In this document: piece by piece, positions 1 through 44,369 of the stretch
Layout of the letters: every line of letters begins with the position of its first letter
Numbering within the stretch: the first letter of the stretch is position 1
Virus record (IMG/VR): IMGVR_UViG_3300042887_000125
Span: 1-44,369 of that record
Reading direction: 5' to 3' (one strand)
DNA length: 44,369 nt
Origin: a virus
Translations under genes and position numbers: made by a program
The notes under the pieces: model-generated
Seen by the model: the letters and a program-made list of their open reading frames with translations, nothing else
The model's database searches: none
Told to the model about the DNA's origin: nothing

Positions 1-163
1 ACTTTAGAAAGGATTGGTTAAATGCTTATAAGCAATTGTGTCGCAAATGAAGATGGGAGTTATGATTTTGATTTCCATGTAGATCCAGGAGAAGCAGCAT
101 TTCTAATGGATCATGCAATTAAAGATTTAATTCATCATGGTATTATTAATGTAAACCTTGGTC
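1..163. repeat. Terminal redundancy, left copy (pairs with 44207-44369)
   Basis: The first 163 bases reappear at 44207-44369. The only difference is T at 127 versus C at 44333, a synonymous Leu codon change in the small ORF lying across the junction. The overlap means the contig is circular or a concatemer was sequenced. It could be an assembly overlap on a circularly permuted genome or a true short direct terminal repeat as in T7; the sequence alone does not decide. The one mismatch suggests population variation. Confidence 0.9.
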
Positions 164-216
164 AAGCAGAACAAGAGTTTGAGATTCATAAAGAACTAGG
201 AGGTTCAGTACAATGA
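22..216 (+). CDS. Small conserved phage protein (64 aa), unknown function
   Basis: This 64-residue acidic protein has no recognised domain. It starts inside the 3' end of the endonuclease I gene across the genome closure (second copy of the start at 44228), overlapping it by about 29 bases. An AAAGGA ribosome binding site lies about 9 bases before the ATG. Its stop overlaps the next start (ATGA at 213-216), which implies translational coupling. I see no membrane segment or catalytic motif. Its position between replication-recombination genes suggests an accessory role in DNA metabolism, but that is only context. Confidence 0.75.
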   Translation: MLISNCVANEDGSYDFDFHVDPGEAAFLMDHAIKDLIHHGIINVNLGQAEQEFEIHKELGGSVQ

Positions 217-326
217 TTCAACTTCGATATTTGAAAGAAGGTAATAGCCCTTTACTCTTACAGTATAGACGTAACTTTATATTGTTTGCAACTAAATGGA
301 AAGCAGTTACTACAAAGGTACAATAA
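213..326 (+). CDS. Very small conserved phage protein (37 aa)
   Basis: A 37-codon ORF opens with ATG at 213, overlapping the upstream stop (ATGA), and ends with TAA at 324-326, two bases before the exonuclease start. A strong AGGAGG Shine-Dalgarno lies at 198-203. The product starts MIQLRYLKEG and is basic, with no cysteine motif or clear membrane helix. Similar short proteins beginning this way occur, from memory, in other T7-like aquatic phages. Function unknown. The ribosome binding site and tight packing argue it is translated. Confidence 0.7.
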   Translation: MIQLRYLKEGNSPLLLQYRRNFILFATKWKAVTTKVQ

Positions 327-327
327 T

Positions 328-1077
328 ATGAGTAAGATTCTTTTATTAGATATAGAGATGGCACCTAACGTGGCTCATGTATGGGGTATATGGGATCAGA
401 ACATTGGTCTTAACCAACTACGAGAGTCTTCATATGTCATGTGTTATGCGGCTAAATGGCTTGGTGATAAGAAGATGATATTTGATTCTGTTAAGAAATC
501 TGGAGATAAGAAGATGCTTGAGGGTATCCATAAACTCTTAGATGAAGCCGATGCTGTTATCCATTACAATGGTAAACGTTTTGACATCCCTTCTCTTAAT
601 AAAGAATTCTTATTACATAATATGTTTCCTCCTGCACCATTTAAAGAGATTGACTTACTTACTGTAGCTAAGGGTAGATTTAGATTTGTATCTAACAAAC
701 TAGATTACGTTGCTCAGTCATTAGGTTTAGGTAAAAAGACTGAACATAGTGGTCATGAGTTATGGGTACAGTGTATGGCAGGTATCCCTAAGGCATGGAA
801 GCTTATGGAAGAGTATAACAAGAACGATGTTATTCTTTTAGAAAAAGTCTATGAACGCTTTAAACCTTGGATTAGAAATCACCTTAATAACAATGTGATT
901 AATGGTACGACTGATTGTTGTCCTACATGCCAGTCTAAGAACATACAGAAACGTGGGTTTAACATTACTACAACAAGTAGATACCAACGATATCAATGTC
1001 GTGATTGTGGTAATTGGTTTAGAGATGGTACAAACCTTAAACCTAAGGGTTCTCAGAAATTGGTGAATGTATCATGA
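328..1077 (+). CDS. DnaQ/RNase H-like 3'-5' exonuclease with C-terminal zinc ribbon
   Basis: A 249-residue predicted DEDD-type exonuclease of the group resembling DnaQ and the PolB proofreading domain. Motif I is D8-x-E10 in a hydrophobic strand, motif II is NGKRFDIP at 81-88, and motif III is YNKNDVILLE at 163-172 with D167. After residue 195 a separate zinc ribbon follows, with CPTC at 198-201 and CRDC at 224-227, as in transposase-type or nucleic-acid-binding ribbons. I chose ATG 328 over the in-frame ATG 286 because the latter lies inside the upstream gene and AAAGG precedes 328 well. It sits in the replication arm and may proofread, process recombination ends or degrade host DNA. The exact substrate cannot be read from sequence. 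Confidence 0.85.
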   Translation: MSKILLLDIEMAPNVAHVWGIWDQNIGLNQLRESSYVMCYAAKWLGDKKMIFDSVKKSGDKKMLEGIHKLLDEADAVIHYNGKRFDIPSLNKEFLLHNMFPPAPFKEIDLLTVAKGRFRFVSNKLDYVAQSLGLGKKTEHSGHELWVQCMAGIPKAWKLMEEYNKNDVILLEKVYERFKPWIRNHLNNNVINGTTDCCPTCQSKNIQKRGFNITTTSRYQRYQCRDCGNWFRDGTNLKPKGSQKLVNVS

Positions 1078-1304
1078 TGCCTAGTGCTTGGCTAATTAAA
1101 GAGTTTGATAGCAAAGGGAATTTAGTTTGGTATGGCTTACTTATGAGTGAGCCTACTGAACTTAGTTGGCTTAAAGATCTTAAAAATAAACAACATAACC
1201 TAGAGATTATACCATTGATTCCTGATGAAAAGAATATTAAACGTGTTAATAATACTAAAAAGTATGATGCTAAAAAGTTAGCGGAGGCTCATGGTGGCCT
1301 CTAA
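1074..1304 (+). CDS. Hypothetical phage protein (76 aa)
   Basis: A short protein of mixed charge, with a lysine-rich C-terminal third. Its start overlaps the exonuclease stop (ATGATG at 1074-1079; either ATG is possible), and its end overlaps the next gene by 14 bases, so it belongs to a coupled operon. No domain, membrane segment or metal site is visible. Function unknown. Confidence 0.7.
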   Translation: MMPSAWLIKEFDSKGNLVWYGLLMSEPTELSWLKDLKNKQHNLEIIPLIPDEKNIKRVNNTKKYDAKKLAEAHGGL

Positions 1305-1647
1305 AAAAACAATAATGAATAAAAGATACCTTCGCAAACTATATGAATGCTTTAAGGATCTTCCACCCTTCAACGAGTTACGCATGCCACCTAGTCGTAA
1401 GATTACTTTTGAAGTAACAGATGCTAATGATTACATGGGTCTATTTATTCCTGAACCAATGCGTATACAAATCAGTACCTTAAACGAAACCTTTTACCAA
1501 ATCTGTGAAACTATGTTACATGAGATGGTACATGTGTATTTCTACTATAATCATCATAAAGACTATGATCAGCATAGAAAGAAATTTAAAGATATGTCAG
1601 ATGAAATATGTGAGATTTTATTAGTAAGTCGTGAACATTTTGTTTGA
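1291..1647 (+). CDS. SprT-like zinc metalloprotease-fold protein
   Basis: 118 residues with the zincin signature HEMVH at 77-81 (zinc ligands H77 and H81, catalytic E78) and a downstream histidine (H95 in DxDQH) that fits the SprT/Spartan layout. The first 40 residues are basic. SprT-like domains in host proteins cut DNA-protein cross-links; phage versions are common next to replication genes, but their substrate is unknown. The start at 1291 has GCGGAGG just upstream; ATG 1315 is an alternative. The stop codon TGA overlaps the -35 box of a strong promoter (1644-1672). Confidence 0.8.
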   Translation: MVASKKTIMNKRYLRKLYECFKDLPPFNELRMPPSRKITFEVTDANDYMGLFIPEPMRIQISTLNETFYQICETMLHEMVHVYFYYNHHKDYDQHRKKFKDMSDEICEILLVSREHFV

Positions 1648-1672
1648 CAAGTATATAATAAAATGTTATAAT
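1644..1672 (+). promoter_or_regulatory. Consensus sigma70 promoter with extended -10
   Basis: TTGACA at 1644-1649, a spacer of exactly 17 bases, then TATAAT at 1667-1672, preceded by TG (TGTTATAAT). This is a perfect host sigma70 match at both boxes. It should restart rightward transcription into the DUF3310 / ribonucleotide reductase genes, whose first ribosome binding site (AAGGAGA) follows at about 1680. Confidence 0.85.
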
Positions 1673-1693
1673 AATAGCTAAGGAGATAACTTA

Positions 1694-2041
1694 ATGAGTG
1701 CATTAGATAAACAAATTGGTGGTCAGCATTATAAAGGCTTTAAAATTCAACCAATTCAATATATTACGGCTAATAATATACCATATATTGAGGGTAATAT
1801 CATCAAATATATCAGTAGATGGCGTGATAAGGGTGGGGTAAATGACTTAGATAAGGTCATTCACTATGTGGAACTGCTTAAGGAGGTAGAAAGTGGCAAG
1901 TCAGAACGAAATAACAGGTGCGAGACTAGTATCAAAGACTCTCTCAAAAGAGGGGCAAGAAAACTGGGATCGTATTTTTGGAAAACGGATAAAGGAACAG
2001 AAGTTGAATACACAGGATATGACAGAGTACGAATTAAATAA
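1694..2041 (+). CDS. DUF3310 family protein (phage nucleotide kinase-like)
   Basis: Residues 5-68 match the DUF3310 pattern: QIGGQHYK near the N-terminus, then IQPIQYI, GNIIKYISR, a KGG turn and DLDKVIHY. These proteins are widespread in T7-like phages and are sometimes annotated as nucleotide kinases, although I see no P-loop. AAGGAGAT stands upstream of the ATG. The last 49 codons (residue 67 on) overlap the next gene in another frame and do not look like the family core, so the C-terminal tail may simply be what the overlap permits. Confidence 0.8.
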   Translation: MSALDKQIGGQHYKGFKIQPIQYITANNIPYIEGNIIKYISRWRDKGGVNDLDKVIHYVELLKEVESGKSERNNRCETSIKDSLKRGARKLGSYFWKTDKGTEVEYTGYDRVRIK

Positions 2042-2135
2042 ATCTACTGGTGAAGTTCAAAAAGTATATAAAGTTGATACTATTGGACAGAACGGAAACG
2101 ATGGCGATCACTATGGTCGGTCATCAGAAAGTTAA
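1893..2135 (+). CDS. Small conserved phage protein (80 aa), GTG start
   Basis: This ORF starts with GTG at 1893, just after an excellent AAGGAGG Shine-Dalgarno (1880-1886), and overlaps the end of the DUF3310 gene by 149 bases. Its N-terminal half contains EITGARLVSK and NWDRIFGKR, a pattern I recognise from small hypothetical proteins of many phages, which supports it being real. Function unknown; the C-terminal part is polar and low in complexity. Confidence 0.75.
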   Translation: MASQNEITGARLVSKTLSKEGQENWDRIFGKRIKEQKLNTQDMTEYELNKSTGEVQKVYKVDTIGQNGNDGDHYGRSSES

Positions 2136-2137
2136 CA

Positions 2138-2323
2138 ATGCAACGTACTTTCCAAGAACTCTGCGAAGATCTCAAGAAATTTGACGAGACATCCCTATTA
2201 GAACTCTTAAACATTACAAGTGAAGAGTTAGTAGATATGTTTCAAGATAAAATTGAAGAGAATTTAGATAGATTACTAAAAGAAACTGATAACGAACTAG
2301 AGGAATATGATACTTATGAGTAG
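2138..2323 (+). CDS. Small acidic phage protein (61 aa)
   Basis: An acidic, probably all-helical protein with the segment LLELLNITSEELVDMFQDKI, a pattern seen in short proteins of other T7-like phages. It lies two bases after the previous gene and overlaps the reductase start by eight bases. No catalytic residues are visible. Function unknown. Confidence 0.7.
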   Translation: MQRTFQELCEDLKKFDETSLLELLNITSEELVDMFQDKIEENLDRLLKETDNELEEYDTYE

Positions 2324-4190
2324 TTTACCAAGTGTATACCAAGAAGTAATAGCAATGAGCAGGTATGCTCGATACATGCCTGAAAAGAAACGTAGAGAAA
2401 ATTGGGAAGAAACAGTTACTCGTTTAACTGAGTACCTTAAAACTAAAGTAGAATTAGATACAACAGAGTGGACTGAACTACATAATTCAGTCTTAAACCT
2501 AGAAGTTATGCCTTCTATGCGTTTACTCATGACTGCTGGAGAAGCCTGTGAAAGAGATAATATCGCTGCTTATAACTGTAGCTATCTTGCTGTTAATAAT
2601 AAACGTGCTTTTAGTGAAGCTTTATATATACTCATGAACGGTACAGGAGTTGGATTTTCCTGTGAACGTCAAGAAATAGATAAGTTACCTGAAGTACCTT
2701 CTGAATTAAAATATGTAGATGATGTTATCTTTGTTGAGGATAGCAAACTAGGATGGGCTAAGGCCTTTAAGAAACTCTTATCTTCTCTATGGGAAGGTGA
2801 TATACCTACCTTTGACTTCTCTAAAGTAAGACCTGCAGGAGCAAGACTCAAGGTCTTTGGGGGTCGTGCCAGTGGCCCTGAACCATTAAAGAAACTCTTT
2901 GACTTTGTAGTAGAAGCATTTAAGAAGGCTAAGGGTCGTAAGTTAAATTCAATTGAAGTACACGATATTATGTGTATGATAGGTGAGATTGTAGTTGTAG
3001 GAGGAGTAAGACGTTCGGCTCTTATTTCACTCTCTAATCTTACTGATAAACGTATGAGAGATGCCAAAACAGGAGCGTGGTACAATGATAATTCACATAG
3101 AGGACTTGCCAATAACTCTGTCGCCTACACAGAAAAACCCGATAGCGAAACTTTCATGGAAGAGTGGCTCAGCTTGGTTAAATCAAAGTCAGGTGAACGA
3201 GGAATCTTTAATCGTGTTGCTGCTCAGAATCAAGCAAATAAGTGGGGAAGACGCGATCCGACTCTCAGTTACGGAACCAATCCATGCTCAGAAATTATCC
3301 TCCGTGATAAACAGTTCTGCAATCTTACGGAAGTGGTTGTACGAGCAAACGATACCAGAGATACCCTTAAGCGTAAGGTCAGACTTGCGACAATTCTCGG
3401 AACTATCCAGTCAACCCTAACTAATTTTCAATTCTTATCTAGTGATTGGGTTAAGAATACTTCTGACGAAAGACTCTTAGGAGTTAGTTTAACTGGCATC
3501 ATGGATGCTAAGATTACTAATAACCCTGATCCTAAACTATTAGAGGAGCTAAGAGATGTCGCTAGGTCAACAAATGAGGAATATGCGAAGAGATTTGATA
3601 TCGCACCTTCTGCTTCTATTACTTGCGTTAAACCTTCAGGTACTGTGTCACAGTTGGTTGATTCCGCTAGTGGTATCCACGCTCGTCACAACGACTTTTA
3701 TATTAGACGCATACGCATGGATAAAAAGGATCCGATCTACGATTATCTCAAGGCAATGAATGTAACAGTAGAGGATGAAGTATTCCGTCCTGATAGTACT
3801 GCAGTGTTTAGTTTCCCTATGAAAGCTCCTAAAGATGCTATTCTTAGAAATGATAAAACTGCTATTGAGCAATTAGAAATTTGGTTAATCTACCAACGTC
3901 ACTGGTGTGAACATAAACCATCTGTAACTATCTCAGTTAAAGATGAAGAGTGGCCTGAAGTAGGTGCTTGGGTATGGAAACATTTTGATGAGATTAGTGG
4001 TGTATCTTTCTTACCACATTCTAATCATACATATCAACAAGCTCCCTACGAAGATTGTAGTGAAGAGCAATACAAGGAACTTCTTGCTAAGACTCCTAGT
4101 CGTATAGATTGGGCAGACTTCTTAGAGGTAGAAGATAATACAACAGGTCAACAAACACTAGCATGTACTGCTGGTTCTTGTGAAATCTAG
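2316..4190 (+). CDS. nrdJ: Class II (adenosylcobalamin-dependent) ribonucleoside-triphosphate reductase
   Basis: A 624-residue monomeric class II reductase that makes deoxynucleotides for phage replication using a coenzyme B12 radical. Numbered from ATG 2316, C88 in NCSYL is the first active-site cysteine. NPCSEI gives the thiyl cysteine C324 and E326, and C335 follows 11 residues later, the same spacing as in the Lactobacillus enzyme. The C-terminal CTAGSC supplies the C-x4-C re-reduction pair. PSGTVSQL is a conserved loop. It is shorter than cellular forms (about 740 residues). ATG 2307 is an alternative start, but AGAGGA is too close to it. No small subunit is needed or present. Activity would depend on host B12. 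Confidence 0.92.
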   Translation: MSSLPSVYQEVIAMSRYARYMPEKKRRENWEETVTRLTEYLKTKVELDTTEWTELHNSVLNLEVMPSMRLLMTAGEACERDNIAAYNCSYLAVNNKRAFSEALYILMNGTGVGFSCERQEIDKLPEVPSELKYVDDVIFVEDSKLGWAKAFKKLLSSLWEGDIPTFDFSKVRPAGARLKVFGGRASGPEPLKKLFDFVVEAFKKAKGRKLNSIEVHDIMCMIGEIVVVGGVRRSALISLSNLTDKRMRDAKTGAWYNDNSHRGLANNSVAYTEKPDSETFMEEWLSLVKSKSGERGIFNRVAAQNQANKWGRRDPTLSYGTNPCSEIILRDKQFCNLTEVVVRANDTRDTLKRKVRLATILGTIQSTLTNFQFLSSDWVKNTSDERLLGVSLTGIMDAKITNNPDPKLLEELRDVARSTNEEYAKRFDIAPSASITCVKPSGTVSQLVDSASGIHARHNDFYIRRIRMDKKDPIYDYLKAMNVTVEDEVFRPDSTAVFSFPMKAPKDAILRNDKTAIEQLEIWLIYQRHWCEHKPSVTISVKDEEWPEVGAWVWKHFDEISGVSFLPHSNHTYQQAPYEDCSEEQYKELLAKTPSRIDWADFLEVEDNTTGQQTLACTAGSCEI

Positions 4191-4198
4191 GAGATAAT

Positions 4199-4327
4199 AT
4201 GTTATTTGATATGGAATTTATTACAGGTTTAAACGTAGGATTTGAGTATGTAGAAGATGAGTACTTTAGTTATTTCCTCATTGACTTACTCATTTTAAGG
4301 TTACAATTCTCTTTAGAGAAGCAATGA
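4199..4327 (+). CDS. Very small conserved phage protein (42 aa)
   Basis: A 42-codon ORF with AGGAG six bases upstream of its ATG and a stop overlapping the next start (ATGA at 4324-4327). The product contains FITGLNVGFEYV followed by a hydrophobic DLLILRLQF stretch. Short proteins with this GLNVGFEYV pattern are, from memory, common in T7-like aquatic phages. No function is known; the hydrophobic half may associate with membrane or a partner protein. Confidence 0.75.
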   Translation: MLFDMEFITGLNVGFEYVEDEYFSYFLIDLLILRLQFSLEKQ

Positions 4328-4695
4328 AAATCTGTATTGTCGGAAGTAGAAGTGTAGATAAACCTGAGATAGTGATTCCTATTATAGACAAGTTCGTCCA
4401 GGAACAAGTCGTAGGAACTCCAGTATTTATCTCAGGAGGGGCTAAGGGAGTTGACCAAATCTCCCGAGAGTATGCTAAAAATCATGGGTATGACTTCATT
4501 GAATTCTTACCATACCATTTGCTAGATCCTAGTACAGAGTTTAGTAGTAAATACTTCTTTATTAGATCTAAACAAATAATAGATAATGCTGATAAGGTGT
4601 TGGCTATTTGGGATGGGAAGAGTAAAGGAACTGAGTACTCGATTAAGTATTCTCAAAAGAAAAACATACCAGTAATGGTAATTAAAGCTCTCTAA
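4324..4695 (+). CDS. SLOG-family (YspA/DprA-like) nucleotide-binding protein
   Basis: 123 residues with a Rossmann-like fold typical of SLOG/DUF2493 proteins: VGSRS at 6-10 and SGGAKGVD at 37-44 bind a nucleotide or nucleotide-derived ligand. WDGKSKGTEYSI near the C-terminus is the usual second half. Such proteins are predicted to bind or process nucleotide signals or to modify nucleotides; the ligand here is unknown. It is the last gene of the rightward arm and is coupled to the preceding 42-residue gene. Confidence 0.8.
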   Translation: MKICIVGSRSVDKPEIVIPIIDKFVQEQVVGTPVFISGGAKGVDQISREYAKNHGYDFIEFLPYHLLDPSTEFSSKYFFIRSKQIIDNADKVLAIWDGKSKGTEYSIKYSQKKNIPVMVIKAL

Positions 4696-4711
4696 CTTCT
4701 TACCTTGAATT

Positions 4712-4732
4712 AGGGTAGGTCTCCCCTGCCCT
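4712..4732. terminator. Hairpin between converging operons
   Basis: AGGGTAGG (4712-4719), loop TCTCC and CCTGCCCT (4725-4732) form an 8-bp stem with one G-U pair. It lies in the 45-base gap where the rightward arm (ends 4695) meets the leftward structural operon (ends 4741). The following T-run is poor, so strength is uncertain. Confidence 0.55.
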
Positions 4733-4740
4733 TATTAGGT

Positions 4741-5157
4741 TTAGTAGTAAGGTCCAGTATTATCTGAAATAGTCTTAGCTTTTCCTGTGTCTATAGCTTC
4801 TTTAGACATCTGAACAATTTCTTCTTTAGATTTGGCTTTCTTAGCTATCTCTCTTCCAATAGCATCGTTAGCATAATCCATATCTTTTTCAGCTTTACTC
4901 TGATTATAAGTAATATTCTCATTTAGAACTGAAATAGTTTTAGCTACAGGTTCAGAGTATTGTTGAGAAGCAAGGGCTGAGAATGTAATATGACGCATTG
5001 CATCAGCCTTACCCCCAAGTTGTGACTCTTTACCATAAGTTTCTACACTTACATCTTCAGCAAATCTTTTATTAGGAGCCATACCTGTGACCTCAGCTCC
5101 AATAGCTTTAACAGCTCTAAAGATTTTACCTAAAGACTCGTCGAATTCAAATTTCAT
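4741..5157 (-). CDS. DUF6973-like virion or lytic protein
   Basis: A 138-residue soluble protein. GGKADAMRH at 48-56 and MDYANDAIGREIA at 93-105 match, from memory, the DUF6973-type pattern of a conserved RH pair and an NxxGR helix, found in phage and toxin-type proteins. It is the promoter-distal gene of the structural operon, coupled by ATGA to the transglycosylase-bearing core protein. A role in virion entry or peptidoglycan contact is plausible by position only. Confidence 0.6.
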   Translation of the reverse strand: MKFEFDESLGKIFRAVKAIGAEVTGMAPNKRFAEDVSVETYGKESQLGGKADAMRHITFSALASQQYSEPVAKTISVLNENITYNQSKAEKDMDYANDAIGREIAKKAKSKEEIVQMSKEAIDTGKAKTISDNTGPYY

Positions 5158-7778
5158 AGTATAGAAGCTACATAATCTTTAGTTTCTGGAGGAAGCTTAG
5201 TAAACCAAGACTCCCCATGTTTTTTAACTGTAGACTTAACTTTATCAGGTCCCCAATTATAAGCAGCTAAGGCTTTTGCTGGATCACCATTAAACTCTTT
5301 TAGCATAGCTACAAAATAGTCACGACCAAATCGTTTATATTCAGCTTCTGTATTATTTTGTAAAGGTTTTACTCCATAACCAGGATCTATTCCAGTAGCA
5401 GGCATTATTTGAGTAATACCTTTAGCTCCTTTTGGTGACTCTACTAATTGACGAGTAGTTGGATTAGTATGTAATCCTTTAGATTCCTTGTCTATTAATC
5501 TAGTAACTATTTGGTCTACTTCACCTGCATTTGCTGGTGAAATAATTTTAGGAACAAAAGCAGTACTAATCATATCTGCTTTTTTATTTGCACCACCTCC
5601 AGGAGTGGATGCGAAGTTATTAAGAGTATTCCCAGGAGAATACATTTTAGCTTGATCATTAGATAGTTGTTTAGCAAAAGCGTCTGCCTCCTCAACAGTT
5701 CTAAACTTACCTAGATGTTTTCCAGTATCTAAGTATTGTTTAAGAGCTTCGTTACTAGTCATAATCTTACCAGAATCTGAAACGGTAGGTATAACAATTT
5801 GCTTACCATCAATTCCAACTGATATGCTTCTGACTGTGCTTATGGTACCATCGGCATTATTCACCACTGGTCTTTTTGTGAGGTCAATATTACCCTCTTC
5901 AACTGGTTTAACTCTCATTGATAACTCACCAACATTCTTAGTAAATATATCTTTATAATATTTATCGTAGAACTCATTAGACACTTCATTAGTACTCTTA
6001 CCATTTAGTGTAGAGTAAGCTTTTAATGCAGTATTAATACGTCCAACATACTTACTATTAAACTCTTCAGAGCCTCCTGTAGCTAATAAAGTACCATCAT
6101 AGTTCTGACTGATACGAACTTTTTCATCAGGATTAGCTACACGGTACTTCATAAAGCTATTATAAATAGCTCTATTATATTCGTCAATACCTTTAGAAAT
6201 CTCTGACCGTTGATAGTCATCTATGAGTCGAGCAGGATCTTTAAACACTTCATTACCTACTTGTTTAAATAATTCATCCATTACAGCAAAACGTTTCTTT
6301 TGTTGAATAGATACATCTTTAGTAGATAAATAATCTGAGTCAAAGTTAATGTATGCTATATAATCATCTAGAGATCTTTTTAACTCAGGTAACATTTCCA
6401 TATTACCTTTTTTAATTTCTTTAGATGAACTATATAAATCACCACCAGTTAATGATACTTTTTGACCATTAGCTAAAGTAACTATACCTGGTTTAAAACG
6501 TTGATCAACAAACTCTATTTCTTTAGGAGAGGCTCCTTCAGGAGTCTTTTGTTTAGCTAAAATAGCATTAGTATTATATCTAGCTATATTAAGGAAAGCT
6601 TGAGTTAATTTATCATCTTTACCAAACTCTTTAATTAAAGGAGCAGTTAATGACCAGAGTTTTCTTTGAGAATCAGTAAAACCCATACGATCTAATTCTT
6701 CATCACCTAAATAGCCTTTAATCTTAGAGTTAGTCTCTAAGACTTTTTCCCAAGATTTACCAGTAGTATCATCTTTTAAGGCTGTTACTGTATCATCAAT
6801 TTGTTTATAGTATGATTCTGCAGCTTGCTTAATAGCTGGATTATCCATTACTGGGCCATATACTCTAGCAAAATCACCTTTAAGACGTATAGCTTCTTTG
6901 TCAATAGTTAAGAGTTTAGTAGGTAAATCTGTATAAGGATCTTTTCTAATTATATCAAATGCAAAAGTAGCTTGTCTAACTTTAGTATCGACTGTTTTCC
7001 AATGCTCCCCTCTATTAACAATTTCTTGAGCCTGGTTAGCAGTAACTCCTTGGCCAAGTTTTAAATAGGTTTCATTAGCTTTAACTACTGCATCAGCTTG
7101 GGCAGCTTTATTAACTTCTTGTGTAAATGCGTTGTAATCAATATAGTCTTTACCATCTACATCTTTTCGTGTAAAGTTTGTAGGAATAATATGATAAGTT
7201 TTACCTACCTCAATAATATCCCTTTGCATTTGTTCTTGACTTTTTCTAGCACTTTCATATAAAGAAGTATCCATCTTAATAGTTTGTTGGATATTATTTA
7301 AGTCTAAAGTTTGTTGTGCTTTAGATAAAATCTCTCTAGAGAATGCTGGATTCTTAGATACAGCTTCACGAGTAACTTGATTAACTCGTTGACCAAACTC
7401 ATAGTCAGAAATCTTACGTTGATCCTTAGCATTCTGTAAGAATCCTACTTTATCATTAATAGACTTAACAATACCAGGAATCTCAGTTTCTTTGAGTGTA
7501 GGGTCATTTAGTTTAGCTTGTAAATTCTGAACATCAAGATTAGTTTGAGCAAGGAAAGTAGGACTTTGTTTTTGGTACTCTTCAATACCAGTCTTAATGC
7601 CAGCTTCAATTTCAGCTACAGCTGTATCTTGCATATAACCTTTAGCTCCCTCAAGGGCCATCGTACCAAACTGAGCAATAGTAGAACCAATTCTAGGTTC
7701 AAGTATGCCTGACCTATCTACAATAGGTTCTGCTTGAAAAGTTGGTAAGTTCATCGTTTGTGAAAATCTATCAGCCAT
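5154..7778 (-). CDS. Internal virion core protein with C-terminal lytic transglycosylase
   Basis: An 874-residue, largely helical protein in the position of T7 internal core proteins gp15/gp16. The last 115 residues form an SLT transglycosylase domain: catalytic glutamate E765 in DKESKG, then GAKGITQIMPAT, then ALAAYNWGP. Before it (about 650-720) lies a small domain with DGKQIVIPT and TGKHLGKF that recurs in phage core proteins. It probably opens peptidoglycan locally during DNA ejection. In T7 the SLT domain is at the N-terminus of gp16, so the domain order differs here. The start is shared with the upstream stop (TAATG). Confidence 0.85.
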   Translation of the reverse strand: MADRFSQTMNLPTFQAEPIVDRSGILEPRIGSTIAQFGTMALEGAKGYMQDTAVAEIEAGIKTGIEEYQKQSPTFLAQTNLDVQNLQAKLNDPTLKETEIPGIVKSINDKVGFLQNAKDQRKISDYEFGQRVNQVTREAVSKNPAFSREILSKAQQTLDLNNIQQTIKMDTSLYESARKSQEQMQRDIIEVGKTYHIIPTNFTRKDVDGKDYIDYNAFTQEVNKAAQADAVVKANETYLKLGQGVTANQAQEIVNRGEHWKTVDTKVRQATFAFDIIRKDPYTDLPTKLLTIDKEAIRLKGDFARVYGPVMDNPAIKQAAESYYKQIDDTVTALKDDTTGKSWEKVLETNSKIKGYLGDEELDRMGFTDSQRKLWSLTAPLIKEFGKDDKLTQAFLNIARYNTNAILAKQKTPEGASPKEIEFVDQRFKPGIVTLANGQKVSLTGGDLYSSSKEIKKGNMEMLPELKRSLDDYIAYINFDSDYLSTKDVSIQQKKRFAVMDELFKQVGNEVFKDPARLIDDYQRSEISKGIDEYNRAIYNSFMKYRVANPDEKVRISQNYDGTLLATGGSEEFNSKYVGRINTALKAYSTLNGKSTNEVSNEFYDKYYKDIFTKNVGELSMRVKPVEEGNIDLTKRPVVNNADGTISTVRSISVGIDGKQIVIPTVSDSGKIMTSNEALKQYLDTGKHLGKFRTVEEADAFAKQLSNDQAKMYSPGNTLNNFASTPGGGANKKADMISTAFVPKIISPANAGEVDQIVTRLIDKESKGLHTNPTTRQLVESPKGAKGITQIMPATGIDPGYGVKPLQNNTEAEYKRFGRDYFVAMLKEFNGDPAKALAAYNWGPDKVKSTVKKHGESWFTKLPPETKDYVASIL

Positions 7779-10700
7779 TATGGGTTTTCCCTTCCTCTTA
7801 TTATATTCATTAATCTAAATGTTGATTCGTTCTTGTTGTCTTTTAATTTATTTTGTAGCTCTTGGTTATTTTTATCATTCTCATTACCTACTTTTTTAAG
7901 AGTACGACGAACTAATGAGTCTTTAACTGTAATATCCATTCGTTTATCAAGTTCCCAGATCTGTTCTCTAACTTCTTGAATAGTTTTACTTGGCCAGTTA
8001 ACTTCATCTTCTGCTAATACAGATAAGAAAGCATTACCCATTCTTCGTTTTTTATCTTCAAGGTTTGGATCATTAGCTATAGCTGGATCATTAATAATTT
8101 TAACTATTTCTTTATGGACGTTTTGAGCCATCTTTTTAACTTTATCTGTCTCAGATGTAGCAACTTTAGCAGCAGCCCATAAATCTTCTTCTCTATGAGT
8201 AGTAATACCAAACATCATTTGAGCATAGGCTTCTGTCTTTGTAGAATTTAAACCTAATCGCTGACCTTGTTTAGTCATCTTATCATTGATAGCTAACATT
8301 AATTGGCCTTTAGCCCAGTTATCCATACCTGAAGAGAATCTTGCAGCTTCAAGAATAGCTTTTTCTAATTGTTGATCTGAAATCTTTTCAGTTACTACCC
8401 ATGAGTTAAGAGTATTAATAGTTTCTGAAATTCTACCTAAGGCTCCAATAGCAGGGAATCTAAATCCTGCTGGATCACCATCAAGAAGTTTAACAACTTC
8501 AAGCATTAAGTCTACATAGGGTATACCTAAGTTAGACTCACCATAAGGATTTAATGTCTTACTAAAGTTAAGATCAGGATCTTTTTCTCCATCATCCCCA
8601 AACATAGCTTTAAACATAGGATTACCAATTCTATCAGCAAGACCTCGGTCTATTTCGTTTTTATATTTTACAACATCAGGATCATTTGAACCATAAGTAA
8701 GTAGATCAGTTATAAGTTTAGCCCCTACTACCCCTGCAGTTCCCCATAGAATTCCTCTAGCTGCTAACAGTCTAGCTCTATCGGCATTACTTAAAATACT
8801 ACCACCTTCTTGGAAACCAAGTAAGAATTGTTTCTGCATAATAGCACCGAATTGCATTAAGCTAGATAGTACACCTCTTTGGTATGGGAATGACTGTGCT
8901 CTATTCATACCACCAGCTAGTCTATTACCTTCATAGGCAATAATTTCACGGGTAGCTGGAGTATTCCAATTTTTACCTGGATTTTGTTCCATCCAAAAGT
9001 CTTTAGCCATATGCCACATAAAGAGTCTGTTAGCCATTTCAGCAGCGTCAAAACCAACAGTTCTAGATAACTTAACTGCTGCACTAGGAACCATAGTAGC
9101 CATTGCTCCAGCTTTTTCAAAAGGAGTTTCAATGAGGGGACGAGAAGTATCTGTTAAAATCTGATTAATCATAAGATTATGGTCAATAGACTGCATTAAT
9201 CCAGATTCTTTAATAGCTTTAATATTAGCATTAAACTCTTCTTTAGTAATTATATTACTTATAAAAGAATGAGCTGAGTTACTTAAACGATTTTTATAAG
9301 GTTTTAACATCTTAGCTTCTTCTAATAAAGCTATTCTAGTAACAAAAGCTAATGCTACATTTTTAGGAGCTTGAACCATACCTTTAAAGTCACCAGTTAC
9401 TCCTTTAAGAGCACTAGCTGCTGTAAAGTCAGCAAGAGGCTGAAGCTGAACTAACCATTGTCTTATTGGAGCTAAAGTAATAAAGAATAAAGAACCTAAC
9501 TTATTAAGTTCTCTAATAGGGTAAGTCTTTTGACCAACTTCTCTTAGGACTCTAGCAGGAACTTTATAATTCTCTAGTATATCAGCCACTGCAATTAAAG
9601 ATTTTTGAGTAATACCTGGCAATTCACCAACGTTAATAGCAGTACTATATAACTCATACTCAGCCACAGCTTTATTGTACTTAGTCATCTGTGCTTCAGT
9701 AGCACCTGGTAAGGGTTCAATGAGTTCAACTCGAGGAGGAAAGGCTTCGCCTTCTCTAGCTCTTGGAAAGAATTCTTTATAGTTTTTAACCCAATAAGTT
9801 TCAAATACAGTTTTATAGGATCTCCAAGCATCCATTGTAGCTAGACTTCTTGAAGATTTAATTAAAGAAACAAGAGGGTCTTCTATTTTAGCTAGGCCAT
9901 GTAATGATGGTAGCTGTTGTCCTTTTTTCATAGCATTACGAACTACATCACCATGTACTTCATATAGAGAAATCTTATCATTTAGACTTTCAGTTGCTTT
10001 TCTAGAGACAACATCATAGTCTGGATGACGACGTTCAAACTCTTTCTTAAGAGCTTCAATTTCAATCTTAGTAGAAGCCGCCGCTATTGTTTTAGAGTAA
10101 TTTTTTAACTTGTTTGGATTAGTTACTTCAAATCCGTTAAGATTTAGTTTTCTAGGAACTAAGTCAAGGAAGAAGTGTTCTTTATATAAGAGTGGAGAGT
10201 ATCCTGGAATTCTTCTAACAACTTTTTGTGGAAGCACATCTAGTTTTACTTTATCTCCAACTAAAGCATATTCAAAAGCTCTACCAGAAGTAGTATCAGT
10301 AATTCCTTTTTCAAGAACTACTAACTGTTTACCACCAATATCAAATACACCTTCTGTTTTTGATTTATCTAATTCAAATAGTACTGGAAGATCTAAAGAT
10401 ACATCCCATACTTCTCTAGGGGGTAAGCCACCTTCATCAAGAAAAGCAAATTCAGTTCTAGCAGCTCCTGTATATTTACCTTCTTTATAAAGTCCTTTAT
10501 TAAATCCAGTACTAAGTAACTCGTTACGTCTAGCTCTATCAGTAAGAGCTAAATCAAAATAGTTAACTTGTCTCCAAAATACTTGTTTTCTAAAGAGGGA
10601 ATCATATTGTGTTTTATTTAGTTTACTACCAAAGATCTGTCTAAGCTCAGGTATAGATAAAATATCTTTACCTCTAGTTTGAGTTTCAAATACTACAGTA

Positions 10701-12676
10701 GCTAGTTCATTCTTAAGTTTACCATCACCTAACTCTTGTTTAATAATATTAAGAGTTTGAGCAGAAAGGTAACCAGCTCTTTCTTCAGCACGTCCTAAAC
10801 CACGTTCAAGAACAGGATTAAACTTACCTGTAGGAGTAATCCATTTACCAAAAGGAGCTTGTAAAGTTTTAGATAAATCAAATCTGAAACCAAAGTTGAA
10901 TACTGTGCTTACAGAATCTGGGCCATTTAGTACAGCATCAAGTAAGTCATACTCTTTTTTATATTCCCATTCAACTGCAAACTGTTTGTTATCCATAACA
11001 TCAGCAGTAAACTTAGGGTCTGCTTTTAATGAGTCTGGAGTATACTTTTGACCAGTAATCCTATCAGTAATATAAACAGAACCTCGTTCTTCTGCAGGAA
11101 GAGACTCTACTAATGTTTTAAGATTATCATAAGCATTAATAACACTTTCTCTAGAGTTATAGAAGTAGTTACTATCACGACCAAAGACTGCTTTAAACTC
11201 AAAAACATTGTCAGCTACGTTAACTCGTGAGTTAGATTGTTGATATGTAGGAGCTTGTTTCTCATTAAGTATCTTAGTTACAGCACCAATATCATTTAAT
11301 CTTACATCAATATCAATAACATTAGGATCAAACTGAGTATCTTCTAAGACTTTTTCTAAGTTCTTAGTAGACTCAATAATTTCTTTATGTAAATCTGGAT
11401 TATTACGAACGTCAGGAAGTTCTTGTAGAGTCTTAGGCATTACATATTTATGGATAAGAACACCAGGTTCTCCTGCACCAGTAGATGTAGCTACCTGACC
11501 TGTAGTATCGTCAATACCAGCTTTAATAATCTTAGATGCAGCACCAGGGTTAGCCGCTACTGTATTATCAATAGGACTATCAGGACGAACATCAATAGTT
11601 GGAACTTGGAAAACATTAGAGGTACCTTCATCTATTGCTTTACCTATTTTTTTAACTCCAGCTTTAGCTCCTTTGTATAAAGGGCCTCCAAAGATCATAG
11701 CAGCATCAGTTAATACAGTTACCTGTCCTGGTTTTGTAATACCTTGTTTTGCACTTTCTTCATCTAACTTTTGAATAATAGTACCAAAGCCATTAGCAAA
11801 GTTATTTACTACAGAACCTTCAAACTCTTTTTTAACACTCTCAAATTCTTTTTCAATACCTAGTTTTTTAACTATAGTAAGAAGTCTCCAGTCAAAGAAA
11901 GAAGCAATAGGATCTGTTTGAGCCCATTCTTCACCTCTAGCAAGGGCTTCTTGCCATTGAAGATTTTCATCTTTTAATGATTGTCTAGTAAGATCACCAA
12001 AAGCGTGTGTTGCTCCAAGTATAAAGTTAGGTGCAGAACTAAAGAAGTTTAAGAAACCTGCAATCTCACCTCCTACATCTTTAGCTATTTGTTTAGGAGA
12101 TAATGTTTTAGCAAAATTAATAGTACCATTAGGATTTCTAACTATAAGTCCAGGAGTAATAAAGTCAAGTGTTTGAGTAGAACCATCAATTAAAGAATCA
12201 ATAAATGCACCATAGTCAGAATTATTTTTTCTTTCTTTAATATCTGCTTGTTTGATAGGAAGGTTTTCTATATTAGCATCTTGTGCTTCTGCATCTAAAT
12301 GAGTATCACCTTGAACTAAAGAAGCCATCTTTTGAACATACTTATCTTTTAAATCACTGGAGATGTAACCAGTTACTGAGTATGTGCTAAGAATGTTTTT
12401 CTTTTGATCTCTTGGAATAGTTTGATCGTTAAGAATACCTAGAACAGCTTCTTTATTAACAGAAGATTGTTCTGTTTGCCAAGCTCTTTTAGCAGCCTCT
12501 AAAGATTCTGAATACCCGTCTTGAGTTAACTCACCATACATCTGAGTAAAGTTATTAACAGGGTCTTGACCATAAGAACCTGCAGCATAGAAAGCTTCAT
12601 CATTAGCCTCTACTTCAGGTTTAGGCTTAGCTGTTACTTCTATTGGGGGTAATTCAAAATCTTCAGAAAATTCCAT
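7778..12676 (-). CDS. Large internal virion (ejection) protein, gp16-like
   Basis: 1632 residues, the largest protein of the genome, lying between the gp14-like and transglycosylase-bearing core proteins. Size, order and helical composition fit the T7 gp16 role: a core protein ejected into the cell to form the DNA translocation channel. I see no SLT motif here; that activity is in the next gene. The middle and late parts contain amphipathic segments, for example residues about 1330-1400 with a hydrophobic GAKLITDLL stretch, that could enter membrane. AAGGATAG precedes ATG 12676. Confidence 0.8.
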   Translation of the reverse strand: MEFSEDFELPPIEVTAKPKPEVEANDEAFYAAGSYGQDPVNNFTQMYGELTQDGYSESLEAAKRAWQTEQSSVNKEAVLGILNDQTIPRDQKKNILSTYSVTGYISSDLKDKYVQKMASLVQGDTHLDAEAQDANIENLPIKQADIKERKNNSDYGAFIDSLIDGSTQTLDFITPGLIVRNPNGTINFAKTLSPKQIAKDVGGEIAGFLNFFSSAPNFILGATHAFGDLTRQSLKDENLQWQEALARGEEWAQTDPIASFFDWRLLTIVKKLGIEKEFESVKKEFEGSVVNNFANGFGTIIQKLDEESAKQGITKPGQVTVLTDAAMIFGGPLYKGAKAGVKKIGKAIDEGTSNVFQVPTIDVRPDSPIDNTVAANPGAASKIIKAGIDDTTGQVATSTGAGEPGVLIHKYVMPKTLQELPDVRNNPDLHKEIIESTKNLEKVLEDTQFDPNVIDIDVRLNDIGAVTKILNEKQAPTYQQSNSRVNVADNVFEFKAVFGRDSNYFYNSRESVINAYDNLKTLVESLPAEERGSVYITDRITGQKYTPDSLKADPKFTADVMDNKQFAVEWEYKKEYDLLDAVLNGPDSVSTVFNFGFRFDLSKTLQAPFGKWITPTGKFNPVLERGLGRAEERAGYLSAQTLNIIKQELGDGKLKNELATVVFETQTRGKDILSIPELRQIFGSKLNKTQYDSLFRKQVFWRQVNYFDLALTDRARRNELLSTGFNKGLYKEGKYTGAARTEFAFLDEGGLPPREVWDVSLDLPVLFELDKSKTEGVFDIGGKQLVVLEKGITDTTSGRAFEYALVGDKVKLDVLPQKVVRRIPGYSPLLYKEHFFLDLVPRKLNLNGFEVTNPNKLKNYSKTIAAASTKIEIEALKKEFERRHPDYDVVSRKATESLNDKISLYEVHGDVVRNAMKKGQQLPSLHGLAKIEDPLVSLIKSSRSLATMDAWRSYKTVFETYWVKNYKEFFPRAREGEAFPPRVELIEPLPGATEAQMTKYNKAVAEYELYSTAINVGELPGITQKSLIAVADILENYKVPARVLREVGQKTYPIRELNKLGSLFFITLAPIRQWLVQLQPLADFTAASALKGVTGDFKGMVQAPKNVALAFVTRIALLEEAKMLKPYKNRLSNSAHSFISNIITKEEFNANIKAIKESGLMQSIDHNLMINQILTDTSRPLIETPFEKAGAMATMVPSAAVKLSRTVGFDAAEMANRLFMWHMAKDFWMEQNPGKNWNTPATREIIAYEGNRLAGGMNRAQSFPYQRGVLSSLMQFGAIMQKQFLLGFQEGGSILSNADRARLLAARGILWGTAGVVGAKLITDLLTYGSNDPDVVKYKNEIDRGLADRIGNPMFKAMFGDDGEKDPDLNFSKTLNPYGESNLGIPYVDLMLEVVKLLDGDPAGFRFPAIGALGRISETINTLNSWVVTEKISDQQLEKAILEAARFSSGMDNWAKGQLMLAINDKMTKQGQRLGLNSTKTEAYAQMMFGITTHREEDLWAAAKVATSETDKVKKMAQNVHKEIVKIINDPAIANDPNLEDKKRRMGNAFLSVLAEDEVNWPSKTIQEVREQIWELDKRMDITVKDSLVRRTLKKVGNENDKNNQELQNKLKDNKNESTFRLMNIIRGRENP

Positions 12677-12685
12677 TAACTATCC

Positions 12686-13333
12686 TTAAGAAAAGATTGA
12701 ATTAAAGCCACTACTAATAAACTGTCTATTATCAAATACTTTTCCTGCAAAGCCACCTAGATCTTTCCATTGTTGTGCTTCACCTTGAGCTGTAAAGATA
12801 TCACTAGAAGCTTGTCCAACTGCTCTAGCTCCAGCTACTTGAGTATTAATACTACCAATATTTTGACCAAACTGAGAAGCTACAGCTGTTTGACCAGTAA
12901 CTACAGGAGAAGTACCTGCAGAAACTACACCTGCATTAGCTCCAGAAGAAACAATAGCACCTGTTCTAACTCTTTGCTCCCTTAATGCTTGGATACGAGC
13001 TTTTTGAGCTTGATTTTCTTGAATTCTAGCTTGTATTTCTACTCGACGACGTTCAGCCTCAGCTGCTTCCTCTTGAGCTTGTTGTTGTTTTATTCCTGTA
13101 ATACCTTGAGCAGCTAAACCAAGAGAGCCAATAGCACTTGCTGTAGTAATAGTACTACCTAAACCAGCTAACGCAGTTCCTGCTGTACTAGCTCCTTTCC
13201 AGAAAGCTGTACTTCCAAAAGCCGCTGCAGGAGCAGCTGGTGTAAACAAGGAAGCAGCACTAAAAATTGCTCCTATAGCATTAAAAATGCCTCCTCCTTT
13301 ATAACTTACTTTTCTTACGTTTCTATGTTTCAT
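12686..13333 (-). CDS. Internal virion protein, gp14-like
   Basis: 215 residues. The first 80 are rich in Ala, Gly and Ser with hydrophobic stretches, followed by a Gln/Glu/Arg-rich coiled-coil region (about 80-125) and a polar tail. This is the layout of T7-like gp14, the internal protein thought to form a pore in the outer membrane during ejection. Order between tail tube and the large core proteins supports it. GGAGAT lies upstream of the ATG. Confidence 0.75.
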   Translation of the reverse strand: MKHRNVRKVSYKGGGIFNAIGAIFSAASLFTPAAPAAAFGSTAFWKGASTAGTALAGLGSTITTASAIGSLGLAAQGITGIKQQQAQEEAAEAERRRVEIQARIQENQAQKARIQALREQRVRTGAIVSSGANAGVVSAGTSPVVTGQTAVASQFGQNIGSINTQVAGARAVGQASSDIFTAQGEAQQWKDLGGFAGKVFDNRQFISSGFNSIFS

Positions 13334-13334
13334 T

Positions 13335-13637
13335 TTAAATCTCCAATTTTAAAATATAATTAAGTTCATTACTTATTGTTTGAGCAATAAATCCAGTATC
13401 TTTAAATCCCCAAAACTTATTAAACTTTACAGCTTTTTCTGACTCACATAAACTATATACTTCTGTTATACCTGCTTCTTTTAAGTTCTTTTTAATAACT
13501 TCCCAAACCTTTTTATATCTTCTACTGTCTTTTAAACTCCACTTTTTAAACTCTAATATTAGTTCAGGTTTTTGAAGTTGAGGTTGAAAAAGTATACCTA
13601 CATATCCATTATCTTCTTCTTTATATAATATATGCAT
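13335..13637 (-). CDS. GNAT-like small protein, T7 gp13-like
   Basis: A 100-residue protein whose second half (KFNKFWGFKDTGF at about 71-83) resembles the end of GNAT acetyltransferases. In T7-like phages the gp13 assembly protein in this position has a similar GNAT-like look and is needed for internal core assembly. The acetyl-CoA loop is not convincing, so catalysis is doubtful. Start overlaps the stop of the tail tube B gene (TAATG). Confidence 0.6.
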   Translation of the reverse strand: MHILYKEEDNGYVGILFQPQLQKPELILEFKKWSLKDSRRYKKVWEVIKKNLKEAGITEVYSLCESEKAVKFNKFWGFKDTGFIAQTISNELNYILKLEI

Positions 13638-15898
13638 TATACTGCGGAATTAGCGTTAGCCGTTACTCCCCATCCTAGAATCTTAATATCTTTACCTTGT
13701 TGAGAGTTAAACTTTAGACTCAGGCACTTACCTGAACCTCTTAGTTTGTTCTTAGTTACAATAACAGATTCACCATAATCAAATGTATCTTCAGTACCTG
13801 TTGGTATATAGTTTCTTAAGAGTCTATAGGCTTGGAACTGACTTCCCCATTTACCACTAGCAACAGAGTTAGCCCAATTCCATTGAGACTGAACTAAACA
13901 TGAAGAAGGATCAGTATATATTAAGTTACCATTACCATCTGTTTCAAATCCATTTTCTGTACGTTTAAAGTAAAATAGTATATAAGGTACTACTTTTTCT
14001 CTCATAAGATCATTAAATAGTTCATAACCAGTAACTAAGTAACTAGAATAATCAATTCCTGTAGTACCACTAGGAATTACCCAGTCATGGAATGTAGTAT
14101 TTCTATACTTAGATAAAGTAAAGGATGTACCAGTAATTGTTAAAAAACTAAACTGAGATGTTCTACTTTGAACTTGATCTTCAGTAATAACTACTGAAGA
14201 AGTATCAGTGACAATAACTGTATCACTTCCTACAACAACTTCAGTATCTGCTGTTGAGACTGAGTATCCAGGAATATCTACATAATCTGCTATATACGGA
14301 GAATTACTTATAAGACTTGATAAAGTATTTGTATAGAAGGCTTGTAATGTAATATCAAAGACTAACTCTCTATTATATTTATTAATAGATGTTTCTGTAC
14401 TATAAGTGTCTGTATCATTGTATAACCAACGAACTCTATTTTCTCGTTCGTCAAAGAATCCTTTGCAATACTGTTTACCTAATTCTGATATATCTAAGTA
14501 TAAAGTTTGGATAGTAGTTAATGATAAATTTTGAGCAATGTATCTACCTGAACCTTCATCTTGTTTTAAAATAACAATACCAGCTTTAGCCCAGTAAATA
14601 TAATTACCACCAATGTTAACTACGGATCTTGGATTACTTGTACCAAATGTAGTAATCTTACTAACTTGGAATGAGGTAGCTACGAATCCATTTGTATCAC
14701 CAAATACTTCCCATACACCATTTTCTGCAAATACTAATAATGATGTTCTTGATGGAATTAGTTTAACAATTCTAGAACACTCAGGAATCTGTATAGTACC
14801 ACCATCACTAGCAATCATATCATTAACAGCAGGATCAGTAGGATCTGCTTCTTGATAACAAAACCCTAGTTTAGAGTTTTCAGTAACTACTTGACTAAAG
14901 AAAATATAACCACTATAATTAGGGGATTTAGCATCCCCATCAGTTATATTTGAAATTACACCTGAGTAAAATAGACGACCTGCATAAGAAGCTACAGTAC
15001 TAATATTACCTGTTTCTTGATCTGTAGGTAAGCCTGTAGTAACATCAGATAGAGTCATTCTAGAGTTACCTCTATTAAAGGCATCTAAAATGTAAGAACC
15101 TTTGGGAGCTACTCCAGTATATACTGCATTTTTATCAAATAAAACTCGGTCAAATTCATCAAAGTCAGAGGAAGTTACATTTGCAATCTTACCTACTGTC
15201 CAAATGTCAGAATTGCTTGGATAATACCGAAACCCTGCATACAAATGAGGTATAGCATCTCTTGTTTCATTAGAATTTCTAATTCTTTGATTCCAACCTT
15301 GATTTCTAAGATTGTATTTATGCTCATTAGAAAGAGTAATAGTAGGTCTTTCAGTTAACTCTAAACCATCATCTACTCCCCAGATATCTCTAACTTTAAG
15401 TGTAAGAGCTTCTTGAGAAACTGTTTGAGCAGTAACATTATAAGTTAAAAGAATAGGTGAATCAAGATCAGATGAAGAAACAATTAAACTATTATTAATT
15501 ACAGCAGTATCAATATCTGCTTTATTTAATCCTGTAAGAGTGATGTAGTTACCACCATTAAGGAAGTTATTACTAGGATTAGTTGTAAGAAGATCAATAA
15601 ACCAGAGTCTATCTGCTATACGAATAACACCAATAGACACAGAAGTATCTCCACCAGGAGACTCCCATTTATGGAATGATTGTTTACCAGTAGTAATAGT
15701 AGATGAACCTAATCCTGTAGCTTTTAAATAGTAATCAAGTTCATAGTCTATACCTAAGCGTCTAGATCTAGAACCATCTCTATTTAATACAAAGTTATCT
15801 TCATCTATAGAAGCATTCTCAGGATATGTTAAAGGAGAGGCTTCAGTAATGATCCCCTTAACAAATGTCCTATAGAGTTTCTCAGTACCCTTAGCCAT
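13637..15898 (-). CDS. Tail tubular protein B (gp12-like nozzle)
   Basis: 753 residues, beta-rich, in the standard T7 order between gp11-like and the internal proteins. The N-terminus (LYRTFVKGIITEASPLTYP, then DEDNFVLNRDGSRSRRLGID) is the usual opening of phage tail tube B proteins, which form the nozzle of the stubby tail and hold the fibres. Its length is near T7 gp12 (794). Coupled by TAATG to the upstream 70-residue gene. Confidence 0.9.
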   Translation of the reverse strand: MAKGTEKLYRTFVKGIITEASPLTYPENASIDEDNFVLNRDGSRSRRLGIDYELDYYLKATGLGSSTITTGKQSFHKWESPGGDTSVSIGVIRIADRLWFIDLLTTNPSNNFLNGGNYITLTGLNKADIDTAVINNSLIVSSSDLDSPILLTYNVTAQTVSQEALTLKVRDIWGVDDGLELTERPTITLSNEHKYNLRNQGWNQRIRNSNETRDAIPHLYAGFRYYPSNSDIWTVGKIANVTSSDFDEFDRVLFDKNAVYTGVAPKGSYILDAFNRGNSRMTLSDVTTGLPTDQETGNISTVASYAGRLFYSGVISNITDGDAKSPNYSGYIFFSQVVTENSKLGFCYQEADPTDPAVNDMIASDGGTIQIPECSRIVKLIPSRTSLLVFAENGVWEVFGDTNGFVATSFQVSKITTFGTSNPRSVVNIGGNYIYWAKAGIVILKQDEGSGRYIAQNLSLTTIQTLYLDISELGKQYCKGFFDERENRVRWLYNDTDTYSTETSINKYNRELVFDITLQAFYTNTLSSLISNSPYIADYVDIPGYSVSTADTEVVVGSDTVIVTDTSSVVITEDQVQSRTSQFSFLTITGTSFTLSKYRNTTFHDWVIPSGTTGIDYSSYLVTGYELFNDLMREKVVPYILFYFKRTENGFETDGNGNLIYTDPSSCLVQSQWNWANSVASGKWGSQFQAYRLLRNYIPTGTEDTFDYGESVIVTKNKLRGSGKCLSLKFNSQQGKDIKILGWGVTANANSAV

Positions 15899-16110
15899 TA
15901 CTCTTCCTTAGATTCAGCTTTAATCTTTTTAGTTTCTTGTTTTTCTAAATACTTATTAATAGCTGTTTCAGCAAATTTCTCATTAGTAAAGATACCACCT
16001 AGTTCTTCTGGTAATTCTCCACCACTATTGAATTTGATTTTCCATTGAGCAGACTGAGGACAGCGAAAGATTTCTATTTCTTTACCGTTAGGAGTTGTGT
16101 ATTTAAGCAT
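15898..16110 (-). CDS. Small virion-region protein (70 aa)
   Basis: A 70-residue protein with a central FNSGGELPEELGGIFT segment and a charged, lysine/glutamate-rich tail. I have a general memory of similar proteins beside tail tube genes of other podoviruses but know no function. Stop-start coupled with tail tube B. Confidence 0.7.
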   Translation of the reverse strand: MLKYTTPNGKEIEIFRCPQSAQWKIKFNSGGELPEELGGIFTNEKFAETAINKYLEKQETKKIKAESKEE

Positions 16111-16112
16111 TA

Positions 16113-16289
16113 TTATTTTTTCATTTTCTTTAAAGTTTGTGCAAGACGTGCACGTTGACCTATTTTACCAGGTTTCTTAGCAGCTTTGGCTAACATACCT
16201 GCTGGAATTGATTTACCCTCTTTTATTCCTAGGGACTTTCTTAATGCTCCTGGCTTTTTTATTGCCTTTTGAATCCACTTTTCTGCCAT
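16113..16289 (-). CDS. Small basic conserved phage protein (58 aa)
   Basis: A very basic 58-residue protein beginning MAEKWIQKAIKKPGALRK and ending in a lysine-rich tail. This family is frequent in marine and freshwater phages near structural genes. Its charge suggests DNA binding or a role inside the capsid, which is inference. I chose ATG 16289 (AGAAGG upstream) over the ATG at 16310. Its 5' end overlaps the neighbouring 48-codon ORF by 77 bases in another frame. Confidence 0.75.
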   Translation of the reverse strand: MAEKWIQKAIKKPGALRKSLGIKEGKSIPAGMLAKAAKKPGKIGQRARLAQTLKKMKK

Positions 16290-16359
16290 TCTTTTTACCC
16301 TTCTTTCCATATTGTTCTGCGTTAATAAATGCAGGAGTATTACTAGTTAACATTGTCAT
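16213..16359 (-). CDS. 48-aa basic protein with capsid-like N-terminus
   Basis: This ORF starts at ATG 16359, overlapping the gp11-like stop (TAATG), and ends at 16213. Residues 4-17 (LTSNTPAFINAEQY) closely match residues 4-17 of the major capsid protein (LTSNTTAFIEAQQY), and 14 bases at this place are identical. After residue 18 it becomes a lysine/arginine-rich tail that overlaps the next gene. It may be a relic of a partial capsid gene duplication or a peptide mimicking a capsid assembly signal. ATG 16353 is an alternative start. Confidence 0.6.
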   Translation of the reverse strand: MTMLTSNTPAFINAEQYGKKGKKNGRKVDSKGNKKARSIKKVPRNKRG

Positions 16360-17129
16360 TAGTAACGTCCTGTTGAATTTGGTTTACGTCCATAATTAGG
16401 GTAGGTAATACCATTTTGAATTTTCCAAGCTTCTTGACTCATCTTACGCTTTTGAGATGTAGCAATTTGCTCTGCCTTAGGATTAGGCATTTGTTTAAGA
16501 ATTAAAAATGAAGTAGACTTAGCTTCATTAAGAAGATAACTAAACATTTGAACTGGTAGGTCAGGTGTAAAGGAATCACTAAGAGTAAAGGCTACTGATC
16601 GTTTACCAAAACATTGAGTTTTAGAATTCATAAGAGTAGACTCTACATCAGAGTCATAAGCATCGAATACAAGAGTATTATCATCAAATGAAGTAAAACA
16701 TTGTGGAGGACGATCGTTATGTATATTTAATTTAACACCTGTAGCGTCAGTTACTACAAGAATATTAGAATCAGTACTAAGTCTTCTGTATACAATATCT
16801 AAGAATTCTTCTGGAGTTTTATATTCAATTGTAGTATATCTATTACGAGTTTCACCATTTTTCTTACAATCGTATTTAATCCACTCAAGATCAATAATTG
16901 TTTCAGGCATTGCCATGTGAGTAGGTTTAGTTGCTGTACCATTACCATCTAACTGGAATAACTCTTTTAACCAAGGATAGTCTTTACCATCAATGATATT
17001 GTAATAGGATGTTTTAATAATCTGTGCTACTTGAAGAGCTTCAGTACTATCATTAATGGAGTTAACTTCATCTGAGTTCATGTCAGATAAGATATCTTGT
17101 ACCATATTGAGTAGCGTCATTTTAGCCAT
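16359..17129 (-). CDS. Tail tubular protein A (gp11-like)
   Basis: 256 residues with the opening LLNMVQDILSDMNSDEVNSI and the YYNIIDGKDYPW segment typical of T7 gp11-type tail adaptor proteins, which join the portal to the nozzle. It lies in standard order after the head genes. Slightly longer than T7 gp11 (196). Confidence 0.85.
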   Translation of the reverse strand: MAKMTLLNMVQDILSDMNSDEVNSINDSTEALQVAQIIKTSYYNIIDGKDYPWLKELFQLDGNGTATKPTHMAMPETIIDLEWIKYDCKKNGETRNRYTTIEYKTPEEFLDIVYRRLSTDSNILVVTDATGVKLNIHNDRPPQCFTSFDDNTLVFDAYDSDVESTLMNSKTQCFGKRSVAFTLSDSFTPDLPVQMFSYLLNEAKSTSFLILKQMPNPKAEQIATSQKRKMSQEAWKIQNGITYPNYGRKPNSTGRY

Positions 17130-17137
17130 GATTATTC

Positions 17138-17707
17138 CTAGAGTTTAACTACTGTTAAGCCTGCTTCAGTTACTGTAATATTAGTACCTGATGATGTAGC
17201 ATCCCCAGCAACATACATTGATAAAAGTTGACCAGCAGTAGCTGTTACTAATCCCACAGCAGATACATGTAGCCTATCCGCACCATTAGTAGTTTTCTGT
17301 ACAGAGATTGTTCTATCACTACTAGTCCCATCAAGATTATATTTAAAGTTGTAAGTTGTACCTGACGCTAATGATGCACAGGTAAATTGAGCGTAGAAGT
17401 TAACTAAATAAGTTCCAGCTTCGGAAAGAGTAATTGTACCACTTGCAGGAGTAAGAGTAAGAACACTAGATACACCTGATGTCCATTCTGTTCCTGGATT
17501 TAATTTTGCATAAGCTGACCCTGCACTAAGAGCCTGGGTCGTTGCCCCAGCATCTATATAGATTTCTCCGTGCACTTTACCTGATGGATATAACCAAGAG
17601 CCTGATCCTGATCCATTAGAGACATAAACTTTGCCTGATATGGCAGAAGCTATGCCTTTTGGTTCATGTAAGTCTGCGTCTGCAATTAGTTTATGTTGAA
17701 TAGTCAT
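17138..17707 (-). CDS. Head fibre or decoration protein, beta-sandwich
   Basis: 189 residues. The N-terminal HKLIADADLHEPKGIASA followed by VYVSNGSGSGSW is a widespread phage module, and the remaining 130 residues, rich in Gly, Ser and Thr, resemble a C1q/TNF-like jelly roll. Proteins like this often decorate capsids or form head fibres. It lies downstream of a hairpin (17732-17753) that may lower its expression relative to the capsid gene. Confidence 0.7.
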   Translation of the reverse strand: MTIQHKLIADADLHEPKGIASAISGKVYVSNGSGSGSWLYPSGKVHGEIYIDAGATTQALSAGSAYAKLNPGTEWTSGVSSVLTLTPASGTITLSEAGTYLVNFYAQFTCASLASGTTYNFKYNLDGTSSDRTISVQKTTNGADRLHVSAVGLVTATAGQLLSMYVAGDATSSGTNITVTEAGLTVVKL

Positions 17708-17731
17708 TTAGAATTCCTTAAAGAAAGGGAG

Positions 17732-17753
17732 GGCCCTTACTAATGTAAAGGCC
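17732..17753 (-). terminator. Hairpin downstream of the capsid-decoration pair
   Basis: Read on the - strand, GGCCTTTAC, loop ATTA and GTAAGGGCC form a 9-bp stem with one G-U pair, followed by a pyrimidine-rich CTCCCTTTCTTT. It sits in the 62-base gap after the capsid and decoration genes. T7 has its Tphi terminator in the comparable place after gene 10. Probably a partial terminator. Confidence 0.6.
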
Positions 17754-17769
17754 ATACCCAGTTTATTAC

Positions 17770-18261
17770 TTAGTCCTTGTTGTAGATATACTCAACAACG
17801 ATGCGACCAGCACCAGCTGTTAAGTCATCAACTGAAGGAGTAACTTTTAATTCACCAGCTGCAGCACCAATTGTTTTACCAACTAGAGCACCTGCACCAG
17901 TAACTACGTTACCAGCAGTACCAATTGCTGTTTGAGTTGCCTCAGATACAGTAATTAGACCATCAGCATCAATTACAGTACCACCAGCTTGATAGAGACC
18001 TACGTCTAAATCAGTAGTAGTAGATGTTGAAGTAAATGCTACGTCAACATATAATTTAGCTGAAACGATAGTTGCGTTAGCTGGGATAGAAAGTTGAAGA
18101 CCATTACTTCCTTGTGAAGGAAGATCATTGTAATCAAAATCCCATACAGCTGACTTGATAATACCGTTCTTTGTTGATTGTTGACCACCAAACTTACCGT
18201 TTGTAGTACGAACACCGTAGTAATTAGCTACGCCTCTTTTACCGTCGATTTCAAAACCCAT
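17770..18261 (-). CDS. Capsid-associated structural protein
   Basis: A 163-residue beta-rich protein lying ten bases after the major capsid gene. It begins GFEIDGKRGVANYYGVRTTNGKFGG and contains long Ala/Gly/Thr-rich stretches. The location suggests a decoration or minor head protein; I know of similar hypothetical virion proteins in marine phages but no defined fold name. Confidence 0.65.
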   Translation of the reverse strand: MGFEIDGKRGVANYYGVRTTNGKFGGQQSTKNGIIKSAVWDFDYNDLPSQGSNGLQLSIPANATIVSAKLYVDVAFTSTSTTTDLDVGLYQAGGTVIDADGLITVSEATQTAIGTAGNVVTGAGALVGKTIGAAAGELKVTPSVDDLTAGAGRIVVEYIYNKD

Positions 18262-18271
18262 GTTATTCTCC

Positions 18272-19255
18272 TTAGTATGTAGAACCGCTAGTTAAAATAA
18301 CACCAAGTGTATCAACACGTTGGGCACCAAAACCGAAACGAGAAGTTACTTGATATTTATCAGCACGTTCTTCGTTATCTCTCCAACCTTCAGTCTTAGG
18401 AGCACGTCTCCAAGCATGCATGATTGGTTTTGTTGAGTCATCGGCTACGCACATAAACATGTTAGCTACGTCTCCGATTTCAGCTGTATCGTTTGCTAAG
18501 TTGTATGAAGAAGCGTTTAATGCTTCTGTAGCAGTCTTAACTGGTAAACGATTAGAAGTCCAAATGTCGAAACCAAAGATGTTTCTAACAAATTTGTGAT
18601 CTTTAGCAAAACCTTCTGTAACGATACCTTCGAACATTGGGTTGTTAGATACGCTAACTAAGTTAGTGATGCTATTTAATGTTGCTTCAACGATTGGATC
18701 AACAATAGCGATACGGCCTGCTGTAGGAACATTAGCTTTATCAAATGCTAATTTCATAGCAATGATATCAGATAATGTCATAACGCGTGTAGATGCAGAA
18801 GCACCACCAGCTACCCAACGATGTGGACGGCCGTTAACTAAGTTTACGTTAGCGTTAGTTTGAGCAGCGTTAGCTGTAGCTAAGAAACGTGATTCGTGGT
18901 TTTCACCAAGAGCACGAGTTGATTCCATTGCACGCATAGACATTAATGAGTCTACTTGAGCACCATCTTCACGGAGGTCGTCAGACACTTTCCATGCATC
19001 ACCAACATAGTCAGTGATACCTAAAGTGATAGTACCTGTGTCGATAGGGTTAAAGTTTAATGGAGTATCTTCAGCAGCATCTTGAATTGTTACAGTACCA
19101 ACTGTTTTAATGTTTAAAGTAGTGCCAGAACCGAAGTCTGATACATCTCTCCACATACCTTCAGGTAGTAAGAAATCATGTAAGTTATCAAGAATAAACT
19201 GTGAATACTGTTGTGCCTCAATAAAGGCAGTTGTATTACTAGTTAATTGTGACAT
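18272..19255 (-). CDS. Major capsid protein
   Basis: 327 residues in the size range of HK97-fold capsids, directly after the scaffold gene. The opening LTSNTTAFIEAQQYSQFIL and the later DFGSGTTLNIKT are typical of capsid proteins in T7-like aquatic podoviruses. It forms the icosahedral shell. The codons look more regular than in neighbouring genes, as expected for high expression. Its N-terminal coding segment is partly copied in the small ORF at 16213-16359. Confidence 0.9.
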   Translation of the reverse strand: MSQLTSNTTAFIEAQQYSQFILDNLHDFLLPEGMWRDVSDFGSGTTLNIKTVGTVTIQDAAEDTPLNFNPIDTGTITLGITDYVGDAWKVSDDLREDGAQVDSLMSMRAMESTRALGENHESRFLATANAAQTNANVNLVNGRPHRWVAGGASASTRVMTLSDIIAMKLAFDKANVPTAGRIAIVDPIVEATLNSITNLVSVSNNPMFEGIVTEGFAKDHKFVRNIFGFDIWTSNRLPVKTATEALNASSYNLANDTAEIGDVANMFMCVADDSTKPIMHAWRRAPKTEGWRDNEERADKYQVTSRFGFGAQRVDTLGVILTSGSTY

Positions 19256-19264
19256 ATTATTTCC

Positions 19265-19972
19265 TTAGTTTGATAAATTTAATTTAACTTTTTCACCAGC
19301 AATTTTCCATGCATTGACTAAATCTTTAGTCGTTGCACCTTGTTTGACTCTAGCACTAAGAGTAGACGAATCTACTTTTTGAGTTAAAGCCTGAGTATTA
19401 AGAGAACTAGATGATTTAGATACAGGAGCTATTTTAGCTTCTGATAAACCTGCTAGTTTTAATACTACATTTGGAGAGCTAGCTGCTAAGCTGTTTAGTT
19501 GTTGCTCACTCAGACCATTCTCTTTAGCTACAGACTTATAGACAGTTTCAGCATCAGTACCAAACTTCTCAGTAAACTTTGCAGCTACTTGGGAAGCATT
19601 AGACTTAGCTAGTTTTTGTCTTTCTTTAACTTCAAGAGTTTGATCAACTAGTTGCATTAATTTATCTTGATCAAATTCAACTCCTTGGGGGTTGTCCTTA
19701 GGTTGAATGCCAGACTTAATTTCATCTAAAAGTTCTTCGGTAGTTCTACGTTTAGATAGTTCTTCTCTTGCAGCAGCAAGTTCAGACTCAAGAGTTTGAA
19801 TATGCTTCTGTGCGTGAGGAACTGATTTTAACGCATCTTCTACTGATTGATACTTTTTACCATCACCTACTAATTCAGCAGCTTCTGTCGGAATCTGGAA
19901 TTGTGGTTCTTGGTTATCTTGGTTTTGACCTTCGTTGGTACTTGGGTCGGGTTGATTATTATCTTCAGACAT
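19265..19972 (-). CDS. Scaffolding protein
   Basis: 235 residues, acidic at the N-terminus (Asn/Gln/Asp/Pro-rich, 1-35) and helical afterwards with a predicted coiled coil around 55-80. It lies between portal and capsid, where T7-like phages encode the scaffold that guides shell assembly and then leaves. The sequence is otherwise poorly conserved, as usual for scaffolds. Confidence 0.8.
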   Translation of the reverse strand: MSEDNNQPDPSTNEGQNQDNQEPQFQIPTEAAELVGDGKKYQSVEDALKSVPHAQKHIQTLESELAAAREELSKRRTTEELLDEIKSGIQPKDNPQGVEFDQDKLMQLVDQTLEVKERQKLAKSNASQVAAKFTEKFGTDAETVYKSVAKENGLSEQQLNSLAASSPNVVLKLAGLSEAKIAPVSKSSSSLNTQALTQKVDSSTLSARVKQGATTKDLVNAWKIAGEKVKLNLSN

Positions 19973-20193
19973 TAATTTTCTCCTTTGTCAGGTAATAAAG
20001 ACTGAAGTTTAAGAAATGCTTTTTGGAAACCTAATTGATAGGCTTGATATTCAGCCCAAGAAGGAAGAGAAAAATTCTCTTCATCTACACATTTACGTCT
20101 AGACAATTCAACTTGGTCAGTGATATACGCTTTAAGTAAATCGAAAACTTCTTGTTTTGATAAGCTTTTAGCTTTTTCAGATTTTAAATCCAT
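19972..20193 (-). CDS. Small head-region protein (73 aa)
   Basis: 73 residues, helical and charged, with no recognisable domain. It is the first gene after a strong leftward promoter (20200-20228) and is followed directly by the scaffold and capsid genes. Its start codon lies only about seven bases past the -10 box, so the mRNA may be nearly leaderless. Alternatively the promoter mainly serves the genes downstream. Confidence 0.65.
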   Translation of the reverse strand: MDLKSEKAKSLSKQEVFDLLKAYITDQVELSRRKCVDEENFSLPSWAEYQAYQLGFQKAFLKLQSLLPDKGEN

Positions 20194-20199
20194 ACGATA

Positions 20200-20228
20200 A
20201 TTATAACATAGTTTTGACTAAAAGTCAA
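20200..20228 (-). promoter_or_regulatory. Strong leftward sigma70 promoter before scaffold and capsid
   Basis: Read on the - strand: TTGACT (20223-20228), 17 bases, TATAAT (20200-20205) preceded by TG (TGTTATAAT). It lies in the 42-base gap between the portal and the 73-residue gene, placed to boost the scaffold and capsid messages. Confidence 0.85.
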
Positions 20229-20235
20229 GTACTAA

Positions 20236-22038
20236 TTACATACCTGGCATGCCTGGAGGCACTTCTTCCTGCATCTGAGGTTCCATTAAATTCTCTTCAA
20301 GAGGAGTAGCCTGTTGGATTTGTAAATCTTGTTGTACTTGGTTAACGAGTTTCTGAGTCTCAGCTTGTTCAAATATAGCAACATTCTCTTTAATGAACTC
20401 ATATTGTTCAAAGCCCATGTACTCTTCAACCATCTTAGCAAGACGTTTAGCTGATACATGAGGAGCAATAACTTGACCCATTGGACTATTAAACACACCC
20501 AACATGTTCTGTACAAGTTGTGCTCTAGCAGCATAATGTCTAGCACCAAGAGGACGTAGTTTACCCTTAGCAGTAATATCTGCTTTAGTAATAGAGAGGA
20601 AGTCAGAAACTCCTAAGTCATCATCCATTACCATAGCAATTTCTGCAATATCAAGGTTTCGTCTAGCCATTTCTAACATAGTATTAAGAATGGGTTCAAT
20701 AAACTCAATCTCAAACTTGTTAATCTTATGTTGGAATATACGTCCTGCAGCATTCTGTAATTGTTGTACTTCAAACGCTGTTTTCTCACCAGGACTACGA
20801 ATACCCATAGCTTCTTTAGGAGCTCCTGCCATCTCTTCCATAATAGATAGTAATGCAGCAATCTCATTATTAACTTGGAAAGCTGCTGGGTTAGGAGGTA
20901 GCATAGCTACTTCACCATCTTCAGGAATATGTATAACAGCCTGTGGACCCCACTCAAAAGGCTCTACATCACCTTTAATTGTCATAGGTGGATGAATAGT
21001 AAGATCCATAGCATCAGCTTTAAGATTCTCTAAGTGGTCTACTCTGTACTGTAAACCAACTAGGTTATCTAATGGGCCCATACCATATAAATTGTCTGGT
21101 CTTTCTCTCCAAGCAACATGGTGCTTAGTATCTTTACCTAACCAAGATGGATTCTCAATGTTTCGAATAACATAAGAACGATCAATAATAGTAATAATTC
21201 TACGTTCTTGTAGTTCTCCTGTAGATTCATCATAAAGATCACCTTCAAATTCAAGGATTTCTACTAAACCTGATTGATAGTATTCTTGTAATGAACCAAA
21301 GCCATCAACAATAAATCCTTCAGCTTTATTAATATCTTCCATTTTAAATGCAGAAATGTTTCTACGAACACCAATGGCTTTTTCAAAAGCCGCTTCATCA
21401 TAATTTAATTCTGGATGATACTTTATATCTTTCTTAAGTTCACCTACGCTTTTAACGTAACGAGTAAACTTAGGAGACTCTCTAAATGATTTAGCAGTAG
21501 GATTAAATATAATATCAAAAGGAGAGATACGTTCTACTTTAGGACCTTGGTAAGTCGTAATAGTCTCGCCAGTGTATTGGTCAACATGATTCTCATTAAC
21601 GTAAACTACATCAGCAAAACAGTTACCATAATCAATATAGTCATATACAATTTGAGAAATAGTTTCTCTAAAACCTGACTCTCTTAACTTAGTCTTCATG
21701 TAGGCTTCAATAGCTCTACGCTTATCATGAGTAGATGATTCTAAATTATAACCTTCCCACTTCATCCAATTATCATTAGGGAATAAAGCGTCCATGTAGT
21801 TAGCATGCAAGTTATCTCTAATCTGAGTAAGTTTAGGAAGAGTTGTTTTATTCTTCCAAGGTAGTTTACTATTGGTAGTTTTAGTAGTATCAGTAGCAAA
21901 TAGATAGTTACGGAGTTCTCTCCACTCTATTTCTTTATCATTACGTTGAATCCACCAATTATTATAGAGACCTGATAGTCTTCTAGCTAAACTATCTCTA
22001 TTCAATAATTCTCTAAACTGAGCTACTTTTCCTGCCAT
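20236..22038 (-). CDS. Portal (head-tail connector) protein
   Basis: 600 residues, T7 gp8-like. It lies after the terminase and before the scaffold. The conserved parts include the mid-protein GMGPLDNLVGLQYRVDHLEN and the later EKTAFEVQQLQNAAGRIFQ that is typical of podovirus portals. The C-terminus is Gln/Pro/Met-rich. It forms the ring through which DNA is packaged and ejected. Confidence 0.92.
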   Translation of the reverse strand: MAGKVAQFRELLNRDSLARRLSGLYNNWWIQRNDKEIEWRELRNYLFATDTTKTTNSKLPWKNKTTLPKLTQIRDNLHANYMDALFPNDNWMKWEGYNLESSTHDKRRAIEAYMKTKLRESGFRETISQIVYDYIDYGNCFADVVYVNENHVDQYTGETITTYQGPKVERISPFDIIFNPTAKSFRESPKFTRYVKSVGELKKDIKYHPELNYDEAAFEKAIGVRRNISAFKMEDINKAEGFIVDGFGSLQEYYQSGLVEILEFEGDLYDESTGELQERRIITIIDRSYVIRNIENPSWLGKDTKHHVAWRERPDNLYGMGPLDNLVGLQYRVDHLENLKADAMDLTIHPPMTIKGDVEPFEWGPQAVIHIPEDGEVAMLPPNPAAFQVNNEIAALLSIMEEMAGAPKEAMGIRSPGEKTAFEVQQLQNAAGRIFQHKINKFEIEFIEPILNTMLEMARRNLDIAEIAMVMDDDLGVSDFLSITKADITAKGKLRPLGARHYAARAQLVQNMLGVFNSPMGQVIAPHVSAKRLAKMVEEYMGFEQYEFIKENVAIFEQAETQKLVNQVQQDLQIQQATPLEENLMEPQMQEEVPPGMPGM

Positions 22039-22047
22039 ATTTTTTCC

Positions 22048-23580
22048 TTAGTAAGAAACGCCACCGAAGCGACTATGTGTTATAATATTATTACCTACTG
22101 AGAATGCCCCAACTCTTTGCTTAGGTATCATTGCAATAGATATAGCATTTGCTAATGCATCTTTAATGTCATCATGAGGAGGATGTGCCATTACCAACTC
22201 TTCTTCTAGTGACTGACAATTACCACCTTTATAATGCCATATTTGTAAATTATCATATTTAGGTTCTAATACTGTAGCTACACGTTCGTATTTATCACCT
22301 AGAGACCTTGTTGGTCTAAACTCATCAATAGAAAGAGGTATACCATTAGGTTTAAGATAACTCTCTTTTAATTCTTTAACAATTGTTTGTTGAGCTACAG
22401 TAACCTCAGCTCTAATCTTTCTGAATCCCCATTTTTCCCAAGCTCGTACTATATGTTCATAGTATTCTACAATCCTGTCAGTCTTGAATCTATCAATATC
22501 AAGTACATAGTAATTACCTAGGTGATCTACACCTATAGTAACTAGTGCAGTGTAGTCAGCCTTTTTACGAAGAGAGAAAGCAAAGTCAATAGCAGCATAA
22601 ATATTAAGCTTCCTATCTCTAATATACCAATCTCCTTCTTTATTCTGAAGTATAGACTTATCAAAATACTGAAACTTCTCTGCACTAATTCTTGCAGTAT
22701 CTTCACTATTTGGATTATTGTAGTATTGAGCATAAAATTGTGTAGTGTCAATGTATTTAGCTTTAATACGAGCTAACTCTTTATCATCAAATCCAAACTT
22801 CTTACCATCTGCTCGTGTTTGTTTAGGCCAAAGGAACTCACCTTCAGTCTCAACTACTCTTTGAAACAACTCATATACTTCTTCTTCAGAACTTATATCA
22901 CCATCATCACCATAGAGAGTTTCTTTCATCCCTACCATGGTATCATATATATCTTTTGGATGGTACCTAGTACCTACGACCCATTCTCTAGCGCCTGGAT
23001 TTTCAATGGAAGCAAGCTGAGAGTAAGCAGATTCAACTTTCTCACGACCATCAGCTGTATAAGCGTTGCTAGGAACAACAATATCGTCAAGAACCACAAC
23101 GTCAGCATGAAAACCTGTGGTATTAGATGTAAGACCAACAGCTTTGCAAGTCGCATCACGAACTCCTTCTAATTTACGTTGAGGGTGGTCTACTGCAATC
23201 TCAGATACTGCCCATTTTTCTCGTTTACCTTCTTCTATATTGATCATTTCAGGCCAATATCTACGATAAATAGGGCTATCAATAATTTGTTTAATAGCGT
23301 AAAGCTGTTTCTCAGCTAGGTCTGCCGTAGCAGATACATATAGAATTGTAGTCTCAGGGTATTTAGTAATCCACCAAGCTGTTCTATAAGCAACGAGTTT
23401 ACTCTTCATGTGTCCACGAGGAAGTAAAACTAATTGATTGTTCTTACTTTCTGAACGAGTCCACCATTGTATTAACTCTTCATGTACAGCACCTAACATT
23501 AAGTGGGGTGCTACGAGTTTAATGAAAACAGATAGATCGTTCTCAGCGGACTCTTTAATTAAGTCTACTTTATCTTTCAT
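22048..23580 (-). CDS. Terminase large subunit
   Basis: 510 residues, T7 gp19-like packaging motor. The ATPase domain shows a variant Walker A (RGHMKSK at 55-61), VSATADLAEKQ as the coupling region and Walker B VVVLDDI at 161-167. The nuclease domain begins at D332 (AAIDFAFS) with D342 and a late HDD near 475. Coupled to the DUF6321 gene by TAATG. It packages and cuts concatemeric DNA. Confidence 0.93.
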   Translation of the reverse strand: MKDKVDLIKESAENDLSVFIKLVAPHLMLGAVHEELIQWWTRSESKNNQLVLLPRGHMKSKLVAYRTAWWITKYPETTILYVSATADLAEKQLYAIKQIIDSPIYRRYWPEMINIEEGKREKWAVSEIAVDHPQRKLEGVRDATCKAVGLTSNTTGFHADVVVLDDIVVPSNAYTADGREKVESAYSQLASIENPGAREWVVGTRYHPKDIYDTMVGMKETLYGDDGDISSEEEVYELFQRVVETEGEFLWPKQTRADGKKFGFDDKELARIKAKYIDTTQFYAQYYNNPNSEDTARISAEKFQYFDKSILQNKEGDWYIRDRKLNIYAAIDFAFSLRKKADYTALVTIGVDHLGNYYVLDIDRFKTDRIVEYYEHIVRAWEKWGFRKIRAEVTVAQQTIVKELKESYLKPNGIPLSIDEFRPTRSLGDKYERVATVLEPKYDNLQIWHYKGGNCQSLEEELVMAHPPHDDIKDALANAISIAMIPKQRVGAFSVGNNIITHSRFGGVSY

Positions 23581-23873
23581 TATTTCTTATTTTTATTTCT
23601 AGCAGAGATAGCTCTTGCCTTAGCTTTAGCATCTGCTTTAGATGATGCTCCCCAAGCTTTAAGAGATAACAATAGTCTAGTTGGTTCTCCATTAGGTTTA
23701 CGTTCTGGTCCTGGCATACCTCCCATACGAGCTAAGAAGGAAGCTCTACGTGGATTATCACCTGATTTAACAGGAGCTTTTAGAGTTCCACCTTTATAGG
23801 AAGCTCTTCCTTTGGCATTTAAACCACCCTTAGGATTCTTGCCTTCTTTTCTTGTCCATGCTGGTGTACTCAT
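23580..23873 (-). CDS. DUF6321 family small basic protein
   Basis: 97 residues, strongly basic, with GGLNAKGRASY near residue 16, a central FLARMGGMPGP and an Ala/Lys-rich tail. This matches, from memory, DUF6321 proteins that sit next to terminases in many aquatic phages. Function unknown; the charge suggests DNA association. Confidence 0.75.
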   Translation of the reverse strand: MSTPAWTRKEGKNPKGGLNAKGRASYKGGTLKAPVKSGDNPRRASFLARMGGMPGPERKPNGEPTRLLLSLKAWGASSKADAKAKARAISARNKNKK

Positions 23874-23874
23874 T

Positions 23875-24111
23875 TTATCTAAACCTCGCTGTTTTCTTTG
23901 CTATGTTTTTTGGTTGTTTAACAAACTGTTTTCCTGCTTTGTTACCCTGTGCTTTAGCTTTATTTGTAGAAGCCTTTTCAGAAGGGCTTAGTGCTTTCCA
24001 AGCAGCCTCAGGTAAATATCTTTTTTTACCTTTACTTGGTTTGCCATCAGATGTTTTCCATTTTTGGCTAGACCAAGCTTTTAAAGACTGCTGAGATTTA
24101 GCAAGAGCCAT
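23875..24111 (-). CDS. DUF5872 family small basic protein
   Basis: 78 residues containing TSDGKPSKGKKRYLPEAAW and later NKAGKQFVKQPKNIAKK. This pattern is typical of DUF5872 proteins, common in phages and some host genomes. It is very basic and may bind nucleic acid. It is one of four consecutive lysine-rich genes between the endolysin and the terminase. Confidence 0.75.
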   Translation of the reverse strand: MALAKSQQSLKAWSSQKWKTSDGKPSKGKKRYLPEAAWKALSPSEKASTNKAKAQGNKAGKQFVKQPKNIAKKTARFR

Positions 24112-24287
24112 TACTTATAACCCCCACCTGCTTTTTTATATTGCACGGCAAGAAGTTGAGCTTTACGAGCAGACCATTCACCTGGATCACCACCCTTACT
24201 ACCTGCTTTAATTTTATTAAATAAAGCTTTACGCATAGTTGGTTTAGTATAATTGCCTGCTTGATTTACTTTTGACTTACTAGCCAC
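24111..24287 (-). CDS. Small basic conserved phage protein (58 aa), GTG start
   Basis: A basic protein with QAGNYTKPTMRKALFNKIKA and EWSARKAQ, a pattern found repeatedly in small phage proteins of unknown function. I prefer GTG 24287 as start, giving MASKSKVNQ; GTG 24296 is also possible. It overlaps the 42-residue gene upstream by eight bases and shares its stop region with the next start. Confidence 0.7.
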   Translation of the reverse strand: MASKSKVNQAGNYTKPTMRKALFNKIKAGSKGGDPGEWSARKAQLLAVQYKKAGGGYK

Positions 24288-24408
24288 GCTTTGCACTCTT
24301 TTTCATAGGCTTAGCAGCCATCTTCTTACCTGACTTCTTTGCATATTCTTTAGCTTCTTTTTTACCTTTTTCTGTGTAAGCAAATTTCATTTTTCCGACC
24401 ATTGGCAT
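24280..24408 (-). CDS. Very small basic conserved phage protein (42 aa)
   Basis: A 42-codon ORF starting at ATG 24408 with GGAGAA nine bases before it. The product begins MPMVGKMKFAYTEKGKK and continues as a lysine-rich helix. Close relatives of this short sequence are very frequent in aquatic phage genomes next to the proteins encoded at 23580-24287. Function unknown, perhaps nucleoid-like or capsid-internal. Confidence 0.75.
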   Translation of the reverse strand: MPMVGKMKFAYTEKGKKEAKEYAKKSGKKMAAKPMKKSAKRG

Positions 24409-24420
24409 AACGTTCTCCTT

Positions 24421-24858
24421 TTAGTTAAAGTTTCTAGTACCCTTACTATCTATAATTAACGCTTGCTTACGAGGTTTATAACCCTCTTCACAAAAGCTAA
24501 TATGAATCCAACGATCAAACTCCAAGATAACTTGGTCATACTTAATATCGCTAGATACAATCTTTTTAATAATGTCTTTAGGTGTTCCAAAGGCTGGACA
24601 GATAAAATCTGCCGCCAGTCCTTTTGTGTGTTGGCTTGACGGTTTACTTCCAAGTAATGAGTTAACCATAACAGAACGATAGCCACTATTAATAATAACA
24701 GGTTTACCCAGTAATGTTCTGACATGCTCTAACCCTTCTGCTAAGTTCTTTAAATTAGTTAAAATTAAAGGGCTAGTTGGAGTATTGTCTATTCCATGCC
24801 TTGCTGCTATATCTGACGCTGTTAATTCTTCAAGAGTAAAGTGTTTTGTTAAACTCAT
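24421..24858 (-). CDS. Endolysin, peptidase M15 type
   Basis: 145 residues with the metallopeptidase signature of the VanY/M15 group: SGYRS at 58-62, H77 in SQHTKGLAADF with D84, and H119 in WIHIS. These coordinate zinc in D-Ala / L-Ala-D-Glu peptidoglycan peptidases. There is no signal peptide, so release depends on the holin encoded just upstream (24855-25220), with which it overlaps by ATGA. It cuts the cell wall peptides at lysis. Confidence 0.88.
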   Translation of the reverse strand: MSLTKHFTLEELTASDIAARHGIDNTPTSPLILTNLKNLAEGLEHVRTLLGKPVIINSGYRSVMVNSLLGSKPSSQHTKGLAADFICPAFGTPKDIIKKIVSSDIKYDQVILEFDRWIHISFCEEGYKPRKQALIIDSKGTRNFN

Positions 24859-25220
24859 TTTTTCTTAATATAGAACAAACTTCTTTCACCAAAGAGGTAA
24901 AAACCTACTGCACTAGCAAAGTTATTAACTTCTTCACTAGGTTGACCTGTACATACTGTATATACCCATGTAGAAAGCACAAGAACCCCTATTATAGGCC
25001 TCATTAATCTAACTATGGCTTCTACCCATAAATAAGATGGATTACCTGCCCCAACTTCATTCATTACCTTAAAGAATTCTAGATCAATAGACTTCATTTG
25101 AGTGTATTGTTCTATAGTAGCTGGTTTAAATTGGTCAGGAGCTACAAATTTATTAATTAAAGACTTACCTAAGTCCATAGCTACAGGTAAGAAAGCTGAT
25201 AGTATTGTTATTGGATCCAT
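24855..25220 (-). CDS. Holin (three-TM / GTA-type)
   Basis: 121 residues with hydrophobic segments near the N-terminus (about 3-18), around 70-92 (IVRLMRPIIGVLVLSTWVYT) and at the C-terminus (about 100-116). The MRPIIG motif after a tryptophan-containing stretch is typical of the three-TM holin family of phages and gene transfer agents. It lies directly before the endolysin. It should form the membrane lesion that times lysis. Confidence 0.8.
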   Translation of the reverse strand: MDPITILSAFLPVAMDLGKSLINKFVAPDQFKPATIEQYTQMKSIDLEFFKVMNEVGAGNPSYLWVEAIVRLMRPIIGVLVLSTWVYTVCTGQPSEEVNNFASAVGFYLFGERSLFYIKKK

Positions 25221-25221
25221 A

Positions 25222-25389
25222 TTATTTAAATAAGTTATTTAATAGTAATACAATGATTGTACCAAAAGCACCTAGAAGAATCTGCTCTAGTCTTTTGAGT
25301 CTAGCGTTAATCTGTTCATAGCGTAAAGCACAAATCTCTTCATGAGTACTTATTCTATGGTCTAGGTCTTGTGCTTCAGTCTGTTTCAT
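25222..25389 (-). CDS. XhlA-like small membrane protein (55 aa)
   Basis: A 55-codon ORF starts at ATG 25389 (TAATG with the upstream stop) and ends one base before the holin start. Residues 1-37 are a charged helix with HEEICALRYEQINARLKRLE, resembling a coiled coil, followed by one membrane segment (about 38-52). This is the architecture of XhlA/Rz-like accessory lysis proteins. With the holin and endolysin it makes a three-gene lysis cassette. Confidence 0.75.
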   Translation of the reverse strand: MKQTEAQDLDHRISTHEEICALRYEQINARLKRLEQILLGAFGTIIVLLLNNLFK

Positions 25390-25823
25390 TACATTTCCCA
25401 TTTCTGATCATTAAGAACTGATATTAAAGTTTCAACATTAGATGCAGATTTAATTTCAGATTCTAATCTATTAGCTTCAGCTAAAATGTAGGCACGTTGA
25501 TCAATAACACCTGGTTCAATGTCAAGTGATCGTTCAAATTTACGAAGAACTTGCCAGTCAGTTTGAGCTAACAACTTACCAGCAGTCTCTTTTACTTGTT
25601 TAATATGGTACTCTTTTAACTCTTTTAGATCTTTAGGATTATCAATATTACCATCCCAATAGAATCTATCATCAGCACGAACTGGATCTGGTACTTCAGT
25701 AATACCTATAGCTTGTTTCTGTGCTAATGTTGTTTGATATAACCATTGTGGTGGGTACTGAGTTCCATTTACATCTGTGAATGAACTACCAGGTTGTATT
25801 ACTTTTCCGTTTAATAAAAACAT
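25389..25823 (-). CDS. Tail fibre-associated protein, possible assembly chaperone
   Basis: 144 residues. The C-terminal half is helical, with LAQTDWQVLRKFERS and AYILAEANRLE, as in many phage tail fibre assembly / DUF4376-like proteins. It follows the large fibre gene directly. A chaperone or fibre cap role is an inference from family resemblance and position. Confidence 0.65.
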   Translation of the reverse strand: MFLLNGKVIQPGSSFTDVNGTQYPPQWLYQTTLAQKQAIGITEVPDPVRADDRFYWDGNIDNPKDLKELKEYHIKQVKETAGKLLAQTDWQVLRKFERSLDIEPGVIDQRAYILAEANRLESEIKSASNVETLISVLNDQKWEM

Positions 25824-25825
25824 AA

Positions 25826-28228
25826 TTACCTCGCTAAAGAATTTTTGAATGGGTTTTCTGCAAATGCCATGTATATGTAAGTTTGTGCTGCGTTTATTCC
25901 TGCGTATGTGCCTCTTAATTTAAAACCATTAGATAATAAATCTATATTAACCGTAGAAATCGTATCTTCTGCTAATGATTGGTCGGCATATAAATTTGCA
26001 TTTGCTGTGTTATATAAATTTCTTGATGTATCTTTAATTAGCCATACACCATTTGTGGCACTTGAAGAACATTTAATCATCACAAATTTAGGTCTAAATC
26101 CTGTGTATATAAAAGGCCCATCTGTAGAAGCATTCCCTGTGTAAGAACCAAAGCGACTAAAGCCTGCTATTTCTGACCAACAATAAGCTACATATTTTTC
26201 TGTGTTGGTATTAACTTCTACTCCGTTGCCAATAGAAAACACAGTTGAAGTAGGTAAGGTATCATTCCATCTAGTTGCTGCATCTACTGTAGAGGCTGTT
26301 GTATTTAACACAAGATAATCTGTTTCAGGGTTTGCGGTATTTGCAGCGTGATAAACCTGCCATGCGTCTGCTGCATCTCGGTTTTTAACAATAATCATTT
26401 TAGGTGCAACACCAAGACCATGTCCTACTGTAGCATTAGCACCTGTTCCTGTATAAGTCACCACGCTAAATCCAGCAGTTGTGTTTGCAGATACAGTAGA
26501 TGTAATAGAACCATCTGTATTAGTTGTGTTTGTGCCTTGTCCAGCTTGCCATTGCCATCCTACATAGGTAGCGGCAGATGTATTCATTTTAGCTAATGTG
26601 CCTACAGTAAATCCACCTGTGCCAAAAGCAGTTAATCCTTGTGCTTGTGTTGTTTCTGCTGCTGTAGAGTTAGACACCAAGTCTTTAGTAGTTCCACGCA
26701 CAGAGTCATATAAGGCATGGTCTGTAGCACCGCTTCTACCTTTTACCCATACAAAATCAGGCTTAAATGCACTTGCATTAGTGACTGATAAAGATGCACC
26801 TGTTCCTGTATATGTTGTTGCATCCATCACAGTATTACCTTTTACAATAGTGCTATTAGGTAGGTTAAATGTGTTTAGTGCTACAAAGCCTGTAGGAGGT
26901 GTGTAAGCAAATGGTCTTTGTCCAAAATTTACATTACAAGTAAAAGTTCCAGTTGCTCCAGCAGCATGAACAGCAGGATAATAGTTACTTAATGTTAAAC
27001 TACTATATGCAGTTCCTTGAGAAACATTGTTTTTATAAAAAGCAATTGTTCCATTATCTACATCTAAAGCAACGCCTATTACATCTGATGTTGTAAATGA
27101 AGCTCCATATGATGATATAGTAACACCATTTTGTTTTTGACCATTAGATAAATAAAGATAAATATCTCCAGCAGAAAATGCTGGTGTCGTGCCATTTCCA
27201 CCATTGGTTGCAGAAGTAAATTTTGCAATACCAATTTGAGCAGCAACTCCTAATGCAGAAGGTGTTACTTCATAATAATATTTGCCTGAAGAAGGAAGTA
27301 AAAATGTTCCTCTAGCTTGTTTACCTGTTGTTCCTGTAACAGCTAATGAAGCATTTAAATTTCCTTGACTAATTGTTCCGTAGTTAGTTTCTACAGGGTT
27401 CAACACAGCATAATTACCTACAGTAGCACTTGTATTAGTAGGGCTATCTGTCATAGCATCATAAGTTGTTCCAGCAGTTACAGATATGTTATTAGTTGTC
27501 CAGTAGTTACCATTACCAGAGAAGTCTTTACCTAGACCAGCATTAGAACCTGATGTAGTAGCTATGTCAGAGAAGTTTAAATAGAAACCATTAGTACCAT
27601 AGGTGCCTGTGTATGCTTTAGGTTTCCATACACCTGTAGTTGTATCTGTTTCGCCAAAGTCTGATGGTGTAAGGGCTTGTCCATCTACCATGTATGTTTC
27701 TGTTAAGTAGCCATCAAGGTAGGTAGCTCCACTGTACATTCTACTAATACGATGCTCTAATGTTTTGTTCATACCAATAGCAGAAACATTTAATGCAGGA
27801 TAAGTTGCGGTAGTAAACGCTGTTACCTGAACTCCATTTATATAAATTTTTACCCTGTCAGAGGCAGTAGCTTGAGTAGAATCGTACACCTCTAAAATGT
27901 GATACCATGCGCTAGGATCTCTAAATACTTGAGTGGTTATCATTCTATATTGATAAGTTGCCCCCAATCTAAAAGCACTGAAGGTATCATCTGATAAAAA
28001 CCCTATGAAATTACCAGTTCCAGAATTTGTTATGGTAGAAAGAATTGTTTGCTGTACGCCAAGCTGCCCTCTTTTAACCCAGGTGCTAAACGTCCATGTA
28101 ACATCACTTCCATCTGTTGTTGGAGTTCTGTTTAGATAAGCAGATGCACTACTTCTAAGACGAAGTGAGTTATTAATATTATAACCACCAGCTGTTTGAA
28201 TAGCATTACTGTTTTGTAGTAATGACAT
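25826..28228 (-). CDS. Large tail fibre/adhesin with LamG-like, SPRY-like and DUF7483-like regions
   Basis: 800 residues from ATG 28228 (TAATG coupling; ATG 28255 is an in-frame alternative). Residues about 30-230 look like a concanavalin/LamG domain (TFSTWVKRG, KIYINGV, DGYLTETYMVDG). About 290-440 resembles a SPRY domain (YYEVTP, IGVALDVDNGTIAFYKNN). The C-terminal part repeats PDFVWVKGRSG and PKMIIVKNRDA as in DUF7483. This is the best candidate for the receptor-binding protein. The base composition of this gene is richer in G and C than its neighbours at several places, which fits exchange among phages. Confidence 0.8.
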   Translation of the reverse strand: MSLLQNSNAIQTAGGYNINNSLRLRSSASAYLNRTPTTDGSDVTWTFSTWVKRGQLGVQQTILSTITNSGTGNFIGFLSDDTFSAFRLGATYQYRMITTQVFRDPSAWYHILEVYDSTQATASDRVKIYINGVQVTAFTTATYPALNVSAIGMNKTLEHRISRMYSGATYLDGYLTETYMVDGQALTPSDFGETDTTTGVWKPKAYTGTYGTNGFYLNFSDIATTSGSNAGLGKDFSGNGNYWTTNNISVTAGTTYDAMTDSPTNTSATVGNYAVLNPVETNYGTISQGNLNASLAVTGTTGKQARGTFLLPSSGKYYYEVTPSALGVAAQIGIAKFTSATNGGNGTTPAFSAGDIYLYLSNGQKQNGVTISSYGASFTTSDVIGVALDVDNGTIAFYKNNVSQGTAYSSLTLSNYYPAVHAAGATGTFTCNVNFGQRPFAYTPPTGFVALNTFNLPNSTIVKGNTVMDATTYTGTGASLSVTNASAFKPDFVWVKGRSGATDHALYDSVRGTTKDLVSNSTAAETTQAQGLTAFGTGGFTVGTLAKMNTSAATYVGWQWQAGQGTNTTNTDGSITSTVSANTTAGFSVVTYTGTGANATVGHGLGVAPKMIIVKNRDAADAWQVYHAANTANPETDYLVLNTTASTVDAATRWNDTLPTSTVFSIGNGVEVNTNTEKYVAYCWSEIAGFSRFGSYTGNASTDGPFIYTGFRPKFVMIKCSSSATNGVWLIKDTSRNLYNTANANLYADQSLAEDTISTVNIDLLSNGFKLRGTYAGINAAQTYIYMAFAENPFKNSLAR

Positions 28229-28797
28229 TAAGCAAGAACTCCTGAAGCTGTACAATAAGCATTTGTACCATTATCATAATATGAAATTAAATATGTACCA
28301 GCAGCTGATACTGTAGTTAAGAATGTTGTGCCTACTTTAGTAGTTGCTGCTGCTGTGATAGCATGACCACCTGTATTGATAAGAAGAACGTAACCTGATT
28401 GGCCAGCAGTATGGTTAGTGAATGTAAGAGCACCTGTACCTGAAGGTGTGCATGTGAAGTTATTAGATGCAGCTAAGTCAAATGATAAATCGTTATCAGT
28501 TACTGGAGTACCACGTTGTGATCCTGACCAAGATTGATCTACATCTAGTTTAGCTGTATCAACATCATAAGCTTGTACTGATACGCCAACATCAGAATCA
28601 GTAACTACATTACTACCTGCTTCTTGAAGAGTTCCTGTAAAGTTTACAGTAGCATCATCTAATAAGTCAGCTTTAACAAATGTAGAAATTTGAGTAGCGG
28701 TAACCTTCTTAGAGGTACCTGCTTCATTAATTTCAAATTCATTTGCACCAACTACTGATCCTGCTGCGGTTAACCCTGATATTTTTACATTTGCCAT
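28228..28797 (-). CDS. Tail fibre protein
   Basis: 189 residues with an N-terminal NVKISGLTAAGSVVGANEFEI module and a C-terminal beta-rich region (DQSWSGSQRGTP, LLINTGGHAITA) seen in many aquatic phage tail fibres. It lies between fibre-like genes and is coupled by TAATG to the large adhesin. Probably a distal or linking fibre part. Confidence 0.75.
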   Translation of the reverse strand: MANVKISGLTAAGSVVGANEFEINEAGTSKKVTATQISTFVKADLLDDATVNFTGTLQEAGSNVVTDSDVGVSVQAYDVDTAKLDVDQSWSGSQRGTPVTDNDLSFDLAASNNFTCTPSGTGALTFTNHTAGQSGYVLLINTGGHAITAAATTKVGTTFLTTVSAAGTYLISYYDNGTNAYCTASGVLA

Positions 28798-29100
28798 TTA
28801 GTATACCCTTTTCCAGTTTCCACTTATTTTTTTATATATTGCATTCGGTTGTTGCCATGCTCCATTGTACTTTACATAAGGAACAAATAATTTCCATACT
28901 CCACTAACTTTAACATAAGGTTCAGAAGCTAATGGTTTTAATGTAGGATCAGCAACCAGGGAACCTACAACTGTATTACTTACTTCCTCATTTGTAATTC
29001 GTGTATCACCAGCTTCTGTTATACGAGTATCACTAGCTTCAGTAATACGAATTAACTCTTCTGATACTGATTCAAATTGTCCATATTGAATTAAAGGCAT
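28798..29100 (-). CDS. Small repeat-containing tail fibre protein
   Basis: About 100 residues from ATG 29100, which overlaps the upstream stop (TAATG). The N-terminus repeats an RITEAxDT unit three times. The C-terminus has three tandem YVK-x2-G-x-W-like units ending in WKRVY. Both features are also found in the upstream 291-residue protein, so the two are related or share an attachment module. Function presumably fibre or host contact; not directly shown. Confidence 0.7.
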   Translation of the reverse strand: MPLIQYGQFESVSEELIRITEASDTRITEAGDTRITNEEVSNTVVGSLVADPTLKPLASEPYVKVSGVWKLFVPYVKYNGAWQQPNAIYKKISGNWKRVY

Positions 29101-29975
29101 TAGTAAACCCTCGTCCAAGCACCACTTACTTTAACATAAATATAATCTGGAGTTTTCCAAGATCCTAAATGCTTAACGTAAGGAGTTGTAACTTTCCAAC
29201 TAGTATCTTTAACATAAAGAGTAGAAGAGAACGCTATTCTTGTTCCATCTGCTGCTAATGTTCCTGTACTTGATAGTGCAGAAGTTGCCTGTATTGTTAC
29301 ATCTGGATCTGCACTAATTGAACCTGATCCTGTTAGTGAGGCATCAGCAGTTCTAATTTTTAACCCTTGGTTAACAAGAGTACCTGTTCCTGTTAAAGCA
29401 CTTAAACCATATCTAGTTACTAAACCTATTGCACTTAAATTAGAACTAGAAGTAAGATTACTAAATCTATAAGCTTTTACATCAGGTATTGCAGATACAA
29501 CACCAAACGCTTCAAAGTTATGAGTGTGACCAATCTTACGATCACCTGCAAATAAATGAGTACCAATTAATTGTAGGTCTGCAAAACCAAATAATGTTTT
29601 AGAACCTACAGCACTTAAAGAACCTACTCCAGATAAAGCTGAGTTACCATATTTAGCAACAATAGAAGTCTCTGTAATACTTCCTGTTGCATTTAAACTA
29701 GAGTTAGCTGGTTGAGTAAGTGATCCAATTGAGGCTAAAGATCCAGTACCAGTTAAACTTGTTGCTCCAGTATTTTTTAATATGGGTGTAGCTGAAAAGA
29801 TTCCTTCGCTACTAATATCAAAAAAAGCTTTTTGCTTTGATAACCCTATTACTGCTAAACTACCACTACCATTGAGATCACTAAACCCTTCATCAAAACG
29901 TTCAGTGATCCGAAAGACATCGGCTTCCGTTAATCTATAGTCCCCGTTCTCGAGGACGCGAAAGCCATCTGCCAT
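29100..29975 (-). CDS. Repeat-rich tail fibre/adhesin-like protein
   Basis: 291 residues. Residues 1-30 carry RLTE/RITE units. Residues about 35-245 consist of degenerate repeats of roughly 15-25 residues built on L(T/S)G(T/S)GSL followed by AxG. The last 40 residues have three YVK...W units ending in WTRVY, as in the following gene. This architecture is typical of beta-structured surface fibres. It sits next to a Gp80-like tail protein. Confidence 0.65.
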   Translation of the reverse strand: MADGFRVLENGDYRLTEADVFRITERFDEGFSDLNGSGSLAVIGLSKQKAFFDISSEGIFSATPILKNTGATSLTGTGSLASIGSLTQPANSSLNATGSITETSIVAKYGNSALSGVGSLSAVGSKTLFGFADLQLIGTHLFAGDRKIGHTHNFEAFGVVSAIPDVKAYRFSNLTSSSNLSAIGLVTRYGLSALTGTGTLVNQGLKIRTADASLTGSGSISADPDVTIQATSALSSTGTLAADGTRIAFSSTLYVKDTSWKVTTPYVKHLGSWKTPDYIYVKVSGAWTRVY

Positions 29976-29977
29976 GA

Positions 29978-30370
29978 TTAAGCTAGTGTTAAGTCAATAT
30001 TACCAATTGAGAACTCTAGTGTATCACCATCATTAACTGTCTTAGAAGCAGTCATAGAACCATGCCATAAAAGATTACCACCAGAAGAGTTATCAAAAAT
30101 ACCAATGTGAGTTACAGTACCAAAGTTAGCACCTGAAGCAGTAAATGAAACTGCACCTGTGTTAGAAGTTGTACCACCTGGACTTGATGCTGCACCAAAT
30201 GCTACTGACTGACGAGTATAACCACCAGTAGAAACTTCTGTACCACCACCTGAATCAGATGGAGCTGCTGTGTATAATGCCACGTACCAAGCTGTTGGTC
30301 GTGTTGCAGAACCTGTAGTCATTGCCCAATCGAGTAATAACTTCTCTGCGTAGTCTGATAAAGCTGCCAT
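29978..30370 (-). CDS. Phage tail fibre protein, Gp80-like
   Basis: 130 residues with TRPTAWYVALYTAAPS near residue 23, GGYTRQSVAFGA and a THIGIFD motif. This is the usual signature of a small beta-rich tail protein found beside fibre genes, often called Gp80-like. It likely forms part of the tail tip. Confidence 0.75.
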   Translation of the reverse strand: MAALSDYAEKLLLDWAMTTGSATRPTAWYVALYTAAPSDSGGGTEVSTGGYTRQSVAFGAASSPGGTTSNTGAVSFTASGANFGTVTHIGIFDNSSGGNLLWHGSMTASKTVNDGDTLEFSIGNIDLTLA

Positions 30371-30387
30371 TTATTTCTCCTATTAAA

Positions 30388-30717
30388 TTAAGTTACTTTG
30401 AACCAGATATCACCATCAGAACCGCCTGTAGGTGAACTGGTACTAATTGTTACGCGATCAACTAACGCAAGATAGTCATCGTATATTGTTTGCATTTGTG
30501 TAAGAATATTAACACCATTTACTTCAACATCACCTGCATTGAGGATATTGAATCCATTCATATCAAGATCATTTCCCATGTTGTTAGGTTCACCAGATGG
30601 GTTGGCTCGATATAAAACTTTACTGTTTAATTCTGTTTCAATAGCGTCAAACGCGGTATTAAGCGTAGTGGTACTATTAAAACCAGAACTTAAATTTGAT
30701 ATGCTAATTTTAGCCAT
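30388..30717 (-). CDS. Tail fibre-associated protein
   Basis: 109 residues beginning MAKISISNLSSGFNSTTTLN with DLDMNGFNILNAG in the middle and SSPTGGSDGDIWFKV at the end. These segments occur in the N-terminal or neck parts of phage fibres. Overlaps the HNH gene by eight bases. Structural role inferred. Confidence 0.7.
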   Translation of the reverse strand: MAKISISNLSSGFNSTTTLNTAFDAIETELNSKVLYRANPSGEPNNMGNDLDMNGFNILNAGDVEVNGVNILTQMQTIYDDYLALVDRVTISTSSPTGGSDGDIWFKVT

Positions 30718-30970
30718 TGCGTTTTTTCCTCATTGCTTCTTTTGTTAAATTTGTTTTTGCAGATACAACACGTAGGTTTGTCTTCTTGTTACTACCCCCA
30801 CTCTTTAGTGGACGCTTATGATCTACTTGTCTACTATCACCAACTTTAAGACCAACTGCTTTTCTTGCTGAGTTACGTTTAGCTCTATCCTTAACTCTGC
30901 CAGGCTTTGATGTCTTTTCCCAGGAGAGTTCTTTTTTGTAATCTCGTTTACCGTTTGTAGTAAAAGGCAT
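30710..30970 (-). CDS. HNH endonuclease-like protein
   Basis: 86 residues, very basic. VDHKRPLKSGGSNKKTNLRV is the HNH core (H51, then the asparagine of NL), without the zinc-binding cysteines of larger HNH proteins. Small HNH proteins adjacent to terminases assist packaging or cut DNA in several phages. Here it lies two genes from the terminase small subunit. Could be a nicking partner or a homing-type remnant. Confidence 0.75.
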   Translation of the reverse strand: MPFTTNGKRDYKKELSWEKTSKPGRVKDRAKRNSARKAVGLKVGDSRQVDHKRPLKSGGSNKKTNLRVVSAKTNLTKEAMRKKRNG

Positions 30971-31152
30971 TATGGGTACAAGTACTCTGAACCATTAGTT
31001 GCAGAGTAAAGTCTCATTAAGTCAGGTAGTGCTAGACCTGTAACACCTAAGTCAGTTTCAAGAGCTTTCTTTAAACCATCGTTGTATTGAGTAGGGTAGC
31101 TCTTAGTAACACAGTAAGCTATGAATGTATCTGGATTTGGATAGTTAAGCAT
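30970..31152 (-). CDS. Small hypothetical protein (60 aa)
   Basis: 60 residues from ATG 31152, with AAAGG nine bases upstream; the in-frame TTG at 31161 is less likely. It overlaps the terminase small subunit gene by eight bases and the HNH gene by one (TAATG). No recognised domain. Function unknown. Confidence 0.65.
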   Translation of the reverse strand: MLNYPNPDTFIAYCVTKSYPTQYNDGLKKALETDLGVTGLALPDLMRLYSATNGSEYLYP

Positions 31153-31690
31153 TGTTGACAACCTTTAGACCAATTCGTTCTAGATCACTAGCAACGTCTT
31201 TATTTATTCCGAGTATATGTTTCTTCTCGCGTTCAAGTTCTTCTTTAGAGGGGCGACCTCGTTTAGATAGGTAACCTTTCTCAACAAGGTACTTAGCAGC
31301 ATTCACACCCTTAGCATCGTTATCGAGTGAAGAAGTCATGAGTGCCTTAATGGCCTTAGCCTTGATACGAATATCTAGTTCTTCTCTCCAAGCTTTAATC
31401 TCATCTTTAATTCCAGGGATTGTATCTCCCTGTAACTTTTGCCAATGATCCCAGGAATTGAATACGTCCATTGCGAACTCATACTCAAGTCCTGGAACAT
31501 GATCATAGGCCATGTATAACTTCTTGAGGGAAAGATATTCAACGCCGTCACGAATAATATCTTCTGCTTTGAGGGTGAAGATAGGTGGATACTTCGCATC
31601 TACACCATAACGTAGCTCCCAGAATAAACTCTGAGTCCTATAACGACCCATGTCATCTTTCATAGAAGCATGTAATTTGTTTAAGTTCAT
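31145..31690 (-). CDS. Terminase small subunit (DNA maturase A-like)
   Basis: 181 residues, helical. The C-terminal third has NDAKGVNAAKYLVEKGYLSKRGRPSKEE, a pattern common to small terminase subunits of aquatic podoviruses. It is the first gene after the two leftward promoters (31741-31769, 31861-31889), separate from the large subunit at 22048. It should recognise phage DNA for packaging. Confidence 0.75.
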   Translation of the reverse strand: MNLNKLHASMKDDMGRYRTQSLFWELRYGVDAKYPPIFTLKAEDIIRDGVEYLSLKKLYMAYDHVPGLEYEFAMDVFNSWDHWQKLQGDTIPGIKDEIKAWREELDIRIKAKAIKALMTSSLDNDAKGVNAAKYLVEKGYLSKRGRPSKEELEREKKHILGINKDVASDLERIGLKVVNNA

Positions 31691-31740
31691 AGACGACAGT
31701 TAGTTGGTTTTTGTAAGACGAATTTATATTATACCTGAAT

Positions 31741-31769
31741 AGTATATCATAAAATTATTAAATTGTCAA
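31741..31769 (-). promoter_or_regulatory. Leftward sigma70 promoter, proximal
   Basis: On the - strand: TTGACA (31764-31769), 17 bases, TATACT (31741-31746), with TG one base before the -10 box. It lies about 50 bases before the terminase small subunit start and should drive the packaging and tail fibre genes. Confidence 0.82.
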
Positions 31770-31860
31770 GTATTATTTAGTTTATAGTTATAATTATAAT
31801 TTATAGTTTATAATTTATAATTAACTATTAACTCTTTACTATAATTAATAATTATAATTT

Positions 31861-31889
31861 ATTATATCATATAATTCTTAATTTGTCAA
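31861..31889 (-). promoter_or_regulatory. Leftward sigma70 promoter, distal
   Basis: On the - strand: TTGACA (31884-31889), 17 bases, TATAAT (31861-31866), with extended TG (TGATATAAT). It is a full consensus match 120 bases upstream of the proximal promoter and shares the ATGATATA sequence with it, which suggests the two arose by duplication. Confidence 0.83.
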
Positions 31890-31957
31890 GAGGTAATTAA
31901 ATTATTAATTAATCCCGAGCAGAGGGTACGTAAGTAACCGATGCGAGGGGTAGGCAT

Positions 31958-32076
31958 AGTCCGAAGTTAATAATCCTACCCCGAGCATATAGTCAATAGT
32001 CCTCACACGGTTACCACCGTGTTATCGGATGTGAATAGTCCGATCTTCAACATTTCTATGAGATAATTTTTAGTCC
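31958..32076 (+). repeat. Four spaced AGTCC motifs (iteron-like)
   Basis: AGTCC occurs at 31958, 31998, 32037 and 32072, three times preceded by AT as ATAGTCC, at spacings of 40, 39 and 35 bases. Each lies next to or within a hairpin. They could be protein-binding iterons of an origin or repeated elements of a structured RNA. Short length means chance cannot be excluded. Confidence 0.4.
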
Positions 32077-32320
32077 TAATGCAACCTAAGAGCTCTGATT
32101 GGTTCCCCCTGGTACCCTTTAGTGACAACAGTCACTCTAAATAACAATAATTATTCCCACCATGGTAATTGTTGTATTACAAACTAACTACTATTCCCAC
32201 ATCTAACTCATTGATGTTACTTGTATTATATATTTTTGGACCATCAAACCCATAGTCTATTGTAACATTGTTCTTAACTACTAGTGTGGGGTACCGCTTA
32301 ACTCACAAAATATTATCTTA

Positions 32321-32426
32321 TCACATGGTCAAGACCTTCCGCTTCGCTCCAGCGAGAACGCTATCGCGTTGTCCTGACTTCATGTGAACAATAAATTTTG
32401 AATGAGTTTTCGCTCATTTATTTTTT
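32321..32426 (+). ncRNA. Possible structured leader/ncRNA ending in intrinsic terminator
   Basis: TCACATG (32321-32327) pairs with CATGTGA (32381-32387). The stem continues with TCA/TGA and GAC/GTC and encloses smaller hairpins, one being AACGC-TATC-GCGTT (32357-32370). Then AATGAG-TTTTCG-CTCATT (32401-32418) followed by TATTTTTT is a plausible terminator. It ends 19 bases before the first early gene. This could be an attenuating leader or the 3' end of a phage small RNA. No known family was recognised. Confidence 0.45.
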
Positions 32427-32444
32427 AATTTCAAGGAGTATAAC

Positions 32445-32579
32445 ATGAAAGACCCAAGACAACTTTATCTTTTCAATGATATGAACTTTGATGATATGGA
32501 ATCAGATGACTATGAAGAGTCTTATTTCAATTATCTTATGGACCATCTTGATGAAGTAGAAGATGAACAAGAGTTTTAA
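32445..32579 (+). CDS. Small highly acidic early protein (44 aa)
   Basis: A 44-codon ORF with AAGGAG upstream of its ATG. About a third of the residues are Asp or Glu and only two are Lys/Arg, so it is strongly negative. It is the first gene of the rightward arm, where phages often encode inhibitors of host defence or transcription, some of which mimic DNA. That role is only a hypothesis. It has its own terminator immediately downstream. Confidence 0.72.
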   Translation: MKDPRQLYLFNDMNFDDMESDDYEESYFNYLMDHLDEVEDEQEF

Positions 32580-32587
32580 TCTACGCA

Positions 32588-32625
32588 AAATAAGTCCCTT
32601 CTTTCGTGAAGGGACGTTATTTTTC
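32588..32625 (+). terminator. Strong intrinsic terminator
   Basis: GTCCCTTC (32594-32601), loop TTTCGT, GAAGGGAC (32608-32615): a perfect 8-bp stem, extended by AATAA/TTATT, followed by TTATTTTT. The flanking A and T runs could make it work in both directions. Confidence 0.85.
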
Positions 32626-32661
32626 TTCGATATTTTTAATTTTATAAAAGGAAATCATATT

Positions 32662-32982
32662 ATGGCAACAACTAAAAAAGTTTATTCAGGTCCAAAGTTT
32701 GACTTTGATTCATTCAATGGCTTAGTTAAAAATCAACCAGTAGGTACTCGTTTATTCCTTGCTGAACAATTGATTCGTGACATCAAGACGAGTTACGATG
32801 ACAATGACAATCCTAACTTTGACGCAGCGCGTAAGTTATTGCGTGATGTTAAAGAGTTACGAGTTGCTCACAAAGCACAAGTCGCTCAGTATCTTTCAGA
32901 GCGTGATGCGTATGCTGACAATCGTGGTCGTCCTGAAATGGAAACAACTAATCACACTAACTCAGGTGATTACGCAGCTTAA
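32662..32982 (+). CDS. Early hypothetical protein (106 aa)
   Basis: 106 residues from ATG 32662, preceded by AAAAGGAAATC; the longer in-frame reading from 32563 is blocked by overlap with the terminator and the acidic gene. The protein is charged, with a helical centre (FLAEQLIRDI, AARKLLRDVKELR) and a polar tail. No known domain. It is flanked by terminators on both sides, so it is likely strongly and separately controlled. Confidence 0.75.
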   Translation: MATTKKVYSGPKFDFDSFNGLVKNQPVGTRLFLAEQLIRDIKTSYDDNDNPNFDAARKLLRDVKELRVAHKAQVAQYLSERDAYADNRGRPEMETTNHTNSGDYAA

Positions 32983-32993
32983 CTTTATCAATG

Positions 32994-33025
32994 GAGCAGG
33001 GCTTCGGCTCTGCTCTCTCTTTTTT
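32994..33025 (+). terminator. Strong intrinsic terminator with TTCG tetraloop
   Basis: GAGCAGGGC (32994-33002), TTCG loop, GCTCTGCTC (33007-33015): 9 pairs with one G-U, then TCTCTTTTTT. A textbook terminator 11 bases after the stop codon at 32982. Confidence 0.9.
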
Positions 33026-33036
33026 AGGAGTCTCAA

Positions 33037-33210
33037 ATGTATTATAAATTAATTAATCCTTCTACCAAAGCTACAATGTTTTACGATGAACTCACTGACT
33101 GGTTATTCTACAAAGGTTGGCGCATCGAACGCGAAGCCAAAGCTTCTGAAATTGATTACCTTGAGTATCTCGCGATTGAACATGACCTAATGGAAGAAAT
33201 GGCAGATTAG
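33037..33210 (+). CDS. Small early protein (57 aa)
   Basis: A 57-codon ORF with TAGGAG eight bases before ATG 33037, beginning inside the region right after the previous terminator. The product is slightly acidic and helical, with aromatic residues near DWLFYKGW. Some codons (CGC, GCC, GCG) are richer in GC than the surrounding genes. No family recognised. Confidence 0.7.
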   Translation: MYYKLINPSTKATMFYDELTDWLFYKGWRIEREAKASEIDYLEYLAIEHDLMEEMAD

Positions 33211-33215
33211 ATTTG

Positions 33216-33230
33216 CCCCGCTTCGCGGGG
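33216..33230 (+). terminator. GC-rich hairpin (weak terminator)
   Basis: CCCCGC, TTC, GCGGGG form a compact hairpin just after the stop at 33210. No T-run follows, so it may be an mRNA-stabilising or pausing hairpin rather than a complete terminator. Confidence 0.5.
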
Positions 33231-33300
33231 GTCGGTCATAGTTTGTTAAGAGATTTGGATCCAACTAAGAGACTTGCGTCAAATTATTAAGGGGAAAATT

Positions 33301-33477
33301 ATGTGTGATAATCGTTGTGAATTCGAGCAACAAGTTAGTGAAGAAGCTCATTATCATTGGACTCTGAAAGAGTTCCAAGAGTTAATTAAAACTCATGGTG
33401 CTCGTAAAGTGTTTGATGATTTAGAAACTGATTTTATTATCAAAGTTACTAAGGAGTTGTCAAGTGAAAACAGTTAA
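33301..33477 (+). CDS. Small early protein (58 aa)
   Basis: 58 residues from ATG 33301 (AAGGGG upstream). It is acidic, with an early C-x3-C pair (CDNRC) and a predicted helix around 20-50. The 90 bases before it hold no other gene. Overlaps the next small ORF by 14 bases. Function unknown. Confidence 0.7.
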   Translation: MCDNRCEFEQQVSEEAHYHWTLKEFQELIKTHGARKVFDDLETDFIIKVTKELSSENS

Positions 33478-33556
33478 TTATTATCTGTACAAAGCTCATT
33501 CTCAAATGTTACAATACGCTTTATGTTTAAGAAGAGAAGGTCGTTATGAGACTTGA
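33464..33556 (+). CDS. Tiny ORF (30 aa), GTG start
   Basis: Starts with GTG at 33464 after an AAGGAG site seven bases upstream and ends overlapping the next start by 11 bases. The 30-residue product is basic with several tyrosines. Its only support is the good ribosome binding site and the exact filling of the gap between two genes. Confidence 0.5.
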   Translation: MKTVNYYLYKAHSQMLQYALCLRREGRYET

Positions 33557-33773
33557 AAGTATTGTGTATGCCCATAATTCTGATGTAAAAGAATTCATGG
33601 ATGGTGGAGATTTGTCATGGAATTTATATACTGACCTCTATGAGTATTATACAGCATTAAACAAAGTTTCTTATGCTGCTCATAAAGCAATTGATGTAGA
33701 TCCCTTTGATGAAGTTAGTGAACTTTTCGCAGAAGATTGCAGAAGTTTAGGTATTAATTATGAATATAACTAG
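33546..33773 (+). CDS. Early hypothetical protein (75 aa)
   Basis: 75 residues, acidic, helical, with several tyrosines (LYTDLYEYYTALNK). GAAGAGAAGG lies upstream of ATG 33546. No known domain; in a row of small early genes. Confidence 0.7.
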   Translation: MRLESIVYAHNSDVKEFMDGGDLSWNLYTDLYEYYTALNKVSYAAHKAIDVDPFDEVSELFAEDCRSLGINYEYN

Positions 33774-33782
33774 GAGAATATT

Positions 33783-33944
33783 ATGCCAGAAGTAGATCAT
33801 GATTGGGACTCATTAATCCCAAAATATAAATGTAAAACAAGTTTGTTTGACAAATGTGTTTTAACTTTTATACTCATTACTATTGCACTAAGTACTACAT
33901 TAATGCTATTAGGATTGTTTAATCCAAAGTACTTTATGTGTTAG
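33783..33944 (+). CDS. Small single-pass membrane protein (53 aa)
   Basis: A 53-codon ORF with AGGAG before the ATG. Residues 1-24 are polar; residues 25-46 are a clear membrane segment (VLTFILITIALSTTLMLLGLF); the end is short with a final Cys. It could modify the host membrane or exclude other phages; nothing in the sequence shows which. A promoter-like sequence (TTGACA, 16 bases, TATACT at 33847-33874) lies inside it. Confidence 0.7.
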   Translation: MPEVDHDWDSLIPKYKCKTSLFDKCVLTFILITIALSTTLMLLGLFNPKYFMC

Positions 33945-33950
33945 TAATTG

Positions 33951-33990
33951 CCATACGATTGCAACACTAGTGTGTGTTTGCAATCTATGG
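33951..33990 (+). promoter_or_regulatory. Long imperfect hairpin in early intergenic gap
   Basis: CCATACGATTGCAA (33951-33964) pairs with TTGCAATCTATGG (33978-33990) with one bulged C, and the inner CAC/GTG lengthens the stem. It is the first of two inverted repeats in a 122-base gap. With no T-run it may be an RNA processing site or an operator. Confidence 0.45.
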
Positions 33991-34005
33991 CTTGTAGAAT
34001 AATCT

Positions 34006-34033
34006 TATAGTATATTCAAACGAGTATACTATA
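34006..34033 (+). promoter_or_regulatory. Perfect 9-bp inverted repeat (operator-like)
   Basis: TATAGTATA (34006-34014) and TATACTATA (34025-34033), 10 bases apart, lie 34 bases before the start of the next gene. Each arm resembles a -10 box (TATAGT/TATACT), and the symmetry is that of a dimeric regulator site. No regulator gene is evident in the phage. Confidence 0.45.
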
Positions 34034-34066
34034 GGGGTAATTTTGCCCGTAATCAAGGAGTCATGT

Positions 34067-34249
34067 ATGTTATTAACCTACAGATATATCAGCAAGAATT
34101 TCTTCGATGTCTTTTGGGGAGATGGTTGGGATAATTGTGCTAGAGTTAAGCGTGGTAGAGATGGTGCTTTTATTATTGTAAGAGCTTTCAAGAAACCACC
34201 AAGAGATTTGCTAGAAACTTTAAAGGGAGCTGTCAATGAAACCGTATAG
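34067..34249 (+). CDS. Small conserved phage protein (60 aa)
   Basis: 60 residues from ATG 34067, with AAGGAG seven bases upstream (TTG 34043 in frame is less likely). It begins MLLTYRYISKNFFDVFWGDGW, a pattern I remember in small proteins of other phages. Basic in the second half. It overlaps the amidoligase gene by 14 bases, so it may be co-expressed with that operon. Confidence 0.7.
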   Translation: MLLTYRYISKNFFDVFWGDGWDNCARVKRGRDGAFIIVRAFKKPPRDLLETLKGAVNETV

Positions 34250-35798
34250 TTTTAGTGATTTTAACAAACGCTTTAATATGTTTGGATGGTTACATCCTGA
34301 TATTCGTCAAACATATTGGACTAAAGAAGATACATCTTGGGATTATGAATCACAATCTCAAGTGCGTAGAACTTATACCTTGTCTACACTTTGGTATAAT
34401 GATCAACGAGTATTGCAGTTCTATACCAACGATGAGACTAATAAAAGCAGACGACTAACTGCTTATAATGTACATCGTGAAGCTGCTAAAGAGTTAGGTC
34501 TTATAAACCAACAGAGTTATAGAACTAATCCAAGCACTGTCATAGATGCATTATACTATCGTGTTAATGCCCCAAACTATTACAATAAAGATGGTACTGT
34601 AAAGAAAGGTTTTTGGGGTGCACTAAGAAGACGACTTCGTTCTAATGCATTGAGACCTAGCTGGGTTACTGAACACATGTTAAAAGAAGGTGTTGAAATA
34701 GCTCGTGCTAATTACCCAGGCAGTAGTTCAGAAACATTAGAAGACTATCTTACTAGTAAAGATATACCAAGTTGGTCTTACTATAAAGATGCATTAGTTG
34801 GTGACTATCGTGTTGATGGTGATAGCAGACGAGTAAAACTTGGTAGTACACAATGGCAACTCATTCATAAAAGTACAGATCCAAGGGCTTTTGGATATAC
34901 CTTTAATGAACGATATGACATCTGGCTTAGAGCTGATCAATTCTTTCACGATGGTAATGTTTATAATCGTAGTGAAGTAGACATTGTAGAATGTTCACAA
35001 TGTCATAATGAATCAGTATCTGAACTATGCATTGATGGTGTATGTCATCACTGTCTTGATGCATCATTCAAGATTCATAACTATTCTACTCGTGTAGAAA
35101 GTATGCTTAAGTTCAAGGCTACTCGCGTTAGACCTAACACTGTGTATCTTGGTTGTGAATTAGAATATGAAACAAACAATCGTAATCGTGCACAACTTGG
35201 TGTTGGTAAACTAATGCATGGTCATGCTCTTATGAAATCAGATGGTTCAATTCGTAATGGTTTTGAGATTGTAACTTGTCCTGCTACATTGGACATTCAC
35301 TTACAAGTATTCAAATCTTTCTTTGATAACTTACCACCTGATCTTAAAATAGAAAAGAATGTAGGTATGCATGTGCACATCAGTCGGAAACCCTTGAGCC
35401 ACTTGACTCTTGGCAAACTAACTGAGTTTCTTAATCGTCAAGATAATAAACAATTCATTGCACATATTGCAGGTCGCATAGATAATAACTATGCTCGTAT
35501 GGATAATGGAAGAACAGTTACTTATCCTTGGCGTAATCGTAATGGTGGTGATAGATACAATGCACTCAATCTAAACAATCAGAATACAGTAGAAGTTAGA
35601 TTGTTTGCTACACCTATGAACTACAAAGAGTTTGCATCTCGCTTACAATTTGTTCAAGCATTGGTAGACTACTGCATGCCTGCCCAATCTAATGAGTGTC
35701 TAAAGAAACAAACTCATTACGAAGCATTTGTAGATTGGTTATCTAGTAGGAAGCGTATGTTCCCAGAACTTAGTTATCATTTAAAGGAGTTTGTATAA
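34236..35798 (+). CDS. Amidoligase-family enzyme with zinc knuckle
   Basis: 520 residues. Residues about 300-490 resemble the putative amidoligase (COOH-NH2 ligase, glutamine synthetase-like fold): GCELEYE at 306-312, KSDGSIRNGFEIVTCP at 334-349, GMHVHIS at 377-383 and NTVEVRLF near 450, which would bind ATP/Mg and substrate. Before it lies a cysteine cluster, C253-x2-C256, C265, C270-x2-C273, likely a zinc ribbon. The first 240 residues are not recognised. It is followed directly by a glutamine amidotransferase and an ATP-grasp ligase, indicating peptide-bond-type ligation of an unknown substrate. Confidence 0.8.
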   Translation: MKPYSFSDFNKRFNMFGWLHPDIRQTYWTKEDTSWDYESQSQVRRTYTLSTLWYNDQRVLQFYTNDETNKSRRLTAYNVHREAAKELGLINQQSYRTNPSTVIDALYYRVNAPNYYNKDGTVKKGFWGALRRRLRSNALRPSWVTEHMLKEGVEIARANYPGSSSETLEDYLTSKDIPSWSYYKDALVGDYRVDGDSRRVKLGSTQWQLIHKSTDPRAFGYTFNERYDIWLRADQFFHDGNVYNRSEVDIVECSQCHNESVSELCIDGVCHHCLDASFKIHNYSTRVESMLKFKATRVRPNTVYLGCELEYETNNRNRAQLGVGKLMHGHALMKSDGSIRNGFEIVTCPATLDIHLQVFKSFFDNLPPDLKIEKNVGMHVHISRKPLSHLTLGKLTEFLNRQDNKQFIAHIAGRIDNNYARMDNGRTVTYPWRNRNGGDRYNALNLNNQNTVEVRLFATPMNYKEFASRLQFVQALVDYCMPAQSNECLKKQTHYEAFVDWLSSRKRMFPELSYHLKEFV

Positions 35799-36730
35799 TG
35801 TGTATTGCAATTTATAAACCTGAAGGTAAGGTATTACCTATCGAAACATTAAAAGAATGTTATACATCTAATCCAGATGGTGCTGGATTTATGTATTCAG
35901 ATAATAAGAAACTTCATATTGAAAAAGGTTTCTTTAGTTTTCAAACTTTCTATGATGCATTTAAGAAACATGAAAACAAACAAGCAGTAATTCACTTTAG
36001 GATTAAGACTCATGGTAAAATTGATACAGCAAATTGTCATCCCTTTGCAGTTAATAATGCAATTGGTTTCGTCCATAATGGTATTATTAGTGGCTATGGT
36101 GATGCTGAGTTCAGTGATACTGTTAGATTCAATGAGAAAATCTTACGCCCTTTGGTTAGTAAGTGGGGCAACCTTGCTCTATTTCAAGACCCTATAATTG
36201 AATTAGTAGAAGGTCGTATTGGATACAGTAAGCTTGTGTTCCTTGATAGACATGGCAATCATAAGATTATGAATGAGTCTAAAGGTATATGGGATGATGG
36301 TGTATGGTATTCTAACGATAGTTATAAACCTTATGTTGCACCTATAACTACTTCTTCTTGGAAAGATTTAGATTATAAGTATGGTAACTGGCGTAAACCT
36401 GTAGCTACATACAAAACACAAGTAACAATACCTAAGTCTAAAGTAGTGGCAGTAGGTGCAATGGTAGAATTACTAGAAGATACTGCTGATCCTGCTACTC
36501 TTAAAGTATATGAAACAGGTGAGCTTTGTGAGATCGTTGCAGTTAACAAAGACTTTACATGTGATCTAATGCATGAAGATTATAAAGGTAACAGTGGCTT
36601 TCTTTATAATGTTCCTTATCATTCTTTATCTTTTGTAGATGAGTTTGAAGATGACTCTATTGATCCTGTAGGTGTACCTGCATATCAACAATATGCATCA
36701 CCTTATTTATTAAAAGGAAAATCTAAATGA
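35798..36730 (+). CDS. Class II glutamine amidotransferase
   Basis: 310 residues. Cys2, exposed after removal of Met1 (MCIAIYKPEG), is the Ntn-hydrolase nucleophile. DGAGFMY, IHFRIKTHG and FVHNGIISGYG are the usual binding elements of GAT-II/YafJ-like domains, which hydrolyse glutamine to supply ammonia. Residues from about 190 on are variable. The start overlaps the amidoligase stop (TAATG). With the neighbours it would supply ammonia or act as a transferase/peptidase in the same pathway. Confidence 0.85.
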   Translation: MCIAIYKPEGKVLPIETLKECYTSNPDGAGFMYSDNKKLHIEKGFFSFQTFYDAFKKHENKQAVIHFRIKTHGKIDTANCHPFAVNNAIGFVHNGIISGYGDAEFSDTVRFNEKILRPLVSKWGNLALFQDPIIELVEGRIGYSKLVFLDRHGNHKIMNESKGIWDDGVWYSNDSYKPYVAPITTSSWKDLDYKYGNWRKPVATYKTQVTIPKSKVVAVGAMVELLEDTADPATLKVYETGELCEIVAVNKDFTCDLMHEDYKGNSGFLYNVPYHSLSFVDEFEDDSIDPVGVPAYQQYASPYLLKGKSK

Positions 36731-37479
36731 GTCTAAAGATATTTCCTTACAAAGTTGGAAGTATATCAGCTAAAAGATTGGCTAGATCCCTTGGTATTCT
36801 AAGGATTCGGCCAACCTATAATGCTAGACGTAAAGATGTTATAGTTAATTGGGGTAGTTCTACACCACCACACTTTAGGTGGATGGAACAAGATCTCAAT
36901 AAGCCACATGCTATTGCATTAGCTAGTAATAAACTAAATACTTTTTTAGAGTATCGTACTAAATCTTTTATACATGTACCACAATGGACTACTAATCCTA
37001 GTGAAGCACAACACTGGCTTGACTTAGGATTAAAAACTTATTGTCGTAAACTACTATCATCCCATAGTGGTAATGGTATTGTTGTATGTAATGCTGGAGA
37101 CACTCTTATATCTGCACCATTATATACATTACATACTAAACACAAAGATGAGTATCGTGTTCACATTTTTAAAGGAGAAGTATTAGATGTTCAAAAGAAA
37201 AAAAGAAAATTGGGATTTAATGGATCTTCTTCAGGTATTCGTAATCATTCTAGTGGCTGGGTATACGCTAGAACTGATGTTGCAATACCTGATATGCTAT
37301 GCCCCATTGCTATTCAAGCAGTAGAGATACTTGGCTTAGACTTCGGTGCTGTAGACATAGGTCACAAAGTTAATGATAATAAATTCTTTGTGTTCGAAGT
37401 TAATACTGCACCAGGTCTTGAAGGATCTACGCTTGACAAATATACAAAAGCAATATACAATTACTATAGGAGTCTATAA
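36727..37479 (+). CDS. ATP-grasp ligase
   Basis: 250 residues. The C-terminal half shows the ATP-grasp pattern: DEYRVHIFKGEVL followed by KKKR, DFGAVDIG and FEVNTAPG with metal-binding E224 and N226, then GSTLDKY. RimK-like and related ligases join a carboxylate to an amine using ATP. The start overlaps the amidotransferase stop (ATGA). Third member of the predicted ligation module. Confidence 0.87.
   Translation: MSLKIFPYKVGSISAKRLARSLGILRIRPTYNARRKDVIVNWGSSTPPHFRWMEQDLNKPHAIALASNKLNTFLEYRTKSFIHVPQWTTNPSEAQHWLDLGLKTYCRKLLSSHSGNGIVVCNAGDTLISAPLYTLHTKHKDEYRVHIFKGEVLDVQKKKRKLGFNGSSSGIRNHSSGWVYARTDVAIPDMLCPIAIQAVEILGLDFGAVDIGHKVNDNKFFVFEVNTAPGLEGSTLDKYTKAIYNYYRSL
37433..37461 (+). promoter_or_regulatory. 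Possible internal sigma70 promoter
   Basis: TTGACA (37433-37438), 17 bases, TACAAT (37456-37461), inside the end of the ATP-grasp gene and 20 bases before the next start. It lacks the TG extension of the five main promoters, so it is a weaker candidate. Confidence 0.45.
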
Positions 37480-37481
37480 TT

Positions 37482-37808
37482 ATGTCAATAGAAAGAGGTA
37501 ACTTTGTAACATTCTTTAGTCTTGATGAAGAGTTTAAACATGTTAAACAAAAAGACATTGAGTTGTTTATTGATGGTTTAGCTTGGTATCAAGTAAAAGA
37601 TACTGGTGATAATTGGTTAGATGTTCTAGCACAAGATGGTCTCAGAACTATTCATGTAGGACAAGCCTATGATGAATATTCAGTGTACACTAAGGAAGGT
37701 CTTAGACAACATCTTAAACTTTTACTTAATAATAGTAGTCATGCTGCTATTTGTGATAAGATTAAACAGTTATATCGTAAGCAGGAATTTAAATTTCAAG
37801 GAGCTTAA
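37482..37808 (+). CDS. Hypothetical protein (108 aa)
   Basis: 108 residues, slightly acidic N-terminal half and basic C-terminus. No family recognised. A TATAGGAG site lies before the ATG and the stop abuts the next start. It follows the ligase trio and could be part of that module (for example a substrate or partner), but nothing proves it. Confidence 0.7.
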   Translation: MSIERGNFVTFFSLDEEFKHVKQKDIELFIDGLAWYQVKDTGDNWLDVLAQDGLRTIHVGQAYDEYSVYTKEGLRQHLKLLLNNSSHAAICDKIKQLYRKQEFKFQGA

Positions 37809-37964
37809 ATGAGTAAAAGATATTTAATATCTGTTATTGTAGTATGTGCTTTAGCAATATGGGGAATAGAAAAAGTATTAAGCCAAACAACAACGATACT
37901 TGGACCAGATGGGTCTATAATTATATGTCAAGTTACACCTAATGGTGTAGTAATTTGTGGATAA
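37809..37964 (+). CDS. Small secreted or membrane-anchored protein (51 aa)
   Basis: A 51-codon ORF with AAGGAG upstream. Residues 6-20 are a hydrophobic signal anchor (LISVIVVCALAIWGI), followed by LGPDGS, C40 and C50. Similar short phage proteins with GPDG and two C-terminal cysteines are common. It is probably exported to the periplasm with a possible disulphide. Function unknown. Confidence 0.7.
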   Translation: MSKRYLISVIVVCALAIWGIEKVLSQTTTILGPDGSIIICQVTPNGVVICG

Positions 37965-37974
37965 AGGAATATAA

Positions 37975-38175
37975 ATGAGATGTATTGCTTGTAATAAAAA
38001 CTTAAATGACTTTGAGTCTACTCGTAAGTCAATAATATCTGGTGAATATTTAGACTTATGTAACACATGTTTTCATCAAGTAGAACAAGATATCCCTGCT
38101 AAAGAACGCGATGATCTGCGTTCAGAAGAAGAGACATTTGATGATGATACTGATGAACTAATAGATCCACTATGA
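37975..38175 (+). CDS. Small zinc-finger protein (66 aa)
   Basis: 66 residues with CIAC at 3-6 and CNTC at 29-32, a four-cysteine zinc site, followed by an acidic tail. MRCIACNK...FESTRK is familiar from T7-like phages. It might bind nucleic acid or a host protein. Last rightward gene before the antisense pqqA. Confidence 0.75.
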   Translation: MRCIACNKNLNDFESTRKSIISGEYLDLCNTCFHQVEQDIPAKERDDLRSEEETFDDDTDELIDPL

Positions 38176-38207
38176 TTGTCCGCAACGCTGTGAGCGTAGT
38201 CGGCAAT
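38175..38207. terminator. Hairpin between zinc-finger gene and antisense pqqA
   Basis: ATTG-CCG (38175-38182, with a bulged T) pairs with CGGCAAT (38201-38207), and ACGCT (38185-38189) with AGCGT (38193-38197). The hairpin sits between the stop codons of two converging genes. The + strand has ATTTATTTATT about 10 bases later, not directly adjacent, so termination strength is unclear. Confidence 0.5.
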
Positions 38208-38216
38208 CTAGGGGAT

Positions 38217-38288
38217 TTATTTATTCATTACGTACATTGTTACTTCGAAGCCAAAACGCATTTCAGTAGCTGCTGGTTTAGTCCACAT
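38217..38288 (-). CDS. pqqA: PqqA, pyrroloquinoline quinone precursor peptide (23 aa)
   Basis: A 23-codon ORF on the strand opposite the early operon. It starts MWTKP and contains [10 protein letters not shown] at 10-19. E15 and Y19 are exactly the residues cross-linked in known 23-residue PqqA peptides to become PQQ, and the length is the same. AAAGGAA lies upstream of the ATG, and a promoter is at 38338-38366. PQQ is the cofactor of methanol and glucose dehydrogenases; host PqqB-F would be needed because none is encoded here. It probably supports host methylotrophic energy supply during infection. No other explanation fits the pattern equally well. Confidence 0.9.
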
Positions 38289-38337
38289 AATAGTTTCCTT
38301 TATAAAAGTTAATATAGAATTTTCATTCTATACAAGT

Positions 38338-38366
38338 ATTATAACATAATGAATGAAAACTGTCAT
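38338..38366 (-). promoter_or_regulatory. Dedicated leftward promoter of pqqA
   Basis: On the - strand: ATGACA (38361-38366), 17 bases, TATAAT (38338-38343), with extended TG (TGTTATAAT). Expected start near 38331 gives a leader of about 40 bases to the pqqA ATG. Only one mismatch to consensus. Confidence 0.8.
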
Positions 38367-38399
38367 GTGTGTAACACCTAACCTTACCTAAGGATTATC

Positions 38400-39092
38400 A
38401 TTAGTAAATTTATACAACATACCTCTTGTCCCAAATGTGGCTCACGGGATAATCTTGCAGAGTATGATGACCATGTATGGTGCTTTGGTTGTAAGTATTA
38501 CAAACTAAAGAACGATATACAATCTATTCGAAACAGATTGCAGAGTCAGCAGACGATGCTATCTGATGAGATTACTCTTGACTTAACTACTGATATTCCT
38601 ATGAAAGCTAAGCAATGGTTACTTAAGTATGGCATTACTAATGAAGAGATAGGGCAAAATAATATTGCGTATAACGCAAATTCTGACATACTTGTTTTGC
38701 TACACACGCAAAATTACTGGCAAGGTAGATGCTTTGGTGATCAACATCAAAAGTATTTATCTAAAGGTAATAAGCCTTTGACAATCTATGGTAATGGTGA
38801 TACAATTGTATGTGTGGAAGATGTTTTATCTGCAATTAAAATTGCTAGACTTTCACCAGACTATTGTGCAACACCGCTACTTGGTAGTAGTATGTCTCTA
38901 GAAACTACACAATCACTCTCAGAACGATTTAAAAAGATTCTGATATGGTTGGATAGGGATAAGGCTAAAGAAGCGATTAGGATATCAAGAAACTTAAAAC
39001 AGAGGGGTATATTAGTTGATGTTGTTATCTCACCTAAAGATCCTAAAGATTATGAGAAAGGGGAAATCATTACTTGGTTGAAGAACAGATAA
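38400..39092 (+). CDS. DNA primase (T7 gp4 primase-half), non-ATG start
   Basis: A zinc-binding domain followed by TOPRIM. Reading from ATT 38400 gives 230 residues with CPKC at 10-13 and CFGC at 28-31, then E140 in VCVEDVLSA and DRD at 185-187 as TOPRIM metal ligands. The first ATG in frame is 38538, which would remove the zinc domain needed for template recognition. In frame, a stop lies shortly before 38400 and no ATG/GTG/TTG exists between. AAGGA at 38390-38394 is well placed for ATT 38400. Synthesises RNA primers for replication. The helicase half is a separate overlapping gene. Confidence 0.83.
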   Translation: MSKFIQHTSCPKCGSRDNLAEYDDHVWCFGCKYYKLKNDIQSIRNRLQSQQTMLSDEITLDLTTDIPMKAKQWLLKYGITNEEIGQNNIAYNANSDILVLLHTQNYWQGRCFGDQHQKYLSKGNKPLTIYGNGDTIVCVEDVLSAIKIARLSPDYCATPLLGSSMSLETTQSLSERFKKILIWLDRDKAKEAIRISRNLKQRGILVDVVISPKDPKDYEKGEIITWLKNR

Positions 39093-40315
39093 TAAATTTA
39101 TTCTGTAAGGATAGAAATCTCTTTACAAAGTATTATAGATATGTTAACATTAATTATATTAAAATTAATTATAGTAATATATATAAATTATTTATAGTAA
39201 TAGAGTATTACTATAACAAATATAATAATAATAATAATATAACTAAAGAAGAATTAGAGTTAGCTTACAATAGTAACTATTTACTAAAAGACTCTGAACG
39301 AAAAGAACTATCCGATCTGTTAGATCGTGTCTTAAACTCTGAACTACTTAACCCTGAAGCAGTCGTCACTCTGCTTGAGGAGCATCGTAGACGCTGCCTT
39401 GCTGGAGACTTAGCAAGACTAGCACTAGATGTTGAAGATGGTAAATCAGATATCAAAGAACTAATGGATAAGTTTAATGAGTTTGAACATCAAGAAGTAG
39501 AAGCAGACCAACCTACTTCCATTGATTTAAACTTAGCAGACTTACATCAATCACAAGTTGCAACACCTGGACTTAGATGGAGATTAGAATTCCTTAATAA
39601 GAGTCTTGGATCATTACGCAAAGGTGACTTTGGGTTTGTCTTTGCTAGACCTGAGACTGGTAAGACTACATTCTTAGCTAGTGAAATATCACACATGGTT
39701 GAACAAACTGATGGTGATATCATTTGGTTTAACAATGAAGAACAAGGTAATAAAGTCGCCATTCGTTGTTACCAAGCAGTGCTTGGGGTAACAGCCGAAT
39801 CGCTCTTTGGTGATATAGAAAGAAACCAAGCTTTGTTTGAAACTAAAACGGGTAAACGAATTAAGATCTATGACTTTGAAGATTCATCAAGGGCTAATAG
39901 GATTGAAGCTATTCTTAAAGAAGCTAATCCTGCCTTGATTATCTTTGACCAGATAGATAAGATTAAAGGATTTAAAGGAGATCGTAATGACTTGGAACTA
40001 AAGGCAATCTATCAATGGGCTCGTGAAATAGCTAAGACATATGCACCAGTTATAGCTATATCTCAAGCTGGTGGTGAGGCAGAAGGTAAACTATGGTTGA
40101 CCATGGACATGGTTGATAGTAGTAAAACAGCCAAGCAAGGTGAGGCTGACTGGATTCTAGGTATAGGTAAAGAACAAGATAACACTAGTCGTTATAGGTA
40201 TTTAAATATTACTAAGAATAAACTACTAGGAGATGCGGATACATTACCAGAACTTAGACATGGATCAGTACAAGTATTAATTAAACCGGAGATAGCTCGA
40301 TATGAAGATTTATAA
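39074..40315 (+). CDS. Replicative DNA helicase (DnaB/T7 gp4B-like)
   Basis: 413 residues from TTG 39074, overlapping the primase by 19 bases. The ATPase core begins near 165, with Walker A RPETGKTT at 192-199, Walker B LIIFDQID at 288-295 and later ISQAGGEAEGK. The first 140 residues are helical and include a run of asparagines (about 51-55) in a very AT-rich coding stretch (39160-39240). It unwinds DNA 5'-3' as a hexamer. In T7 this domain is fused to the primase. Confidence 0.9.
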   Translation: MVEEQIINLFCKDRNLFTKYYRYVNINYIKINYSNIYKLFIVIEYYYNKYNNNNNITKEELELAYNSNYLLKDSERKELSDLLDRVLNSELLNPEAVVTLLEEHRRRCLAGDLARLALDVEDGKSDIKELMDKFNEFEHQEVEADQPTSIDLNLADLHQSQVATPGLRWRLEFLNKSLGSLRKGDFGFVFARPETGKTTFLASEISHMVEQTDGDIIWFNNEEQGNKVAIRCYQAVLGVTAESLFGDIERNQALFETKTGKRIKIYDFEDSSRANRIEAILKEANPALIIFDQIDKIKGFKGDRNDLELKAIYQWAREIAKTYAPVIAISQAGGEAEGKLWLTMDMVDSSKTAKQGEADWILGIGKEQDNTSRYRYLNITKNKLLGDADTLPELRHGSVQVLIKPEIARYEDL

Positions 40316-40463
40316 TGCAACAGTCCAAGACATTTTAGAATTTGATGATAGTTTATCTGTTGAAGAAGCAGAAGATCTCTTGCTTTTTTCTAATGAAAAT
40401 GATACAATAGAAGAAGCAATAGATAAATTTTATGGGGAACCTCGCGGAGAATGCGCTACTTAA
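40302..40463 (+). CDS. Small acidic protein (53 aa)
   Basis: A 53-codon ORF overlapping the helicase end by 14 bases and the polymerase start by 13. It is very acidic (VEEAEDLL, NDTIEEAID). GGAGATAG precedes the ATG. No family recognised. Its location suggests a replication accessory or antirestriction role, without direct evidence. Confidence 0.65.
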   Translation: MKIYNATVQDILEFDDSLSVEEAEDLLLFSNENDTIEEAIDKFYGEPRGECAT

Positions 40464-41596
40464 CTCTTGATGTTGAAACAACAATATCTAACAAGGGAAA
40501 TCCCTTTGATAGAACTAATAAACTTTGTTACATAGGAACTACAAATGGATTATACAGTATTGAATACGATGATGCTCCGTATAAAACTAAACTTGATACG
40601 GTGCAGGATCAAATTAATATATGCGAACTTCTGGTTGGGTTCAATATTAAATTCGATTTACACTGGCTCAAACGTTATCAAATAAACTTTACTGACAAAA
40701 GGATATGGGACTGTCAATTAGTCCACTTCATATTAACTGGACAATCAGATCCCTATCCTAGTCTTAATAAAGTATGTGAGTATTACGGATTAGAATCTAA
40801 GTTAGACATAGTAGCAGAAGAATACTGGAAGAATAAGATTGATACACCTGATATCCCTGAAGAAATCCTTAAGGAATATCTAGCACAAGATATCAAACTA
40901 ACTGAACAAGTATATCTTAAACAACTAAAACAGATAGAAACTGTACCTCATTTAAAAAGACTGATTAGTTTACATAATCAAGATCTATTAGTCTTACAAG
41001 AAATGGAGTTTAATGGTCTTCTATATGATACTAAACAAAGTATTAATGAAGGAGAAAAACTTGAACGAGAAATTGATAGACTTGATGAATGGCTTTTTGC
41101 GTACCATAATTGCCCTGGCTTTAATCCCAATAGTACTGATCACCTTAGTGCTTTCTTATATGGTGGGGACATCAGCCTTAAGCATAGAGTGGTTATCGGG
41201 ACTTTTAAGACTGGCAGTAGATCAGGTCAACCCAAGGAACGATGGGAAGACTACACAGTCTCTTTCCCAAGACTCGTAAATCCTTTAAAAGGATCTGAGT
41301 TAATGAAAGAAGGGTTATACTCTACAGATGAGAATACTCTTAAGTCGTTACGAGGTTCTAAACAAGCTAAAGAAATAATTGAGACTCTACTCTTTCGCTC
41401 TACACTAGAGAAAAGATTGTCAACATATTATGAAGGATTAGTTAATTTAATTAAGCAACTTAACTGGGATGAAGGAATGATATACGGACAACTTAATCAA
41501 TGTGTAGCTAGGACAGGAAGACTATCGTCTAGTAAACCTAACCTACAAAACTTTGATGGAGAAATCAAGTCCTTGTTTACTTCAAGGTATAACTAA
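40451..41596 (+). CDS. DNA polymerase A, part 1: 3'-5' exonuclease and thumb
   Basis: 381 residues. DVETT (D7, E9), GFNIKFDLHWL (D69) and YLAQDIKL (D147) are the proofreading exonuclease motifs. From about 160 on lies the polymerase thumb, ending with RTGRLSSSKPNLQN, the conserved template-binding motif just before polymerase motif A. The ORF then stops; motif A continues in the next gene. TAATG joins the two. Together the halves equal a normal T7-like polymerase. ATG 40451 lies after GGAG. Confidence 0.9.
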   Translation: MRYLTLDVETTISNKGNPFDRTNKLCYIGTTNGLYSIEYDDAPYKTKLDTVQDQINICELLVGFNIKFDLHWLKRYQINFTDKRIWDCQLVHFILTGQSDPYPSLNKVCEYYGLESKLDIVAEEYWKNKIDTPDIPEEILKEYLAQDIKLTEQVYLKQLKQIETVPHLKRLISLHNQDLLVLQEMEFNGLLYDTKQSINEGEKLEREIDRLDEWLFAYHNCPGFNPNSTDHLSAFLYGGDISLKHRVVIGTFKTGSRSGQPKERWEDYTVSFPRLVNPLKGSELMKEGLYSTDENTLKSLRGSKQAKEIIETLLFRSTLEKRLSTYYEGLVNLIKQLNWDEGMIYGQLNQCVARTGRLSSSKPNLQNFDGEIKSLFTSRYN

Positions 41597-42321
41597 TGTT
41601 ATTACAAGCAGATGCTAAGCAATTGGAATGGGTTGGTGCTACTTATTTATCTCAGGATCAGACTGCATTAAAGGAGATCTGGGATAGTGTTGATCAACAT
41701 TCAGACAACCAAAAACGATTTGGGTTACCAAGTAGACTTATTGCTAAAACATTCGTATTCAGACTTATCTACGGAGGATCTGCATACTCTTATGCGAATG
41801 ATCCAAACTTTAAAGATATTGGCAACGAAAGGTTCTGGCAAGGAGTTATAGATCAGTTCTATGATAAGTATAAAGGTTTACGAGACTGGCATACTAGGAT
41901 TCTTAATGACGCTAAACGTGATAGAAAACTAATCATGCCTACTGGTAGAACTTATTACTATGAACCTGAAGTTAAGTATAATAAAGTAGAATGGCCACGC
42001 ACCAAGATCCTTAACTATCCAGTGCAAGGACTTGGAGCGGACCTTATGGCTATTGCAAGGGTAAGTTTAAGAAATAGATTATTAAATAAGGAAGGAGTAA
42101 AACTTGTTAATACTGTACATGATTCAATAATACTTGACTTTGATTCCAAAGTATGGGATAATATTAGTATAGTAAATTTAGTAGATAAATGTTTCAACGA
42201 TATACCAGGTAATTTTAAGAAGTTATTTGGTAAAGACTTTAACCTACCCATGAGAGTGGAATGCCAAGTAGGATCCACATGGGGAAATATGGAGATTATA
42301 AATGCAAATTACAGTGATTGA
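41596..42321 (+). CDS. DNA polymerase A, part 2: palm and fingers
   Basis: 241 residues. Motif A is DAKQLEW with D6, motif B is R47-x3-K51-x7-YG at 59-60, and motif C is VHDS at 174-177 (D176). These are the catalytic elements of family A polymerases. It must assemble with the product of the preceding gene. Its frame is closed by a TAA two codons before its ATG, so it is not reached by a simple frameshift. Length fits the missing C-terminal third. Confidence 0.9.
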   Translation: MLLQADAKQLEWVGATYLSQDQTALKEIWDSVDQHSDNQKRFGLPSRLIAKTFVFRLIYGGSAYSYANDPNFKDIGNERFWQGVIDQFYDKYKGLRDWHTRILNDAKRDRKLIMPTGRTYYYEPEVKYNKVEWPRTKILNYPVQGLGADLMAIARVSLRNRLLNKEGVKLVNTVHDSIILDFDSKVWDNISIVNLVDKCFNDIPGNFKKLFGKDFNLPMRVECQVGSTWGNMEIINANYSD

Positions 42322-42811
42322 TGTAACAGAAAATACAAAAAAATCTGAGAGTGGTAGAACTTTTCAACAGCTAGAAGTGGCTTATAAAAATGAACAAGGT
42401 CAACCTCAGTTAAAGAAACTCATTTCATTTAGCAACCCTAATGTATTTAAGGCAGCTAAAGAATGGGTTAAAGGTGATGTAGTGAATGTGACTACAGTTA
42501 AAAATGAAAAGACAGGCTACTGGGATTGGGTAGGCTTAGAAGGAGATGGAGTAGTGGCAGAAACTAAAACAGCAAGTGCTTCAACAGGTGCTAGAGTAAC
42601 AGGATCTAACTATGAAACTAAAGAAGAAAGAGCAGCACGACAAGTCTTTATCATTCGTCAGTCTTCACTCTCTACTGCAGTTGAATTACTGGGTCAAGGT
42701 AAATCAGTTGACGAAGTTATTAGAGTAGCTAAACAATTTGAAGCTTATGTATTCTCTAAAGCTGAAGGTGTAGATGCTATTAATGAACTTCAAGATGATA
42801 TTCCAGTCTAG
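42302..42811 (+). CDS. Single-stranded DNA-binding protein-like
   Basis: 169 residues. Residues 1-80 look like an OB fold; NYETKEERAARQVFIIRQSS in the middle is a familiar block from phage proteins annotated as SSB; the C-terminus is acidic (LQDDIPV) as in partner-binding tails of SSB proteins. It overlaps the polymerase end by 20 bases. Protects ssDNA and coordinates replication. Confidence 0.78.
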   Translation: MQITVIDVTENTKKSESGRTFQQLEVAYKNEQGQPQLKKLISFSNPNVFKAAKEWVKGDVVNVTTVKNEKTGYWDWVGLEGDGVVAETKTASASTGARVTGSNYETKEERAARQVFIIRQSSLSTAVELLGQGKSVDEVIRVAKQFEAYVFSKAEGVDAINELQDDIPV

Positions 42812-42819
42812 GATTTAAT

Positions 42820-43194
42820 ATGAAAAAGTGGGAAGTCTGGATTGTAAGAACACTACTAGCCTCTGGAATTATACTATGTTTACTTTCATGGTCAATGTTC
42901 TTTTCCAGACTTAACGCTAAAGAGTTAAAGTATCTACACTATAGATACAATGATAATGTAGTTATTACCTTATCTAATGTAGATTGTATGATCCCTGAGA
43001 TTAAAAATTTATATCCATGGGCTGCAATTGCTACACGAGTAGATGGTAATAGAATGATTGCATGTTACAAAGGTGAGGGAGAGAATGTTGTTATCCAATG
43101 GTATAAAGGTGATACTTCAACTTTCCCCGCCAATGTATTCTTGGTAGATCCTAATCAAGATAAAACTTATAAGAAAGTAGAACCTAGTCTATAA
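42820..43194 (+). CDS. Membrane-anchored hypothetical protein (124 aa)
   Basis: 124 residues with one N-terminal membrane helix (about 7-28, VWIVRTLLASGIILCLLSW) and a soluble remainder of about 95 residues without recognisable domain. AGGA lies before the ATG. It may anchor replication complexes or act on the envelope; neither is shown. It abuts the exonuclease gene by TAATG. Confidence 0.7.
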   Translation: MKKWEVWIVRTLLASGIILCLLSWSMFFSRLNAKELKYLHYRYNDNVVITLSNVDCMIPEIKNLYPWAAIATRVDGNRMIACYKGEGENVVIQWYKGDTSTFPANVFLVDPNQDKTYKKVEPSL

Positions 43195-43892
43195 TGCAAG
43201 CCCTTATTGATCAAGACTTATTATGTTATAGATGTGCAGCTAGTGCTGAGAATGATGATCTTAACATTGCCCTATATAGAATAGACGAACTGCTAGATAA
43301 TATTCTTAATAAGACACAAGCCACCAGTTATAGAGCATTCTTAACTGGCCCTAATAATTTTAGAAAACAAATATACCCTGAGTATAAAGCTAATAGAGTA
43401 GCACCTAAACCTAAACATCTAAGAGATTTGCAAGAATATAGTATTGAGAAATTAAGTGCTGAGTATGCACCTGAAACTCTTGAAGCTGATGATGCTTTAG
43501 CTATCTATCAAACTGATGATACAATTATTTGTTCTTTAGATAAAGACTTATTACAAGTACCAGGTAAACATTTTTCTTGGGAAATTAATGGTAAAGGTTG
43601 GACTAGACCTGATACATTCATAGAACAAACAGAGTTAGAAGGACTAAGACTCTTTTATAAACAATGTCTTAAAGGAGATACTTCAGATAATGTTAAAGGT
43701 ATTGAAGGGTTGGGTGAGAAGAAAGCTAGTAAGTTACTTGCTGATTGCAGTAGCCATATCCAAATGTTTAACCAAGTAAGAGATTTGTATGGAAATGATG
43801 ATGAGTTTATCATGAATGCAAGTGTGTTATGGATCTTAAGATCCTTAGATGATAACTGGAAGGATAGGTTTAGTGCCCTCATTCAAGAGTAA
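43194..43892 (+). CDS. 5'-3' exonuclease (T7 gp6-like, FEN family)
   Basis: 232 residues. Acidic residues of the metal site appear in LIDQD (5-8), LEADDALA and SLDKDLLQ; GDTSDNVKGIEGLGEKKASKLL is the helix-3-turn-helix DNA-binding part. It removes primers and degrades host DNA to supply nucleotides and recombination ends. Coupled upstream by TAATG and overlapping the endonuclease. Confidence 0.9.
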   Translation: MQALIDQDLLCYRCAASAENDDLNIALYRIDELLDNILNKTQATSYRAFLTGPNNFRKQIYPEYKANRVAPKPKHLRDLQEYSIEKLSAEYAPETLEADDALAIYQTDDTIICSLDKDLLQVPGKHFSWEINGKGWTRPDTFIEQTELEGLRLFYKQCLKGDTSDNVKGIEGLGEKKASKLLADCSSHIQMFNQVRDLYGNDDEFIMNASVLWILRSLDDNWKDRFSALIQE

Positions 43893-44256
43893 GTTAGAAG
43901 AAAAGGTATGGTCAGTATTAAAAAAAGAATTTCCAACGGTAAAGTATGAACCTCAAAGGTTTAAATTCATACAACCTGAAGTAGAAAGAACTTATATTCC
44001 TGACTTTAAAACAGGAAGAAGTAATGTATTCATTGAAGCTAAAGGCAAGCTTGATTTAGAAACACGAAAGAAGATGGTTTGGTTTAGAGATTCTAATCCT
44101 ACTGTCCGTATTATCTTTTTATTCATGAACCCTGATAACAAGATAACTAAACGAAGTAAAACAACCTATGCTATGTGGGCCACTGACAATGGTTTTGAAT
44201 GGCTAGACTTTAGAAAGGATTGGTTAAATGCTTATAAGCAATTGTGTCGCAAATGA
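43873..44256 (+). CDS. Endonuclease I / Holliday junction resolvase (T7 gp3-like)
   Basis: 127 residues from GTG 43873. Aligned by eye to T7 endonuclease I, KLEEKV supplies the first glutamate, YIPDF the aspartate and FIEAKGK the E-x-K of the catalytic site. It resolves branched DNA before packaging and may break down host DNA. I chose GTG 43873 because AAGGA (43860-43864) is eight bases upstream; ATG 43849 would add eight residues and lacks such a site. It overlaps the exonuclease end by 20 bases and the first gene's start. Confidence 0.87.
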   Translation: MPSFKSKLEEKVWSVLKKEFPTVKYEPQRFKFIQPEVERTYIPDFKTGRSNVFIEAKGKLDLETRKKMVWFRDSNPTVRIIFLFMNPDNKITKRSKTTYAMWATDNGFEWLDFRKDWLNAYKQLCRK

Positions 44257-44369
44257 AGATGGGAGTTATGATTTTGATTTCCATGTAGATCCAGGAGAAG
44301 CAGCATTTCTAATGGATCATGCAATTAAAGATCTAATTCATCATGGTATTATTAATGTAAACCTTGGTC
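44207..44369. repeat. Terminal redundancy, right copy (pairs with 1-163)
   Basis: These 163 bases repeat the start of the window with one mismatch. They show that the endonuclease I gene (ends 44256) reads continuously into the left end, joining the two parts of the rightward arm. Confidence 0.9.
44228..44369 (+). CDS. Second, partial copy of the 64-aa gene at 22-216
   Basis: The ORF begins at ATG 44228 and is cut by the window end after 47 codons. It is the same gene as 22-216 seen again because of the overlap and should not be counted twice. Confidence 0.85.
   Translation, partial: MLISNCVANEDGSYDFDFHVDPGEAAFLMDHAIKDLIHHGIINVNLG

Follow-up and report, generated by a model that had tools for sequence, protein, structure and literature searches.

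Why would a phage carry the gene for a peptide of only 23 residues, set against the direction of its neighbours, and what would switch that gene on? PqqA is a 23-residue peptide in which Glu15 and Tyr19 are joined and excised to form the cofactor PQQ, and PQQ synthesis consumes one PqqA for each PQQ made, with PqqB–E acting as catalysts. In a virus record of 44,369 bases, the whole of which we analysed and refer to as the window, an open reading frame on the minus strand (38217–38288) runs for 23 codons from an ATG start to a TAA stop. The encoded peptide scores about twice the cut-off of both curated PqqA models, reaching 42.4 bits against 21.1 for Pfam PF08042 and 40.4 bits against 20 for the NCBIfam equivalog TIGR02107, and it contains the Glu-X3-Tyr pair (E15 and Y19), which is invariant across seven phage copies from different phage types. 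These results bear out the original prediction of a complete PqqA precursor with E15 and Y19. The amino-acid sequence is that of the common host form. A plus-strand open reading frame (38172–38312) overlaps pqqA and has nothing in its favour.

Both neighbours of pqqA lie on the plus strand, opposite to it, as had been predicted. One is a 66-amino-acid open reading frame of unassigned function (37975–38175) that is convergent with pqqA, and the other is a DNA primase with zinc finger and Toprim domains (38400–39092; phrog_47). The listed primase open reading frame starts at a TTG at 38538, and the frame is open upstream through the zinc finger to an apparent ATT start at 38400–38402, where several homologues have ATG. 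As a host-like gene with its own predicted promoter, placed between phage genes, pqqA has the makeup of a moron or auxiliary metabolic gene. Further window genes include a DnaB-type helicase, a family A DNA polymerase, a terminase and a tail-fibre or virion protein. The polymerase (40451–42321) is divided over two overlapping open reading frames, 40451–41596 and 41596–42321, that both match PF00476, and the split may be real or a sequencing error. A three-gene block at 34236–37479 resembles an amidoligase, a glutamine amidotransferase-like protein and an S6 glutaminyl-transferase-type ligase. None of 20 of the larger window open reading frames compared with Pfam is a PQQ biosynthesis gene or a dehydrogenase, and processing of the phage PqqA therefore most likely relies on the host. 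An Rfam search of the window gave no match at E up to 1, and a near-identity DNA search with its early region gave no match in phage records.

The large terminase of the window is 78–79% identical over 99% of its length to those of MEP401 and MEP402, two phages of the Zobellviridae whose isolation host was an OM43 bacterium (PMC10580990), in agreement with the proposal that this is a phage of a methylotroph. Placed by its terminase alone, the window phage groups with phages of methylotrophs and appears to belong to the OM43-phage branch of Zobellviridae.

Phage PqqA was reported in 2020 from Methylophilaceae phages of Lake Baikal (PMC7678222), and pqqA figures in a list of viral genes (PMC13188868). 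The original prediction spoke of a few phages with the gene; we find it to be widespread in phages of Methylophilales. A tblastn search with the peptide matched the isolates Venkman, P19250A, MEP301, MEP401 and MEP402, four Melnitz isolates and one spring-water podovirus, and at least 589 confirmed stretches in IMG/VR carry pqqA, which is spread over several unrelated phage groups. In none of these isolates is pqqA annotated, and in published OM43 and LD28 phages it is unannotated or misannotated; Melnitz-1 and the spring-water phage have an opposite-strand hypothetical protein called over it. The gene mostly escapes annotation because it is 23 codons long, and the searched text of papers on OM43 phage isolates, that on MEP401 and MEP402 included (PMC10580990), makes no mention of a phage pqq gene. 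The Melnitz-1 copy (MZ577095, L007:4995–5069) encodes a PqqA of 24 amino acids that begins MKWTKP. Matches in a contig named 'Acinetobacter phage MD-2021a' (L008, CAKLQF020000010) were rejected as phage pqqA: there an unannotated pqqA is followed by pqqB, pqqC, pqqD and a pqqE-like radical SAM gene beside ppk, a chromosomal-looking set, and the contig probably represents bacterial DNA under a phage label. Among hosts, pqqA is present in 80 of 80 Methylophilaceae genomes and in more than one copy in 78 (median 4, maximum 12), consistent with the multi-copy pqqA already described for this family (PMC4109929). Phage pqqA itself is already known, and the new element is its captured promoter of host PQQ genes.

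To follow the locus through evolution, close relatives were chosen by their primase, so that pqqA had no part in the selection of relatives. In every one of the 18 relatives whose primase is at least 73% identical and whose upstream sequence is long enough to read, pqqA precedes the primase on the opposite strand, and the loss of the gene in close relatives that could have spoken against the original prediction was looked for and not seen. At 49–63% primase identity, pqqA is nearby in roughly half of the relatives. Across 28 non-redundant copies the gene is under purifying selection, with pS of 0.46, pN of 0.065 and pN/pS of 0.14.

A near-consensus promoter lies where it had been predicted on the minus strand, with a −35 element ATGACA (38366–38361), a 17-bp spacer and an extended −10 element TATAAT (38343–38338), together matching the consensus at 11 of 12 positions and placing the predicted transcript start near 38331. 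Promoter-like sites are as frequent in the AT-rich window as in shuffled sequence (58 found, 58.4 expected), and on its own the pqqA site is unremarkable; its −10 element is nearly invariant in relatives and is kept at a fixed distance from a palindrome further upstream. A ribosome binding site AAGGA is found at 38300–38296, also as predicted, and AAGGA or AGGAG is kept in relatives. Where the mRNA is predicted to begin, a hairpin (38312–38333, minus strand) with a 9-bp stem, counting one G–U pair, and a GAAA loop is maintained through paired base changes among relatives, and its folding energy in the window alone is not unusual (z −1.1). We therefore expect pqqA to be expressed leftward from its own σ70-type promoter, as an mRNA that would bear this hairpin at its 5′ end.

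Past the pqqA stop codon, between the convergent genes, a strong hairpin spans 38160–38221 and folds on both strands, with −23.5 kcal/mol (z −5.9) on the minus strand and −27.2 kcal/mol (z −5.2) on the plus strand. It has no T run in the window, and in the relatives L320, L340 and L349 a hairpin is followed by T. This hairpin is likely a 3′ end or terminator element serving both strands, and with the 5′ hairpin it would fit a stabilised, insulated small pqqA mRNA. The window and five relatives at the same place (L300, L301, L303, L304 and L305) have constant flanks (CTAGATTGCCGAC...GCGGACAATCATAG) around an inner stem that changes in sequence without loss of pairing between its arms.

The palindrome upstream of the promoter leads to the host. 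An unsupervised motif search, run on viral and on host pqqA upstream regions, returned one motif from each set, and both are the same palindrome, with log-likelihoods of 464 (viral) and 505 (host) against 67–75 in shuffles. In host genomes this sequence, CTMATGA-WWW-TCATKAG, lies upstream of most pqqA copies and of the pqqB operon, typically 61–62 bp before the −10 element. When each half of the viral set was held out in turn, the palindrome exceeded the 99% null in 90% of viral upstream regions; with a stricter, symmetric matrix derived from hosts, 75% of host and 43% of viral upstream regions pass the same null, a low viral rate that suggests that the phage palindrome has drifted or is bound differently. 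The distance from palindrome to −10 peaks at 61–62 bp in hosts and has its main peak at 39 bp (38 in host numbering) in phages, placing the palindrome centre near −65 and −42, respectively. These are the usual positions of activators. In a scan of the complete genome of OM43 strain LSUCC0665, ten places combine a strong palindrome with a correctly placed −10; of the four best-scoring sites, one lies ahead of a pqqA, one ahead of the pqqB operon and one ahead of the tandem pqqA pair. The core of the palindrome looks like AATGA-WWW-TCATT and in this resembles a Fur box; the location of the sites near −42 and −65, where activators usually sit, and the best genome matches, which are pqq genes, lean against that identity. 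Thirty loci around PQQ-dependent dehydrogenases and related matches contained a few moderate sites (at most 15.8 bits, unmapped to promoters), giving no clear support for the palindrome as a general methanol-oxidation operator. From these sequence patterns we infer that the palindrome is a 'PQQ box' marking an apparently undescribed host PQQ regulon, and the literature searched gave no description of the control of PQQ synthesis in Methylophilaceae.

In the window, the palindrome reads CTAATGA-TAA-TCCTTAG on the minus strand (38388–38404) and forms a candidate operator centred near −65. It is the best match in the whole window (19.2 bits by position weight matrix; the next site reaches 12.7), and it lies 61 bp before the pqqA −10, a spacing equal to the host mode and found in 21 of 27 relatives. 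The operator-like sequence and position in the window thus match those of host genes of the PQQ pathway, with weaker sites in distant relatives. The span of the original prediction ended at 38366, taking in the promoter and missing this palindrome. The separate promoter stands, but the independent timing proposed for it is better read as coupling to host PQQ genes through the common palindrome and its spacing. Overall, the earlier interpretation was right in kind, too modest about prevalence and incomplete on control.

We consider it probable that pqqA is a self-contained phage moron that supplies the consumed substrate of PQQ synthesis and is plugged into the host PQQ regulon through the palindrome. 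Under this model the phage would supply PqqA only and the host PqqB–E, so that 72 bases of coding sequence would let the phage raise or maintain PQQ supply and so provide methanol dehydrogenase with its cofactor as host transcription breaks down. Because the promoter bears the palindrome of host pqqA and pqqB at host spacing, the host regulator of PQQ synthesis would be the most likely activator of phage pqqA, and expression would then respond to the signal that the host itself uses for PQQ demand.

The strongest competitor, which we nevertheless regard as unlikely, is that pqqA works from a constitutive promoter and that the palindrome is the ribosome binding site and start of the primase read backwards, with no host regulator involved. 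The near-consensus extended −10 promoter fits this explanation, and with its good −35 and −10 elements it could fire without an activator. The window palindrome indeed overlaps and contains the primase ribosome binding site and start, including the apparent ATT codon. Most telling against control by the host regulon, more so than this double use or the low pass rate of the host matrix, is that the palindrome weakens in distant relatives: in those with pqqA still adjacent to the primase it falls to 5–10 bits, with the −10 element and the distance of 61 bp still in place. However, primase starts of relatives that lack pqqA do not show the palindrome (median 4.5 bits, against 14.2 in relatives with pqqA), and where pqqA has been relocated (L305, L324, L341 and L374) the palindrome accompanies the gene instead of staying at the primase. 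The spacing equal to the host mode and the ceiling of 12.7 bits elsewhere in the window likewise speak against a chance resemblance to a primase start. Since it is absent from relatives without pqqA and travels with the gene, we reject the palindrome as a mere artefact of the primase ribosome binding site as a whole explanation.

A bolder extension of the host-regulon model would have Methylophilaceae phages repeatedly capturing the whole host PQQ-regulon switch, laid over the primase start in the window lineage with an apparent ATT start that fits the palindrome; a host regulator that signals the status of PQQ or methanol could then turn on pqqA and also gate phage replication. We hold this to be a decidedly doubtful proposition.

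It is highly unlikely that the peptide acts as a decoy occupying PqqD or PqqE to slow host PQQ synthesis, or that the transcript acts as antisense RNA on the neighbouring early genes. The antisense position that invites the latter idea is conserved in the window lineage, but an antisense role is not general, because pqqA is in sense or mixed orientation in other phages: its neighbours are both in the same direction in 26 cases, both opposed in 23 and mixed in 25. With co-directional neighbours about as frequent as opposed ones, the antisense layout was rejected as a general rule for phage pqqA. In addition, the peptide keeps all residues of a normal substrate, selection acts on the peptide, and a strong hairpin separates pqqA from the convergent gene. 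That the open reading frame is a recent hitch-hiker or functionless relic, as its amino-acid identity to the common host form might suggest, is hardly credible given that synonymous sites have strongly diverged while the peptide is kept, that relatives with primase identities as low as 49% still keep the gene's position and orientation and that pqqA occurs in several unrelated phage groups.

Outside the window, a separate class of pqqA leader of about 95 nt, a junction-like RNA, is present in some phages (L019:2911–3000, L022:2922–3000, L024:2918–3000, L059:2909–3000, L060:1898–1990 and L064:1061–1150) and some OM43 hosts (L103:3711–3801 and L113:3706–3803). One helix of this structured leader pairs with the Shine–Dalgarno sequence, and a second is paired in 100% of alignment cells and includes four pairs in which both partners have changed; in 500 shuffles, neither the percentage paired nor the covariation score seen for the leader as a whole was ever equalled. 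A model of the leader has one match each in 7 of 80 Methylophilaceae genomes and scores 58–75 bits at six phage loci, of which five belonged to its training alignment, and no Rfam family matched these places. The structured leader could be a new regulatory RNA for pqqA translation. Viral contigs carrying pqqA also contain ROSE_3 RNA thermometer matches (L022:1234–1298 and L024:1411–1477) and a betaproteobacterial tmRNA gene (L059:4464–4818).

Since each PQQ made uses up one PqqA, supplying this peptide would be a very inexpensive way to influence methanol oxidation, and the phages with pqqA that infect abundant methylotrophs of marine and fresh waters point to a common viral route into one-carbon cycling. 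The common palindrome is a concrete, testable candidate for the control of PQQ synthesis in Methylophilaceae, and OM43 phages with pqqA are already in culture, making these proposals directly testable.

The window can be set beside several known systems. If our reading of the palindrome is right, the window joins the phosphate genes of cyanophages as a second example of metabolic genes in phages that answer to host regulation. Like the window, cyanophage genes under PhoBR (pstS of P-SSM2; S-PM2d, PMC10976474) have phage promoters with the site of a host regulator; there, regulator and binding were shown by experiment and concern phosphate, whereas here the site is read from sequence and concerns the PQQ pathway. 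As in the window, the PqqA that the Baikal phages VP_266 and VP_139 encode was predicted to aid the oxidation of methanol by Methylophilaceae, in the consulted part of that report (PMC7678222), which describes no promoter or operator. By the same text, those phages are T4-like and VP_266 also encodes methanol dehydrogenase, whereas the window phage is of Zobellviridae type and carries pqqA alone in its own predicted regulated cassette. MEP401 and MEP402 (PMC10580990) share a related terminase and an unannotated pqqA with the window, but their pqqA lies in a different place and is co-directional with its own downstream genes. A further counterpart is the stand-alone pqqA of Methylophilaceae (PMC4109929), a single gene with the same peptide, the same palindrome and the same spacing, from which the window copy differs in residing on a phage genome, between a small open reading frame and the primase.
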